Origin: Ligustrum vulgare
Taxonomy: Eukaryota; Streptophyta; Magnoliopsida; Lamiales; Oleaceae
Direction: 5' to 3'
Assembly: GCA_963555705.1 (NCBI GenBank)
Contig: OY743184.1
Coordinates: 32,064,614 to 32,128,613 of the forward strand
DNA: 64,000 nucleotides
Positions 1 to 64,000 of the stretch are shown here, in pieces (position 1 is the stretch's first letter; each line of letters opens with the position of its first letter). The notes below the pieces were generated by a model. It saw only the letters and a list, made by a program, of their open reading frames with translations, was not told the DNA's origin and ran no database searches. A program made the translations under genes and the position numbers.

Positions 1-758
1 ATTAATAATTCCTCTTAACAAATAATACAAATTAAGTATGAAGGGAGATTTACACTTCAATCTAAGTGTTGGCTAAGAATTTTTTCTATCAAAAATCAAG
101 AATAGATGAGATTGAGAGGATTTCTTGCAAAGTAGTATCTTTAATGAAATAGATCAAAATAGTTTGATCAATCAAGAGATTCTTTGTAATAAATGTAATG
201 GAATTTTTGACCAAGTAAACTCAATGATTTCCAATAAATATTCTCACTTAATTGCTCTTGTAAGATGTTGAGTTCGGTCGACAGAAAGTCCAATTAAGCC
301 GTTATAAGATTCAAAATGTTAGAGATTCAGCTGAATAAAAATGAGTTTCGTCGACTAGTATATTTCGGTTGAAAATTATTTTTATATTAAAAAATTGTAT
401 TTTTCCAAAATTTCTCATACGTAGAGTCATGAATTTCAATAAAATGGATTATATAAAATCTCAATTGAAAACACCTAAATTTAGGAGTACTCCCCATCAA
501 AAATCTTCATCAATACACCTACATATTTTTCTTAAAGAGTAGTAAGACATCAACGCAATAAACTACAATTGTTATCTGAACTAGCAGAAGAGAAGGATGC
601 CAAAAAGAAAGGAAGTTGGAAGAAATTCTTCTATGTGTTGATCTCCAACATGATTAAATTTATGACATACAAACAAGTTTAGCTGGGAATCAAAGATTGA
701 GGCCCTCCTCTCTCGCCATATATATCTGTCTCCAGGGGATCTTGAAACTGGTAACTAA
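1..758. other. Intergenic, no gene seen
   Basis: AT-rich spacer downstream of the minus-strand DUF688-like gene. No ORF, RNA gene or element terminus could be recognised. The last 100 bases probably hold the 3' UTR of that gene. Confidence 0.5.
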
Positions 759-1175
759 CTAAAATAACCTGACTATACTATCCTCTCTCACACTACACGA
801 CTTCTTACAAGAAAAAACAGACACGAGCACATTCTTTTTTGTCAGTACAAACCCTTGATCTTTTTCTCGACCGGCACACGACATAGTCTTACCTTTTCTA
901 GTGCTCTTGGTGCACTCTTTATAGGCCATCAGAAATGGATCATCAATCTTTTTAAGACCCTTTCTTGAACCATTTCTTGACAGCTGTTGAAAAGCGCATG
1001 GTGGAAGTGGAATTTGCATATCATGGAAAGAACCGCGACCGTTACTGGGCGGACAAGGTGGGGGCGGCAGTTTTGGGTGGTTGACGTCGTATTCTTGTGC
1101 TGCACTCTTGCGTACCCCTGGCTTGTTCTCCCACAAGAAGGGGACATTTCCTTGTGAATGAACCTTTTTACTCAT
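759..1175 (-). CDS. Small DUF688-like plant protein
   Basis: Single-exon ORF of 138 aa. Visible hallmarks are VPFLWENKPGVRKS at residues 12-25, a proline stretch KLPPPPCPPS at 35-44, and DPFLMAYKECTKS at about 79-91. This order (a [VP]F.WE..PG box, a PPPP box, then a DPF..A..EC box) is typical of the short members of the plant DUF688 family, whose function is unknown. The C-terminus is Ser/Cys/Lys-rich. No signal peptide or membrane segment is seen, so a soluble protein is likely. The start is the first Met and lies 10 residues before the family box. A Tourist-type MITE sits about 500 bp upstream. The family assignment rests on motif memory, not a search. Confidence 0.72.
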   Translation of the reverse strand: MSKKVHSQGNVPFLWENKPGVRKSAAQEYDVNHPKLPPPPCPPSNGRGSFHDMQIPLPPCAFQQLSRNGSRKGLKKIDDPFLMAYKECTKSTRKGKTMSCAGREKDQGFVLTKKNVLVSVFSCKKSCSVREDSIVRLF

Positions 1176-1666
1176 CTTGAATCGTGTATAGAATTTTCCG
1201 TGGTTAATATAAGGGATTTGGTCTTGAATTTTATACTTTCAGACGGCAAATTTTCCTTAGGTTAAACAAATAAAACGTGATGAGGTGGGAAATTAGCATT
1301 TAAAAAATCATATCAACAAGAAATAACATACATATGATGAAGAAAGGGCAACAAAACGACTAGAAGATAACTAGATTTTCCAGGTCTGAATCATGCAAAG
1401 TGTTGAAAAGTATGCGAATAAAATTGGGGAGAAAATGACAAGAATATATTGGTTGACTGAGTTTAGACCATGTTTGTCTAAGCTTAACATAAACTTTACT
1501 TGCTTGCTTGCTTGCTTGCTTGCTTCCTTCCTTCTATATTGGAGCCATTTCAGTCGGACCTACTCAGGGACGAATCCAGGATATTAGTTCAGCTGGAGCG
1601 AATATTGACATTTGACCGTTGACCAACCAACGATCATGAACGGAGAATGGTCCCACTAAAAAAATA
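1176..1666. other. Upstream region of DUF688-like gene with (TTGC)n
   Basis: Presumed promoter and 5' UTR of the minus-strand gene. It contains a short tetranucleotide microsatellite, (TTGC)n, at about 1500-1527. The small plus-strand ORF over it is a by-product of the repeat. Confidence 0.45.
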
Positions 1667-2157
1667 TTAGGCTGCGTTTGATAGCGATGACGTAATTTGG
1701 GTAGAAATAAAATGAATTTCATGAAATTGAATTCTTAGGAATTAGAAGTTTAATGTGTTTGATTAGTTTAATTTTCTAGGAGAAAAAAGTGATAAATTTT
1801 CCAACTTTTGTTGTTTGATTAGTATTATTATTTTTCATAAAAATAAAGCAAATTTTATCTATATTAGTAAAAAAAAATTATTTTTTCATACATTTGTACT
1901 TGACAAAATAAATCAATTGACAACAACAAAAATGATCAAACGTCACTAAAATGGTTAAAGTTTTACCCTAGAAAATAAATTATACTACCTAGCTGGAAAA
2001 ACCAAATCCTTGATTTGGTGGAAAATAGGTGTGTGAAAAGAAAAAATGGAAAACGAATTGTCAGGAAAAATTGTGCAATCAAACATGACAAGAGGGAAAA
2101 AAATGGGTGGAAAATCATATTTTCCATGGAATTTGTAGTGTATCAAACGCAGTCTTA
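1667..2157. mobile_element. Tourist-type (PIF/Harbinger) MITE
   Basis: Inverted ends GGCTGCGTTTGATA (1670-1683) and TATCAAACGCAGTC (2141-2154) match at 13 of 14 positions and are flanked by TTA on both sides (1667-1669 and 2155-2157). A TTA duplication with GGCTGCGTTTG-type ends is the signature of Tourist/PIF-Harbinger MITEs. The element is about 485 bp, AT-rich and has no coding capacity. The minus-strand ORF at 1985-2176 runs across its end and is not a gene. Confidence 0.8.
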
Positions 2158-2266
2158 AATTTTTTTCGAACAACATATAAATATTATAAAACGTAATTGT
2201 TATTTAATACAAAAATATAGACCAAAACTAACAAAAATAGTAAGAAAAATACATGATATAATCCTA

Positions 2267-2401
2267 CTTTGTTGTAGTAAGCTCGGACAACTACATTCTC
2301 CGAGGCCTCATACTTTGAAAGCGCTGCAAAATTGCATCATTTTCAACTTGTTTAAAAATCTTGCGCTCCGTGTAAATTACCAAACTGTCATTCAACCAAT
2401 T
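2267..2401 (-). pseudogene. hAT/ZMYM-type transposase C-terminal fragment
   Basis: The minus-strand frame reads NDSLVIYTERKIFKQ, then a segment ending FQSMRPRRM and a stop. This resembles the C-terminal end of plant TTF-zinc-finger/ZMYM1-like hAT proteins, where a Leu/Val...ER.IF..V....I...F..M..RR pattern is common. Only about 40 codons are recognisable and no upstream domain was found. It is a small, probably non-functional remnant. Confidence 0.45.
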
Positions 2402-2838
2402 ACAATTAATGAAATATAATTCACAAATTTGTAATTTCTAAGCTAAATAATTGAAAATCCCCAAAATACAAAATCTGAAAATTGGAAATAAACAAAAGAA
2501 AAATCTATCTGTGAACAACTAGAACATTTGTATTACACCAAATACTCACAAATATAAAGGGAAAATATTGGGGCTTACAAGTAACTAGTAGAAATTAAAG
2601 CAAAATCAAGTTTTCACAAAAAAAAAAAAAAAAAATTTAAAAAATTATATCTGAAAATTCGACCGAATCCAGCACGAGCGGCCGAACGGGCTGGCCGCTA
2701 GCTGGATCCGTCCATGGGCCTACCTAAACCATCCACCAATAAATAAATTGCTCGAGTCCCGATTCTCTCTCTATTTCGAAGAACGTTTTTATCACTAAGC
2801 CTTTTTTTTTGTTATGATATGTTACTTACTCGTACGTA
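2402..2838. other. Intergenic, no gene seen
   Basis: AT-rich spacer with a poly-A run near 2618-2635. No gene was recognised. It ends at the CTTAT target duplication of the Copia element. Confidence 0.45.
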
Positions 2839-2843
2839 CTTAT

Positions 2844-3075
2844 TGTATGTTCAACCAATCAATTAATCAAGAAGAAGAAGAAAGAAGAGAAGAAAGAAGG
2901 AGAGAAAAAGAGGCAACCCTAAACAATATTTTTTTCATAGAATAATGATAATACAAAATCCTATATATACAATAGGTTTCTTGATAACTAAATAAGGAAA
3001 ACAATAATTATAATAAAATATAAAAACATAAATTATTCTAATTAGAATAATTAGAATAAACTAATTATTCTAAGA
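2844..3075 (-). repeat. 3' LTR of the Copia element
   Basis: A 232-bp LTR. On the minus strand it should begin TGTTAGAATAATTAG; here the second base has mutated (TC instead of TG, next to the purine tract), and it ends GGTTGAACATACA. It shares the GAAGAAGAAG-rich stretch and the AATTATTCTAATTAG end with the 5' LTR. It lacks the long AT microsatellite of the 5' LTR. Confidence 0.88.
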
Positions 3076-3084
3076 TCCCCCACA

Positions 3085-3557
3085 AACTCACGATGCTATA
3101 GCATGAAGCAGCGAGAGTTTGTCAAGTAAGAATCGAAAGCAATTAGTTGGATGGGACTTGGTGAAGAAGTTTGCAAGCTGCAGTGAAGAAGAGACAAAAG
3201 GTAAGACAATAGTCTCATGCTGAAGATGATGACGAACAAGGTGACAATCAATCTCAAAGTGCTTCATGCACTCATGGAATACAGAATTATGTGAGATCTG
3301 GATGGCACTCCTATTTCACAATACGTGAGGGTGGGAGATGAACTTGAAACACCCATATCTGCAAGTAGCTAACGTAACCACACAATCTTTGTAGTAGTGG
3401 ACACCATAGCACGATATTTTGCTTCAGTAGATGAGCGAGAAACTACTGTTTGCTTCTTACTTCTCCAAGAGATAAGAGAGTCTCCCAGAAAAACACAGAA
3501 GCCAGTAATAGACTTACTATCAGTTGGGTTCCCAGCCCAATCTGCATCAGAGTAAGC
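3085..3557 (-). pseudogene. Copia RNase H
   Basis: The minus strand continues from the RT with DWAGNPTDSKSITGF, then SWRSKKQTVVSRSS and TEAKYRA, the usual Copia RNase H signatures. Several stop codons follow. It ends just before the purine tract and 3' LTR. Confidence 0.82.
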
Positions 3558-4646
3558 TTAAAGCTCTAAGGAGGAGGTTGATGGAAACAAAATACTCTGA
3601 AAACAAGAGCCACGAAGATAGCGTAAGATTCGAACAATCGCTGCCCAATGAACCATGGTAGGTGCTGAAACAAACTGACTGACAACATGTACAGCATAAG
3701 CAATGTCTGGTCTAGTGATGGTAAGATAAATAAGAGAACCAACAATAGTGCGATACAAATTAGGATCAGACAATGGTTCACCATCAGAGGATGAGTAATG
3801 AAGATTAGTTTCAATAGGAGTATCAACTGTCTTAGTATCAGTAAGACGAGCACGTTCAATGACATATGCAGCATATTTAGACTGAGAAAGCATATAGCCT
3901 CTAGGAGAAGAAGCAACCTCAATACCTAGAAAGTAGGATAGGGAACCCAAATCCTTCATTTCAAAAAAACGAGCCAATTCAGATTTTAAATCAGTTATCC
4001 CACCAACATCATCACCAGTAATGATCATGTCATCAACATACAACAGAAGGAGAATACGACCAGCGGGAGTACATCTACAAAATAAAGCGGAATCATGATG
4101 GCTAGATGTAAAATCAAGAGAGAGAGAGAGAACAACTGTAGAGAACTTCTCAAACCAGGCACGAGGCGCTTGTTTGAGACCATATAGAGCTTTCTTGAGT
4201 TTGCAAACAAATCCAGGAGGATGGGGAACACCAGGTGGAGGAACCATATAAACATCTTCTTACAAATTTCCATTAAAGAAGGCATTTTTAACATCCATTT
4301 AAGAGAGACTCCACTGACGAACAAAAGCAACTGCAATAAATGTACGTACAATAGTCATCTTTGTAACCGGGGCAAATGTCTCCTCATAATCCAAACCATA
4401 CTGTTGAGAAAATCCCTCAGCAACCAATCGAGCCTTGTAACACTCAAGTGAACCATCAGATTTGGTCTTGATCTTAAAGACCCAAAGAGATCCAATAGCA
4501 TGTTTACCTGGTTGTAAGAAAACTAATTCCCAAGTGTCTGTCTTATGTAAAGCAGAAAGTTCATCAGTCATAGCCAATTTCCAAATGGGGTATAAAGTTG
4601 CTTCTTTATAGGAGGAAGGTTCAGGCAGTTTGTGAATGGAAGACAA
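3558..4646 (-). pseudogene. Copia reverse transcriptase
   Basis: Two frames, 4646-4299 and 4247-3558, separated by a break around 4250-4300. The first holds the RVT_2 start (ELVFLQPGKHAIGSLWVFKI). The second has LKKALYGLKQAPRAW, the catalytic YVDDMIITG box (residues 70-77 of that frame), SYFLGIEV and the YRTIVGSLIYL...RPDIAYAV block. All RT core motifs are present, but the frame break makes it non-functional. Overlapping ORFs in other frames here are shadows. Confidence 0.9.
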
Positions 4647-4658
4647 AAAACAAAAAAA

Positions 4659-5525
4659 TTATTCAGAGTAGCAAGAATAATCAAACTCAAGTAAGTAAGT
4701 AGACTTACGTATACGTTGAGGATATCCAGGAGGAGGAGACTTTGAATCCTCAGCCTCAGATGGTGCTTGGGGAGCCATAGGAGAAGGGATGACATTCTGA
4801 GATGGCGCATGTGTACCTGTAGCAGATGATGAAGATGGGAACGAGATAGTAAGGATGAGCGTAGATGGTCTATCAATATTATCATCGAAAAGATCAATAG
4901 AAATAAGATCTGATGTAGTCACGTGAGAGGTATTATCAGTAATAGGAAAGAAATGAATGTGTTCAAGAAACACAACATTACGAGAGACATATAACTTGTG
5001 ACTGATAGGATCAAAGCAGCGATAACCTTTTTGTCCCTCACCATATCCTAAAATGACACAAATTTCCAAGCGTGGTATTAATTTGCTACGTTCTGCTATA
5101 GGACAAAGAACAAAACAAGTGTACCCAAAGACTTTTAAGAGAGAATAATCAGGAGAATAACCAAACAAGGATTGAAATGGTGACAAATCAGATGTGTGAG
5201 AAGATGGTATCCTATTTATCAAATATACAGCAGAGAGAACTGCCTCTCCCAAAAATTCACCAGGTACCTTGGCAGATAGGAAAAGGGAACGAGCAGTTTC
5301 AACAATGTGTCTATGCTTACGTTCAGAAACACCATTCTGTTGAGGAGTATCAGTACAAGAAGTTTGATGAATTGTACCATCAAGGGCAAGCAACTCACGA
5401 AAATCAGTAGAGACATATTCCCCACCCAAATCACATCGAAAACATTTAATGACCGCAGAATGTTGAGTTTTGATAAGTGTTCTAAATGAACGATAAATAG
5501 AAATAAAATCAGAACGTCGCTTCAT
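4659..5525 (-). pseudogene. Copia integrase core and linker
   Basis: A 288-aa minus-strand frame. It contains FRCDLGGEYVS (second catalytic Asp region) and TPQQNGVSERKHRHI, with the catalytic Glu in the usual QNG..ER context. The beginning of the core, with the first Asp, lies in the preceding broken frame. After the core follow the usual FGYTCFV and VFLE motifs and a Pro/Ser-rich linker ending before the RT. It would insert element cDNA into the host genome. Confidence 0.88.
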
Positions 5526-6199
5526 AAGATATACCCAACAGTAACGACTATAATCATCAATAAAGGAAACATAATATCGGAACCCTCCTTTAGTAGAGAC
5601 AGGAGCAGGGTCTCACACATCTGAGTGCACAAGATCAAATAATGCAACAAAGGAAAAGGTAAAGCAGAGAATTTAGCAAGTTTGCAACCACTACAATCAG
5701 AAATATCATGAGGTTTTAACTCTCCCAAACAACCTTTAGAAGCTAAAAATTTTAAACGACTAGCAGACACATGTCCTAGGTGAGAATTCCATAAATAGAA
5801 GTTAGAAGAAGAAGAGTTCAAATGGAAAGACGATAAATCAACACTAGAGGCTGCAACATGCGCTGGTATCAGACTATCCAGAACATTAAGTCCTCCTCTT
5901 TGCATATGGCCTATCCCAATCAACTTCCGAGACTGCGGATCCTGTACATAACAAGAAGTAGAAGTAAAGTGAACAGAATTACAAGAATCACATAATTGAC
6001 CAACAGAAACAAGATTTAAAGTAAGGCCAGGAACACAATAGACATCTGAGAGAGACAGATTAGAAGTATGAACAGAACCAATGCTTGCTAAGGACAACGG
6101 GGTGCCATCAACAGTCATAATAGGTGTAGACGACACAGAAGGATATAAAGAATCAAAAAGTGATGAGTTAGAAGACATATGCTTGGAAGCACCCAAGTC
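5522..6199 (-). pseudogene. Copia protease and GAG-pre-integrase region
   Basis: The frame contains FDLGASKHMSS, the retropepsin active site, in which the expected D-S/T-G has become D-L-G; the catalytic Asp remains but the following Ser/Thr is lost. Further on, LWNSHLGHVSASRLK and DCSGCKLAK form the GAG-pre-integrase/zinc-binding part at the integrase N-terminus. A stop separates this part from the integrase core, and stops also separate it from gag. Confidence 0.82.
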
Positions 6200-6318
6200 A
6201 AAAATCCATGAGGAAGGTTTACCTGAGGAGTTCTAAGAGGACAAACATATATGAGTAGAGGCTGAGATGGCATGTGGCTGTAAGACTAATAAATTCTGAA
6301 ACTGCTCACTAAGATCAG

Positions 6319-7225
6319 TCAACTGGAATCAGGTGAGGGTGGTGGACCAAGTATAGAGGAGCCAACAGATGGAACAATCGCTGCCGTGTGGGTGTCGGGT
6401 CTATAACTTTGCTGCTGCGACTTCAAAAACTTAGGATCTTGAGCCTTCCAATGTCCCTTTTGTCTATAGAAACTACAAACATCATTTAGGACCCGTGCAT
6501 GTCCTTTGGTTCGATTTTGTGCAGATGGTACAGTTAAAACTGAAGTCCCAGAATGTGGAAGAGATACATCTTTAGTAAAAGATTTCAACCGTGTCTCCTC
6601 AGCAACAAGTTCACTAACAACTGAATCAATAGATGGAAGAGGAGTACGATGCAAAATAGAACCTCTGAGTCCCTCAAAATCACTATGAAGTGCCATCAAA
6701 AATTGAACCAATCGTTGTTCCTCTCTATATGTAATATAATGCTCACATGCTTTCAATTCTGTCGGTTCAGTAAGGGATAACGCATCCCAAATTGATGTCA
6801 TATCAATATAAAAATCTAGAATGCTCATATTCTTTTGTGACAATGCCCGAATATCAATCTCTAACTGATACCGTTTTGCAAAATTAGATTTAGCGTACAA
6901 CTTCTGTAAATGGTCCCAAACCTCCTTTGCAGTTTTCATACTTAGCCAATTGAGTACCAATATTGTGTTCAACAGAATTATATATCCATGTATGAATTTT
7001 TGAATTATTTGAATCCTAGGTATCTAACAGAGCTGCATAATTTGCATCATTATCTTCCGGTTTGCCAACTATTCCACTCACATAACCCCAATATTTTTTA
7101 CCCTTAAGAAAGTGTTTCATAACATGACTCATGTAAGCATAGTTTGTACCATTCAAACGCACATTAATAGCTTGGAGAGAATCATCGGATGTCATTATAA
7201 GAAAGAAAACGATACTAACTAACAA
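6319..7225 (-). pseudogene. Copia gag (broken)
   Basis: Two minus-strand pieces. The first (7225-7016) contains LNGTNYAYMSHVMKHFLKGK, the usual Copia gag start, and is ended by a TAG where a Trp is expected before DSNNS. The second (6972-6319) continues with the UBN2-type gag body, including AKEVWDHLQKLYAKS, after at least one frameshift. Near its end the zinc knuckle reads CSFYRQKGHWKAQ: only the first Cys and the His of the CCHC pattern remain. The product would have been the structural capsid protein. Confidence 0.8.
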
Positions 7226-7579
7226 GATGAAGTGAACCAGTGTGTAAAAAGAGCAAATAATTGCAAATCAATACCACAGGAAGGTAGAAGATGAAGAGTC
7301 GATCACAACTTCATCAACCGTGTCTCCAGAAAATGATGCACACGTCGTCGCAGTGTCTAACGATGCTTCCCACGCGCCTCCTTACACCGACGCATGTAAC
7401 CTCACGCGCTACTCCGGTAGGTGCTCCGCCATCTGCAGATTCAGGATATGGTCGTCGATTTCCAAAATTCCCACCGAAAGTGCCTCAAAATTTGTGAAAA
7501 CAGTGACGGTTTTAGTGTTTTAGGAGAAAAAGAAATTGCACGTTGATTTCCCTTTTTTAATAACAATCTGATTCAAATC

Positions 7580-7591
7580 GCTCTGATACTA
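7580..7591 (-). promoter_or_regulatory. Primer binding site, initiator Met-tRNA type
   Basis: The minus strand directly after the 5' LTR reads TAGTATCAGAGC. This differs by one base from the usual plant Copia site TGGTATCAGAGC, complementary to the 3' end of initiator tRNA-Met. It fixes the element's orientation and the inner LTR edge. Confidence 0.8.
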
Positions 7592-7606
7592 TGTAGAAAA
7601 CATAAT

Positions 7607-7660
<54 letters not shown>

Positions 7661-7880
7661 CAACCAATCAATCGATCAAGAAGAAGAAGAAGAAAGAAGA
7701 GAAGAAAGAAAGAATGAGAGAAAAAGAGGCAACCCTAAACAATATTTTTTTCATAGAATAATAATAATACAAAATCCTATATATCTTGAAAACTAAATAA
7801 GGAAAACAATAATTATAATAAAATATAAAAACGCAAATTATTCTAATTAGAATAATTAGAATAAACTAATTATTCTAACA
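7592..7880 (-). repeat. 5' LTR of the Copia element
   Basis: A 289-bp LTR, starting TGTTAGAATAATT and ending TTTTCTACA on the minus strand. It carries an (AT)n microsatellite (about 7610-7657) between the body and the inner end. The corresponding part of the 3' LTR is reduced to a few bases, which accounts for the length difference. Confidence 0.87.
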
Positions 7881-7885
7881 CTTAT

Positions 7886-8329
7886 AATTAAAATTTATTT
7901 ATTTTGTCAGTAATTTAAAGAGTACTTTTTAAAATGTGCAACTTATTTTAAATTTTGGTAGATAAAGAAAATCTTTTATCTTGAGATTTATGAATAATTG
8001 TGTTAACCCACAAAATCGTCCAAAAGTAAAGAAGAATACGATGTTGACACCTAAACATTATAATTGGTCAGCATTGGGCTAAAGACACCTGGCATAAAAA
8101 GCTAGTATGCACAAACAAAACGAACAAGGCAAGGCAAGGCAATATTTACCCAACTAGGCGGAATGAAGCAAAGAGGCACATATACCTTAGCAAAGATTCT
8201 AGCAGGACATGTCCTAGAAAAAGAGGAGAACATGTCCTAGAATTGGTTAAGGGAAAAACTTATACGTACAAAGTGTTAGTTAAGTTAGAACCAGAAGTCA
8301 GAAGAGAGGTTAAATAAAGGGGGAAAAAA
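7886..8329. other. Intergenic, no gene seen
   Basis: AT-rich spacer between the Copia element and the Gypsy-like remnant. No feature was recognised. Confidence 0.4.
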
Positions 8330-9600
8330 GTCAAAAGAAATTCGTTCGACGTTACCAAGGCTGAAGCAATATTTGACAAACTTTATAATGATAAACAAAT
8401 AGAAGTTGAGTGATAAATATAAATTTCCAAGCTTAGAGCAAGTTTAAGGGAAAAAATTATTAGAAATGACACAAGGCCTGGTCACATAACGACCAACAAT
8501 TGTGTTATGTTTTTAAATATTATGAGGGAGATTGCTATTGAATTTGAATGAGTTACGTTCGATAACAAGAAGAAAATGATAGTAGACAAAGATTCATTCA
8601 CAAATCACGTGGGAATGAACATGGTCATCTTGAATATGACCAAACTGAACCTGCCAAAGTTCAAGTTGTTGTTGGACAAAGAAGAGGACAAACCACATCC
8701 TAACGCCTTTGAGCGGTTGGAGCTCAAGGATAAAATGGTGTCCGATACTGGTAGGGTTGAAGATGGTTTATGTGTACGTTTCCAGAAAAAGCTTAACTAG
8801 GACAAAATAAAGAAATTGTTTGAAGAAACCTATGGAGAAGGAGCTTTTTTCGAAAAACCTTAGATCATATGGCAGCACGGAAAGTCCATGCACAAACATA
8901 TCAAGCAACATTCTAATTTCATCCATAAAGTGAAGACATTTTGACCACAGGTGCACATGGCCAATACATGACATTCTTACAATAATCAAACTTGGAAGTC
9001 GGTCCCTTTTGATCAATTAACTATAACCTAGCAAATAAGGTTTTAGAGAAATTACGGCCAAATTACACGTCGCAATTATGGGACCTTCCGCTCAAGTATT
9101 CAAAGTGAGATCCAATTTTATTGATTGTGTCATCCCTAAGAATGTGAACAAACAAAGAGAAGAAGACACAAAGACTCAGTATAAAAGAACCAGAATATGG
9201 AGATAAATCTAAGTTTGAGCGTAGGAAGAAGACGAAGAAACTAACCATCTAGTTTGTCAAGGTTCCTCCCGTCATAGCCGCTAACAACTTGCTAGCTGGA
9301 GAGATTGAAAACAAGGAAGAAGTTAGTGCAAACCAAAAGGTGAAGAGGATGTCTATGCTGGGGAGGGAGAATCCTTATCTATCACTCATGTTGGTCAAGA
9401 GCAAGACATTGTGGAGGATGACATGATTGACATAGAAGAAGAACTAGACTTAAGAGCTGAAGCTAGAAGAAGAAGAATCTTGCACAACAGTTTGCTAAAA
9501 AAAATTACACGAAGCAGGTAACTCGGTTGTTGGTTTGTTAGGTGAAATATCAAGGCGGGTTTAATTATTACGTGCCATATGAAAAGCCTAAAGTTATGAA
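8330..9600 (+). pseudogene. Decayed Gypsy-type gag/pol fragment, left part
   Basis: Plus-strand frames include a CKWHNTRPGHITNNCVMF-type zinc-knuckle-like segment near 8460-8515 (CxxH...GH..NNC). This is typical of plant Gypsy polyproteins just before the protease. A 74-aa open stretch follows (8576-8800), then a chain of short frames with stops. Near 9420-9510 an acidic-basic segment (IDIEEELDLRAEARRRRI) has a close relative at 15195-15280. The fragment stops exactly at the GAAGG target duplication of the large insertion to its right. Confidence 0.55.
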
Positions 9601-11929
9601 GAAGGTGTAGCGCCCCGAGTTCCGTAAAACCCAGGACTCCACTTCGTCCTCTAAACTAACTATTTAACAAAATATTGCGAAAATAAACTAAATTTTAAAT
9701 ATCACATTCATTTGGAAAATTTGCAACGATAACTCAAATTTAAATAAATTTACTTGAAAACATTCCATAAAATTTCAAATCTTGACAATTTTGGCTAACA
9801 AAGTTTAATAAACTCGACTTTCAAAATAACTTAAAATTTAATGCTTAACATCACTGCCTCTCATTCGCCACCATCTCCGAAATCTGCAAATGTTATTAAA
9901 ATAACATAATGAGTATTTTAAAAGAAATACCCAGTAGACTTATCGTTAATAATTAATTTACAAGTTAATTGAACATGTAATTATGCAAATAATGCAATGA
10001 CATTCTCTTCTTAATCATAGGCATCACATAGTGAATGCAAATGAACATATTCTTGTCTTATGCATATAAATTATGACATGCATAACATAATTTCTCTTCT
10101 TATCTCGTAAAAGATATTTTTGTCTTGTCTCATGCAATTAAACATATAAATCACGTAAATCCACATAAAACATGCAATTATAATATAAACTAATTAGTGT
10201 GGGCGAATCTACCTCAATTTATCTCGAGTCACGTAAAAAATGGAGCTAGAAGTAATCTCAATCTCTAATCGTTCGCACGTGTCATCTTGCAAAAAATAGG
10301 AAATAAGCCTTGAATTAGTAATTCTAAATTTAAAGTTTTAAAATGATAAAGTAAAATTTAGGGACTAAATTGGAAATTTATTAAAATTGAAATTGAAAGT
10401 TTAAGGACTGAAATAGACTTTTCGAAAGTAATGGGCTGAGAGTGAGGAACAAGAACTCCAGATGCCGATTTATTAATAACTGAAACCTTGGGACTGATTT
10501 GGTGAAATACTGAAACTTTTGGAATTGAAAATTATATATTTATAACAAAGAGGACTAAAATAACTTAATTTAAAAATAGGGGCTGAAATAAGAAACTTTA
10601 AAACTGAAGGGACAGTTTTAAACTATATTAAAACTTGAGGGTCTGAAATTAATTACTTTAAAAACTTGGGGCTGAGCTAAACGGTTTCTAAAACTTGGGG
10701 ACCAAATTTAAAAGGTTTAAAAGATGGGGCTTAAGGGCCAATTTTCCAAAAAGCAATTTTAAAACAAAATTTTACACTCTCTTTCTCATTCAAAAATCTG
10801 AGAAGTGAACGAGAAAGAGAGCGGTGGGCGACGGGAGCCCCTTCTCCAACTTCATGCCTCCGGTCGAAGGGTGGTATCAGCACCACCGTTGCGTGGTGGC
10901 GCCAGCGTGGGGTGGAGAGGCTATGGGTGAGTCTTTGGTGTAAAGAACAAGGCAAACCAAGGCTCGGTTAAGGCTTGGGGTGAAGATTTCTGGTGACAAA
11001 ATTCGGCGACAAGGGACGGTGGTCGAAGGTAAGTGGTTGGGGAACTTATTTCTTTGGCTTTGTGGGATCTTTGGGTTGATTTTGGGGTGAATTCGGCGGT
11101 TTTATGGAGGTGGCGACTTTGAGTGGTGGTTCGACTATGTGTTGTGTGTGATGGTTCAATTCGAGTGACTGAGGTGGCGGGTTGTGGTGTTGTGAAGGTT
11201 GATTTTGGTTCGGTAGTGGTGGTGCTAGGCTTGTGAAGATTGAGGATCGGTGAAGGGGCTGTGGTGTGCGAGTTTGGTGTTGGTGCAGACGGTGGTTGGG
11301 TGGTGATGTTTTGTGGTTCCGGTGGAGGTGCACATTGAAGGATACAGTGGCAATAGGCGATGGCTGGTTCAAGTCTTTGTGGAGTTTGGTAGTGTGTAGT
11401 GGCAGTGACAGTGCTGCATTTGGTGGTTGGTGATGAAGGTGGAATGGTGTGGTTGCAGTTGAATGTGTGTGAATGGCGATGGAGTAGGGGAAGTTTCCAT
11501 ACCAGGAAGTTGCTGTGATGTTGGTATGTGAAAGATGAAATCAGAAACTTCAGATTTGCAAGCAACAATGGATTATGGAGGTGGAATAAAAATGTTACCC
11601 AGACTTGGTTGCTCTGCTCTTGGCTGCGTGAGGATGGGAGAGTGATATGAACAGGGTATGTTTAAGGTATAATTTACTAGGATTTTAAGTCGGTTTAGGT
11701 TGCAAGAATTTTCTAATTTGGCTGAAATAATCAAAATTTGGACAACATAATTTTGGACTCAAATAATAAAATATTGGACTTAAATAAATTGGACTCAAAA
11801 TTATAAGGGTTAAGTACACAATTACACACATTTAAGTATGAAATTTTTTGAAATCAGGTAATTTGTAACTAATTACAAAAGTATCAAAATAATTTTCAAA
11901 ATCAGGTATTCTTTTAAAATCAGAAATAA

Positions 11930-13400
11930 GGTTTTGTAATTAATTACAATTGTAAATTTATTTCAATTTTATAATTAATTACAATTGTAACTTATTAATT
12001 AGTTAAACATTAGTGTAATTCGTACTTAATTATATTAGTATAATTTGTAATCAACAGCCACTACAACCGCGGTCGTCGGACTACCGTCGAAAATACAATA
12101 GTAACTTATATCAGTTTTGTAATTAATTACAATTGTAACTTTATTTCAATTTGTAATTAGTTACAATTGTAATTTTAAATAAAATTGTAATTAATTACCA
12201 CCACCACCAAATTTGTAACCAGTCACCGCCATAACGTCGAAAAATACAATAGTAACTTATTTCAGTTTTGTAATTAATTAATACAATATTAACTTATTTC
12301 AATTTTGTAATTAATTACAATTGTAACTTTATTTCAATTTGTAATTAGTTACAATTGTAATTATAATTTTAATTAAAATTGTAATAATTAATTACGACCA
12401 CCGATCACCACCTAATTTGTAACCAATCACTGCCACAATGTCGGAAATACAATAGTAACTTATTTCAATTTTGTAATTAATTACAATTGTAACTTTATTT
12501 CAATTTGTAATTAGTTACAATTGTAAATTTAACTGCAATTGCAATTAATTAACATCACCACCCCCGATCATCACCTAATTTGTAATCAGTCGCCGTTACA
12601 ACCACCGTTGGAAATACAATTGTAACTTTATTTCAATTTGTAATTATTACAATTGCAAATTTAACTACAATTTCAATTAATTAACATTACCACCACCAAT
12701 CACCACCTAATTTGTAATCAGTCACCGTCACAACCACCGTCGAAAATACAATTATAACTTTATTTTAATTTGTAATTAGTTACCATTGTAATTAGTTTGG
12801 TTACTTCCTTTAGATCTAACCATAAATCATCCCAAATTGAGGAAAAATACTTATTTTGTTTCCATGTGGCACCGTTCAGTGGATAACTACTCGGGTTAAG
12901 TTCATAATTACAAACATTTATATTTGAAAATTTTTGTAACCAGGTGGTTTGTAACTAATTACACAAATATTAAAATAATTATCAGAATCGAGTTTTTTTT
13001 TTTTAATTAGAATCAGGTTTTTGTAATTAATTACAATTGTAACTTTATTTCAATTTGTAATTAGTTACAATTATAATTAAAATTTTAATTAAAATTATAA
13101 TTAATTACCACCACCACCACCATTGATCACCACCTAATTTGTAACCAACCACCACTACATTATTTCAATTTTGTAATTAATTACAATTGTAATTTTATTT
13201 CAATTTGTAATTAGTTACAATTGTAATTTTAATTAAAATTGTAATTAATCACCACCACCACCATCGATCGCCGCCTAATTTGAAACCAGTCACCACCACC
13301 TTATTTCAGTTTTGTAATTAATTATAATTGTAACTTTATTTGTAATTAGTTACAATTGTAATTAATCAAGACCACCACCATCACCGATCACCACCAACAA
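11930..13400. repeat. AT-palindrome/ACC minisatellite
   Basis: About nine irregular units of roughly 145-165 bp. Each has a palindromic block (TTGTAATTAATTACAATTG), a second block ATTTGTAATTAGTTACAATTG, an (ACC)n run and a tail like TTTGTAACCAGTCACC. Clear unit starts lie near 11935, 12112, 12302, 12469, 12630, 13018, 13168 and 13311. A block with the unit's flank (11803-11935) recurs at 12892-13020, so a larger duplication overlies the array. It can form many hairpins. Confidence 0.8.
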
Positions 13401-13991
13401 AACATAGCAACACCAACAAAACACCACCGTTCCACCACCACCCTCACAACACACATCCACACCAACATATCTATGGTTAAATAATTCATGTTAATTCTAC
13501 AGAATTTCTAGAGAATTCAAGTTTTGAGGATCAATGTGGTTTCAAGGACTCATTTGATGAAGATTTGGCTGCACTTCTTGGAGAAGAATCCCCTACTTTG
13601 TCTACATAAAGTAATTGCTCATGAACTCTGATTCGGAGTAGCAGCTCTTCCACCGATTTGAGAATTTCATCATGCATGAACAAAATGAAGTGGCCACGGA
13701 ACCACCATCCAAGCGGAAAAAGCCTAGCAATTATAACTTTTCTAGGCCTAATCTTGATCCCTCTTCTACGTCTTCTACTCCAATCATTATCAATTTCGAC
13801 AACGTCACCTAAGCTCATTGAATCGCGAAGAAAAGGCAGCAGTTTCTGAAATTGTAAGAAATCAGTCACAAACCACTGTCATCACCACCGAACAGTGCTA
13901 CATCCAAATACCACCGTCATACAATATCTAACCATCTCCACGCACCATCACCACACAATCACCAGAGGCATGAGTACTCTGCCATCATGAA

Positions 13992-14180
13992 ATGGAAGTT
14001 GAAGTAAAGCTCTACCTACCTGATTCCACTTCCCATCCAGCACCTATCCACCATCCTCTCCCGCCACGACTGAAAGATCTATTTCCAGGAAAAAGTCTTT
14101 CTCGACGGCATGAGTACTCTGCCGTGGTCCCCTGTCAGAGGTCGGAAGGGGAAGCATCTCTTACGGTAACTCTTCCAACG
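13992..14180 (+). pseudogene. TTM3/CYTH-domain pseudogene fragment
   Basis: The ORF starts MEVEVKLYLPDSTSH. This is very close to the start of plant triphosphate tunnel metalloenzyme 3 (CYTH family), whose ExExK motif (EVEVK here) binds the metal-triphosphate. After about 20 codons the similarity moves to another frame (LSTILS..., then YFQEKVFLDG), which shows a frameshift and an internal stop. The rest of the CYTH barrel is missing. It lies inside the presumed solo LTR and is probably a captured gene fragment. The identification is from motif memory. Confidence 0.5.
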
Positions 14181-14853
14181 GAGATGGTAACTATAGCAAC
14201 TCAACCCCACTTTTCTTCAATTTCAAAATCATCCCCTACTTCTGCCACTACTTTTACTATTGGACTTCTTTTTTGTTTTGATTGGCTGACGATGAGCCAC
14301 CTCCACCGCCATGGCGTTGCTTTGATGCAACAGAGCAACATAATAATCCAAATACAATTCTTCTGTTTTTATTGATTCATATATAATTGTAGTTATGATT
14401 AAGAAATACAAGAAAATAATTGAATTTTTGGATAGATGGGATTGAATTTGGGATATTTTCGCACAAATTTGAAAGCGAGCACAGCTGCACCATGGAGGAT
14501 CTGGTATTTTAGCGGGGAGAGAGAAGAATGGTTAGGGTTTAGTTTATATTATTCACCTGATTTTGTAAAATAGTTTGGAATTAGCTGATTTTAAAAATTT
14601 AAAGATTAAATATATGAATGGGCCTAATTAGCCCAAATTATAACAATTTGGATTTGGATTAAAAGTGATAAGGAATTTGATATTTTAAAATATTCGAGAT
14701 TGGACTCTATTTGGAATAGATTCATATTTGTTTTACAATGGCTAGACGAACACGCTTTCACTTTAAAAATAAAAATTGGGGTTAAAATTTGTGACACGTT
14801 TTTCGAGAAAAATGATTTTATATTATTTAAAAATTCTCGATCGCTACAGAAGG

Positions 14854-15546
14854 TGCCGTGGGTAGTAAAATATATGGAATCACCTAAAATAATGTCACCA
14901 CCTACAGGATGGAGAGAACTTAATCCCACCACATAGAATTTGGGGAGAACCCTCTAGTGCAGTTCTATTGACTACAAGTTGGGAAGGATCCTCTAGCACG
15001 AATCCACCATCAACGGGATGGAGAGAGTTTCCCAACATGAAAGTAAAACCGATGGTACCACCATTTGTAGGATGATGTCCTGGATGGACAGCAGTAGAAT
15101 CCGTGGAATGACCTGGTTGGATAAGAACAGATGAAGGTTGAAGCACCATCACCGTTAAAATTGACAATAAGAAGGCAATTCCAAAAGATGAACTCATGAC
15201 AGATGTGGAAGAAGAGACTGAACTAAGAGCAAAAGCGAGGAGAATGAAGATATCCTATAACATGCTATTAAAGGAACTGAAGGCAACAGTTTTAGCAAAA
15301 AGAGAAAAATTGACCGCTCACAACATGGAGCAGCACATTCAACATAATGTTAATGAAGTTGATTGTCTCAAAAAAAGTGACTTGAATAAAGACATAAAGA
15401 ATTGGGGTGGATTGAATGTGGACAAAAAACAAGGACTTGCAAAAAGAAGTCAACAATGGAAATGGAGAAAATTGTCCAACATTTATGAGTCAACTCTTGA
15501 ACGAGGAGATAAGCCTAAAACTCGTGTCTATTTTCAAAGAGCATAA
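14854..15546 (+). pseudogene. Decayed Gypsy-type fragment, right part
   Basis: This is the continuation of the interrupted remnant to the right of the GAAGG duplication. It contains a 116-aa ORF (15196-15546) beginning MTDVEEETELRAKARRMKI, which matches the acidic-basic segment at about 9420-9510 on the other side. The rest is Lys/Asn-rich and is not recognised. Between 14854 and 15190 no frame stays open. It is likely retrotransposon-derived; a host gene cannot be excluded. Confidence 0.4.
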
Positions 15547-15656
15547 ATATTTCTTTACATGGAAATACTAGAAAATGTCTGGGCTACATAGGGGGTTGTT
15601 GAACATAGGCAGCTACCCCCCCAAACCCAATTACAAAAATACATACGTATACGTAC

Positions 15657-15658
<2 letters not shown>

Positions 15659-15738
<80 letters not shown>

Positions 15739-15767
15739 AATTTTAAATTATTTACTTGAGATTTGGG

Positions 15768-15854
<87 letters not shown>

Positions 15855-15937
15855 TGAATTCATACATGTTCATGTGTGTGCATTAAAAGTGTTTGTGCAT
15901 GGTGTTCGGGTGAGTGTAGTGAGCGACTCTAGGGGAT

Positions 15938-15976
<39 letters not shown>
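15659..15976. repeat. Compound microsatellites (AT)n, (TC)n, (TG)n
   Basis: (AT)n at about 15660-15736, (TC)n at 15771-15837 running into (TG)n at 15837-15856, and a second (TG)n at about 15941-15976. ORFs over them on both strands are dipeptide artefacts. Confidence 0.95.
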
Positions 15977-15978
<2 letters not shown>

Positions 15979-16499
15979 CTGATTGTTGGGTGTGTGTGTG
16001 CGTTCGTGTGAAGGAAGGGAAGATGTGCCTTACCGTGGTGGTAGCCGATAACAGTAATGGTGGAAGGCGAGGTGAGGGAGATGGAGCTGGGAGAGGGAGC
16101 AACGGTCGATTTTGAGAGGATGGTGAGAGATGAGATTGGGGGTGGAGGTAGGTTTCAATTTTTTAACTTTTGAAATATCAATTTAGTCCCTACACTCTTC
16201 AATTGGCAGTTTAAGTGCAAAAACTATCTTTAAATTCCAAAGTGGCCATAAACTTTTTCTCAATTTCAAATCAATACAATTTGACCACTTACTAATTAAT
16301 CAAATAGGAAAAAGCAAGCTTAGCAATTAAAATTAATAATTACACATAGAATTACACATAAACAAATTATAAACATTCTTTAATTGGAAAATCAATCGAG
16401 ACGACATCCAAGTCCTTTCAAGGCAAAATAATTCAAATTTTAAAGAATAATAATTATCAATTAAATAATTCACATAAAAAAATTGAATAATTACTTGAA
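15977..16499. other. LTR-like debris, no gene seen
   Basis: G-rich start, then phrases such as ATTTAGTCCCTACAC and repeated TTAATTGG/AATAATTA stretches typical of Gypsy LTR interiors read on the minus strand. No ends or target duplications were found. Confidence 0.35.
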
Positions 16500-17090
16500 A
16501 TTCAAGAAGCACGTAAAACGAAAAATGATATTACAATATCCGAATCGCTTTCCACGCATTTGATTCATTATACTTGAAGCACATCTTCTCCTACATATGT
16601 GGGATGAGTTGGTTAGTGCACTTTTCTGCTTGCAAATGTCTTTCATAATATCGTTTCTTCAACACCTATCTTTTATAATCAATCAATCCAACTATAGGAA
16701 AATATCGAGCATCTTTTAATGCAAAATTCACAGATTCTGCATTATTTTTTGTCATGATATTGCATTGAATTCCTTTGAAATGTGCTATACTCAAATAATG
16801 ACACCACCAACATCATTTTCGAAGTACTCTCTAATGCATCTTTTTTTATCGCAAAGCACACCCATGAATGCTTTGAATTTTTTTAAAGTATAAGCCTCTG
16901 TCCTTTTTTCAAATGATTAGAACAAATCAGCCCTTAGAAATTTAACCTTCAAGTTATTGTTCAAGTGCAATATGCAATTCCCATGACATGAAAACTGGTA
17001 GATATTTCTAAATGCATGAGGAATACTGGTGCCGTGGTCCGAAATAATAGCTAGTTCCTCTGTATCAAGATCTTGACATCTAAGTTACTG
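16500..17090 (-). pseudogene. Mutator-like (MULE) transposase fragment
   Basis: The minus strand encodes, in broken frames, ISDHGTSIPHAFRNIYQ followed by CHGNCILHLNNNLKVKF, and further on MTKNNAESVNFALKDAR. These are the D..S/I..A......HG.C..H...N and T.NNAES.N..LK.AR blocks of plant MULE transposases. The His of the CxxH segment and the NNAES box are intact, but many stops and frameshifts occur and the N-terminal zinc finger is absent. No terminal inverted repeats were recognised. Confidence 0.75.
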
Positions 17091-18631
17091 GATTGTCTCA
17101 TTCGTAGGTCGTTCTATGGGAGCCGTCATACCACAACTATTATTTACTCCCTAAAAATTGAACTACCAAATTTTCCATCCGTTATCTCTCGCAAATTACG
17201 AAAGAACCAAGTCCATGAAGCTTCATTCTCCATGTCTACTATAACCCATGCAAGCGATTAAATTTGGATATTACGAAAAACTCTTCGTGAATATCATTGA
17301 TGATGTTTCTCAGTTTGTAAATCCTTTGAATTGCAAGTCCGTGTATCATTCCCACAAGGATTGAGTAAATTTGTATTTTAGATTAAAGACCTTAACCGGA
17401 ACTTAAAAAATGAATTGGTTTTAAATTTTGAATTAAACTAACAACTAAAAATAAATAATTGTGAAGTATGAAATTTATAAGAAAACATGATAGAATCGAG
17501 AGTTCATTTTACATCTATCATTCATGTCTTAATTTAAACGTTTAACTACAATTTATGAGAAATTGAAAATCTATATTCCTTATTTTATTAAAACCCTCTT
17601 TTGAACTACGAATGAAAACCTTTTCTTATACATGATTCAGCTATATTTCTATGACGAATGAGAACATACAAGAAAGCATTAATAGTTTTGTAAACACTTT
17701 TGAACATAACATAGAGCATAGCGGTATATTTCATTCCCCTATCGAACCCTTTGGAAATTAAAATATATATAACGTAATCCTAATCTTTCAAACTTAGAAC
17801 AATGCCACAACAATCATACAATTAATGATCCAATAATTGTAGATAAATAAAATCACAAATTAATTGTTCAAACTAATAAATTGAATTCATTAAACAAGAA
17901 ATCCAGAAAGTAAAATTTCATCACAATTCTGTCACAAAAAGTCTAGCCTAGATACATGATAAAAGATAAATCATAACATAAGTAATTGGAGTTCATTACC
18001 CGGTTCATCATGTTGTAGAAGAATTTTCAATCTTTAATCATGTGCCAATTGGTCCCCTCGATGTTTGATAGGGTTTTGGTATGATAGTATATGATTTTGA
18101 ACTAACCGAAAACTTAAAAACATGCCTTATGATGAGTATATATAGGTTTAGGTGAAGTCTAGATTAATTAGGAAAAGATTAGAGAAAAATCTATGTTTAA
18201 AATCCCAGTTGCGGCCCAATCGACAAGCAATGCGATCATGCAGTACAAAATGGCGTGACCCCGTGGAGATGTGATTTCGATTCTGTTTATATCAAAGATT
18301 ATTGCTTGATTTTGTGGTTGTAATGCCAATGATATCACAGTTGTACGTTTTTGTACAATTTCCATCTTTCAACTTCTGCAACTCAATCCTCATTCTTTAT
18401 TTACGTTCCATATCCTCCATCTTCCGATCAGATCAATTTTGCCCCTAAAATTCTGATTTCTTCCAATTAACTTCTTTTTTACTTGATTTCTTCAATAAGG
18501 CTCTCGAACTTCTTCCTAATTCCAAACTAGAATTATTTTTCATCCTCGAACAAAGTAGAAAAAACTATAAAACAAAAGTTCGAATAACAATTAGTTTTTG
18601 TCAATTCTCAATTTGCTTACTACTTATCTGA
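17091..18631 (-). other. Probable LTR-like debris, no gene
   Basis: No coding frame is convincing. On the minus strand there is a TATA-like CCTATATATAC near 18140. The layout resembles the 27.9-28.7 kb region, which suggests both are remnants of one class of non-coding LTR element. The region ends at the TGCTC duplication of LTR element 1. Confidence 0.3.
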
Positions 18632-18926
18632 TGCTCTGTAGCGACCAAGAATTTTTACGCGATTAATAATTATTTTAATAGAAAATCGTGTCGCTACTAT
18701 TTCACCCATTTTTATTAAGTTAACGCCACGACGTATTCGTATAGCCAAGTCAAGAAATAATCGAGATCGTTCGATTTTAAATTAAATTCCGAATTTCTAA
18801 AAATATCTCCATTCTCTTGATTTAAAGTATATTAAGTCCAAGTACTTAATTCAATGTTATCCCAATATTTATTTGTACAAAAATTACTTTTATTATTTAA
18901 ATTAAGAAAATATATGCAAGCATGAG

Positions 18927-19420
18927 AGGTTCCATTATATATAATAATTATGAGAATCTTAATTTAATAAATATGGAAAAGTATATAAATGGTTGATAGA
19001 TTCCATTATATGTAATCATGAAGAGCATAATATTTGTATAAATATGGAAAAGTATATGAATGAATTATATACTCCATTATATATAATCATGAAGAGCATA
19101 ATATTTGTATAAATATGGAAAAGTATATGAATGATTGATAAGACTCCATTATATGTAATCATGAAGAGCATAATATTTGTATAAATATGGAAAAGTATAT
19201 GAATGAATTATATACTCCATTATATATAATCATGAAGAGCATAATATTTGTATAAATATGGAAAAGTATATGAATGATTGATAAGACTCCATTATATGTA
19301 ATCATGAAGAGCATAATATTTGTATAAATATGGAAAAGTATATGAATGATTTATATACTCCATTATATATAATCATGAAGAGCATATTATTTGTATAAAT
19401 ATGGAAAAGTATATGAATGG
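18927..19420 (+). repeat. 71-bp tandem array in the LTR (also 25347-25840)
   Basis: About seven units containing ATAAATATGGAAAAGTATAT, TCCATTATATATAAT and CATGAAGAGCATAATATT. Two unit types alternate (GAATTATATACTCC and GATTGATAAGACTCC), giving a roughly 143-bp higher-order dimer. Its position in the upstream third of the LTR would fit a U3 enhancer array. Confidence 0.88.
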
Positions 19421-19645
19421 TGCTTTACTTTAAGAAAATGATGTGTTAAAATTAATAGAATTGAATGATTATGTTTACAATATGCCAACTTTATACATCT
19501 ATTTAAACCCATCTCTTTTACACACAACTCTACACATATACACTTATTTCCAATCTCTTGACAAAATCCACAAGTAAGAGAAATTCAAGGTGGTCAAGAA
19601 AGTTTTGGTCCATTTACTACTACACTTCATTTTAATCTTTTAAAA

Positions 19646-19868
19646 GGTAAGTATATCTTATGTTTTTATGAAAAGTAAGTATGTTTTTATGAAAGGTAAA
19701 TACACCTTATGTTTTTATGAAAAGTAAGTATGTTTTTATGACAAGTAAGTATATCTTATGTTTTTATGAAAAGTAAGTATGTTTTTATGAAAGGTAAATA
19801 CACCTTATGTTTTTATGAAAAGTAAGTATGTTTTTATGACAAGTAAGTATATCTTATGTTTTTATGAA
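19646..19868 (+). repeat. Second LTR repeat block (also 26066-26288)
   Basis: Two copies of a roughly 109-bp unit made of smaller AAGTAAGTATGTTTTTATGA/CTTATGTTTTTATGAAA sub-repeats. No coding meaning is apparent. Confidence 0.85.
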
Positions 19869-20384
19869 AATGTTTGAATCATTGCTATGAAATCAATCTC
19901 ACAAGATTGTTATGGGTTCCATATGATATGTTTATGATTATGCTAAGGGGACCGGAGTTTAGTAGCGCTACACATAAGAATTCTTGCCATTTAAGTTCGG
20001 TAAAATTCTTGTGTCTCCCTATGTTTATGAGTATTTCGATCCTATCCTATGTTATGATGAAGATGATCCATATGCTTTCAAAAGAAAATTTATGCTTGGT
20101 ATACTTACTGGGATTTTATAAATCTCACTCCACGATATTTACCATTTTCAGATAATTGAAGGTTCGAGGCGGTCAACATGGAAGTGGCAAAAGTGGTTAA
20201 GATTGATGAGATAATTATGTTGAACTTTATGTAAGAAAATTATGTTCTAATTTTATTCACCAATAAAATTATGGGATTCTAATTATTCTTTTGAATAATT
20301 TTACATTACTATTTAAGTCTCGATAATATGATATGAGTCACTTTTAGTGGCACTCGAATGGTCGAGAATTCGGGTCGTCACAGT

Positions 20385-20396
20385 TGGTATCAGAGC
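20385..20396 (+). promoter_or_regulatory. Primer binding site, initiator Met-tRNA
   Basis: TGGTATCAGAGC, a perfect match to the usual plant site, two bases after the 5' LTR end. Confidence 0.9.
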
Positions 20397-20599
20397 AAAG
20401 AGTTTTAAAAACGATTCTGTAGATTTTTTGAAATTTTATTTCTTTAAAAAAAAAAAATCACTATTCACGTGAACAGTAAAACGACGTGCTATTCATGATG
20501 AACAGTGAACGAAATCACTATTCATTATAAAAAAAAAAGTTGAATTTTCACATGTCAAGTATGGTTATGATTTTGAAAAGCATGATGAAATTTGATGTG

Positions 20600-22330
20600 C
20601 GAATTTCAAGGACAAAATTCATTTTAAGCAAGGAGTTTGTAATGTCCTGAAAATTTTATGGAATATAATTAGTTAGTGATATGATGTTTATATTGATGTC
20701 TTTGATAAATTTCTAGAAGTTCGGGGACTAAAGGAAAAATAAGATTTGACGATAAATTTTATTTGGGTTAAGTTATTAATTATTGATGGGGAGATAATTA
20801 CTATATCGATATTGGATTTGTTTTGAAGACTGTGATTAATTAGGAATTATGATTCAAGAAAATGTTGATTTGGATACAACCACATTCAATTATTGTTGAT
20901 TAAAGGAAAATAAGATTATATGAAATATTTTAACTCATCACTCTACTATGTCACTCTCCACGTATTGACTCCTCGAACCAGGTATGTTATATGCTTTGCA
21001 AGTCATTTACGATTTTATTAAGACATGTTAAGTATGAAATCTTCATATGTTATGAATCTTTATGTGTTACACATAATATACATGTCAAGTATGATATAAA
21101 TTGATAGAAGACTCAATTTTTTTATTCTTTTCAATGTAGAATCATGAGACAGAGAGGATATTTATATGAATTTTGGTGCATATTAAGCTTAGTAAGATTG
21201 ACTCAATTAGAAATTAAGTTGGGTTGTAACTTTTGCCCAAAATATATGGAATAATATATTAAACAAACAAAATTGATAATGAATTCGTACAATAATTTAT
21301 CCCTTTATCACTACCTTTGTGTAAAAACAAGGGAAAAACTGTGGATGGTTATTAGTACTTCCTCTTCAAGTTTCAATTTTCGGTTCAATAATTTATCCCT
21401 TTATCACTACCTTTGCTTAAAAGCAAGGAAAAACTGTGGATGATTATTGGTACCACTCTTCAAGTTTCAATTCTGAAAAAAATTCGGAAAGAAAGAAAGA
21501 GAACGGGTGTTGAGCATAATGGGAATAATATGACTTAAGAATGATTTTCAAAATAATTGTTGTCCTCGAGTTTAGAAATGATGAACCTTAAATGGACTTT
21601 GCATAATTGATTTTAGACATGGCACTAAGTATAAGAAGTCAACAGAAATGATTAGAAATATGTTCAGATTATCTATCATTTAGATTTAATGAGAAATAGC
21701 GAGCCAATTTTATGAAGTTTTATGAGATGTTAAGATTATAAGTGGCATGATTTTAATGAGACTTTTATGAGAAGCATTATGAAGTTAGAGATTTAAAGTT
21801 TTGGTTATTGGGAATTAAGTAATGGCTATTATGTTGAGTAAGTGAATTATGCCTCTATATTGAAGAGAAATTTATTATGAACTTTGGCCTTGTGATTAAA
21901 TTTTGGGAATATGATTTATGACTTATAAATATAAGTATGAGTAATCTTTTGAGCCAATTAAGGTATTGAAGGAAGTGATATTGTGATATTGACGACTATG
22001 ATTTGAAATTTCTATGTTGAGGAATTATGAATTGATTTTCTGGAATATTTTTTTTATGATATTGAAGTTTGATGAAATTATGGTCAATTTTTAGATCGTT
22101 GTGATCAAATGTGGAATTATTTATTATTGTGAGTTATGAAGTATGCTTACGGTTTGAATAAGTCCAAATTTCAAAGGAAACTCTGCTTAGAATTTTATCG
22201 TTTGGAATTAAGAGCATAGTATGGTATGCAATCACTAAGAGAATTGAGGTTAGACATGCAAATTCATTTACATCACAAACGAGATTTAGTAGATGATAAC
22301 AGAGATATTTATTATTTTCTCGTAAGGAGA
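20600..22330 (+). repeat. Second, unrelated Gypsy-like LTR start inside element 1
   Basis: Just 200 bp after the primer site, GAATTTCAAGGACAAAATTC-ATTTTAAG is followed by TGTAATGTCCTG at 20638. The same architecture (..GGACGAAATT..TTTAAGGGGG..TGTAGCG) marks the real 3' LTR boundary at 25028-25057. The downstream GGGGACTAAAGG phrase is also LTR-like. It appears that internal DNA from a related Gypsy element was joined into this one. No clear right end was found before the module. Confidence 0.5.
21289..21480 (+). repeat. 97-bp direct duplication
   Basis: CAATAATTTATCCCTTTATC...AAGTTTCAATTTTCGG occurs twice in tandem with about 97-bp spacing and a few differences. It is a short local duplication in the interior of element 1. 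Confidence 0.75.
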
Positions 22331-22406
22331 ACACACAAGAGTCACATTGGAAAGAAATACATGAAACACGCAAAATCAAAAGAAAGCAACATGGGAAATT
22401 CCTCAA

Positions 22407-22631
22407 ATTGAGAGATGTGTTTCCGGAGTAGCCGTATCCTACCACCTCTGACCTTTTGAGGAAATAAAGAAACCTTCAAAGAGGTGTGTTTCGAGAGTAA
22501 GAATACTCCGTAATCTTCCACCTGGAACCTTTGAGGTACACACAAGATTTAAACATTAAGGAAAATCCTAGGAAATTAGAGGGGTGTCTCGAGAGTAAGA
22601 ATACTCCGTACTCTACCCCCACCTATTCTAA
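22407..22631 (-). repeat. Three-fold repeat after LOG, copy 1
   Basis: Units at about 22573-22631, 22478-22536 and 22407-22461. On the minus strand each has GGTGG, then GAGTACGGAGTATTCTTACT or a variant, then CGA(A/G)ACACACCTCT. GAGTA/TACTC can pair as a small hairpin. The same three units in the same order follow LOG in copy 2 (43300-43520), so they belong to the module. Function unknown; a 3' UTR structure or processing signal is possible. Confidence 0.8.
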
Positions 22632-22634
22632 GAT

Positions 22635-23288
22635 TCATAAAGTTAAGTTTACATTAACCGGACTCCATTTTCGCTTGATTCCCCTTCCTTGCGACCAATC
22701 TATCTTAACCCCTGCTGGATCTTGTATTGAGATATATGACTGCAGCTTATCCAGTAGTTCATCAATAGTAGGAGCAGAAATAAGAAGTCTTCTGGAAAAT
22801 GGAGAGATGAATCCCTGTTCCACAGCATAATCAAGAAAGGTTAACAAACCATCAAAGAAATTGTTAACATTCAGAAGCCCAATAGGCTTAGTATGGAGAT
22901 CTAGTTGAGCCCACGAGGTAATGTTAAAGATTTCTTCTAAGGTACCAAAACCTCCGGGCAGGGCTATAAAGGCATCAGAACCATATAGCATACAAGTTAT
23001 GCGTTCATGGATGGATAAGGTTTGAACTTCATGCCCTCGTGTTTTGCCTGCAACATCTACCAAAGGGACAGGTATGACACCGATTACTTTTGATTTCTCT
23101 GCAAGAGCAGATTGGGAAACACAACCCATTAGACCACTGCTACCACCCCCATACACAAGAGTGATACCTTTTTCCCCCAGTTTCTTTCCAAGATCTACGG
23201 CCGTTTCTAGATAACTGAAGCCTTTCCCCACTTTTGATCCACAAAATACACAAATAGTTTTGATCTGTCGAAGTTTTGGTGCTTCCAT
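22635..23288 (-). CDS. LOG: LONELY GUY-type cytokinin-activating enzyme
   Basis: An intact, intronless 217-aa protein. LOG enzymes (cytokinin riboside 5'-monophosphate phosphoribohydrolase) release active free-base cytokinin in one step in cytosol and nucleus. Visible features: ICVFCGSKVGKG at 12-23, nucleotide-binding YGGGSSGLMG at 46-55, HER with the catalytic Arg at 96, and the signature PGGFGTLEE at 111-119 with catalytic Glu119, 23 residues later as in the family. The usual MAR before SDAFIALPGG is MLY. The core has normal length; the C-terminus (about 190-217) is a divergent basic tail. Plant LOG genes normally have several introns, so this is a retrocopy. The start is the conserved MEAP. 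It may be transcribed from its own TTTAAATAG-containing leader. Confidence 0.9.
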   Translation of the reverse strand: MEAPKLRQIKTICVFCGSKVGKGFSYLETAVDLGKKLGEKGITLVYGGGSSGLMGCVSQSALAEKSKVIGVIPVPLVDVAGKTRGHEVQTLSIHERITCMLYGSDAFIALPGGFGTLEEIFNITSWAQLDLHTKPIGLLNVNNFFDGLLTFLDYAVEQGFISPFSRRLLISAPTIDELLDKLQSYISIQDPAGVKIDWSQGRGIKRKWSPVNVNLTL

Positions 23289-23360
23289 CTTTGATAGTAT
23301 AGAAGAGGAAACTTACGAAGAAGATGTGATTTTGGGATGCCTGAACTATGAAATATGTTT

Positions 23361-23374
23361 GGCTATTTAAAGCC
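23361..23374 (-). promoter_or_regulatory. TATA-like motif upstream of LOG
   Basis: On the minus strand, GGCTTTAAATAGCC lies 73 bases upstream of the LOG start codon. Copy 2 keeps TTTAAATAGCC at 42885-42895, 74 bases before its LOG start, followed by a pyrimidine-rich leader in both. Conservation between decayed and intact copies suggests a promoter or subgenomic-type signal; expression is not shown. Confidence 0.4.
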
Positions 23375-23584
23375 GAAAAAATTTACTGTTTTTGATTGAT
23401 TATGAAAAAGTAAAGATTTACTTTTGACAAAATCGGCCAACTTTTGACTGTTTTACCAAAGATATCACCTTTCGGTGATTTATTTCCAGCTTTATCAAAA
23501 CTCGAGAAAGGAAAATATATTTTATTTCCAAAACGCGTGAAAGAAAACAGCAAAATATTTTAAATGTGTATCAAGAGATTTACC

Positions 23585-24136
23585 TTATATCATTGTTGAA
23601 CTGCCAGAAGCCTCATTTTGTAAAACAGACTGGCAAACAGGATCTTTTGCTATTATATTTTGGAGACTATAACGATTTTTGTCCTCGTTAAACTGAGCGT
23701 ATAAGGAGAGAAGTTCACGTTGCACATAACCACTTGGGTGCGTCTCAAGAGTCAGTCGAATATCATCCAAAGACTCCTTACTCAGTCCACCCTTTATGAA
23801 TTTGATTTTATCATCCCGATTAGTAGAAGAATATCCTACTGTTTTGCAACGAGTATCACAGTTCCAACGAGCACATTTGTAGCAACCATTCAGCCTTTTT
23901 GCTCTTCGTTTCTTTGCGAAGGTGCTTTTGCCTAAACCAGGCATGTGCTTTGGAAATGTCATAGGTAATTCACCAGATAGTCGAACCTTTGCTTCGATCA
24001 ACCAGCGAACATCTTCTGAAACACCATGAGCCATTAGCAACCTCAATCTTTCGAGTCTTATTCGATAAATTTTCCTCAGATCATTCATTGGAAGACTGGA
24101 ATAATACTTGCGAATGTTTGTAAGAATGATATCCAT
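23585..24136 (-). CDS. Virus-like zinc-knuckle nucleic-acid-binding ORF
   Basis: 183 aa from the Met at 24136. The same frame is open to a Met at 24184 (199 aa), but copy 2 starts at the position of 24136, and a conserved TTTAAATA motif lies between the two Mets. Seen (numbering from 24184): a helix-rich basic region at 22-75, GLGKSTFAKKRRAKR at 83-97, then Cys101, Cys104, Cys109 and Cys113 (CxxC-x4-C-x3-C), then a hydrophilic tail. A GxSxxAKxRRA basic run directly before such a knuckle is characteristic of the small Cys-rich nucleic-acid-binding proteins of Betaflexiviridae, so an endogenous viral origin is likely. The N-terminal part is longer than I expect for those proteins. An unknown plant zinc-finger protein is the alternative. 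No other viral gene was found nearby. Confidence 0.55.
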   Translation of the reverse strand: MDIILTNIRKYYSSLPMNDLRKIYRIRLERLRLLMAHGVSEDVRWLIEAKVRLSGELPMTFPKHMPGLGKSTFAKKRRAKRLNGCYKCARWNCDTRCKTVGYSSTNRDDKIKFIKGGLSKESLDDIRLTLETHPSGYVQRELLSLYAQFNEDKNRYSLQNIIAKDPVCQSVLQNEASGSSTMI

Positions 24137-24170
24137 GTTTTTGATGGATCTAACCTCTTCCCAGCATGAA

Positions 24171-24181
24171 CTATTTAAAAG
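24171..24181 (-). promoter_or_regulatory. TATA-like motif upstream of virus-like ORF
   Basis: CTTTTAAATAG on the minus strand, about 35 bases before the Met at 24136. The counterpart in copy 2 is TTTAAATA at 42107-42114. The same core occurs upstream of LOG in both copies, so the two ORFs share a similar upstream signal. Confidence 0.35.
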
Positions 24182-25056
24182 CATTAAGGATCGGAGGGAA
24201 TCCGCGTGATATTGATTCCAGCAAGAAAGCGCGGAATAGAATAATGGAAAAGAGGGAACAAGAGTTTATGCGCCGTTTACTTTCTTGATAAAAGGAAGAT
24301 TTGATGATGACGGGATTTGAGATATGGAATATTTTCTTAGATTTTGGGTACTGATATTTTGATATAATAATCAAGGTATAGAAATAATACGGGGATACGT
24401 GAAAGTGAAATAAGGACTGTATTGAATCAGGATTAATAAGTTTGTGCAAGTGAAAGGAATACCTTACGGGAAATGTTATGATATTTGAGTTAAGAATTTT
24501 AATTATTTGGGAGATATTTGTTTATTGAATTTTGCAGAAATTTTGGGTTACAAATATTGTAAAGATAAACTGATGATTATGTTGATATGTGAATAACATG
24601 TTTGGGTATATTACATAGAGAATATTCAGGTAATCGTTTTAATTATTTTGGGATATTTGGTGATAAGAAGAAATGACAAATTATTATGGTATGATATGAT
24701 AGTAAAGATTTATTGAAATTTTAGAGATATTAATACGAATATTTGAGGTTACATGATACGATAAGTGACAGGTTACATGAGTACTACAAGATATGATGAA
24801 ATATCACATACGATTGGAAATTTTCATTTTGAGTCAGAATTTATGAGTAGACACATATGTCTATTATTGATAAGAAAAGTACATGTTCTTAAGAAAACAA
24901 AGAGATGCATTTAGTAAAAGTCCAGTGGGTTAGATATTATAATGATGAGATTACTAAGAGAAAGAAAGAAGAGAAGAGATTCTGATTAAGTGTTCAGAAA
25001 TCATAAGATCAAGTAAGTTTAATTTCGAGGACGAAATTATTTTAAGGGGGTAAGTT

Positions 25057-26802
25057 TGTAGCGACCAAGAATTTTTACGCGATTAATAATTATTTTAATA
25101 GAAAATCGTGTCGCTACTATTTCACCCATTTTTATTAAGTTAACGCCACGACGTATTCGTATAGCCAAGTCAAGAAATAATCGAGATCGTTCGATTTTAA
25201 ATTAAATTCCGAATTTCTAAAAATATCTCCATTCTCTTGATTTAAAGTATATTAAGTCCAAGTACTTAATTCAATGTTATCCCAATATTTATTTGTACAA
25301 AAATTACTTTTATTATTTAAATTAAGAAAATATATGCAAGCATGAGAGGTTCCATTATATATAATAATTATGAGAATCTTAATTTAATAAATATGGAAAA
25401 GTATATAAATGGTTGATAGATTCCATTATATGTAATCATGAAGAGCATAATATTTGTATAAATATGGAAAAGTATATGAATGAATTATATACTCCATTAT
25501 ATATAATCATGAAGAGCATAATATTTGTATAAATATGGAAAAGTATATGAATGATTGATAAGACTCCATTATATGTAATCATGAAGAGCATAATATTTGT
25601 ATAAATATGGAAAAGTATATGAATGAATTATATACTCCATTATATATAATCATGAAGAGCATAATATTTGTATAAATATGGAAAAGTATATGAATGATTG
25701 ATAAGACTCCATTATATGTAATCATGAAGAGCATAATATTTGTATAAATATGGAAAAGTATATGAATGATTTATATACTCCATTATATATAATCATGAAG
25801 AGCATATTATTTGTATAAATATGGAAAAGTATATGAATGGTGCTTTACTTTAAGAAAATGATGTGTTAAAATTAATAGAATTGAATGATTATGTTTACAA
25901 TATGCCAACTTTATACATCTATTTAAACCCATCTCTTTTACACACAACTCTACACATATACACTTATTTCCAATCTCTTGACAAAATCCACAAGTAAGAG
26001 AAATTCAAGGTGGTCAAGAAAGTTTTGGTCCATTTACTACTACACTTCATTTTAATCTTTTAAAAGGTAAGTATATCTTATGTTTTTATGAAAAGTAAGT
26101 ATGTTTTTATGAAAGGTAAATACACCTTATGTTTTTATGAAAAGTAAGTATGTTTTTATGACAAGTAAGTATATCTTATGTTTTTATGAAAAGTAAGTAT
26201 GTTTTTATGAAAGGTAAATACACCTTATGTTTTTATGAAAAGTAAGTATGTTTTTATGACAAGTAAGTATATCTTATGTTTTTATGAAAATGTTTGAATC
26301 ATTGCTATGAAATCAATCTCACAAGATTGTTATGGGTTCCATATGATATGTTTATGATTATGCTAAGGGGACCGGAGTTTAGTAGCGCTACACATAAGAA
26401 TTCTTGCCATTTAAGTTCGGTAAAATTCTTGTGTCTCCCTATGTTTATGAGTATTTCGATCCTATCCTATGTTATGATGAAGATGATCCATATGCTTTCA
26501 AAAGAAAATTTATGCTTGGTATACTTACTGGGATTTTATAAATCTCACTCCACGATATTTACCATTTTCAGATAATTGAAGGTTCGAGGCGGTCAACATG
26601 GAAGTGGCAAAAGTGGTTAAGATTGATGAGATAATTATGTTGAACTTTATGTAAGAAAATTATGTTCTAATTTTATTCACCAATAAAATTATGGGATTCT
26701 AATTATTCTTTTGAATAATTTTACATTACTATTTAAGTCTCGATAATATGATATGAGTCACTTTTAGTGGCACTCGAATGGTCGAGAATTCGGGTCGTCA
26801 CA
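25057..26802 (+). repeat. 3' LTR of element 1
   Basis: Line-by-line identical to the 5' LTR at +6420 bp. It is preceded by TTTAAGGGGG (25041-25050), the polypurine tract, itself in a GAGGACGAAATTATTTTAAG context common just before the 3' LTR of plant chromovirus-type Gypsy elements. Confidence 0.95.
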
Positions 26803-26807
26803 TGCTC

Positions 26808-28974
26808 GACTTTCCATGTGTGTGTGTGTGTGTGTGAATATCCAAAGTCAAACGCATACTCATATGAAAATGTACTTAACATAATGTGGCTATTAATGGA
26901 TTTAACACCGAATCCCATATGGTCAAACAATGATTTTTTGTTTATTTTTCTCACATCTCTCATGTATGATCACAGATTTATGATTTTCTCTCCAATCCAA
27001 AGGTTCCCTCTATTTATGTAATTTCTAAATATCAATACATTGCATTTATCCGCACAAAGCAATTAGAATTAGACAAATTTACATAAAAGATCGATGGTGA
27101 TCAGTTCCCAATTTCACACCCTCAGTCTCTAAAGTTCTAGTCTCCAAGCTTATTCCAAGCACTTTTATTTATTTCTGTTTTTTTTTCCCTTCTTTTTCTA
27201 ATCTTTTTTACAATACTTTTATTATTTACTCGAGTCATTAAGGTTACAAAGAATAGTAAAAGATGATTTTGTGTATTATTTGTAAGTCATATCTCCCTTA
27301 AGCTTTCTAATTGACCCAAGTAACGAGCTTTGGGTTAATAACTCCCAACTCAGATGAATTTAGGATACCAGGTTTTAGCATCCTTAAAAGCTTAATTGCT
27401 CGAGTAAAAAAGACTACGAAGAGAATAATAAGACTATTTTATATGAAGCTAGTGTTTATTTATTCTTGTTGACTAAAACGTCTTCAATCCAAGGCATTTT
27501 TCAAAAACTTCAGACCTTGTGCATCCCTATACTTATCATTCCATCCCCAAACTTCCCTTGAGCAAGTTTGGTTTCTATGTAAAGGTTAGGATTTGCATAG
27601 ATCTAAGGTTAGGGATTACAAAGTCAATCCTAAGTCAGATATCATAAATAAAGCAAGTGCTTAGTTTCATAAAATCTAACATGAATAAGCAGCTAATGAG
27701 AAATCAAGTTCAAATGTTGTCCATTATTCTAACCAAAGCACAAATTCAATTCAAACAATATCATTGATAGCAAACAACTTAACAAAATTTATAATTTTTT
27801 TCAATTTTTTTTTCACTTTTTTTTTATATACATATCCCAAAAATTCGAATGAATGAGCATGTAAACTAGCAATAAATGAGATTCTTAACTCCAAACTAGA
27901 GGAATACATTGCCCTCAATGTATGTCAAAATAGATATTTGAAATAAACACAATACATACAAGAGGTGTTCAAGTACTTCGGGAATCTTCAATCATGCGTC
28001 AATTCGTTCCTTAAGAATTCGACAGTCCTTCGGGATCAACTTTGACAAGTTTGGAATCCCTAATTTCGTGTCCCAAATGTGGTATTTGTAGATATGCTCG
28101 GACTTTAGGTTACTTGGAGGAGAAGTTTGCTGAAAATCGCGCAAAAGCCCAACAGTTCGGCCTAGCGGATTACCGTGCTGTCATGTGGTTATAGGTTGCG
28201 TGACCCGCACCTCTACAGGTTTAGGCTTAGTCGTGGATTTTGGTGGCCATGCGACCGCGCGCTTCACTTCCATACGGTCGCGCAGTTTACCAGAAGAATG
28301 CAATTTTCATCAATTGCAGTGTTAGAAGTTGGTCTTTGATCTTTTATTGCACATCTGATCTCTCAACTATCTGTTGTAATTTAGTCCCAAAACTTTTGAT
28401 TTTTTTAAATTTTGATTTCTTCTTCAGCTTTTCTTACAATTGGTCATTTGATTCACTTCATCAACTCTTGATTTTCACACTTTGACACTTTTATCATCCA
28501 ATTGCTTGATTTTGGCTTCAATTCCATTGTTTTGTTAACTTTGAGGTTATTCCTGAAATATAAACAAATACTAACAAGATAAATAGCAAATATTCTTAAA
28601 CAAACAAATAAAATCCTACTTTTATTATAGAAATAAGTATATAAAATACATTTATCAGTCACAACACACCAATTACCATGGATATATCATCTCGTGAGAA
28701 ACCACATGATTTCTTCACCTTAGACACATAATTTGGATTCATCTATCGATCGAATAGTCACGTTCATACACGCAAATTTTGAAACTATAATTTTGAGGTT
28801 TCAAAATTTAGAGGTGACACCTTAAAAGGTTGTGGTGAGGTGTCAAAATTCTATTGAGAAGACTTTTCAAGAAGAAAACAAGTCTTGTAATTTTTCAAAA
28901 ATAAAATATTTTAGCATCCACGCTCAATATTCAATGACAACCTAACGTTCAAGAAGAAACGAACGATTTTACCC
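26808..28974. other. Spacer with (TG)n and LTR-like debris
   Basis: A (TG)n run lies at about 26817-26837. From about 27.9 to 28.66 kb the minus strand reads like a long LTR: a TGATAAATGTATT start near 28659 and GC-rich GACCGCGCGC/GGTCGCGC phrases near 28250. Similar phrases recur at 18.2 and 37.8 kb. No coding frame is convincing; the ORFs at 28240-28485 and 28453-28662 show no motif. Confidence 0.35.
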
Positions 28975-29250
28975 CTCATGAAGTGGGTGAGTTGGTGGAA
29001 TAGGTGTGCATAGAGACCTTTGGTCACGAATTCGATTTCTCCTATCAGCACTTTCTCGATCGAGCATGTTGCACCGAACTTGTGTAGTGCAATTTACCTG
29101 ACTAACATAATTTGCATGCTATTGCGTTAACCTTAAAATTTATCTAGTACGCACGTGCTGAATATAGTGCAATTTACCTGACTAACATAATTTGCATGCT
29201 ATTGCGTCAACCTTAAAATTTATCTAGTACGCACGTGCTGAATAGCAACT
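28975..29250 (+). mobile_element. tRNA-derived SINE with internal 80-bp duplication
   Basis: GTGGGTGAGTTGGTGGAAT resembles a pol III box A, and CACGAATTCGATTTCTCC, about 35 bases later, a box B (GGTTCGANNCC type). A body with TCGAGCATGTTGCACCGAAC and TAGTGCAATTTACCTG follows, as in common plant SINEs. An 80-bp segment is duplicated in tandem (29085-29164 and 29165-29244) with a single clear difference. Confidence 0.6.
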
Positions 29251-30060
29251 AGGAGTTCCTTCGTTACAAAAATTTTCTTGAGCAAAATGTGACAGTCTTG
29301 TATGAATACCATGTGATTCTCAAGGTTAATTTGTAGGTTTTTATTACGTTTTTAAGAGAAGGATAATTTTTTCCTCGCAGTAATCACAAATATTCTCTCT
29401 CCAATTTTTAACAAAATATTTTACTTAAAAAACACCAAAAAAAAACAAAAAAAAAACAAAACACCATGAAGAATGCCACCGAACATACTGAGCATTTTAC
29501 GAACTAAACAACAGCCGGAGAAAAATTCTCTATTTGTAACTTTACACTAGCAAAGAAGTCATCTAATAAGAACAGAGTCGTGTCATGTCTTTCAACCAAG
29601 GAAAAGGTTGACGAGTGAACAAATTTTTATGTTTTCAAATATGTCCTTATTTAATATATCTATTATTATTAATAAATATACAATAATTATATTTATTACA
29701 TTATTTAATGTTGAGACATATTAGTAAAATGTAAGAAAAATTTATACTTTCAACTACATTAATTAATTTTTTTTAAATCCATGTGAAAATATGAGCAAGC
29801 CTATCTTCACGGACTTACGGGGAGTAATCAGTTTTCATACTAGGATGTGTGAAATTAATATAGCACACCAAAATGCCAGTACAATGACACGAACCGTAAG
29901 TTTAGATTCAGGCATTAAAGCATACATTGTTCACAAATTCAGGAGTAAAAAAAAAAAACGCAGAAAACTACAATAACATGAGACTGAACAAATTAACAAA
30001 TTTGAAAAGCTAATTAGACTAAATTTTGTCAGCAATGTAAAACAATGGGCCATGACGTTC
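29251..30060. other. Intergenic, downstream of GRF
   Basis: AT-rich spacer; the last part probably holds the GRF 3' UTR. The small plus-strand ORF at 29791-29976 shows no motif. Nothing else was recognised. Confidence 0.4.
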
Positions 30061-33000
30061 TTACATTGGAGGGAAGGATGGATTCATTAAACTTGTACCT
30101 CTGAGTCCACTGCAAAGGCTAGCCCCATCGAGTGTCTTGCTACTCTCTGCCCTAGGGCTACTCCCGGCACTGCTGTTAGATAGGGAACCATACGCACCCC
30201 TCTGTAAAACCCCAGTGGGAGATGATGCCAAATGGGAGCCACTATCCCAGCCCTCCATCAGCCTCAGAGCCTTGATGTTCTGATGATCATTTTTGCTGTT
30301 ATTGGTGCGATGTAAAACCTCCGCGAGAGGTCCACCATCGGAGTGTTCCCAAGAAATGGGGATCCAGTTGGTTTGTCTTTGGCTCTGTTCACTTAAGATG
30401 GTGCCTACTCCCAATCCCATATGGGTCGCCTCGAGCTCTCGGGATACTCTCAATGGAGAGGCTCTAAGCTTTTCGTTTGTGGGAGATGATGTAGAAGACA
30501 TGAAGTCCGGTTTGACCATGGGGATGGAAATTGAAAGCTGAGTCCTGTCCGACTGCATATCCAAATCAGGCCACGAAATGGCCGAGCATTCTGATGGGTT
30601 TCTGGGCCATTCATCCATGAACTGGCGAAGTGGATGCCTTGATTTGCTTTCATGATCATTGAGATTGCAGTTCACAAATGAAGAACTTCTATTTAAAGGA
30701 TTGAGCAAAGAATCAGAACATACTAATCCGAACTCGGAGCAAGAGGATTCGACATATGCATATTGCTGTTTGGGAATGGAATATCGGTTGTCTTTCAGAC
30801 TTGTGCTTGACGATAACATGGAGAGCCCTGTTGCATGTTGATATCCCTCGTCCACGTTTTCCTTTTCGAGAAAACTCCTGTTAAAAGGATAACAGTTAAA
30901 TGTTCATAAGACCAGAGGAAAGAGAGGATTTTTGTGTAACATGGAAAATCGAAATTTCCATAGGAATTTGCAAGTTTGTCCTTGAATTGTATTCAGTGTT
31001 TTAAAAAGTGAAAAGTGAAACGAAGCTGCGAGAACGAGCTTCAAACTTATGCACACCTAAGCCAGATAATGCACGAGCAAAACGCGGGCAAAGAGCGAAA
31101 CGTGACGAAGCGAAGGTCAAGTTTCAAGCTTAAGTACGCCTAAACTTAAGCGATCTTTTTAGAACAGAGATTGCAATATATTTTCCCCACTTTGTTCAAA
31201 AAGAACAGTAACCTTAAGAAAGGACTTGAATTTATAACATCAATCAATAATTTGACACCAAAGCCTAAACTGTTTCATTGAAGGTCAGAATTTTGAATGC
31301 GGATACATGGAATGGATCTGTAGGGTGTCCATTAATCTACCTGCTGATATTTTGGGTCGCGGACGAAGGATTTTTAGAACCGGACTGCGAGTTGTGATGA
31401 TGATGCAAAAGCACAAGATTGTTTGATACACCAGCTCCAGGCACCACAGTTGCTTCTGAGGTGGAGGAAGTCATGGGCATTGGCTTGGTGGTAGTCATGT
31501 TGGTTCCGGTAACGGAATGGCCCGATTGGCCTTCCACAGGCTTTCTTGAACGGTGACGGCCTCTGTTCATATGCCGCTCACAATATTTCTGGTCGACAAC
31601 TGCATCTCTAGAGCACCGCCATTTCTTCCCATCAGTCCTTCGACACCTTCCTGGTTCAGGATCAGTGTTGGAAAATCCCAGATGGAATGCACCCCATCCC
31701 ACTGCTCAACATACATCCAAAGAAACCGGGTCATTAATCGAAATATAAAGAAGAACATGTATGAAATATGAAAACAGAGAATCATTACTGAAAACAAGAT
31801 CCACTTTTGCAAACATGAGAACAATCTCTACTAATATATATATATATATATATATACCACGTTCAAGTAGAAAAGAAACTCACAAGTATTGGGTCTTAGG
31901 CCAGAAAAGCTGGAGAAAGCAGCAGATTCGAGGGCTTTTCTGATGGGATTTAGAAGATAAGTTGGAATAGGCACATTTGCAATGATATACTTGTAGATCA
32001 AAGCCTGTTGCTCTAACTCCATCCATTGTGATGGAGTAAATGGCCCTCTAACCCCAGATGGCACCCCTTGAGTGATAGCAGCATTTATGCCTCCAGGCAA
32101 GTATCCTGAATCAGAAAGATGAAAGCATTCCAGTAAAACTCACTATCTCAAAAAGAAGAAAACTGTTTAGTGACCAGTGAACCAATTGAATCTTTTCTTG
32201 CTTTGCTCTCCTACCCACCAAATATTTAAAGCTTTTTTTATCTTCTTTTTATTCTTAAACTGCTCCCAAATAGCTGCAAATCTGCTAGACAATTTGAACT
32301 CAAGATTATCACAACTGATTCCTCAACAACTAATCATGGCTACCTAGAGAGAGGTAAAAATCTACACATACATTTTTTTTTTTTTTTTGAACATTTTTGG
32401 ATGACATTTCGAGGTATCATCCAGACAAAGGTTGACATCGAGATGAGCCATCACCTCGGCATCATGGCACACCTCGACATCAACCATAATGACCCCTCAA
32501 ATAAGGTCCCAAAAAAATGTTCCTCGAATTTTTTTAAAATTATTCTCTCATTTATTTTGGATGAGGCTTAAAAAGGGACCAAACTGTGTTCACATGACAT
32601 GACCATCCCAACAGAAGAACAAATCAAAGATCACTTCTCCATAAAAGTGTTCAGACGCCCAATATATCCCCCGCAACTCAGAAAGCTGTTAGATTTCGCA
32701 TACCATATTAGAAGAAACTATGTCAAAAAAAAAAAAAAAAAATCCAAATACTTGCGCTAACCTGTGTTTCTATTAAAGGAATTTGACATTTTTTGATAGT
32801 AGGGCAATGTCAAAGTTTGAGAGTTGGGAGAAGAGAAACTGAGCATTTGTTGGCCTTGACAGAGGTTACTGCTATTAGATCTCAGCAAAGGGATTCTCTC
32901 CTGAAGCAGCATTGCCTCACTAGAAGCCGTCTTAGCCAGTTTAAACTCCCTATATTCATCTTCATCAGTGGTGCCTGCAGTCCTTTTTTGCTTGAAAAAT

Positions 33001-33119
33001 CCAGATCCGTAAAATTTGTGCTTTGCCTCAGCAACATTTTCTGAGGCAAAGACATTATTAGTTGTGGATGCAGTGGTTAAGTAAACCAAACCATCCAATC
33101 CCACAACCCCAGAATCCAT
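30061..33119 (-). CDS. GRF: GROWTH-REGULATING FACTOR, QLQ/WRC transcription factor
   Basis: Four coding exons with GT/AG borders: 33119-32762, 32105-31884, 31701-31341 and 30877-30061. The spliced frame is 1758 nt, 585 aa. GRFs act in the nucleus with GIF coactivators to promote cell proliferation. Exon 2 encodes the QLQ domain ([20 protein letters not shown]); exon 3 the WRC domain ([20 protein letters not shown], then KYCERH and a basic RGRHRSRKP signal). Exon 4 has the GGPLAEVL box and a Ser-rich tail ending NPSFPPM. QLQ is preceded by about 135 residues, which together with GGPL recalls the Arabidopsis GRF1/GRF2 class. No frame lesion is seen. Exon 3 carries the miR396 site. The gene is probably functional; the exact paralogue is not determined. 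Confidence 0.95.
31533..31553 (-). promoter_or_regulatory. miR396 target site in GRF exon 3
   Basis: A 21-nt stretch in the WRC-coding exon. The plus strand begins TTCCACAGG and ends CTTTCTTGAACG, i.e. the message has the standard GRF target for miR396, including the one-base bulge. It encodes the RSRKPVE region. It implies post-transcriptional repression in maturing tissue, as known for GRFs. Confidence 0.92.
32389..32522. mobile_element. Possible small MITE in GRF intron 1
   Basis: GAACATTTTTGG at the left and CCCAAAAAAATGTTC at the right are inverted repeats about 134 bp apart, preceded by a run of 16-18 T. The enclosed DNA is more GC-rich than the rest of the intron. No clear target duplication was found. 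Confidence 0.3.
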
Positions 33120-33404
33120 AGAGTGAAAGAGACGCCAAGCCTACAAATTTTCGCTACACAAGGATGCGGAAGCTTTATCTGTTGGAAAGATGATCATTTT
33201 AAGCCTGTAGTTTGGTTAAGCACAGTTTAAAAGAGGAAGCTGCATTGGTTTTTGTTGAGTGAGTTTGATTTTTGTCGAGTGAGCTTGATTTTTGTCGAAG
33301 GATCGATTAGGAAAGCATTGGAGAGAGGAGAAAGAATGGAAGAAGGGGGTGGGAGGATGCTTGGCCAGAACTATGAAATAAATAGTCTACAAGGATTATG
33401 ATGA
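33120..33404 (-). promoter_or_regulatory. GRF 5' UTR / proximal promoter
   Basis: Directly upstream of the GRF start. The plus strand shows repeated TTTTTGTTGAGTGAG/TTTTTGTCGAGTGAG units (about 33250-33300) and a GA-rich stretch near 33320-33350. A foldback MITE borders the region about 300 bp upstream of the ATG. No TATA box is assigned. Confidence 0.4.
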
Positions 33405-33413
33405 TATTTATTT

Positions 33414-33566
33414 GGGAAATGCTACTCTTACTCCCATCATTTACACATTCACTTACTCCCCCTCACATGGGGTGGGGTCCACAATTATTTTAATAATTGT
33501 GGACCCCACCCCATGTCAGGGGGAGTAAGTGAATGTGTATGCTAAAGAGTAAGTGTAGCATTCCCC
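33414..33566. mobile_element. Mutator-type foldback MITE
   Basis: A 153-bp near-perfect palindrome. The arms begin GGGAAATGCTACTCTTACTC and end GTAGCATTCCCC, with ACTCCCCCT..ATGGGGTGGGGTCCAC and its complement nearer the centre and almost no loop. It is flanked by the identical 9-mer TATTTATTT (33405-33413 and 33567-33575). A 9-bp target duplication is the mark of Mutator-type transposition. It sits about 300 bp upstream of the GRF start codon and could form a hairpin transcript. Confidence 0.88.
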
Positions 33567-33689
33567 TATTTATTTCGGGCTACAAAATTTTACAATTATA
33601 GACTTCGTTTGTTTTATTCTAGTGCCCTTAAAAGCACCATATTATTTTCCTTTATTTAATATTCATTAAATTTTGGATGACTATGCAAA

Positions 33690-35438
33690 TGTTCGGGTAA
33701 AATTCTTTTTTTGATTTATAAACATGTTTATAAATTACACAATTTCTCAAATCACTTTTTAATCATGTATATTTTCTCTCTTTAATTTTCAACCACTATT
33801 TTTTACCTCAAAACAGTAAATAAACCAATTTATAAACCAAATAGTGTTACCAAACGAAACTGATCCACAAAACTTATTTTATATACTATATTTTTTAAAA
33901 TAGTCTTTATTTACAAATATACATATTGATAAAATAGCATAAACAATCTTTTAAATATATCTAACCAATTATATTTTGAGAAAATCTCTTCTTAATTTCT
34001 ACCTACACTACAACCCTTCTCCTCCTCCTCTTCCACCACCTCCTCAATTGTCATCATCTTCGTCGTAAAAAATTATTTCTTAAAAATAATTAATGACTAA
34101 AAAAATAATAATAAATTCAAATTCTTATGAATCATAAAATCTTTAAAAAATTATCGATGACAAGAATTTTGCAAATGATCATATAATATAAATCACGTTC
34201 ATCGGCGGATGATTTCATAACAAGGATCCATGACAAAACATTTTAGGCAAGCAATCTATCCAAACCCGTTTTTATCACTGAATAATTTCATAGCTACAAG
34301 AATTTTGTGAATTCATTTCTTACAAAAAGTTTTTCCAAAACGCAAAAGGAACATCATTATTAAAGAAGGGATAAATTCATGTGAGCATTTATTCTTCTAG
34401 GGTTTCAACTCTTTTCTTCAACAATCCGCCTCATTCATTATTTGGATTCTTGAAGAGAGATTCTGATTTTGAGGAGTTATTTGGTTATAAAATTTAAATA
34501 TTGATACCAAAGAAATTGATGGTCTAATGGTGTATAAAGGTGAGAAGAAGTCCTAAGGTAAATTTTTGAACATGCCGATGAGCCATTGTTTCTTCACTTT
34601 CAAATGAATCTATCGATTTTAATATGGAAAAATGAGATTGATTTTCTTTCTCCATTATTTTGAGTTTTTGAAACCTGTTGTTGAAATTAAAGCTTCGATA
34701 ATCATGAAAAATCCCATAATTGAGAGGAGAGGGATGAAAGATTTTCCATAATTAAGATGAAAAGATATGGAAGGCAATCAAATGTGGTGCACATTGTACT
34801 TCATCTTTTTTTTTTTAATTTCTTAATTGAATTACAATGTGCATATTTGTAAATACATGGTGGTTTATTTATTAAAATTTTGTTTTATTTGTTGAATATT
34901 TATAATGTGGTGTAATAAGTAAATAATGTAGCAAGTGTTCGAGTTGGCTCATTTTTTTGATTTATAAATATGTTTATAAACTACACAATTTTTCAAATCA
35001 CTTTTTAACCATATATATTTTCTCAATCCAATTTTCAACCACTACTTTTTATCTCAAAACAGTAAATAAACCAATTTATAAACCAAACAGTGTTACCAAA
35101 CGGAGCAGTACGGTAATATAATTACCCTAAACTTATTTTTTAAAAATATTCAATCTCAAAAATTCATTAAAAGTTAAGTCCACAATATTTGACTTTTCAA
35201 TCAAATTTCAACCATTCATTCTAATAAAAATTATTATTCATTTAAAAAAAAAAAACTCATTTTAAACAATACCAAACACGCTTGCATCAATTTCGTAAAC
35301 AAAATAAATTGATTTATAAATTAGTTTATAAGCTATATAATTTCCCAATTCACTTTCTAATCCTATCCATTTTTTTCTTCAATTTTTAACCACTACTTTT
35401 TACCTCAAAATCATAAATAAATTAGTTTATAAACCAAA
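33690..35438. mobile_element. Three copies of a TTTGGTAA-ended MITE family
   Basis: Related blocks lie at about 33700-33862, 34945-35104 and 35305-35438. Shared phrases are GATTTATAAA..TTTATAAA, TTTTCAACCACTA, TTTTTACCTCAAAA and AATAAACCAATTTATAAACC; full copies end GTTACCAAACG. The third is cut by a Helitron. A better delimited copy is at 51257-51423. The DNA between the copies shows no gene. Confidence 0.55.
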
Positions 35439-36147
35439 TTAGTATTTATCCCGTACGTTGTACGGAATTTGTTTTCGCAATATCAATTTTGATAAGAATT
35501 CATATAGTGTTAATACTTTTACATAATCAAAACAAATATAAAATACATAAAATAATAATATTCTATTACAATAATTATTAAAAAATAAAAAATAATGCCC
35601 ATGTTTGATAAGGAATAAAATCAGGTTTTTAGTAGATTTAATAAAACTAAATAGAATATGCGGTTGAAAGTTGTATGACCTACAAAATGTGGTTAAAATT
35701 AATTGTTGACTTTGAGTTGAATGTTACTCAAAAGTTTTAGAGTTATCAAACTTGAGAAATATTAGCATCCATTCAATAACTTTGTCTATAAATTTATTTA
35801 CAGACGACACATTTTTCACTCACTTTTTAACTATACACATTTTTAAACTATTTTTTAACCACGCATATTATCTCGAAAATAACAATATTTTTATTTATAA
35901 GCAAAAACAAAGCATTTGACGAATGTTTTAATTTACTAAATAGTTAATAATAATATATATTTTAGAAAATATAATTTATTATTTAAAGGATAATAAATAT
36001 TATTTACACGGATTTTTATTTATTCTTTTTTTATTTTAGTTTTTTTTCAAAAATTGTAAGTGCATTTTGGATTGAAAATAATATTTAATGATTCTCCCTC
36101 CTCTCTTCTACTTTTATACATGTTTAGAAGGTATATGTATAGATAGA
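35439..36147 (-). mobile_element. Small non-autonomous Helitron
   Basis: Read on the minus strand it starts TCTATCTATACATATACC after an A (36148). It ends with the hairpin CCGTACAACGTACGG, then GATAAATACTAA, followed by T. The layout (A, TC..., GC hairpin about 10 bases from the end, CTRR, T) is that of plant Helitrons, with CTAA in place of CTAG. It interrupts a MITE copy. No coding capacity. Confidence 0.55.
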
Positions 36148-36151
36148 TAAA

Positions 36152-36530
36152 TTAGCATCTATTTGATAATTTTATCTATAAATTTATTTACAAACAAAAC
36201 ATTTTTCACCCACTTTTTAACTATACGCATATTTTGAAACCATTTTTCAACAATGCATTTATCTCGAAAATAAAAATATTTTTATTTATAACAAAAAACA
36301 AAGCATTTGAAAGGGTGCTTTAATTTATTAAATTGTTAATAATAATATATATTTTAGAAAATATGATTTATTATTTAAAGGATAATAAATAATAAATATT
36401 ATTTACACGAATTTTTATTTTAATTTTTTTTTCCAAAAATTGTAAGTGCATTTTGAATGGAAAATGACATTTAATGTTTCTCTTTCATCACTCTACTTTA
36501 TATATGTAAATATATGTAATAATATAGATA
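36152..36530 (-). mobile_element. Truncated second copy of the same Helitron
   Basis: A roughly 390-bp-spaced duplicate of 35762-36147 (TAGCATC..., CTCGAAAATAA, GTTAATAATAATATATATTTTAG). Its minus-strand 5' end TCTATATTATTACATATATT lies near 36529. The 3' part is missing, as if the first copy had inserted into it. Confidence 0.5.
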
Positions 36531-38439
36531 GTTTTATCAAACAAAGGTAAAAAATTACTTTTTAATCACATGTATTTCTCTAAATTATTTATAATTACAT
36601 ATTTTACCTTAAAAACAGTACATTCTTATAAACAATTTTTTTTATTTATTTTTTTTACCAAATGGAGCATTGTGAAGCCTATAAGACATTTTTTCTAGTT
36701 CATGGGAAGATTTGGAGATTTCTTTTTAGGAAAATGTTGGAATCACCATGGGAGTAATTGTAGGACAGTCCTTTTATTTTAGAAGGTTAGGGAGTGGTCC
36801 AAATTATTACACGTTAATTATTATTTAAAATTAAATCGATACGAGATTAAACATTTCAAATATTATGGAAGACGTGGCTATTTAAAAATGTTTAACTTTG
36901 AAATTTGATTGCTTGTCCACTTTTAAATGTGTCATTTGTTCATACGAAAGTTTCAATCTCTAATATCATATTAAAACTTGAATTTTATCTTAAAATAACA
37001 TTCTTGTTAAGGAGTAGTCAAACATTTATATAGTAATTTATTTTTATCATTTGAGATTAATCCTAGCATACAATAGTGATTAATGTTGTCTATTTTTTAG
37101 TTAGTTTGATGTTAGGTAATTGAGGAAATCTACTGGTATGTATTATCAAAGTAAATTTCTACAATTTCATTTAGGAAAATTTGTAATAGAAATATTACAT
37201 CTTTTAAAATTGTGCAACGGAATCCCAGACAAAGTGTGGCTCCAAAACATTGTCTTGATAGATACAAATTTCCGAATTGTTGTGTTGACTATTTGGGACA
37301 TTTTTGTTGACCGCAAGTGTGTTTTGTTGGTATATTTTGTAAATGATGACGTTAAATAAATAAAATATAATATAAGAAATCTGTGTCGACAAATTTATAG
37401 AATAACGACAAGAAAAATAAGAAGAAAAAAAAGAAATGGACAAAGTTGAGACAAGTATTGAACACTTTGTCCTTAAGTCGAATTTGCCCCACAAAGGTGC
37501 CAACGGTTTATGACAATCGACTCTCAAGATATAACGACTTCAACTTGTGTTTGTAACACTCCAAAACACAAGCACAACGAAAGAATTTCGGCTTATGTAC
37601 TCCAAAATGAAATGAATAAGAAAATCAAAATAATGCAACAATTATGCAAGAATTTGATTTAGGAAGAGAAAAGATAGTGATAGTGATATTGCATATCATT
37701 TGTATGTTTTTGGAATACCCCAAGGGTCCTTTTTATATAGCATGAAAAGTTGTGAACGAAGTGGTGGGAGTCAAACCATGCAACCTTTTCAAATCATACT
37801 ACTCTTCAAAAGACACTTTTTTCGGACTACATGCGACCGCACGCTTATAAGCTTGCGACCGCACGACTTTATGCCAAATAGAAATTTAATCGTTTTGACT
37901 TGTGATCTCACAGTATTAAAATCGTGCGATCGCATGAGCAAAATTTTGATCATATTTTTGTTATTTTCCGTAATATCTCATTCATCCGATATTGGTTTCG
38001 AAATGCCAAATATACCCTCTAATGCATGTAGATAAATCTAAATTCTCTTTCGAGGGCGTTGCCCCCGAGCCCCGCTACCCCTCGACCTGACCCGGCCCCG
38101 AAGCGACGAAGTGGCAAACTAATTTGTCTAAACGAATTGAGCCGAATTTGAGTATTTGACCGAAATCGATAAGAAGTCATTTTAATCAATTTTCAATTCT
38201 TAACCAATATCAAACATGTTTCGCTTGCACACCAATTACGTACCAAACCAACTTTTTGTACAACACACTTGAGAATTTGCTCTATTAATTGTAACGATTA
38301 TACTGCACTCATGTATATGGTGTATAATATAAAAATAAAATTGTACATTTTTTGAACGGCTACATAATAATTTTATGCTATACTTTTATCTAGTTCTAAT
38401 TTAAACTAACACATTTATTTCCATTTCTATTTCCAAATG
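36531..38439. other. Spacer with degenerate repeats
   Basis: A degenerate MITE-like block ends TTTACCAAATGGAGC near 36668. At about 37550-38110 there is LTR-like material: TGTAACACTCC start, TTTTATATAGCATG TATA-like phrase, ATGCGACCGCAC, and a GC-rich GGGCGTTGCCCCCGAG patch at 38055-38070. None of the ORFs shows a motif. Confidence 0.3.
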
Positions 38440-38927
38440 TAAATATTTCATCAACCCCTGAGCAATTGCAACTACCAATTATAATACATGGCAAGGCTCG
38501 AACTTGTCACATTCAGAGAACACAATGAATCATTCCAGAAGAAAAAGAATTAACTTATAATTCTCAATACCCTATGGCCGAATTGATTGGTGAAACGTAT
38601 ACTTTGGGAAAACTATTGAAAAAGTTTGTGCTCTAGTTGAGGATACAATTTCCACAATCGAGGCAATTCGACAACTTTTCTGTAGGGTATTATACTATAT
38701 TCATAAATCTTTATTCCAGATTACTATTTTGTAAACATTTTCTTACTTCAAAAGTCCCACTTTCATGTCTAATTAATCAAATCTTTTGGTACATGGCTTG
38801 TTCTCACTGCAACCGAGGATCGAGTACGGAAATAGGCGAGATATATAATTTTGTTTATTGCAATTGCACAATATCAAAGGCCATGCCAATAAAATTTCTT
38901 CCAAAATATCCAAATTATATTTCTCAC
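38440..38927 (+). pseudogene. RPA1-like zinc-motif fragment, interrupted
   Basis: The plus frame contains WYMACSHCNRGSS followed by IYNFVYCNCTISKAMP. The W/FY.AC..C......Y.C..C pattern matches the zinc-ribbon of plant replication protein A large-subunit homologues, which also occur as Helitron cargo. Upstream parts (LELVTFREHNESF) hint at more of the protein in other frames. LTR element 2 inserted in the frame at CTCAC (38923-38927). A gene fragment, probably dead before the insertion. Confidence 0.4.
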
Positions 38928-39159
38928 TGTTGTGAAACTATCAAAATCCTAACAACTAAGAAGAGAGAAATGGAGAGAGCTTAGAGAGAAGGAGGAGAAT
39001 TCTTTTTTGATCAAGAATTGGTGCACTTCATTACAATGAATATAGGCCATTTTATAGAAAAATATAGGAGTTAAATATAAGTCATTAATACACTAAATAT
39101 AGTAAATATTAGGTAATATTGGATGTGATGTAATGAAATTAGGTAATGATTTCATAACA
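38928..39159 (-). repeat. 3' LTR of element 2
   Basis: 232 bp. It differs from the partner LTR at about seven positions (for example GAAGAGAG against GAAAAGAG and TATTAGGTAA against TATTATGTAA), roughly 3%, so this insertion is older than element 1. Confidence 0.9.
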
Positions 39160-39194
39160 CTCCCCATTTAATGACTTATTGCTCAATTGCTCAA

Positions 39195-40010
39195 TTGTCT
39201 GCATCGTTAAAACCTTGATAAGAAAACCCAGTGGGATAAAACTTGAGCGAAGGAAAAAGAGTACAGCTGCTCCCCTTGATGTTAGCCATCATTAATCATT
39301 GAGTCTAATATCCAAAATGACATCAATGATAAGTAGTACAAATCATGTACTGGAAACTTCGAATTATGAAGTGCTGAAGTGCTTCATTGCTTCATTGCTT
39401 TATTGCTTCAGTGCTTTTAATGCTTTAGTGCTGCCTTGCTTTAGGTCTTCAGTGCTGCCTTGCTTTAGGTCTGCCTCGTTAAAACCTTGTCAGTAAAACC
39501 CAATGGGACAAAATCTGAACGAAGGAAAAAGAGTACAGCCGCTGCCTCGTTAAAACCTTGTCAGGAAAACCCTGTGGGACAAAAACCTGGACGAAGGAAA
39601 AAGAGTACAGCATGACAGCATGATTCTCCCCCTGAAGTGTGCAATCAAGTATTTCATGAACCTTTTGAATAATGATATCATCTTTCGTCTGGAATATGTA
39701 TATATGAAAATCTTCTTGTGTGTAGCCGATATCATAACATTCTTCATAAGATGTGTATGATTTTCTTAATTTTGTTGATATCATTTCAGCACAATTTAAA
39801 GAGAGAGCTTGTTGTTGAATAACTTGCAAATAGCTGTGACAATGTCTCAAAAACCTTGCTAGAAAAACCCTGTGGGACAAAACCTTAGCGAAGGGAAAAA
39901 GAGTAAATTATTCTCATTGATACGCCATAATTGTTCCATAATTGCTGCCTCATTAAAAACCTTACTAGGAAAACCCTGTGGGACAAAACCTCAGTTAAGG
40001 GAAAAAGAGT
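39195..40010 (-). repeat. Dispersed roughly 60-bp repeats near the 3' end of element 2
   Basis: Five copies, at about 39205-39266, 39475-39535, 39543-39610, 39848-39905 and 39952-40013. The plus strand has TTAAAACCTTGTCAG, AAAACCC(T/A)GTGGGACAAAA and CGAAGGAAAAAGAGTA. They surround a GCTTCATTGCTTCATTGC-type microsatellite (39370-39475). ORFs on the minus strand over them are by-products. Confidence 0.8.
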
Positions 40011-42147
40011 GCAGTGCGTATTTGTTCCCTTCATAGGAATATCATAAGTATATTAATGCAATCTCAAATTATTTCATCAAACATATATTTTGTGATGAGC
40101 TTTTATAAATAATTTATAACTCATTTATGAAGTCATAGCTCATTTATGATGTACTGAACATGTTATACCAAGCAATGTTTAGTTAGTTGACTGATTGCAT
40201 TACTCAAATCTAGAATTGATTCACTTTTATCAAAATCTAGAATTCACTTCTGATGAATAATTAAATATTCATTTTCAAATTCACTTATGGTGAATATTCA
40301 TTTTCCAAATTCATTTTCCCGGTGGATAATATAATTTTGCATATTGAAAATCAATTGCATGCCCAAATATTCAAATATAATAATAGTACACTCAAATTTC
40401 ATTTTCAACATATTATATTATGGGGTTATATGTATCATATCATTCTTCATGTGATTTTATTTTAAGAATCACATTTCATTCTATAATGATATTATTTTGG
40501 GCAAATTGAATCTTTCAATGATTTATACATATACGTTCTTGCACTTTATAAACTGCAATTTCTAATTTGCAGGAGCATAATCAATCATTGAAATAGATAT
40601 CAATTTCGACATATAATCTATAATCATTTCACTTGAAATCCCAACGTACCGCGATCAATTGGTACATCAAAGAAAACTCCCAAAGTACCGAGATGAGAAT
40701 CACACTTTTTGATCTCACTCATTGGTATATCAAAGAGCTCAAACTAGTGAATTTAGACTATAGTCTATCCACCATATTTTATGCCAGTTTTATGAAAAAT
40801 TTTGCACGCAACTAGTCGTCTTTTACGACTGTGTAATATTTTTCATTTGTATAAATAACTATTGGCATTACACATTTAAGTGTTTGGACTTCAGGTCCTA
40901 TAACAATAATCCCTATTATTGGGATTTTATATTTTGCCAAAGTATTATAATTTTATCAACCTCATTTTCATAAGAGGGTTGTTTATGTATGTAGTCGACT
41001 TATTTATCGATTCCATTTTATGTCAATATAAACATAACATAGAGAGATCTCTTTGTATATTTTATCATCAGGCCTGAATCTCTTATCATTTAATTATGTC
41101 CCTTTTACTCACTATGAGTATTTAGCCTCAAAGGGATCATCTCAATTATTCAAGAGATATTTGTTTTTGAATTCGATTGTCATTATGCTTCAGGCATAAT
41201 TACGCTTTAAGCTTGATCACGCTTCATGCGTGTTATTGTTTAATTTCCCCATAATATTCAAAAATCTTGTATTATATCAGTCGGCTAATAATGCCGCAAC
41301 ACATGTCATTCATAATTATGGATATAATCATAATATTATATCTAAGTGCGTTTTGTTGGAGTGTATATAGATATCGCACCTTTTAGAAATCATAAAGCTT
41401 TACAAGCTAATTTTTATTTCATTTTATTGACATGTTTGTATGTAGAATATTGCTGCATAAGAAATATTTATATTCAAATTGTTCTCATAGCAAATAACTT
41501 GAGGCTATTAATCTGCTAAATCATTAGCAATATAATATTCTATTATCTCAACTAATTCGTATAATCATTAATAACTTTAAGATATATTCATGCTAGCATT
41601 TATTACTTTGCTCGTAATATCATTACTTGAGCAAATAATCAGTCATTCATTTTCTTAGTGAGATAATTAATTTGCTTTTGAGAACAAGCAGCAATGATAA
41701 CTTGTTAACCTGAACAATCTTCTAGATCTTTAATGAATGTCATTTTGCATTCTCAATAAATCTCATTATTGAATTGGAATCTAACCAATCATTATAGAAC
41801 TTCTGGTTCAGCAAGATATTTCATTTTTACATATGTATGAACTTCTGGTTCAATACAGTATTCATTTAATCAGTATGTATTTCTGTATAGTTCAAATCAG
41901 TATACTTTTATTACTTTTAGTATACCGAAAAAATCAGGTACAATATCCAAGGAAATATCTCATGATCTCAATCTTGTCGCCAAATCTTCCCTTATTTCGA
42001 AAAAGGTAATGACGCATTATCTCATTGTTCCCACCTTTTCAATAATTTATTCCATTATTTCTTGATGGAATCGATATCACTGACACGCGGAGCGCTCCTT
42101 TACGCGTTTAAATATATCATTTGGGAAGAGATTAGATCCATAAAAAA

Positions 42148-42692
42148 ATGGATGTTATATTATCAAATATTCGAAAATATTATTCTAATCTTCCGGTAAA
42201 TGTTTTGAAAAAGATTTACCGAGTTCGACTTGAAAGATTGAGGCTGCTGATGGATCAAGGCTTTCCAGAAGATGTTCGTTGGTTGATCGAAGCAAAAGTT
42301 CGATTAGCTGGTGAATTACCAAATTCATTTTCTAAACACATGCCGGTTTAGGTAAGAGTACTTTTGCAAAGAAACGAAGAGCAAAAAGGCTTAACGGTTG
42401 ATACAAATGTGCTCGTTGGACATGTGATACTCGTTGCAAATCAGTAGGATATTCTTCTAGAAATCGGGATGATAAAATCAATTTCATTAAGGATGGACTG
42501 AGTAAGGAGTCATTGGATGATATCCGATTAACTCTTGAGACGCACCCAAGTGGGTATGTGCAACGTGAGCTCCTTTCCTTATATGCTCAATTTAACGAGG
42601 ATAAAAACCGTTATAGTCTCAAAAATACAGTAGCAAAAGATCCTGTTTGCCAGGCTGTTATAAACAATGATGTTTTGGCTATTCAGCATTGA
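42148..42692 (+). pseudogene. Virus-like zinc-knuckle ORF, broken copy
   Basis: Starts at the position of the internal Met of copy 1 and is open for 67 codons, to a stop at 42349-42351 caused by a one-base deletion near 42345. Homology continues in the next frame through the basic run. The first Cys codon of the knuckle is a TGA at 42399-42401. It ends at 42692 with a different, shorter C-terminus than copy 1. Two independent lesions make it non-functional. Confidence 0.75.
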
Positions 42693-42884
42693 TACAAGGT
42701 AAATCAGTATATTGTGTGTATATATTTTTGCACATAAAATATTTTCATGTTTCATTTCTCGAGTATTGATAAAGTGTTTTGAAAAATCACCGAAAGGTAA
42801 GCTTTATCAAAAGTAGTGTAATTTAGTCAGAATTAGGTTTTCACTTTTTCAAAAGATGAGTAGTAAATAGTGAAGTTTTTCAAG

Positions 42885-42895
42885 TTTAAATAGCC
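42885..42895 (+). promoter_or_regulatory. TATA-like motif upstream of broken LOG
   Basis: TTTAAATAGCC, conserved with copy 1 in sequence and in distance to the LOG start. Confidence 0.35.
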
Positions 42896-42968
42896 AATGA
42901 TTTTCACAATTTCATGCATCCCAAAATATCATTTTCTCATAAGTTTTTCCTTCCTTATATTCTCAAAG

Positions 42969-43293
42969 ATGGAAGGACCAAAATTTCGACAGATCAAAAC
43001 TATCTGTTTATTTTGTAGATCAACTGGATCTCCATACTAAGCCTACTGGGCTTTTAAGTGTTAACAATTTCTTTGATGGTTTGCTAACATTTCTTGATTA
43101 TGCTGTGGAACAGGGATTCATCTCTCCATTTTCTAGGAGAATCCTTATTTCTGCTCCTACTATCGAGGAACTGCTGGATAAGTTGCAATCATATGTCCCC
43201 ATACAAGATCCAGCAGGAGTTAAGATAGATTGGTCGCAAGGAAGGGGAATCAAGCGAAAATGGAGTCCGGTTAATGTAAACTTAACTTTGTGA
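42969..43293 (+). pseudogene. LOG, internally deleted copy
   Basis: Starts ATGGAAGGACC (MEGPKFRQIKTIC) and keeps 16-17 codons. It then jumps at about 43018-43026 to codon 128-130 of copy 1 and continues in another frame to the same C-terminus (…KRKWSPVNVNLTL, stop at 43291). About 110 codons are lost, including the glycine-rich loop, the catalytic Arg and PGGxGTxxE. The parent sequences on both sides of the junction share TCAA, so a microhomology deletion is likely. Confidence 0.88.
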
Positions 43294-43299
43294 ATCCTA

Positions 43300-43520
43300 G
43301 AATAGATGGTGGTAGAGTACGGAGTATTCTTACTCTTGAGACACACCTTAAATTTCTAGGATTTTATCAATGTTTAATCTTGTGTACCTCAAAGATAGGT
43401 GGTAGAGTACAGAGTATCCTTACTCTTGAAACACACCTCTTTGAGTGTTTCTTTATGTCCTCAAAAGTTCAGATGTGGTAGGATACGGCTACTCCCGAAA
43501 CACATCTCTTACTTTGAGGA
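43300..43520 (+). repeat. Three-fold repeat after LOG, copy 2
   Basis: Units at about 43300-43357, 43394-43446 and 43471-43520, each with GGTGGTAGAGTAC or GTGGTAGGATACGG and ACACA(C/T)CT. They correspond one to one with the units of copy 1. Confidence 0.8.
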
Positions 43521-44189
43521 TCATAAATGTTTCCTCCTTTTATGTATGACTTGTTTTATGCTTCTTCAGGAGCAATAATAATAATAACATTTTAGTATGT
43601 TTAGATGATAATTTTTACTTCTTCTAGAGTAAATATGTACTTCTTCTGGAATACATAATTGCTCGTGCAAGAACTTTTTCAAATACTTATCATCTAATAT
43701 TCATCTCATAATACTGATGAGATTATTTTCACATTAGCTATGTCCATGCTATCATGTGATATTATCTTATCATACATCAACATTCTCTTGTTGGATAATC
43801 TATTTTTATCTATCTTTTCAATACAGATAATGGTAACTTCTTGTACCGTTTGATAAAATATTTTTTATTAACATCTATCAACCTTTTGGTATTGATGACT
43901 TTTTATCAACATTTACCAACTTTTGGTAATGATAACTTCTGGTATCATTTGATAAAATATTTTCTAACTTTAGTATTGATAACTTCTGGTATCATTTAAT
44001 GAAATATTTAATAACAATAATATCAATAATAATACTGGGGTTATACCACCACGTATATATGTTGACAACAACCTCTATTATGTTAGAATTAACCAACAAC
44101 TGAGGTGTTTCTGAAATAATATAAAAATTGAATATATGTAATGTATTCCGTAAACCGACCATATAGGCGGTGTCTACATAATGAAATAA

Positions 44190-44345
44190 TTACCTTTCAT
44201 GAGTGATCGAGTCATATCCTCCAGTCAAGGTATTCATAATAGTGATCAAGTCATATCGTCAAATCCAGTCAAGGTATAGTGATCGAGTCATATCGTCAAA
44301 TCCAGTCAAGGTACTCATAATAGTCCAATCTGTTGCGGTATAAAT
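44190..44345 (+). repeat. Short tandem repeats in element 2
   Basis: GATCGAGTCATATCGTC-type and AATCCAGTCAAGGTA-type phrases recur three times within 150 bp. No coding meaning is apparent. Confidence 0.7.
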
Positions 44346-45104
44346 TCAGTCCATAATAACTCAATCCGTCACGGTATGACAATGATTATTTTTAATTATA
44401 CTTTGTTTAAAATCTTTAATTTATCTTGTTGATCACATATTAATCGTTAATTTTCGATTAATTTACTTTTATGTATTACCAAGGGTAAAATTGTCCATAT
44501 TTTAATATGTTGCTCATATGAATAAATCAAAACCGTCAATAGGTTTGAAATTTAATTTATAACAAACTTACTTTTGGTCCGAAGTTCAAAATCCCGTCGG
44601 AAGTGCTTCAAAAACGGTTTTTAAGAAAACCGCCACGTTCGATCGCCGGAAAATCTCAGAACTGCACAAACCAAAAAAGTAAGATCATAGAAAAATCAAG
44701 AACGTCGATATGAACAAACTTCCTGTTGACGTCATCGCCAGAATAGTCTCCACGCGCCGTAACGACGTCTGCGCGTGGTCCTCACGCGCTTCACGCGCCA
44801 CCGCGCCGGTGCTGGTGACGTCGACACGCGCCGGTTCGGAAGAATCGTCCGGTCGCCGTGGTCATGGATCTGGTCTCCGATCATCGTTTGGATATACGGT
44901 TTGGCGTGAATTTGGTTTGGAAGTTTCGGATTATACAATTTCTTCAATTTTTCTACGTATTTGGAATTGATCTTCTAATCTATGATGTATAAATGATGAT
45001 TAATAATAATCTGGTTTCTGATACAGGGGTTCATCATTTAGATGCAACTGTAGAGCATACTCCCGTCATATTACTCAATAGAAAAGATATTCGTGCTGAT
45101 AACG

Positions 45105-45336
45105 TGTTGTGAAACTATCAAAATCCTAACAACTAAGAAAAGAGAAATGGAGAGAGCTTAGAGAGAAGGAGGAGAATTCTTTCTTGATCAAGAATTGGTG
45201 CACTTCATTACAATGAATATAGGCCTATTTATAGGAAAATATAGGAGTTAAATATAAGTCATTAATACATTAAATATAGTAAATATTATGTAATATTGGA
45301 TGTGATGTAATGAAATTAGGTAATGATTTCATAACA
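45105..45336 (-). repeat. 5' LTR of element 2
   Basis: 232 bp. A TATA-like CCTATTTATAGG lies near 45222-45233, at the point where LTR transcription could start. The CTCAC duplication follows directly. Confidence 0.9.
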
Positions 45337-45341
45337 CTCAC

Positions 45342-46266
45342 TTCATACACAACTTAAAATCTATTTTATTAAATAGAGGGCTAAAGCAATCATCAAATTA
45401 CAAGATCGGAAAAAATGACAATGCCTTCTTCTGGTTTCTCTTATCTATCAAGATTTTTATTTAGCTCCAAAAATGTCTTTTTTAACATCGAAGAGCTCTT
45501 AACAATATTTATATTATAAAAAAAGAGGACGAAAGAAACATAATTTTTCCTTATTTGATTGAACCAAATAAAAAAATGAGTTACTGAATCAAACAAAAAA
45601 TAATAATTTAAAAATAAAAAAGTATCCATCGTAGTATTTTTTTAACTCCTTTGAAATGAAGGGTAGCAATTTCATCATTTATCGATCTGGGTCTGATAGA
45701 TTTCGTTTTGTTTTTCTCATTCTTCTGTGAAAGGTAATGTTCAATTTTGTTGTAAAGTTGTATGTTATGTAGAAAAGATAATACGCGTACAAGTTGATGA
45801 GCTATTGATATCAATCAAAACATCAAATTAATTACAGCAACACATGTGAACTAGAACGAGTAAAGCCAAAACTTTTAGTGGAGTAGGATACGGTTTTAAA
45901 CTTATTGCGGAAAATATATATTATCAAATCTAATACATATGGCGTGCAGCAGTTTCCTGACATTTGGATAAAAACAATGAAAGCCCGGTCAGCAACATTT
46001 ACCTTAAGAGCCTTCTTGGTAATGTGAAAAATTTTGATTTTTGTAGATTTTTTTTGTTTTTTCTAAGAAGTGTGGTTTAAAAAAGTTTTAAAAGTCAAAA
46101 ATTATAGGCATGACTAAAAATGAATTGTTGAAATTGAATTTGAAAATTTAAGGTGAAATTTTTCCTGTTTGTTAACAAACGGGCTTTAAGTCTGTATAAA
46201 AACAAAAAAGACTGATTACATTGTAACCCATTATTCAATGCTCATTTCTATCAGCAAATCTTTACA

Positions 46267-46325
<59 letters not shown>

Positions 46326-46437
46326 AATGCACTTAAGTAAAGATATTATACGGCATGCTTGGGAAATATGCCTTAAATATTCAGCTTTTATGACGTCCTA
46401 AAAATGCATTTAGTAGATACTTAAATTATAAATGAAA
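45342..46437. other. Intergenic with (AT)n
   Basis: AT-rich. The left edge continues the RPA-like fragment for a few codons. (AT)n lies at about 46272-46321. The small ORFs show no motif. Confidence 0.4.
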
Positions 46438-46978
46438 CTAGTGAATCATCCCGTGCGATGCACGGAAAGAAACTTCTAAATAAAAATAATCATATTCGAA
46501 ATTAAATAAATTCTTAAATAAAATAAATAACATTTACAAATAAGAGATAAGTTAATCATTTATTAGTTTCATGTATAAATATCAACCTTTTAGGGAGAAG
46601 TCATACATGCGAAAATGATTGTGTCTGACTCTTATTGATAGTCATGGCATATGACACTATAAATGAATTTTTTTTTAATCTAATAAGTATCCTAAAATTC
46701 GAATAGCTCAACGATATCCTTAGAATAAAGAACTTGTATCCTGCATTACTGTCAGATAGAATTTGATCTTATAGAATATGATCTTCAAGTTTTGTAACGA
46801 TTATTCACCATCTCTTCGAATCAAAAATTCGCCTTGCAAAATTAACACTTAAATGTAGGATCTCCAGTATCCATGTACTCTGAACATTCAAACAATAGAT
46901 GAAAAAGTTAATAATAGAGACCATGCATATAAAAGATAAAATTCAATATTTTGACCATTGACAATGAAAAACAACATG

Positions 46979-46980
<2 letters not shown>

Positions 46981-47059
<79 letters not shown>

Positions 47060-47060
47060 T
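46981..47060. repeat. (TAA)n microsatellite
   Basis: About 26 TAA units inside the Helitron. The minus-strand poly-Leu ORF over it is an artefact. Confidence 0.97.
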
Positions 47061-47831
47061 TGCGAGGTTGACAAAGATATTGCATCAAATTTATGATATT
47101 TTAGGTTTTCAATATTTATACAACGTAATTATTTTCTGATTGAAATTATAGTTTAATATTGATCATCTCAATTTTTAGTTAATTAGTAAATTGGGAGACA
47201 ATTTATATATTATTGTGAAAAAATATCATAAAATTTGAATTAAAATATAGCAAAGAATATCTTGGTATGGTTAATTACTTTTTGAAAATTTAAAATTAAC
47301 AGTTAGGACAAAAACCATTAATAACTATATCATTTCAAACAATATTGATAAATTTGTTAACCGTTAATGTTAAAAATGTGATATGAGATTTTTTGGAATA
47401 AAAAATTAATTAAGAATTAAATGTAATTGTCATCGAAATAATTTTGATAAATAATGCAACATAGGAAAGAACTTTAATATGTATATGTAATAAATAACTT
47501 AAAAATAGGATTTAGTTATAAAAATTTCAATACAACGTGATTTATAAAAATACGAATGTGTATAAATTTTAGATATAATTTTAATTGAGAATTTGACATT
47601 GGATCTGTATGACTGAACCAAATATTTATCCATAAAATTAAGACCAATAAAATATCACAATTATTATAAGAAATTAATTATGTATTAAATGTAATTATCT
47701 ATAAAAAATATTTAATAATTTAATAATATGCTATAAAAAAGAGCTTCAATATTTAGATGTACTAAATAACTAAAAATAAGATTATTTATTAAAAAAAAAA
47801 TTATATGTATGATGTGATTTATAATTTAGTA

Positions 47832-47991
47832 CTCCCTCCGTACCATAAAGATAGTCCTCTACTCATTTTCACACAGATTAAGGACAAAATGAAATATAAA
47901 ATATTAATTTCACTCTTAAAAAATAAAGTAGAATATTTTTTTGAGATGGACAAAAAAGAAATAGTGGACTATCTTTGTAGGACATAGAGAG
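47832..47991. mobile_element. Stowaway MITE (Tc1/Mariner type)
   Basis: 160 bp. The ends are CTCCCTCCGTACC...AAAGATAGTC on the left and GACTATCTTT...ACATAGAGAG on the right, flanked by TA (47830-47831 and 47992-47993). CTCCCTC ends with TA duplications are the Stowaway signature. Confidence 0.88.
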
Positions 47992-49299
47992 TATTATCTT
48001 GTAATAAAATTTCAACATAATTTTTAACTGAAAATTTTATTTGGATTTGTATAAATGAACACAAATATTTATTTGTAAGATTGAAAAAGTTAGAAGAACT
48101 CATTTTTTTTATGAAAAGAGAGGTTTTGACACAAAAAAAATCAAATATAAATAAGTAAAACCAAACAAATTATCGTTCTTATATCATAAAAAATAAAAAA
48201 CAACTTCTCGGTAAAAGCAAATTTAAAAAAAAAAATAATTCTAGTTTCTTATTTTTATTATTTTTTATACAATGTAATATACAATTTCATCAATTATATA
48301 TACTGACCCATGAATAATATATTTTTTCTTCACTCAACAGCCGAAATAATTAACATGTCTATCAAACCCAAAACTATTCTAAATAGCCCAACATTAGTTA
48401 ACACATTGCAACCCAAACAGAGAAATCTAGAACATAATATAAATAGACTATTAACAAATCCTCTTATTAGTCTAAAATAATTTTGCATTCTATATTGTTT
48501 TCGAAGCTTTCTCTACAATATTATTGTTTTAATATTTTTTCTTTTTTGTTAGAAATCCAAATCTATGTTCAACGACTCAAAATATCACAGGTCTTGAAGA
48601 AAAGAGTAGTGTCAATCATTTTTACTTTTTCAAAAAATAATTTAGTATTTTTTATTTTCAACTGGTTTGTAATATTAATAACTAATAAGCATTATCACCG
48701 CACCAGAAATTTTGAATCATAAAACGTGATAAATAGAAGGTGGAGTGGAGCGATCATGTTAAACAGTATACATTTTTTCAAAGAAATAACCCTTTAATTG
48801 AATCTTTTATTATTGTGTATATCTTTATAATAATTATATATAACAGAAATGAAAGAGATTGTATATAGGGAAATGGAAAAAAAAAAAAGATATAGAAAAC
48901 AAAAATGATTCAACAGATTTTGAAAAAGAGAAAAAAATGAAACAAATTCTGAAAAAGCGAAAAAGGAAAAAAAAGGAAAATAACTGGATTTCCAGTGTAA
49001 TTAGGCGGCGGGAAATAGAAGTCATATAAACACAACAAATATTGAAGACTATAAGTAGACGTCAGCGATTTTGAAAATAATAAATAAATATTGAAGGTCC
49101 AAATATTTTTGAAGTAGGTTTTGAAGTTGATTATTGGATAAGGGATATAAGTAGTGTGAACATGATAAATATTGAAATCTCCAAAAATTGGAAAAATAAA
49201 TAAATAAAATCTGCACATAATACAAGAGTTTTGGAGGGAAATAGGGAAGTTGACTGAGGTTGACTCAGTTACTTTTATATATTATTATATAGATATAGA

Positions 49300-52131
49300 T
49301 ATTGCAATGCATATTTTAGTCATGATGTTGTAGAAAGATTTTATTTATGGCGTGCCTTATATATACATTAAATGAATGTCGTAAAAAGCTATGTTGTAGT
49401 AAATTAACAAATTTACACTAAATTAATAGATATTCTTTCAATTAACAATAACTCGTCAAGTATAAAAACCTGAATAAACGTGTAAAACACATTTATTATT
49501 TTTCCTAATGTATTTCAATTAATTCACCTAGTACATCCAACAACCAATTGATCAAATAAGTAATAACTACTTTCTTGAAGAAGAAAAGAAGAAGCGCAAA
49601 TTGCAGTTTATTGGTTTTATGAATAGAGAATTTTTGTATGATTGTACTTTACAAGAAATATTATGTTGTTAAATGTATGTTAAATATTGGAAATTCCATG
49701 TGTACGTGATAACCTTAATTCGGCTATAGTGTGGTCCATCTGTTACACGGTAGCAGATGTTTTTTTGTATTTTAGGCAATGTATTTTGGTCTTTTAATTT
49801 TATTCGGCCGTTGCTTGTCAAAGTATAAAGTTGGAAGGTGATGATTAATTTCTATGAAGAAGGCTTTGTAATGCTATGCTGCGCTGCCAAAATAAAATGT
49901 CAAACAATAAAAAAATATTACATGTGAGATTTTAGTAATGCAAACTGGTTGACAATGTAGTGACATTTTTCTTAAAATGACATCTAGGCAATTTGAATAA
50001 AGTTGATGAGGAATGTTAGAATTATTATAAATGGACTACAAATTATCATCAGTTTTGTCTATTTAATGACTTAAATATTTGTAAATGAGTAATTCTAGAT
50101 ACATTCCTTGGAGAAATTTTTAAGTGACATTATGATATGTCACACATTTATTGAATAGTTAAAATAACTTTCCCACAATTTACTTTTTCACCACCTAATA
50201 AATATGCTTTACGTCACTTAAAAACGTCCCCAAAAAATGTATCCTTAGAATTATTGTTTATAAAATAAAATCATGTAAAAAGAAGTGTGTATTCAAATGG
50301 ACTAGAGAATTCTAGTCAACTTTGCATAGTTACAGCCCGTTTGGTCCCGATATTTTTTCTACATTTTCCCTTAATTTATTTTCAGCCATATTTTTATGGA
50401 ATCCGTCATTTTTAACATTTTTTTTCAATCATATATTCTTCAAAAAATATCAAAATTCTTCCAAAACTATCATTATCAAACAGGCTTTAGTGTGATATAT
50501 TAATGTAAAAATATCTAGAAAGACAGATTATTTAAGAAATTCTTAGTTCCACGTAGAACAAAAATAAATAAAAAAATGGGTACATTATATACCAATGGTC
50601 ATTGTAGTGTGTAATTACGTCAACAGTCACTAAAATTAATTTTCACTTGACGATAATCATAGCCGGACCTACCTAGAATTATTATAAATGGACTTAAAGT
50701 TATCATCAGTTTTGTCTATTTAACGACTTAAATATTTGTAAAAGAGTAATTCCATAGACATTCATTGGAGAAATTTTTAATTAACATTATGATATGTCAC
50801 ACATTCATTGGGTAGTTAAAATAACTATACCACAAATTACTTTTTCACCACTCAATGAATGTCCGTTATTTTATAATATCACTTAAAAATGTCTCCAAAA
50901 AATGTATCCTTAGAATTATTATTTACAAAATAAAATCATGTAAAAAGAAGTTTGTATTCAAATGGACTAGAGAATTCAAGTCAACTTTGCATAGTCAGCC
51001 CGTTTGGTCCCGATATTTTTTCTACATTTTCCCTAATTCATTTTCAGTTATATTTTTATGGGATCATATATTTTTAACACTTTTTTTCAATCAAATATTC
51101 TCCAAAAAAAATCAAAATTCTTCCAAAACTATCATTATCAAACAAGCTTTAAATGGGAATTTCTAATGTCTGAAATTCGTGAAGAAAAGAAGGGAGTGAG
51201 AGTCTAACATCAAACTCATTTTTTCTTTTTTCACATTTTTCTAGGAAATAATTTAACCGTTTGGTAATCGTCTTTTTTTTATTTATAAATCAATTTATAA
51301 ATCATACAATTTTTTAAATTAGTTTTTAACCACACATTTTTCTCTCTCCAATTTTCAACAACTACTTTTTACCTCAAAATCATAAATAAATCAGTTTATA
51401 AACCAAACAGTGTTACCAAACGGAGGCGATACTCATAACATTTTTTTTTACTTTTAACCGTACATTCTCAAAATGACGTAATTTTTCAAAAAATCTATTT
51501 TCAAAAAATCAACATCATACAAGACTCTTAATGTACCAATAATGTTTGTACAACTTTGTTTGATTTCAATCATTCGAAATTAAGTAACACTATTTGGAAT
51601 AATTGGTGTTAAGCTTCAGTCTAACTGATAATTAAATGACATTGAATGAATTTTCATAATTTAAAATAAGGCCACATGATTCATATAATTGAACGTATCA
51701 AGTGTGAATGGCTAACTAGTGCTCTAACACTACTAGCGTTGATGTCATTATTCTTCCAAATTTGTTCAAAAATAGATAATTTGATAATACTTTTGAATTG
51801 AGTGTGATACTAGCGTTGATATCATTATTCTTCCAAATTTGTTTAAAAATAGATAATTTGTTAATACTTTTGAATTTAGTGTGATACATTAATGTAAAAA
51901 TATCTAGAAAGACAGATTATTTCAGAAATTCTTAGTTCCACGTCGAACAAAAAAAAATAAAAAAAATGGGTACATTATATACCAATGGTCATTGTAGTAT
52001 GTAATTACGTCAACGGTCACTAAAATTAATTTTCGCTTGACGATAATAGTCACTAAAATTTTAACTATAACTTTTACAGTTAATTGATTAAAAAAAGTTA
52101 ACATTAAAACCTACGTCAAAGGACATCGATA
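49300..52131. other. AT-rich spacer with segmental duplication
   Basis: No gene is recognised. A block at about 50010-50490 recurs at 50675-51150 (ATTATAAATGGACT, GACATTATGATATGTCACACATT, AGCCCGTTTGGTCCCGATAT). A neighbouring block at 50495-50650 recurs at 51880-52040 (AAATATCTAGAAAGACAGATT). TTTTCTACA.. segments with AGCCCGTTTGGT / ATCAAACAGGCT ends at 50334-50488 look like a small MITE carried along. Confidence 0.6.
51257..51423. mobile_element. MITE with CCGTTTGGTAA ends
   Basis: 167 bp between CCGTTTGGTAA and TTACCAAACGG (perfect 11-bp inverted ends). The interior is the family seen at 33.7-35.4 kb. The target duplication is not clear. Confidence 0.65.
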
Positions 52132-53103
52132 TCTATACTATATATAAAGGGAGAATAGTGAATTAGTGTGAATGTAAAGTGGATTAATGTGAATGCAAAA
52201 TCTGAATAGATGTGAATGTATTTATTATCTTATATATTTATAATACTAAACTTGGTTAATATTTTTTTCATAATTTTTAATTTTAATAATTGTGCAAATA
52301 TTATATGATATAATAATTTCTTGATCTTCAATGTTGTTTAATTTTCGTATATTTAATGAGTTAAGATTAAACACGTATTTATAATTTATTGTGATTTTTG
52401 AACGAAAATTGAGAAAAAAGCTAATATGTGAGGCAAATGCAGAAATTGTAATAAATATATTTATATCTTGAATAAACACGAATATTTGTACTCATAATAT
52501 TACATCTAACATGATATATCTATACTATATATAAATGGAGAATAGTGAATTAGTGTGAATGCAAAATCTAAATAGATGTGAATGCAAAATCTAAATAGAT
52601 GTGAATGTATTTATTGTCTTATATATTTATAATACTAAACAATGGTTAATATTTTTTTCATAATTTTTAATTTTAATAATTGTGCAAATATTATATTATA
52701 TAATAATTTCTTGATCTTCAATGTTGTTCAATTTTCGTATATTTGATGAGTTAAGATTAAACACATATTTATAATTTATTGTGATTTTTGAACGAAAATT
52801 GAGAAAAAAGTTAAATATGTGAAGTAAATGCAGAAATTATAATAAATATATTTATATCTTGAACAAGCACCAATATCTGTACTTATAATATTACATCTAA
52901 CATGATATAAAAGTAAAAAACTCCAGAATTTACATTTATCATTCAATGAAATTTTCGATAATTTGAATTATTTATATTGTTTTTAAATTTAATAATCTAT
53001 ATCTATACTTACTATATATAAAGGGAGAATAGTGAATGCAAAGTAGATTAGTGTGAATGCAAAATCTGAATAGATGTGAATGCATTTATTACCTTATATT
53101 TTA
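52132..53103 (+). mobile_element. Three nested small Helitron 5' ends
   Basis: TCTATACTATATATAAA starts at 52132 and 52519, and TCTATATCTATACTTACTAT at 52996, each after an A and followed by GGGAGAATAGTGAAT-type leaders. The first copy breaks off at the start of the second, and the second at the start of the third (in a TTTAATAA context whose continuation is seen in the homologous copy near 60115). This is serial insertion of one Helitron family into itself. Confidence 0.7.
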
Positions 53104-53194
53104 TCTTAATCTTAATCTTAATTCTTAATCTTAATCTTAATCTTGTCTTAATCTTAATCTTAATATCTTACTTAATATTAAAGGAAGAGAATTT

Positions 53195-54340
53195 CCCTCC
53201 AATTTGACACAACTTTTTGTGATTTTTTTATACAATATTATATATTATATATTTCATTTATTTTCACACTCAACTTTTATTACTTTCACACTTCAAAGAT
53301 CAAAACTCAACTTTTATTGTGTTCACACTGCTACTTCCTCTTAAATATTTTTATGGAGATTTTTTTTTTTACTTATTTATATTTAATTATTTGTGTTTAA
53401 ACCTCTCTTTTCATAATTTTTTTTTTATCTTTTAATGTTTTGAATTTTGCAAATAAGTATTTGTATGCAGTCATACAAATTCAATGCAAAATTTTCAGTT
53501 CAAAATTATATCGAAATTGTATCACGAATCTAATACTAAATAAATCTTATTGTATAAAACTTTTTATAAATAATCTTATTTTTTTAGTTATTTAATACAT
53601 CTAAAAATTTGAGCTCCTTTGTATTGCGTTCTATTAACTTAATTAGTATTTTTATAGAAAGTTACATTTAATACGTAAATAATTTTTTTCAATAATTGTG
53701 ATATTTTATTGGTATCAATCTTATGGATGAATAATTTCGTTTTGTCATACAAATCTAATATCGACTCATCTCGCCAATTTGACACAACTTTTTATGATTT
53801 TTTTTATACAATATTGTATATTTCATTTATTCTCACACTTAACTTTTATTGCTTTCACACTCCAAAGACAAAAACTCAACTTTTATTGTGTTTACACTGC
53901 TACTTCCACTTAAATATTTTTATGGAGATTTTTTTTTTTACTTATTTATATTTGATTATTTGTATTTAAACCTCTCTTTTTATAATTTTTTTTTATCTTT
54001 TAATGTTTTGAATTTTGCAAATAAGTATTTGTGTGCAGTCATACAAATTCAATGCAAAATTTTCAGTTCAAAATTATATCGAAATTGTATCACGACTCTA
54101 ATACAAAATAAATCTTATTGTATAAAACTTTTTATAAATAATCTTATTTTTTTAGTTATTTAGTACATCTAAAAATTTGACCTCCTTTATATTGCATTCT
54201 ATTAACTTAATTAGTATTTTAATAGAAAGTTACATTTAATACGTAAATAATTTTTTTTTCAATAATTGTGATATTTTATTGGTATCAATCTTATGGATGA
54301 ATAATTTCGTTCTGTCATACAAATCTAATATCTAATTTCA
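53195..54340 (+). repeat. Tandem duplication of about 577 bp
   Basis: CAATTTGACACAACTTTTT...TTATGGATGAATAATTTCGTT occurs at about 53197-53770 and again at 53774-54340 with few differences. It lies in the non-coding front part of the Helitron. Confidence 0.85.
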
Positions 54341-54712
54341 TTTATATTTATATCGAATATTTAATCAATTTGTATTAAATTTTGTTTTAAATAATCATAC
54401 TTTTAATTCAATATTTATGATTGTTAAATTTTTACAACAATAAGTAAATTGTCTCCCAATTTACTTCACTGATAATTGAGATGGTCAATATTATATTATA
54501 ATTTTCATCAAAAAACAATTACGTTGTATAAAAATTACAAAAACTTATAATACCATGAATTTTATGCATCTTTGTCAATCACAATTTTAGTTTTTTTCTT
54601 TTTTTATGATTATCGAATTCGTTTTTTATACGTGTTGTTTTTCATTGTCAATGGTCAAAATAATAAATCTTATCTTTTATAGCATGATCTATATTATTAA
54701 CTTTTTCATCTA

Positions 54713-54895
54713 TTGTTTGATTGTTCAGAGTACATGGATATTGGAGATCCTACATTTAAATATTTATTTTGCAAAGCAAATTTTTTGTGCGAGGAGAGAG
54801 TGAATAAGCATTATAAAACATGTCGTAATTCGAAGTTCTCATTTTGTTGTGGGGTGAACACGATTTTTAATAATATTTCAAACCAAACCATTTAA
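54713..54895 (+). pseudogene. Helitron protein N-terminal zinc-binding fragment
   Basis: The frame reads YMDIGDPTFKYLFCKANFLC, then EERVNKHYKT and FSFCCGV. It resembles the start of plant Helitron helicases (DIGDPTF.C..C.A.FW..ER). The first Cys of the CxxC is replaced (KYLFC). Confidence 0.6.
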
Positions 54896-55539
54896 AACGG
54901 TTTGGAATTTTTTCAAGCCAAACTAAACCATTTCATTTTTTAAACAAAATAAAATAAAACTATTTTTTGCGATTTGATGCGGTTTGAAACCACGGATTTC
55001 CGTTGAATAAATTAGTATATTTCAAAGCGAGCTCAAACACACATATTCATCTATAATTTCGAGTTGAAACTAGCTCAAAAATAGTATTAAGTTTTTAATT
55101 GAGTGCTTTGTTGTGAATCAATCCATATTGACAAACAAACTAATTATATAGAAGTAAACTATCGTTAGCTCTTATATTAAAAATTTTATTTTAAGAAAAT
55201 ATCTTGGATGATGATAATGAATTGTAGGAGGAAAAATTATTTCCAAATGATTGTGGATTTGAACAAATTAATCTTTGTCTCCTCAATTTTGATTTGTTGA
55301 CAATAAAAAGTATATTGCTTTTTTTTTTTTTAAAAAAATTGAACATTTGTTTTTATTTTTATTTTTTAAAATTTGGCGGGTTGGCTGTTTGAAATCACGA
55401 TTTTGACAATTGAAACCTAAACCAAATTGTTTAAGGTGGTTTGGAATTTTTACAAACCAAACCATTTGTTGCAGTTTAATTCGATTTTGCGGTTTATTTG
55501 TTCATCCCTACTTTGTTGTATACAAGAGAAAGTGAATAT

Positions 55540-56665
55540 TTCTCTTATGGAAAATTATCCTCTAATTTTGAAAGATTTGTTATATGACAGGGAGACAGGA
55601 TTAAAAATTCCATTGAGAACATTCGGGCATATAATATGATGTTTTCATTCACTTCTATGGGGGAATAGATAATGAGCTAAATGATGGTAGAGGGCCTCCT
55701 CTCTTCAAATTACACGATCAAAATTGCCATAAGATTGAGAGTTTATTGCCTGATGACGGTTCAGCTTTGCAATTTGCTCGCTTTACATTGTTGACAATGT
55801 GAATGAGGTTGAAAGCAGAAAAAGGGTCGTGAGGTACGTATTATGTATTTATTGCTTTTATATTTATATTATTTACAGATAATTTTGTTGCGATATTCTG
55901 AAATTTAATTTATGTCTTTTAATGTCCCCGGGTAGGAGTGAATCATGCGATTCTATGTTGCATGATTTAATAGTTTCTGATTCGAAGGATATGCTAGAAA
56001 AATACAACAAATTGTTAAGGCAATTTAGGTCGGTTTGAGAAAAGATGATTGAGGAAACACTTAAAATTTAAGACTTATACTTATTGGTTGGTGGGCGACC
56101 AATGATGGCCAATATGATTTTTCTATTGTCGATGAAATTGCCGAATTGATTGTCGGTGGATTTTGACACACTACCTAGACACATGGATATCACTATTGCG
56201 CCACGTGGTGGACCTTTGCAATAGATAAGTGAGGAAAAAAGTTCTTTCTGAGAAATATTGATCATACACAGGGATTGAGTAATGGAATAAGGTTGATAGT
56301 TACAAAACTTGGCGACCATGTTCTAGAAGGTTAAATTTTTTCTGGCATCAATGCAAGACACAAGTTCTTTATTCCAATGTTATCGTTGAACCCTTCTGAT
56401 TCTAGGATACTTGTTAGATTTCAAAGAAGACAATTTCTATTGATGGTGTCATATGCCATGACTATCAATAAGAGTCAGGGACAATCATTCTTGCATGTGG
56501 AACTTCTTTTTAAACGGCTGGTGCTTACACATGGATAAATTTATGTTGCGATTTCTAGGGTGACAAATCGTTCTAGATTAAAGATATTGATTTGTGATAA
56601 GAAAGGAAGAACAACAAAATCAACAAACAACGTTGTGTACAAAGAAATATTCCAGAATTTGTAGT
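55540..56665 (+). pseudogene. Helitron Rep/PIF1-like helicase remnants
   Basis: Blocks in changing frames: MMFSFTSM and NELNDGRGPPLFKLH near 55635-55720 (Helitron_like_N), MLEKYNKLLRQFR near 55990, VGGPNDGQYDF-type near 56090, GLSNGIRLIVTKLGDHVLEG near 56270-56330, FQRRQFLLMVSYAMTINKSQ (helicase motif V/VI region) near 56420-56475 and YVAISRVTNRSRLKILI near 56540. The order matches the plant Helitron RepHel protein. The Walker A region and Rep Tyr motifs were not found, so large parts are missing. Confidence 0.8.
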
Positions 56666-56803
56666 CATATAAAATCAATAAATGATGGTATTATCTCTTA
56701 TTTGCGAAATTTATTTATTTTATGAAAATGATTTATCTAATTTCATATTGAATTATCTTTATCCAAACGTTTCTTCCCGTGCATCGCACGGGTGATTAAT
56801 TAG

Positions 56804-58329
56804 TATATATAATAACAACAAAGTTGGCTAAATTTTTCCCTCCAAAACCAATAAGTATTTTACCTTTTTTCAGTTTTTTAAGAAAAAATAAATTTGATAT
56901 TTGTATTGGATAGATGCAGCCGCCATATGAATCAAGGAATGTGTGAATTGGAAAATTAAGTTTATTTAATGGCTATGGTATGAGTGTCTTTATTTACATT
57001 TTTCTTTTTTGTTTTCATTAAATTGGTAAATGTGTATGCACTTTAATTAAGGTTTAATTAATGGTATTACACAATGATATATTTTACAATTTTTTTTTTT
57101 AATTTGCAATAAAAGGGACGATTACTTCTTTGTATATATAAAAGAATAATTTAGATAATTTGGTTAAATTACTTATGATATAATGTTAATTTCTTGATCT
57201 CATATTGCAAAGTTATGATTGTGTATGCATGGGTCCATAAAAATATTGTTATTATACAAGGTATAATTTTTTTTTCTTTTTTCAAAAATGAGCACTTTAT
57301 TACAATTTCGTGTCAGTCAAAAAACATTATGGCAGTTTTAAGAATAAAATTAATTAGGTTATTTAGTTATAATAATAGATTTTAAATTTGAAATCTGTGT
57401 AATAATATGTGTTTTTTTTAATTTAATATTTTACAATTTTAATTTCATTACTAAAAATTAGTAATTATTCATTTGATTTTCTGTAATATAGGATAAATCG
57501 TCTATATGTAACACTGTGGATTGAGTATGAAGAAAAATGAATGAGTATTTAACAAATAATAATTCGAAACTGGTCATCGTTCTATTATTGCAAAGAAGTA
57601 CTTAACTTTTTTCCCATTAATTTTGATTGATATATTTTTGTTTTTATTTATTTTATTTATCATAATTAATTTTTTTTTTTAAATGAAGGTAAAGTACAAG
57701 TTTTAAACATGTTTCAAGAATATATTTAGTTTTAATGATAGATTTTAAATTTCAAATGTGTGTAATAATATGTTCTTTATAATTATTCGTGAGTACCATA
57801 TTTTCGTTTAGCAAATAAGGAGCACAGTCATATTAGAAACGTTCTATAAATTATTATTATTAGTATGATTTTAAAAAAAAAAATTTATTTCATTTCCTGT
57901 TTCAGTTTTAATATGTTATTTTACTTTTTTTTTTATAATCCTTGAATAGATGTCATAGAAGAAGTTGTCCACGGATGGGATTGATCTGAGGGTTGCAAAG
58001 CATATGGACATCATTTTTGAGCTGAACACAACATAATTAATATATGTTATTTTATTTTAAATATTCATAAAATTTTACAAATATTCATACAAATTTTATT
58101 TTATTTTTAATTATTCTTACAAATTTTACAAAATATAATTCTTACAAGTTTTGGTCAATTTAATATCAATTTAAATTTTTTAGGAATTGAAAGATTATTA
58201 TCCATCTAAAATCGAATTTTTGATTGGCTGGTTTCTTCAGTTTTTTAACTTTTTTTTTCTTATAATAAATAATATATTTAATATTTTCAATTTTTGTTGT
58301 CTCGTGTAACGCACGGATGCGAATACTAG
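56804..58329 (+). mobile_element. Helitron segment ending at 58329
   Basis: It begins directly after the previous Helitron end and finishes with an imperfect hairpin CTCGTGTAACGCACGG, GATGCGAATACTAG, then T. The front part includes TTTTTCCCTCC as in other Helitron leaders. A short stretch near 57960-58010 is less AT-rich but is not recognised. No transposition gene. Confidence 0.5.
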
Positions 58330-59778
58330 TTTATATATAATAAAAACATAGCCGTCACATAAATTCGTACATAGTTTCCCACCATTTTTACTTGTCATTT
58401 TAGGAAACTTTATAATTTTATTAATTATTTTAATAACTAAATTATGAAAGTTCAATTAATGCAAAATTAATTATAGATGACATGTCATAAATGATTTATT
58501 GAGTTGTAAAAAATAAAATATCTATAAAAAGATCAAATGGTATATTATTTCTATTATTTTGATAATTATTGTAATATTTTGAAACCAAAAAATATGCAAT
58601 ATAGGTGTCAAATTCAAGATCTTAACAAGAAGTTTAATACAAGCTAAAAAATGAGAGCAAATTCTAAATATATCATTTGTAAAATTGTCTCAAATAATAA
58701 AGACAAAAGTTTTACTTATACTTTTTACTTTTTCCAATAACCAATCTTTTTAATTTATCTCATTTAAGTCATAAATGATATCTATCATTTCTTACCTAAA
58801 TTAAATTTGACATAAATGATTAATTTCAAATCTTTTTTCTTATCAAATTAAAAGAAATAATAAATATCCGATCTTCCAAAATAAATCATTTTAGTTTCTA
58901 CAACTTTAGGTTTCGATAAACACTTTGGTAATTTTGAAATTAATTTTATAAATTTACTCATTTTTTTCATTTATCTATTTTTTTTATTTTTATAAATTTA
59001 AAATAACATCGATTTGTAAAATATATACTACAGACATTAACAATTAATTCATTGAATTCTATAGAAAATAAAAATATAAGGTTTTAGCAAAATTGTTCTA
59101 TTTTAAAATGAAATATGATCAATACATTTATTTAACATGCACAAATAATTTTTTTTTTTGTTGTGTAACATGATCATTTTTAATACTTTGTAAAAAATAA
59201 AATGTAACGTTGTATTGAAAACTAGTGAATAGGAGTATGTTTGATAGAGAGTATAGAAATAGTTTAAAATGTGTGATTGAAAGTGAAAGAAAAAATAAAA
59301 TAATTGTCAAATCAATCAATTAGGTGGTTGAAAATTGATTTTCTTTTTTAGAATGTGTGGTTAAAAAATAGTATGTGCAATTGTGAAAAATTGATTTTTA
59401 AATAACATGTGGTTGTGAATGAACATTAAAAAAAAATTATTTTTGAATAATCAATTCTATATGAAAAAAGAAACTAAGAAAACTAGAGAATGAACAATTA
59501 ACTGTTAAAAAAAAAACATGCAAGTCATAACTTTAATTTTTACTTTATTTTGATATTTTGATTGTATATTGAATACACAATTTATGCATTAAAGTAAGAA
59601 ATCTTATAGGGAAAAATGAAATTACAAATTATTCGCAATTTGTGTATGCAAGTTATTTTTTTAATTTAATTTAATTTTTTTCATTGTGTTATTTTTGTCG
59701 AGCTTTGTATTTTTACAACTTATTTAATAAATAATTTTCAATTATATATTCCGTACATCGCACGGGTGTGATTACTAG
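58330..59778 (+). mobile_element. Helitron segment ending at 59778
   Basis: Begins after the CTAG end of the previous one and ends with hairpin CCGTACATCGCACGGG (59751-59766), TGTGATTACTAG, then T. No coding capacity was seen. Confidence 0.55.
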
Positions 59779-60235
59779 TATTTATTATTTAAATAATTGT
59801 GCAAATATTATATGATATAATAATTTCTTGATCTTCAATGTTGTTCAATTATCGTATATTTGATGAGTTAAGATTAAACACATATTTATAGTTTATTGTG
59901 ATTTTTGAACGAAAATTGGGAAAAAGTTAAATATGTGATGCAAATGCAGAAATTATAATAAATATATATATATTCTTGAACAAGCATCAATATTTGTTTT
60001 CATAATATTACATCTAACATGATATATAATTAAAAAACTTCAGAATTTGCATTTATCATTTAATGAAGTTTTCGATAATTTAGATTATTTATGTTGTTTT
60101 TAAATTTAATAATTGTTGTAATAAAAAATTATTTTTGTATATTTTTTATTTGTGTTGATTATATGTAATCATTAAATTTTATGAAAGCTTATCTATATTG
60201 CGGATAGCAATTTCAGTTCATCGCACTGGTGAGAA
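59779..60235 (+). mobile_element. 3' part of the small Helitron family
   Basis: Homologous to 52670-52990 (AATTGTGCAAATATTATA, TTGATCTTCAATGTTGTTCA, ACATCTAACATGATATA) and continuing past the point where those copies are interrupted. It ends near the hairpin CAGTTCATCGCACTG. It is likely the right half of one of the copies opened at 52.1-53.1 kb. Confidence 0.6.
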
Positions 60236-61272
60236 TCTATACTTCTATACTATATATAAAAGTAGGATAATTTGACAGAATTTAATTCTTAAATTCTTTA
60301 TGTTTTAGTATTATAGTAAATAATTAATATGACATTATTGTTATTTGTATATTTTGGTTGTTATTGTTGTTGTTGTTGTTGTTATTATTATTGAATGAGT
60401 GCAATCAATATTTTTAGTTATCAATATTAAAATTTTTATTTAATTATTGATTTTTTATTTATTTGTTGTTCTTAATATTATAAATCGTATGTGTAGCCAT
60501 CAATAATTAAATTGTATTTTAATTATTAACTGTCAAATCATTTGTTATCTATAATATGATAAATCATGTTTTCTAAATATATATTATATATATTTTATTA
60601 AATATTTTAATAAATTGAGTCTTTGTTCAGCAACTATTTCGAGGTAAAATGTATGGTTAAAAAATGGATTGAAAAAATGTACTGCTTATAAATAATTTAT
60701 TGAAAAAATTATTGAACAAAGGTTAATATTGAAGAGTTAATGTTTTGATTTTTTTATTTAATTATATTAATAAAATGATTAATATTTTTTAATCATTCTT
60801 AATTTTATTTTAATAAATTTTTAAAGATAATAGGGTATAATTTTCGATTTATTTCATAATTTTCAACTTTACTCGATTGTCGTATCATGATAATCGCGAG
60901 ATTTTCAAAATTATTATTTTGACTACTTATTTTTGTAAATAAATTTTTATTGGTTATTCAAATATTTTGACAATTTCTTTTTCAATTATTGCGGTTGATA
61001 TTTTTGAATAAAAATGAAAAAATACGTTAAATACAAGAGGCAAATATAGAAGTTATGAAAAATATGCTAATACCTTTTACATGCATCATATTTCGTGCAC
61101 ATAATATTACATCAAATATAATATACCATTAAAAAACTACTAAATTTAGACTTTCATTGAAGTTATTAATAATTCATAAAAATTATTGAAATCAATAATA
61201 ATTATTTATTTAAATATATAAATTGACGTTTACTATTCAAAGAATTTTTTAATAATTTGAATTACTTATATT
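60236..61272 (+). mobile_element. Helitron 5' end and AT-rich body
   Basis: TCTATACTTCTATACTATAT after an A opens another Helitron-like leader (AAAGTAGGATAATTTGAC). A (TTG)n run lies at about 60358-60385. No 3' end was found before the CACTA terminus. No gene seen. Confidence 0.4.
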
Positions 61273-61299
61273 CACTAGTACAAAATAGCACAAAAAAAG

Positions 61300-61625
61300 G
61301 AGAATACACGTCGATTTTTCAAAAAATCGACGTGTAAAAAAGGACGGTAGCATTTTCGTTAAAAGGTTTTAGGAATACACGTCGGTTCTATCTAAGAACA
61401 GATGCTCGGCCAACTTTAGGCGTCGATTCGCCTTGATCCGACGCCTAAAGTAGGCGAACCGATGCCTAAAGTCGGGCTGGTCCGATTTTAGGTGTCAGTT
61501 CAGGGTGAACCGATGCGAGAAACCAAGGCGTTGGTTCGCCTTGAACCGACGCCTAAAGTCGGACTTTAGGCTTCAATTCTTAGATAGACTTTAGGAGTCA
61601 GTTCTTAAATAGAACCGACGCGTAT
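61300..61625 (+). repeat. CACTA subterminal repeats
   Basis: Repeated ACCGACGCCTAAAGTC/GACTTTAGGC-type motifs in both orientations, with GTCGATTT..AAATCGAC near the edge. Such arrays are the binding sites of the TNPA-type protein in known CACTA elements. Confidence 0.8.
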
Positions 61626-61651
61626 TCCATTTATATTTCTCCGCGAACATT

Positions 61652-61652
<1 letters not shown>

Positions 61653-61708
<56 letters not shown>

Positions 61709-61867
61709 TCCCTTTGGTCTCTCTTTCGTTACTCCACTACACCCTCCACCACGCCACCTACGTCGAGCCTCCACCCGCCCGCCGCCACCTCCACCTCCAC
61801 CGGCCACTTTGTCCTACATTGTAAGACACATTTCCTCATGTGTGTATATATGTGTGTATATGTATGC

Positions 61868-61933
<66 letters not shown>

Positions 61934-61935
61934 AA
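61653..61935 (+). promoter_or_regulatory. CACTA leader with (CT)n and (TA)n
   Basis: (CT)n at about 61655-61700 and a CACC/CCGCC-rich stretch to about 61805 resemble a plant 5' UTR; (TA)n follows at 61877-61930. The transposase leader intron probably extends from here to an AG before 62653. Confidence 0.5.
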
Positions 61936-62652
61936 CTTTGAATATGTATCTATCTTTGTGTATATATATATATATATATTTTAGGATAAATTTATTGACT
62001 AAATGTTAATGTTAATATGTATCTATATATTTGTTAGTATATATATATAAATTTGTTAATTACATGTTAATATGTATAAATGTGTTAGTTAAATGTTAAT
62101 ATATATAAATTTGGATGTTAAATTTATATTGTTGATTTTAAGTTAGTAGATAGATACATTGTAATATTTCAAGTATTGGAGTTATATTGAAATTATGAGA
62201 TATTAAGTTTATGAAATCTTAGCTTGACTTTTTAGGAATTGGGAATAGATTTTGGATTAAACTTGGAGTAGTTGATGATGTTAAAGTTTAATTGGAGTTA
62301 TATTTGAGTTTTGAATATGTCGAGGTTGAACATTTTGGTTTATTGTGGCATTTTTATTCTTCCTACAGGTTGGTTAAGTCCAATTTATAGGGGATGTTCT
62401 GCCGAATTTTTTGTAGGATTTTGTAAATAAAAAATGAGAATTATAATTTAAAGTGATTTTCACTAGTACAGAATTGACCGTACTAAATAAATAATTACAT
62501 AGAATATAATCATCCTAATAAAATTATGAAGTTTCCAATCGTATTTGATTTCAAATATTAATATATAGTTGGTTTAAGGTTGTATCATGAAAAATATTAA
62601 TTCAAAACTAATAATTTTTTATAATTATATCTTCACATATAGGTCATTAGAT

Positions 62653-64000
62653 ATGGATCGGGGTTGAATGTATAGCAGACGTAATAGACATGAATATGTA
62701 AAAGGTGTTGAAGAGTTTATGAAATGTGCGGATGAACACAAGAGAAAGAAAGGTGAAGCAATGATTTTGTGTCCTTGTTATGATTGTAAGAATTTGAGAA
62801 AGTTTCATAGTTTTGATCAAGTGAAGAGTCATTTGGGTAATATTGGTGAGAATGATGTGGAAAATGATGAGAATGATATGATAAAAGAAATGATGCGTGA
62901 TATACACGGGGAATACATTGAAAACCCTCATGTATTAGATAGCTTGTTCAATGAATCTGAGAAGCCTTTGTTTTCTGGCTGTAATAAATTCACTAAGTTG
63001 TCTTTTGTACTGAAATTGTATAACTTGAAAGCAAGCAATAGGAGTAGAGATAAGAGTTTCACGGTATTATTGGAACTGTTACTCGAGATTCTTCCGGAAG
63101 ATAACGAACTTCCTAGTTCAATCTACGAGGCAAAGAAATTGTTGTGCCCGATGGGTATGGAGATCGAGAGGATACATGCATGTCCAAATAATTGTATACT
63201 GTATCGAAATGATTACAAGGACTTGCGTCTATGTCCAAAGTGTGAGGCATCACAGTATAAGTTAAAGAACGTGATTGATAATTGTGGTGATAAGAAAAGC
63301 CCTCCGGTAAAGGTGTTATGGTATTTACCTGTAATACTAATATTTAAACATTTATTTGCCAATGCAAAGGATGCAAAGAACTTGCGGTGGCATGCCGACG
63401 GGAGAAAAGAAGATGGAAAATTAAGACACGTGGCCGATTCTCCTCAATGGAGGAACATTAATAGGCTGTTTTCTGAATTTGGGGGCAAAGATAAAAATCT
63501 TAGGCTGGGACTATGTACAGATGGGATGAACCCACACGGTAATATGAGTAGTCGATATAGCACTTGGCCAGTTCTTTTGACGATTTACAATCTTCCTCCT
63601 TGGTTATGTATGAAGCGCAAGTATATCATGTTATCTTTGTTAATATCAGGATCTAAACAACCGAGGAATAACAGAGATGTTTACCTAGCCCCACTAATTG
63701 AAGATTTAAGACTGTTGTGGGATGAAGGCGTGTCGGCGTTTGATGCACATACTCAGATGAATTTCACCTTACGTGCTATGATATTTTGCACCGTAAATGA
63801 TTTTCCAGCTTATGGTAACTTGTCGGGTTATACCAACAAAGGACCTAAAGCATGTCCCCTTTGTGAAGAAGACTCGATTGATCTTTGGTTGAAAGATTGC
63901 AAGAAAAATGTCTTTATGAATCATAGAAGATTTCTCCCTACTAACCACCCTTATCGCAAGAAGAAAAAGCCATTCAATGGAAAAATCGAGGCTCGAGCAG
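62653..64000 (+). CDS. CACTA transposase, TNP2 type (partial, premature TGA)
   Basis: From the ATG at 62653 (MDRG) the fifth codon is TGA (62665-62667), where the family has Trp; from the next codon, ATG (62668), the frame is open to the window edge, 444 codons. The N-terminal transposase-associated domain (MYSRRN...ILCPCYDCKN) is present. It is followed by Transposase_21 blocks: LPSSIYEAKKLLCPMG, HACPNNCILYRNDY, LCPKCEASQY, WHADGRKEDGKLRHVADSPQW, the catalytic-Asp region LGLCTDGMNPHGNMSSRYS, VYLAPLIEDLRLLWDEGV and ACPLCEED. It cuts and joins the element ends. Only the TGA damages the visible part; starting at 62668 would lose five residues, so activity is possible. The C-terminus is outside. 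Confidence 0.9.

Follow-up and report, generated by a model that had tools for sequence, protein, structure and literature searches.

A NABP–LOG gene pair carried as a cassette by several LTR-retrotransposon families of Ligustrum vulgare

It is an open question what the extra open reading frames (ORFs) of plant LTR retrotransposons do, and a 2020 review of such aORFs argues, in its relevant passages, from the absence of similarity to other transposable elements or viruses (PMC7264820). A LOG-domain ORF is among those described: YgdH (LOG) is an extra ORF of consensus elements from two Citrus species and, in unfiltered results, from Populus trichocarpa (Alvarado-Marchena et al. 2022, PMC9289625), a paper that cites Steinbauerova 2011 for an earlier record of LOG in LTR elements. 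In bdelloid rotifers, one retroelement lineage acquired its env from RNA viruses (PMC5408684). Flexivirus cysteine-rich proteins (CRPs) act as silencing suppressors, and the chrysanthemum virus B CRP is also a transcription factor that causes hyperplasia (PMC12172455). The initial annotation of the locus analysed here knew of no described retrotransposon that links LOG to a viral-type nucleic-acid-binding protein (NABP). Within the literature searched, this stands for the NABP partner and for the pair, but not for LOG alone, which had been published earlier; the same search turned up no description of such a partner, of a shared cassette or of the LxLxL tail described below.

The window element and its genes

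The whole stretch analysed, hereafter the window, comprises 64,000 nt of the 1.385-Gb genome of Ligustrum vulgare (GCA_963555705.1, contig OY743184.1, positions 32,064,614–32,128,613, forward strand). It contains a young LTR element (family A) whose 5′ LTR (18637–20382, +) and 3′ LTR (25057–26802, +) are 1746 bp long and 100% identical. The 5-bp target-site duplication (TSD) TGCTC flanks them (left 18632–18636, right 26803–26807). With a primer-binding site (PBS; TGGTATCAGAGC, 20385–20396, +), which we take to be of the methionine-tRNA type, and a polypurine tract (PPT; AAGGGGGTAAG, 25044–25054, +), the element has the features of an LTR retrotransposon, namely two LTRs with TG..CA ends, TSD, PBS and PPT. 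LOG and NABP both lie antisense between these LTRs, as initially annotated, and are the only stop-to-stop frames of at least 130 aa in a 14-kb slice around the element. With no gag-pol frame of at least 130 aa, the element may be a non-autonomous LTR retrotransposon, in which small gag/pol remnants are possible.

The retrotransposon-borne LOG (retro-LOG) is an intronless ORF of 217 aa (22635–23288, −; ORF calling and Pfam) ending in KRKWSPVNVNLTL. It matches PF03641 with an E-value of 1.3e-33 and 116.4 bits (curated cut-off 27), and At2g37210 at 1.7e-57. It keeps HERITCM...LPGGFGTLEE, so that the PGGxGTxxE motif and the upstream arginine, both of which we assume to have their usual roles in LOG enzymes, are present. 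The protein is predicted to be a cytokinin riboside 5′-monophosphate phosphoribohydrolase.

The NABP ORF as called spans 23585–24184 (−; 199 aa). The Met kept between families, however, is at 24133 and gives 182 aa (23585–24133, −), the length of many relatives. The 17 residues ahead of it (in-frame extension 24134–24184, −; ORF calling and alignment) are absent from other families, and a TATA-like box was seen by eye within this extension (24171–24181). A basic stretch, KKRRAKR, precedes a C-x2-C-x4-C-x3-C finger, and the ORF exceeds the cut-offs of PF05515 Viral_NABP (32.4 bits, cut-off 23) and PF01623 Carla_C4 (23.0 bits, cut-off 20.9), with the viral models covering residues 76–136. An intact intronless LOG beside a virus-type NABP was thus correctly annotated, both ORFs passing Pfam cut-offs. 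Relatives (best 120 of 413 matches) occur in several plant genera among the matches listed; alignment and folding were run on 54 sequences, made up of 53 of these 120 matches plus the window ORF. The structure model is poor (pLDDT 68.8, pTM 0.37), and with this query Foldseek returned 27 matches to viral models, the best at E 0.072 and none below 1e-3. Thirteen of the first 15 are named, 11 of these 13 being labelled silencing suppressor or NABP, all of them weak matches. Their source viruses are presumably flexiviruses.

The two genes are separated by a 296-bp spacer (23289–23584, −), in which an alignment of 12 copies revealed the palindrome-like stretches CCGAAAGGTG and AAAGTAAATCTTTACTTT (imperfect in family B). 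A candidate TATA-like box ahead of LOG (23361–23374, −) was picked by eye. Three copies of a ~43-nt repeat lie 3′ of LOG (22410–22624, −) and are found in families A, B and C; an RNA element in these repeats was considered and dropped, because their predicted folding is not significant (z −0.96) and Rfam contains nothing that matches them.

Copies, families and selection

The pair had been annotated as a two-copy unit with a conserved second copy 20 kb away. A second copy does exist (42148–43293, +), ~20 kb from the first, but it is decayed, its NABP remnant (42148–42692, +) being split into two ORFs and its LOG remnant (42969–43293, +) carrying an internal deletion. It also occupies a different LTR element (family C, 38928–45336, − strand, TSD CTCAC), with LTRs at 38928–39159 (−) and 45105–45336 (−), the latter adjoined by the PBS TTATCAGCACGA. 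Moreover, the pair is not restricted to two copies but is a high-copy module in the genome. NABP adjoins LOG at all 28 loci fetched around LOG matches (23 non-overlapping places). The window's type was amplified recently, since every one of the 150 NABP matches that were scored shows 100% identity across 199 aa.

Twenty large loci of ten kb were selected by hand among 150 places. Of these loci, 18 have near-identical direct repeats and align to the LTR families. Families A, B and C align with one another only over the ~2-kb module, short fragments aside; NABP, spacer, LOG and 3′ repeats form a cassette common to at least three LTR-retrotransposon families. The module is antisense to PBS and PPT in every element checked, i.e., the window element (A), L019 and L013 (B), and L026, L020 and the second window copy (C). 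At 10 of 13 family B loci, a gag-like ORF lies on the strand opposite to the module, and the one scanned is a copia gag (PF14223, 3.4e-25). A pol fragment in L022 was rejected as an element part because it lies outside the element.

Three divergent loci of gypsy type (L034, L037 and L038) were hand-picked from ten. L038, from the L. vulgare genome, carries a Ty3/gypsy integrase followed downstream by NABP and LOG, all in sense, and in L034 and L037 NABP and then LOG are likewise in sense. The sole match in one scan of prokaryote genome contigs, L029, is a plant-like contig inside a bacterial MAG, with an integrase and then NABP in sense. An inherited module within a retrotransposon, as initially proposed, is thereby established more firmly than claimed, by three LTR families and by the sense arrangement downstream of the integrase in L038. 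The gypsy-type integrase neighbours may belong to the Athila lineage; in two Athila-like elements, LOGL4-like ORFs were reportedly found by Steinbauerova et al. in 2011. The NABP of L029 exceeds only the PF05515 cut-off, that of L038 falls narrowly below both (PF05515 and PF01623), and two cysteines of the finger are missing in L037. After the NABP stop, a similar peptide, FKPxLDVKxEEDVS, is found in L029, L034 and P0086, for which possible read-through was considered.

Four Orobanche gene models contain both NABP and LOG domains. Contigs of equal size in both match lists (8723, 4511, 1558 and 1524) hint at linkage in other plants but were not counted, since short contigs can match in size by accident and some of these could not accommodate the two genes; the count is therefore limited to the Orobanche models. 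The pair is older than the elements of families A, B and C, given that relatives of NABP are found across several plant genera and that LTR elements were already known to carry LOG. Two LOG trees (the first from 36 of 120 retro-LOG matches, 22 of 120 host matches and 10 own copies; the second run with 42 LOG and 37 NABP rows) disagree on the branching order of A, B and C, and the NABP tree disagrees with the LOG tree of the same run.

Comparisons between families show purifying selection on both ORFs (median dN/dS 0.09–0.19). For LOG the medians are 0.089–0.120 at dS 0.37–0.49, and for NABP 0.143–0.185 at dS 0.53–0.67. Values within families are mostly higher (medians 0.11–0.33), which fits drift of many copies once they have inserted. 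The calculation excluded pairs whose dS was 0.02 or lower, any codon containing a stop or gap, and copies with fewer than 215 (LOG) or 170 (NABP) residues matched.

Active site and C-terminal tail of retro-LOGs

LOG matches were taken as the best 120 of 6878 and, in a further listing, the best 120 of 7941. Among the matches listed, an LxLxL C-terminal end is found in 94 of 120 retro-LOGs vs 0 of 120 host LOGs, and a basic pair between residues −18 and −5 in 105/120 vs 4/120. Searches of the L. vulgare genome for host LOGs returned retro-LOGs only with a long query and almost only retro-LOGs with a short one; host LOGs were recovered with a C-terminal-exon query, and none of the seven tails inspected by eye (7 of 10 exon matches) has LxLxL. 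When 111 of the 120 retro-LOGs (length 205–232) were clustered to 27 representatives (<75% identity), leucine was found at −1, −3 and −5 in 24, 24 and 23 of them, and LxLxL in 21; the leucines are kept, while the neighbouring residues vary. The tail looks like an EAR-type gene-repression (corepressor) signal. The window LOG has a weaker variant, V.V.L.L: its C-terminus is VNVNL[TS]L, which is not a strict LxLxL, as is that of 19 of the 23 further full-length matches fetched, and the other four stop early. L034 and L037 end in DLELRL/DLELKL, and P0139, P0146, P0174 and P0217 have a LOG domain without the tail.

Among the matches listed, PGGxGTxxE is present in 107 of 120 retro-LOGs and 108 of 120 host LOGs, and the arginine-containing pattern is matched in 101/120 vs 120/120. 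In L034, L037 and L038, PGGxGTxxE is altered and the HxR position lacks arginine. Catalysis has probably been lost in these three, and a single function for all retro-LOGs is not assured.

Interpretation and comparison with known systems

The occurrence of the pair in several unrelated families, together with apparent selection, suggests that the elements manipulate the plant with it. On sequence grounds, we favour, with a probability of about 0.6, a portable accessory or counter-defence cassette of plant LTR elements, for which silencing suppression, cytokinin activation and corepressor recruitment would be the contributions. Expressed from its own promoters, the cassette might act through NABP, which belongs to the flexivirus family of cysteine-rich silencing suppressors and would weaken RNA silencing directed at the element or serve as a nuclear regulator. 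The retro-LOG would raise active cytokinin and thereby promote division of the cells that copy the element, and through its basic LxLxL tail it would recruit TOPLESS-type corepressors. Elements acquiring the cassette would gain, so that it would spread between unrelated LTR families, and carriers that are non-autonomous would rely on autonomous relatives for mobilisation in trans. A more specific version, in which a suppressor-family protein shared with RNA viruses and a dual-function LOG with a TOPLESS-recruiting tail form a host-manipulation cassette swapped between gypsy- and copia-type families, is put forward tentatively, the odds being somewhat against it.

In an alternative reading, LOG is kept not for cytokinin but as a nuclear corepressor adaptor that works through its EAR tail, and NABP provides nucleic-acid binding. 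The tails of L034 and L037, kept despite an altered active-site motif, and the enrichment of the basic pair in the retro-LOGs listed point that way, but PGGxGTxxE is as frequent in them as in host LOGs and is present in the window copy, and four proteins have the LOG domain without the tail; we consider this unlikely. Somewhat less likely still is a passive passenger, host and viral sequences captured by template switching and conserved through recent family bursts alone. Gene capture by LTR elements is known (PMC7264820), window-type copies are almost identical, the window element has no gag or pol ORF of at least 130 aa, and dN/dS is mostly higher within families. Against a functionless passenger stand between-family dN/dS far below 1 at dS 0.37–0.67, the recurrence of pair and spacer in three LTR families and in sense at three divergent loci, and the kept tail leucines amid varying neighbours.

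The initial annotation had also allowed for an integrated piece of an unknown virus, here an RNA or DNA virus with LOG beside NABP. NABP does belong to a flexivirus protein family, and plant chromosomes do contain RNA-virus sequences (PMC3136472), yet the copies sit within LTR-element sequence, with direct repeats and LTR-family alignment at 18 of 20 loci, and a gypsy integrase is the neighbour in L029 and L038. Neither replicase nor coat protein was found among 20 ORFs or proteins scanned with Pfam (a subset of all ORFs), and two scans of viral contigs gave no relative. Four extra ORFs given to Pfam were assigned to no family. We regard this origin as highly improbable.

As an accessory or counter-defence cassette, the pair would connect the RNA-virus and retrotransposon gene pools of plants. 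It offers two extra ORFs with recognisable relatives, testable biochemistry and conserved pairing in recently amplified elements, and in NABP it provides a specific protein that may be a silencing suppressor encoded by a retrotransposon. It may also explain dozens of LOG-like gene models in some plant genomes; Reevesia pubescens accounts for ~38 of the 120 LOG matches listed.

The proposed swapping would resemble the way in which accessory genes or oncogenes are carried by retroviruses. The LOG/YgdH extra ORFs share with this system a LOG-domain ORF as an additional LTR-retrotransposon gene, whereas the NABP partner, the C-terminal LxLxL and sharing across families are unmentioned in the pertinent parts of that report (PMC9289625). 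The aORF-3R genes of Grande, RIRE2 and Retand are likewise antisense and lie beyond the coding region, ahead of the 3′ LTR; Grande has its own promoter for them, a regulatory role is suspected, and several of the proteins have nucleic-acid-binding or nuclear features. However, they belong to other protein families, e.g., TRP28 and SMC, and the relevant passages describe no two-gene unit common to unrelated families (PMC7264820, PMC11963269). In the ORF3 modules of bdelloid rotifers, the same accessory ORF types also recur across unrelated retroelement lineages, but these are animal elements with other genes (env, esterase and exonuclease), and the sections concerned name no paired cassette (PMC5408684). 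Finally, flexivirus NABP/CRPs likewise have a cysteine finger preceded by a basic stretch and belong to the same Pfam families, PF05515/PF01623 (PMC12172455), whereas the protein reported here is retrotransposon-encoded, has 182 aa and carries a conserved C-terminal part beyond the viral Pfam match (76–136).

Carriers and copy number of the gene pair

Both open reading frames (ORFs) of the initial annotation were found as described and pass the curated Pfam cut-offs: a LOG ORF for a cytokinin-activating enzyme (22635–23288) and an ORF for a flexivirus-type nucleic-acid-binding protein, NABP (23585–24184), both on the minus strand. They lie antisense within an LTR element of family A that has LTRs at 18637–20382 and 25057–26802, the target site duplication (TSD) TGCTC, a PBS and a PPT. 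Since its LTRs are identical (100%), the element inserted recently. The claimed second copy of the module (NABP, 296-bp spacer, LOG and 3' repeats) is present at 42148–43293, but it is a decayed relative, with a broken NABP and an internal stretch missing from LOG, and it resides in a different LTR element, on the minus strand, with 232-bp LTRs (97% identical over 235 aligned bases) and the TSD CTCAC. The family A LTRs also contain two tandem arrays (25275–26339 and 18855–19919; periods of ~72 and ~49 nt). Elsewhere in the window, repeats with a TAATTAATTACAATTGTAA core occupy 11904–13341, the largest family having six copies, and long CT/GT microsatellites with related repeats occur in inverted orientation at 15600–15880 and 61630–62034.

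In all 28 loci picked by their LOG (L001–L028; 23 non-overlapping places, two being adjacent pieces of one array), NABP lies upstream of LOG on the same strand, truncated in L025. A direct repeat of at least 97% identity is present in 18 of 20 ten-kb loci; it is weaker in L017 and was not found inside the ten-kb piece of L028. The carriers fall into family A (window element, L022, and L016), family B (thirteen loci of the L019 type), and family C (second window copy, L014, L017, L020, L025, and L026). Module identity across families is 78–90% at the nucleotide level, mostly 82–88%, and next to nothing outside the module is alignable, the exceptions being fragments resembling A-type LTRs in L009 and L018 (81–91%, up to ~330 nt) and a window-flank piece of 190–230 nt that matches L019 and L028 (74–77%). 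Eight elements, L018 and L022 among them, were inspected for PBS and PPT; in the six with both ends or a clear PBS (window A; L013 and L019 of B; the second window copy, L020, and L026 of C), the module is antisense. In 10 of the 13 B loci, a gag-like ORF has the reverse orientation relative to the module, and that of L009, the one scanned, is a copia gag (PF14223).

The genome copy count proposed initially was made in the 1.385-Gb plant assembly containing the window. Searches gave 7995 LOG and 9401 NABP first-look candidates, which are distinct from verified copies. All 150 scored LOG candidates were above the cut-off, one with an internal stop, and all 150 scored NABP candidates were 100% identical across 199 aa; that the latter are all on contigs C1–C9 probably reflects the number scored. 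For either gene, 150 is a lower bound. Among the matches listed and compared by eye, a LOG and a NABP match share a strand and are 576 bases apart, counted between the matched stretches, in at least six places (near C1:83.11, C2:43.55, C4:30.07, C9:8.30, C9:40.86, and C9:42.98 Mb). Some module loci form tandem arrays that repeat about every 6–7 kb. Whole-element tandem arrays with periods near 6–6.7 kb were seen at G000:C2:24821734-24846566, C4:52284910-52297022, and C23:10311325-10338627. The gene pair is real, high-copy, and carried by several LTR families.

Module anatomy, selection and the virus-like partner

In an alignment of 12 copies inspected by eye, each gene is preceded by a TATA-like box, the spacer contains palindrome-like stretches (imperfect in B), and three repeats follow LOG on its 3' side. 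The Met common to the families in the NABP ORF is at 24133. Across 54 NABP sequences, a basic stretch and cysteines 101, 104, 109, and 113 (window ORF numbering) are nearly always kept. Median dN/dS between families is 0.089–0.120 for LOG and 0.143–0.185 for NABP; within families, it is 0.11–0.26 and 0.26–0.33, respectively. Stop codons occur in 4 of 24 LOG and 1 of 24 NABP sequences of this set. The gene pair is under purifying selection.

A Foldseek search of viral models with the low-confidence AlphaFold model of NABP returned nothing under 1e-3. Among the first 15 matches (all E > 1e-3), 13 are named, from viruses that we take to be flexiviruses, and 11 are labelled silencing suppressor or nucleic-acid-binding protein. 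According to passages of a 2025 paper (PMC12172455), cysteine-rich proteins of such viruses suppress silencing, and the one from chrysanthemum virus B is a transcription factor that induces hyperplasia. To find a viral factor that promotes growth next to a cytokinin enzyme is at most suggestive; the function of the pair is one that we infer.

Relatives in sense orientation

NABP has 413 relatives, and named genera among the 120 matches listed include Orobanche, Populus, Xanthoceras, and Acer. Four Orobanche proteins (P0018, P0020, P0022, and P0023) carry both Pfam domains in a precomputed table, confirmed for P0018 by a Pfam scan. A further NABP lies in contig DAIEQH010000041.1 (L029) of a public Candidatus Nomurabacteria MAG, taken for contamination because its DNA looks like a plant retrotransposon: a Ty3/gypsy-type integrase (PF00665, PF17921) is followed by NABP in sense, and LOG was not found in the remaining 1 kb. 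With this NABP as query, ten divergent copies (70–73% identity; four with a stop codon) appeared among 150 scored in the present genome.

Three of the ten were examined (L034, L037, and L038), of a gypsy-type lineage that is presumably Athila. Integrase, NABP, and LOG are all in sense in L038; its integrase is identified by 62.6% identity to that of L029, because the 201-aa piece matched no Pfam family. NABP and LOG are in sense in L034 and L037, with no integrase detected within the 7 kb examined, and the L037 NABP has lost two cysteines. We infer that the sense arrangement is older than the antisense one. A similar 264-aa ORF precedes NABP in reverse-complemented L034 (1434–2225) and L037 (1046–1837); Pfam gives no family above cut-off for the former. 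A peptide resembling FKPxLDVKxEEDVS follows the NABP stop in L029 (after 2344), L034 (reverse complement, 4032), and the related protein P0086, which has Trp in place of the stop and ends in LSLSL.

The LOG tail and comparison with known elements

In quick-method trees with SH-aLRT support, without bootstrap, of 68 and 42 proteins, host LOG1/3/4-type proteins are separated from retrotransposon-type LOGs (retro-LOGs) with support of 100. The two trees disagree on how families A, B, and C branch. The gypsy-type LOGs fall on the retro-LOG side, beside module LOGs and a Diospyros lotus protein (97; 42-protein tree). Among the matches listed, an exact LxLxL end, presumably an EAR motif, occurs in 94 of 120 retro-LOG and 0 of 120 host proteins, the former not all proven retrotransposon-borne and the latter representing one LOG type; 6 of the 120 host proteins have LxLxL elsewhere. 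A basic pair between residues −18 and −5 is likewise found in 105 of 120 versus 4 of 120. In 27 retro-LOG representatives (strict end in 21), entropy is 0.68, 0.68, and 0.83 bits at leucines −1, −3, and −5 and 2.50 and 2.37 bits at −2 and −4. From ten exon matches to host LOGs in this genome, seven tails were read by eye in translation (L035, L036, and L039–L043; L042 and L043 maybe incomplete), and none has an LxLxL-like end. Twenty of 24 full-length matches in this genome, window LOG included, end in VNVNLTL or VNVNLSL, and four have an early stop.

The LOGs of L034, L037, and L038 have lost the HxR arginine, and their active-site motif is now PGDFG[TA]LEQ. L034 and L037 retain a DLELRL/DLELKL end, DLELRL being what we take to be the SUPERMAN motif; the L038 tail differs and appears frame-shifted. 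Judging from these sequences, the tail may outlast the enzyme.

The claim that the linkage was undescribed stands in part: the open-licence literature searched yielded no treatment of the NABP–LOG pair, a retrotransposon NABP, or the retro-LOG EAR tail, but LOG as an extra ORF of LTR elements is already known, as the part consulted of PMC9289625 states. As far as searched, the paired cassette, viral-family partner, cross-family spread, and LOG tail are new. That LTR elements carry extra ORFs is not new in itself. The portion of Neumann 2019 consulted (PMC6317226) assigns different domains to the extra ORFs of gypsy lineages, and ORF modules common to several retroelement types are already known from rotifers, according to the portion consulted of PMC5408684.
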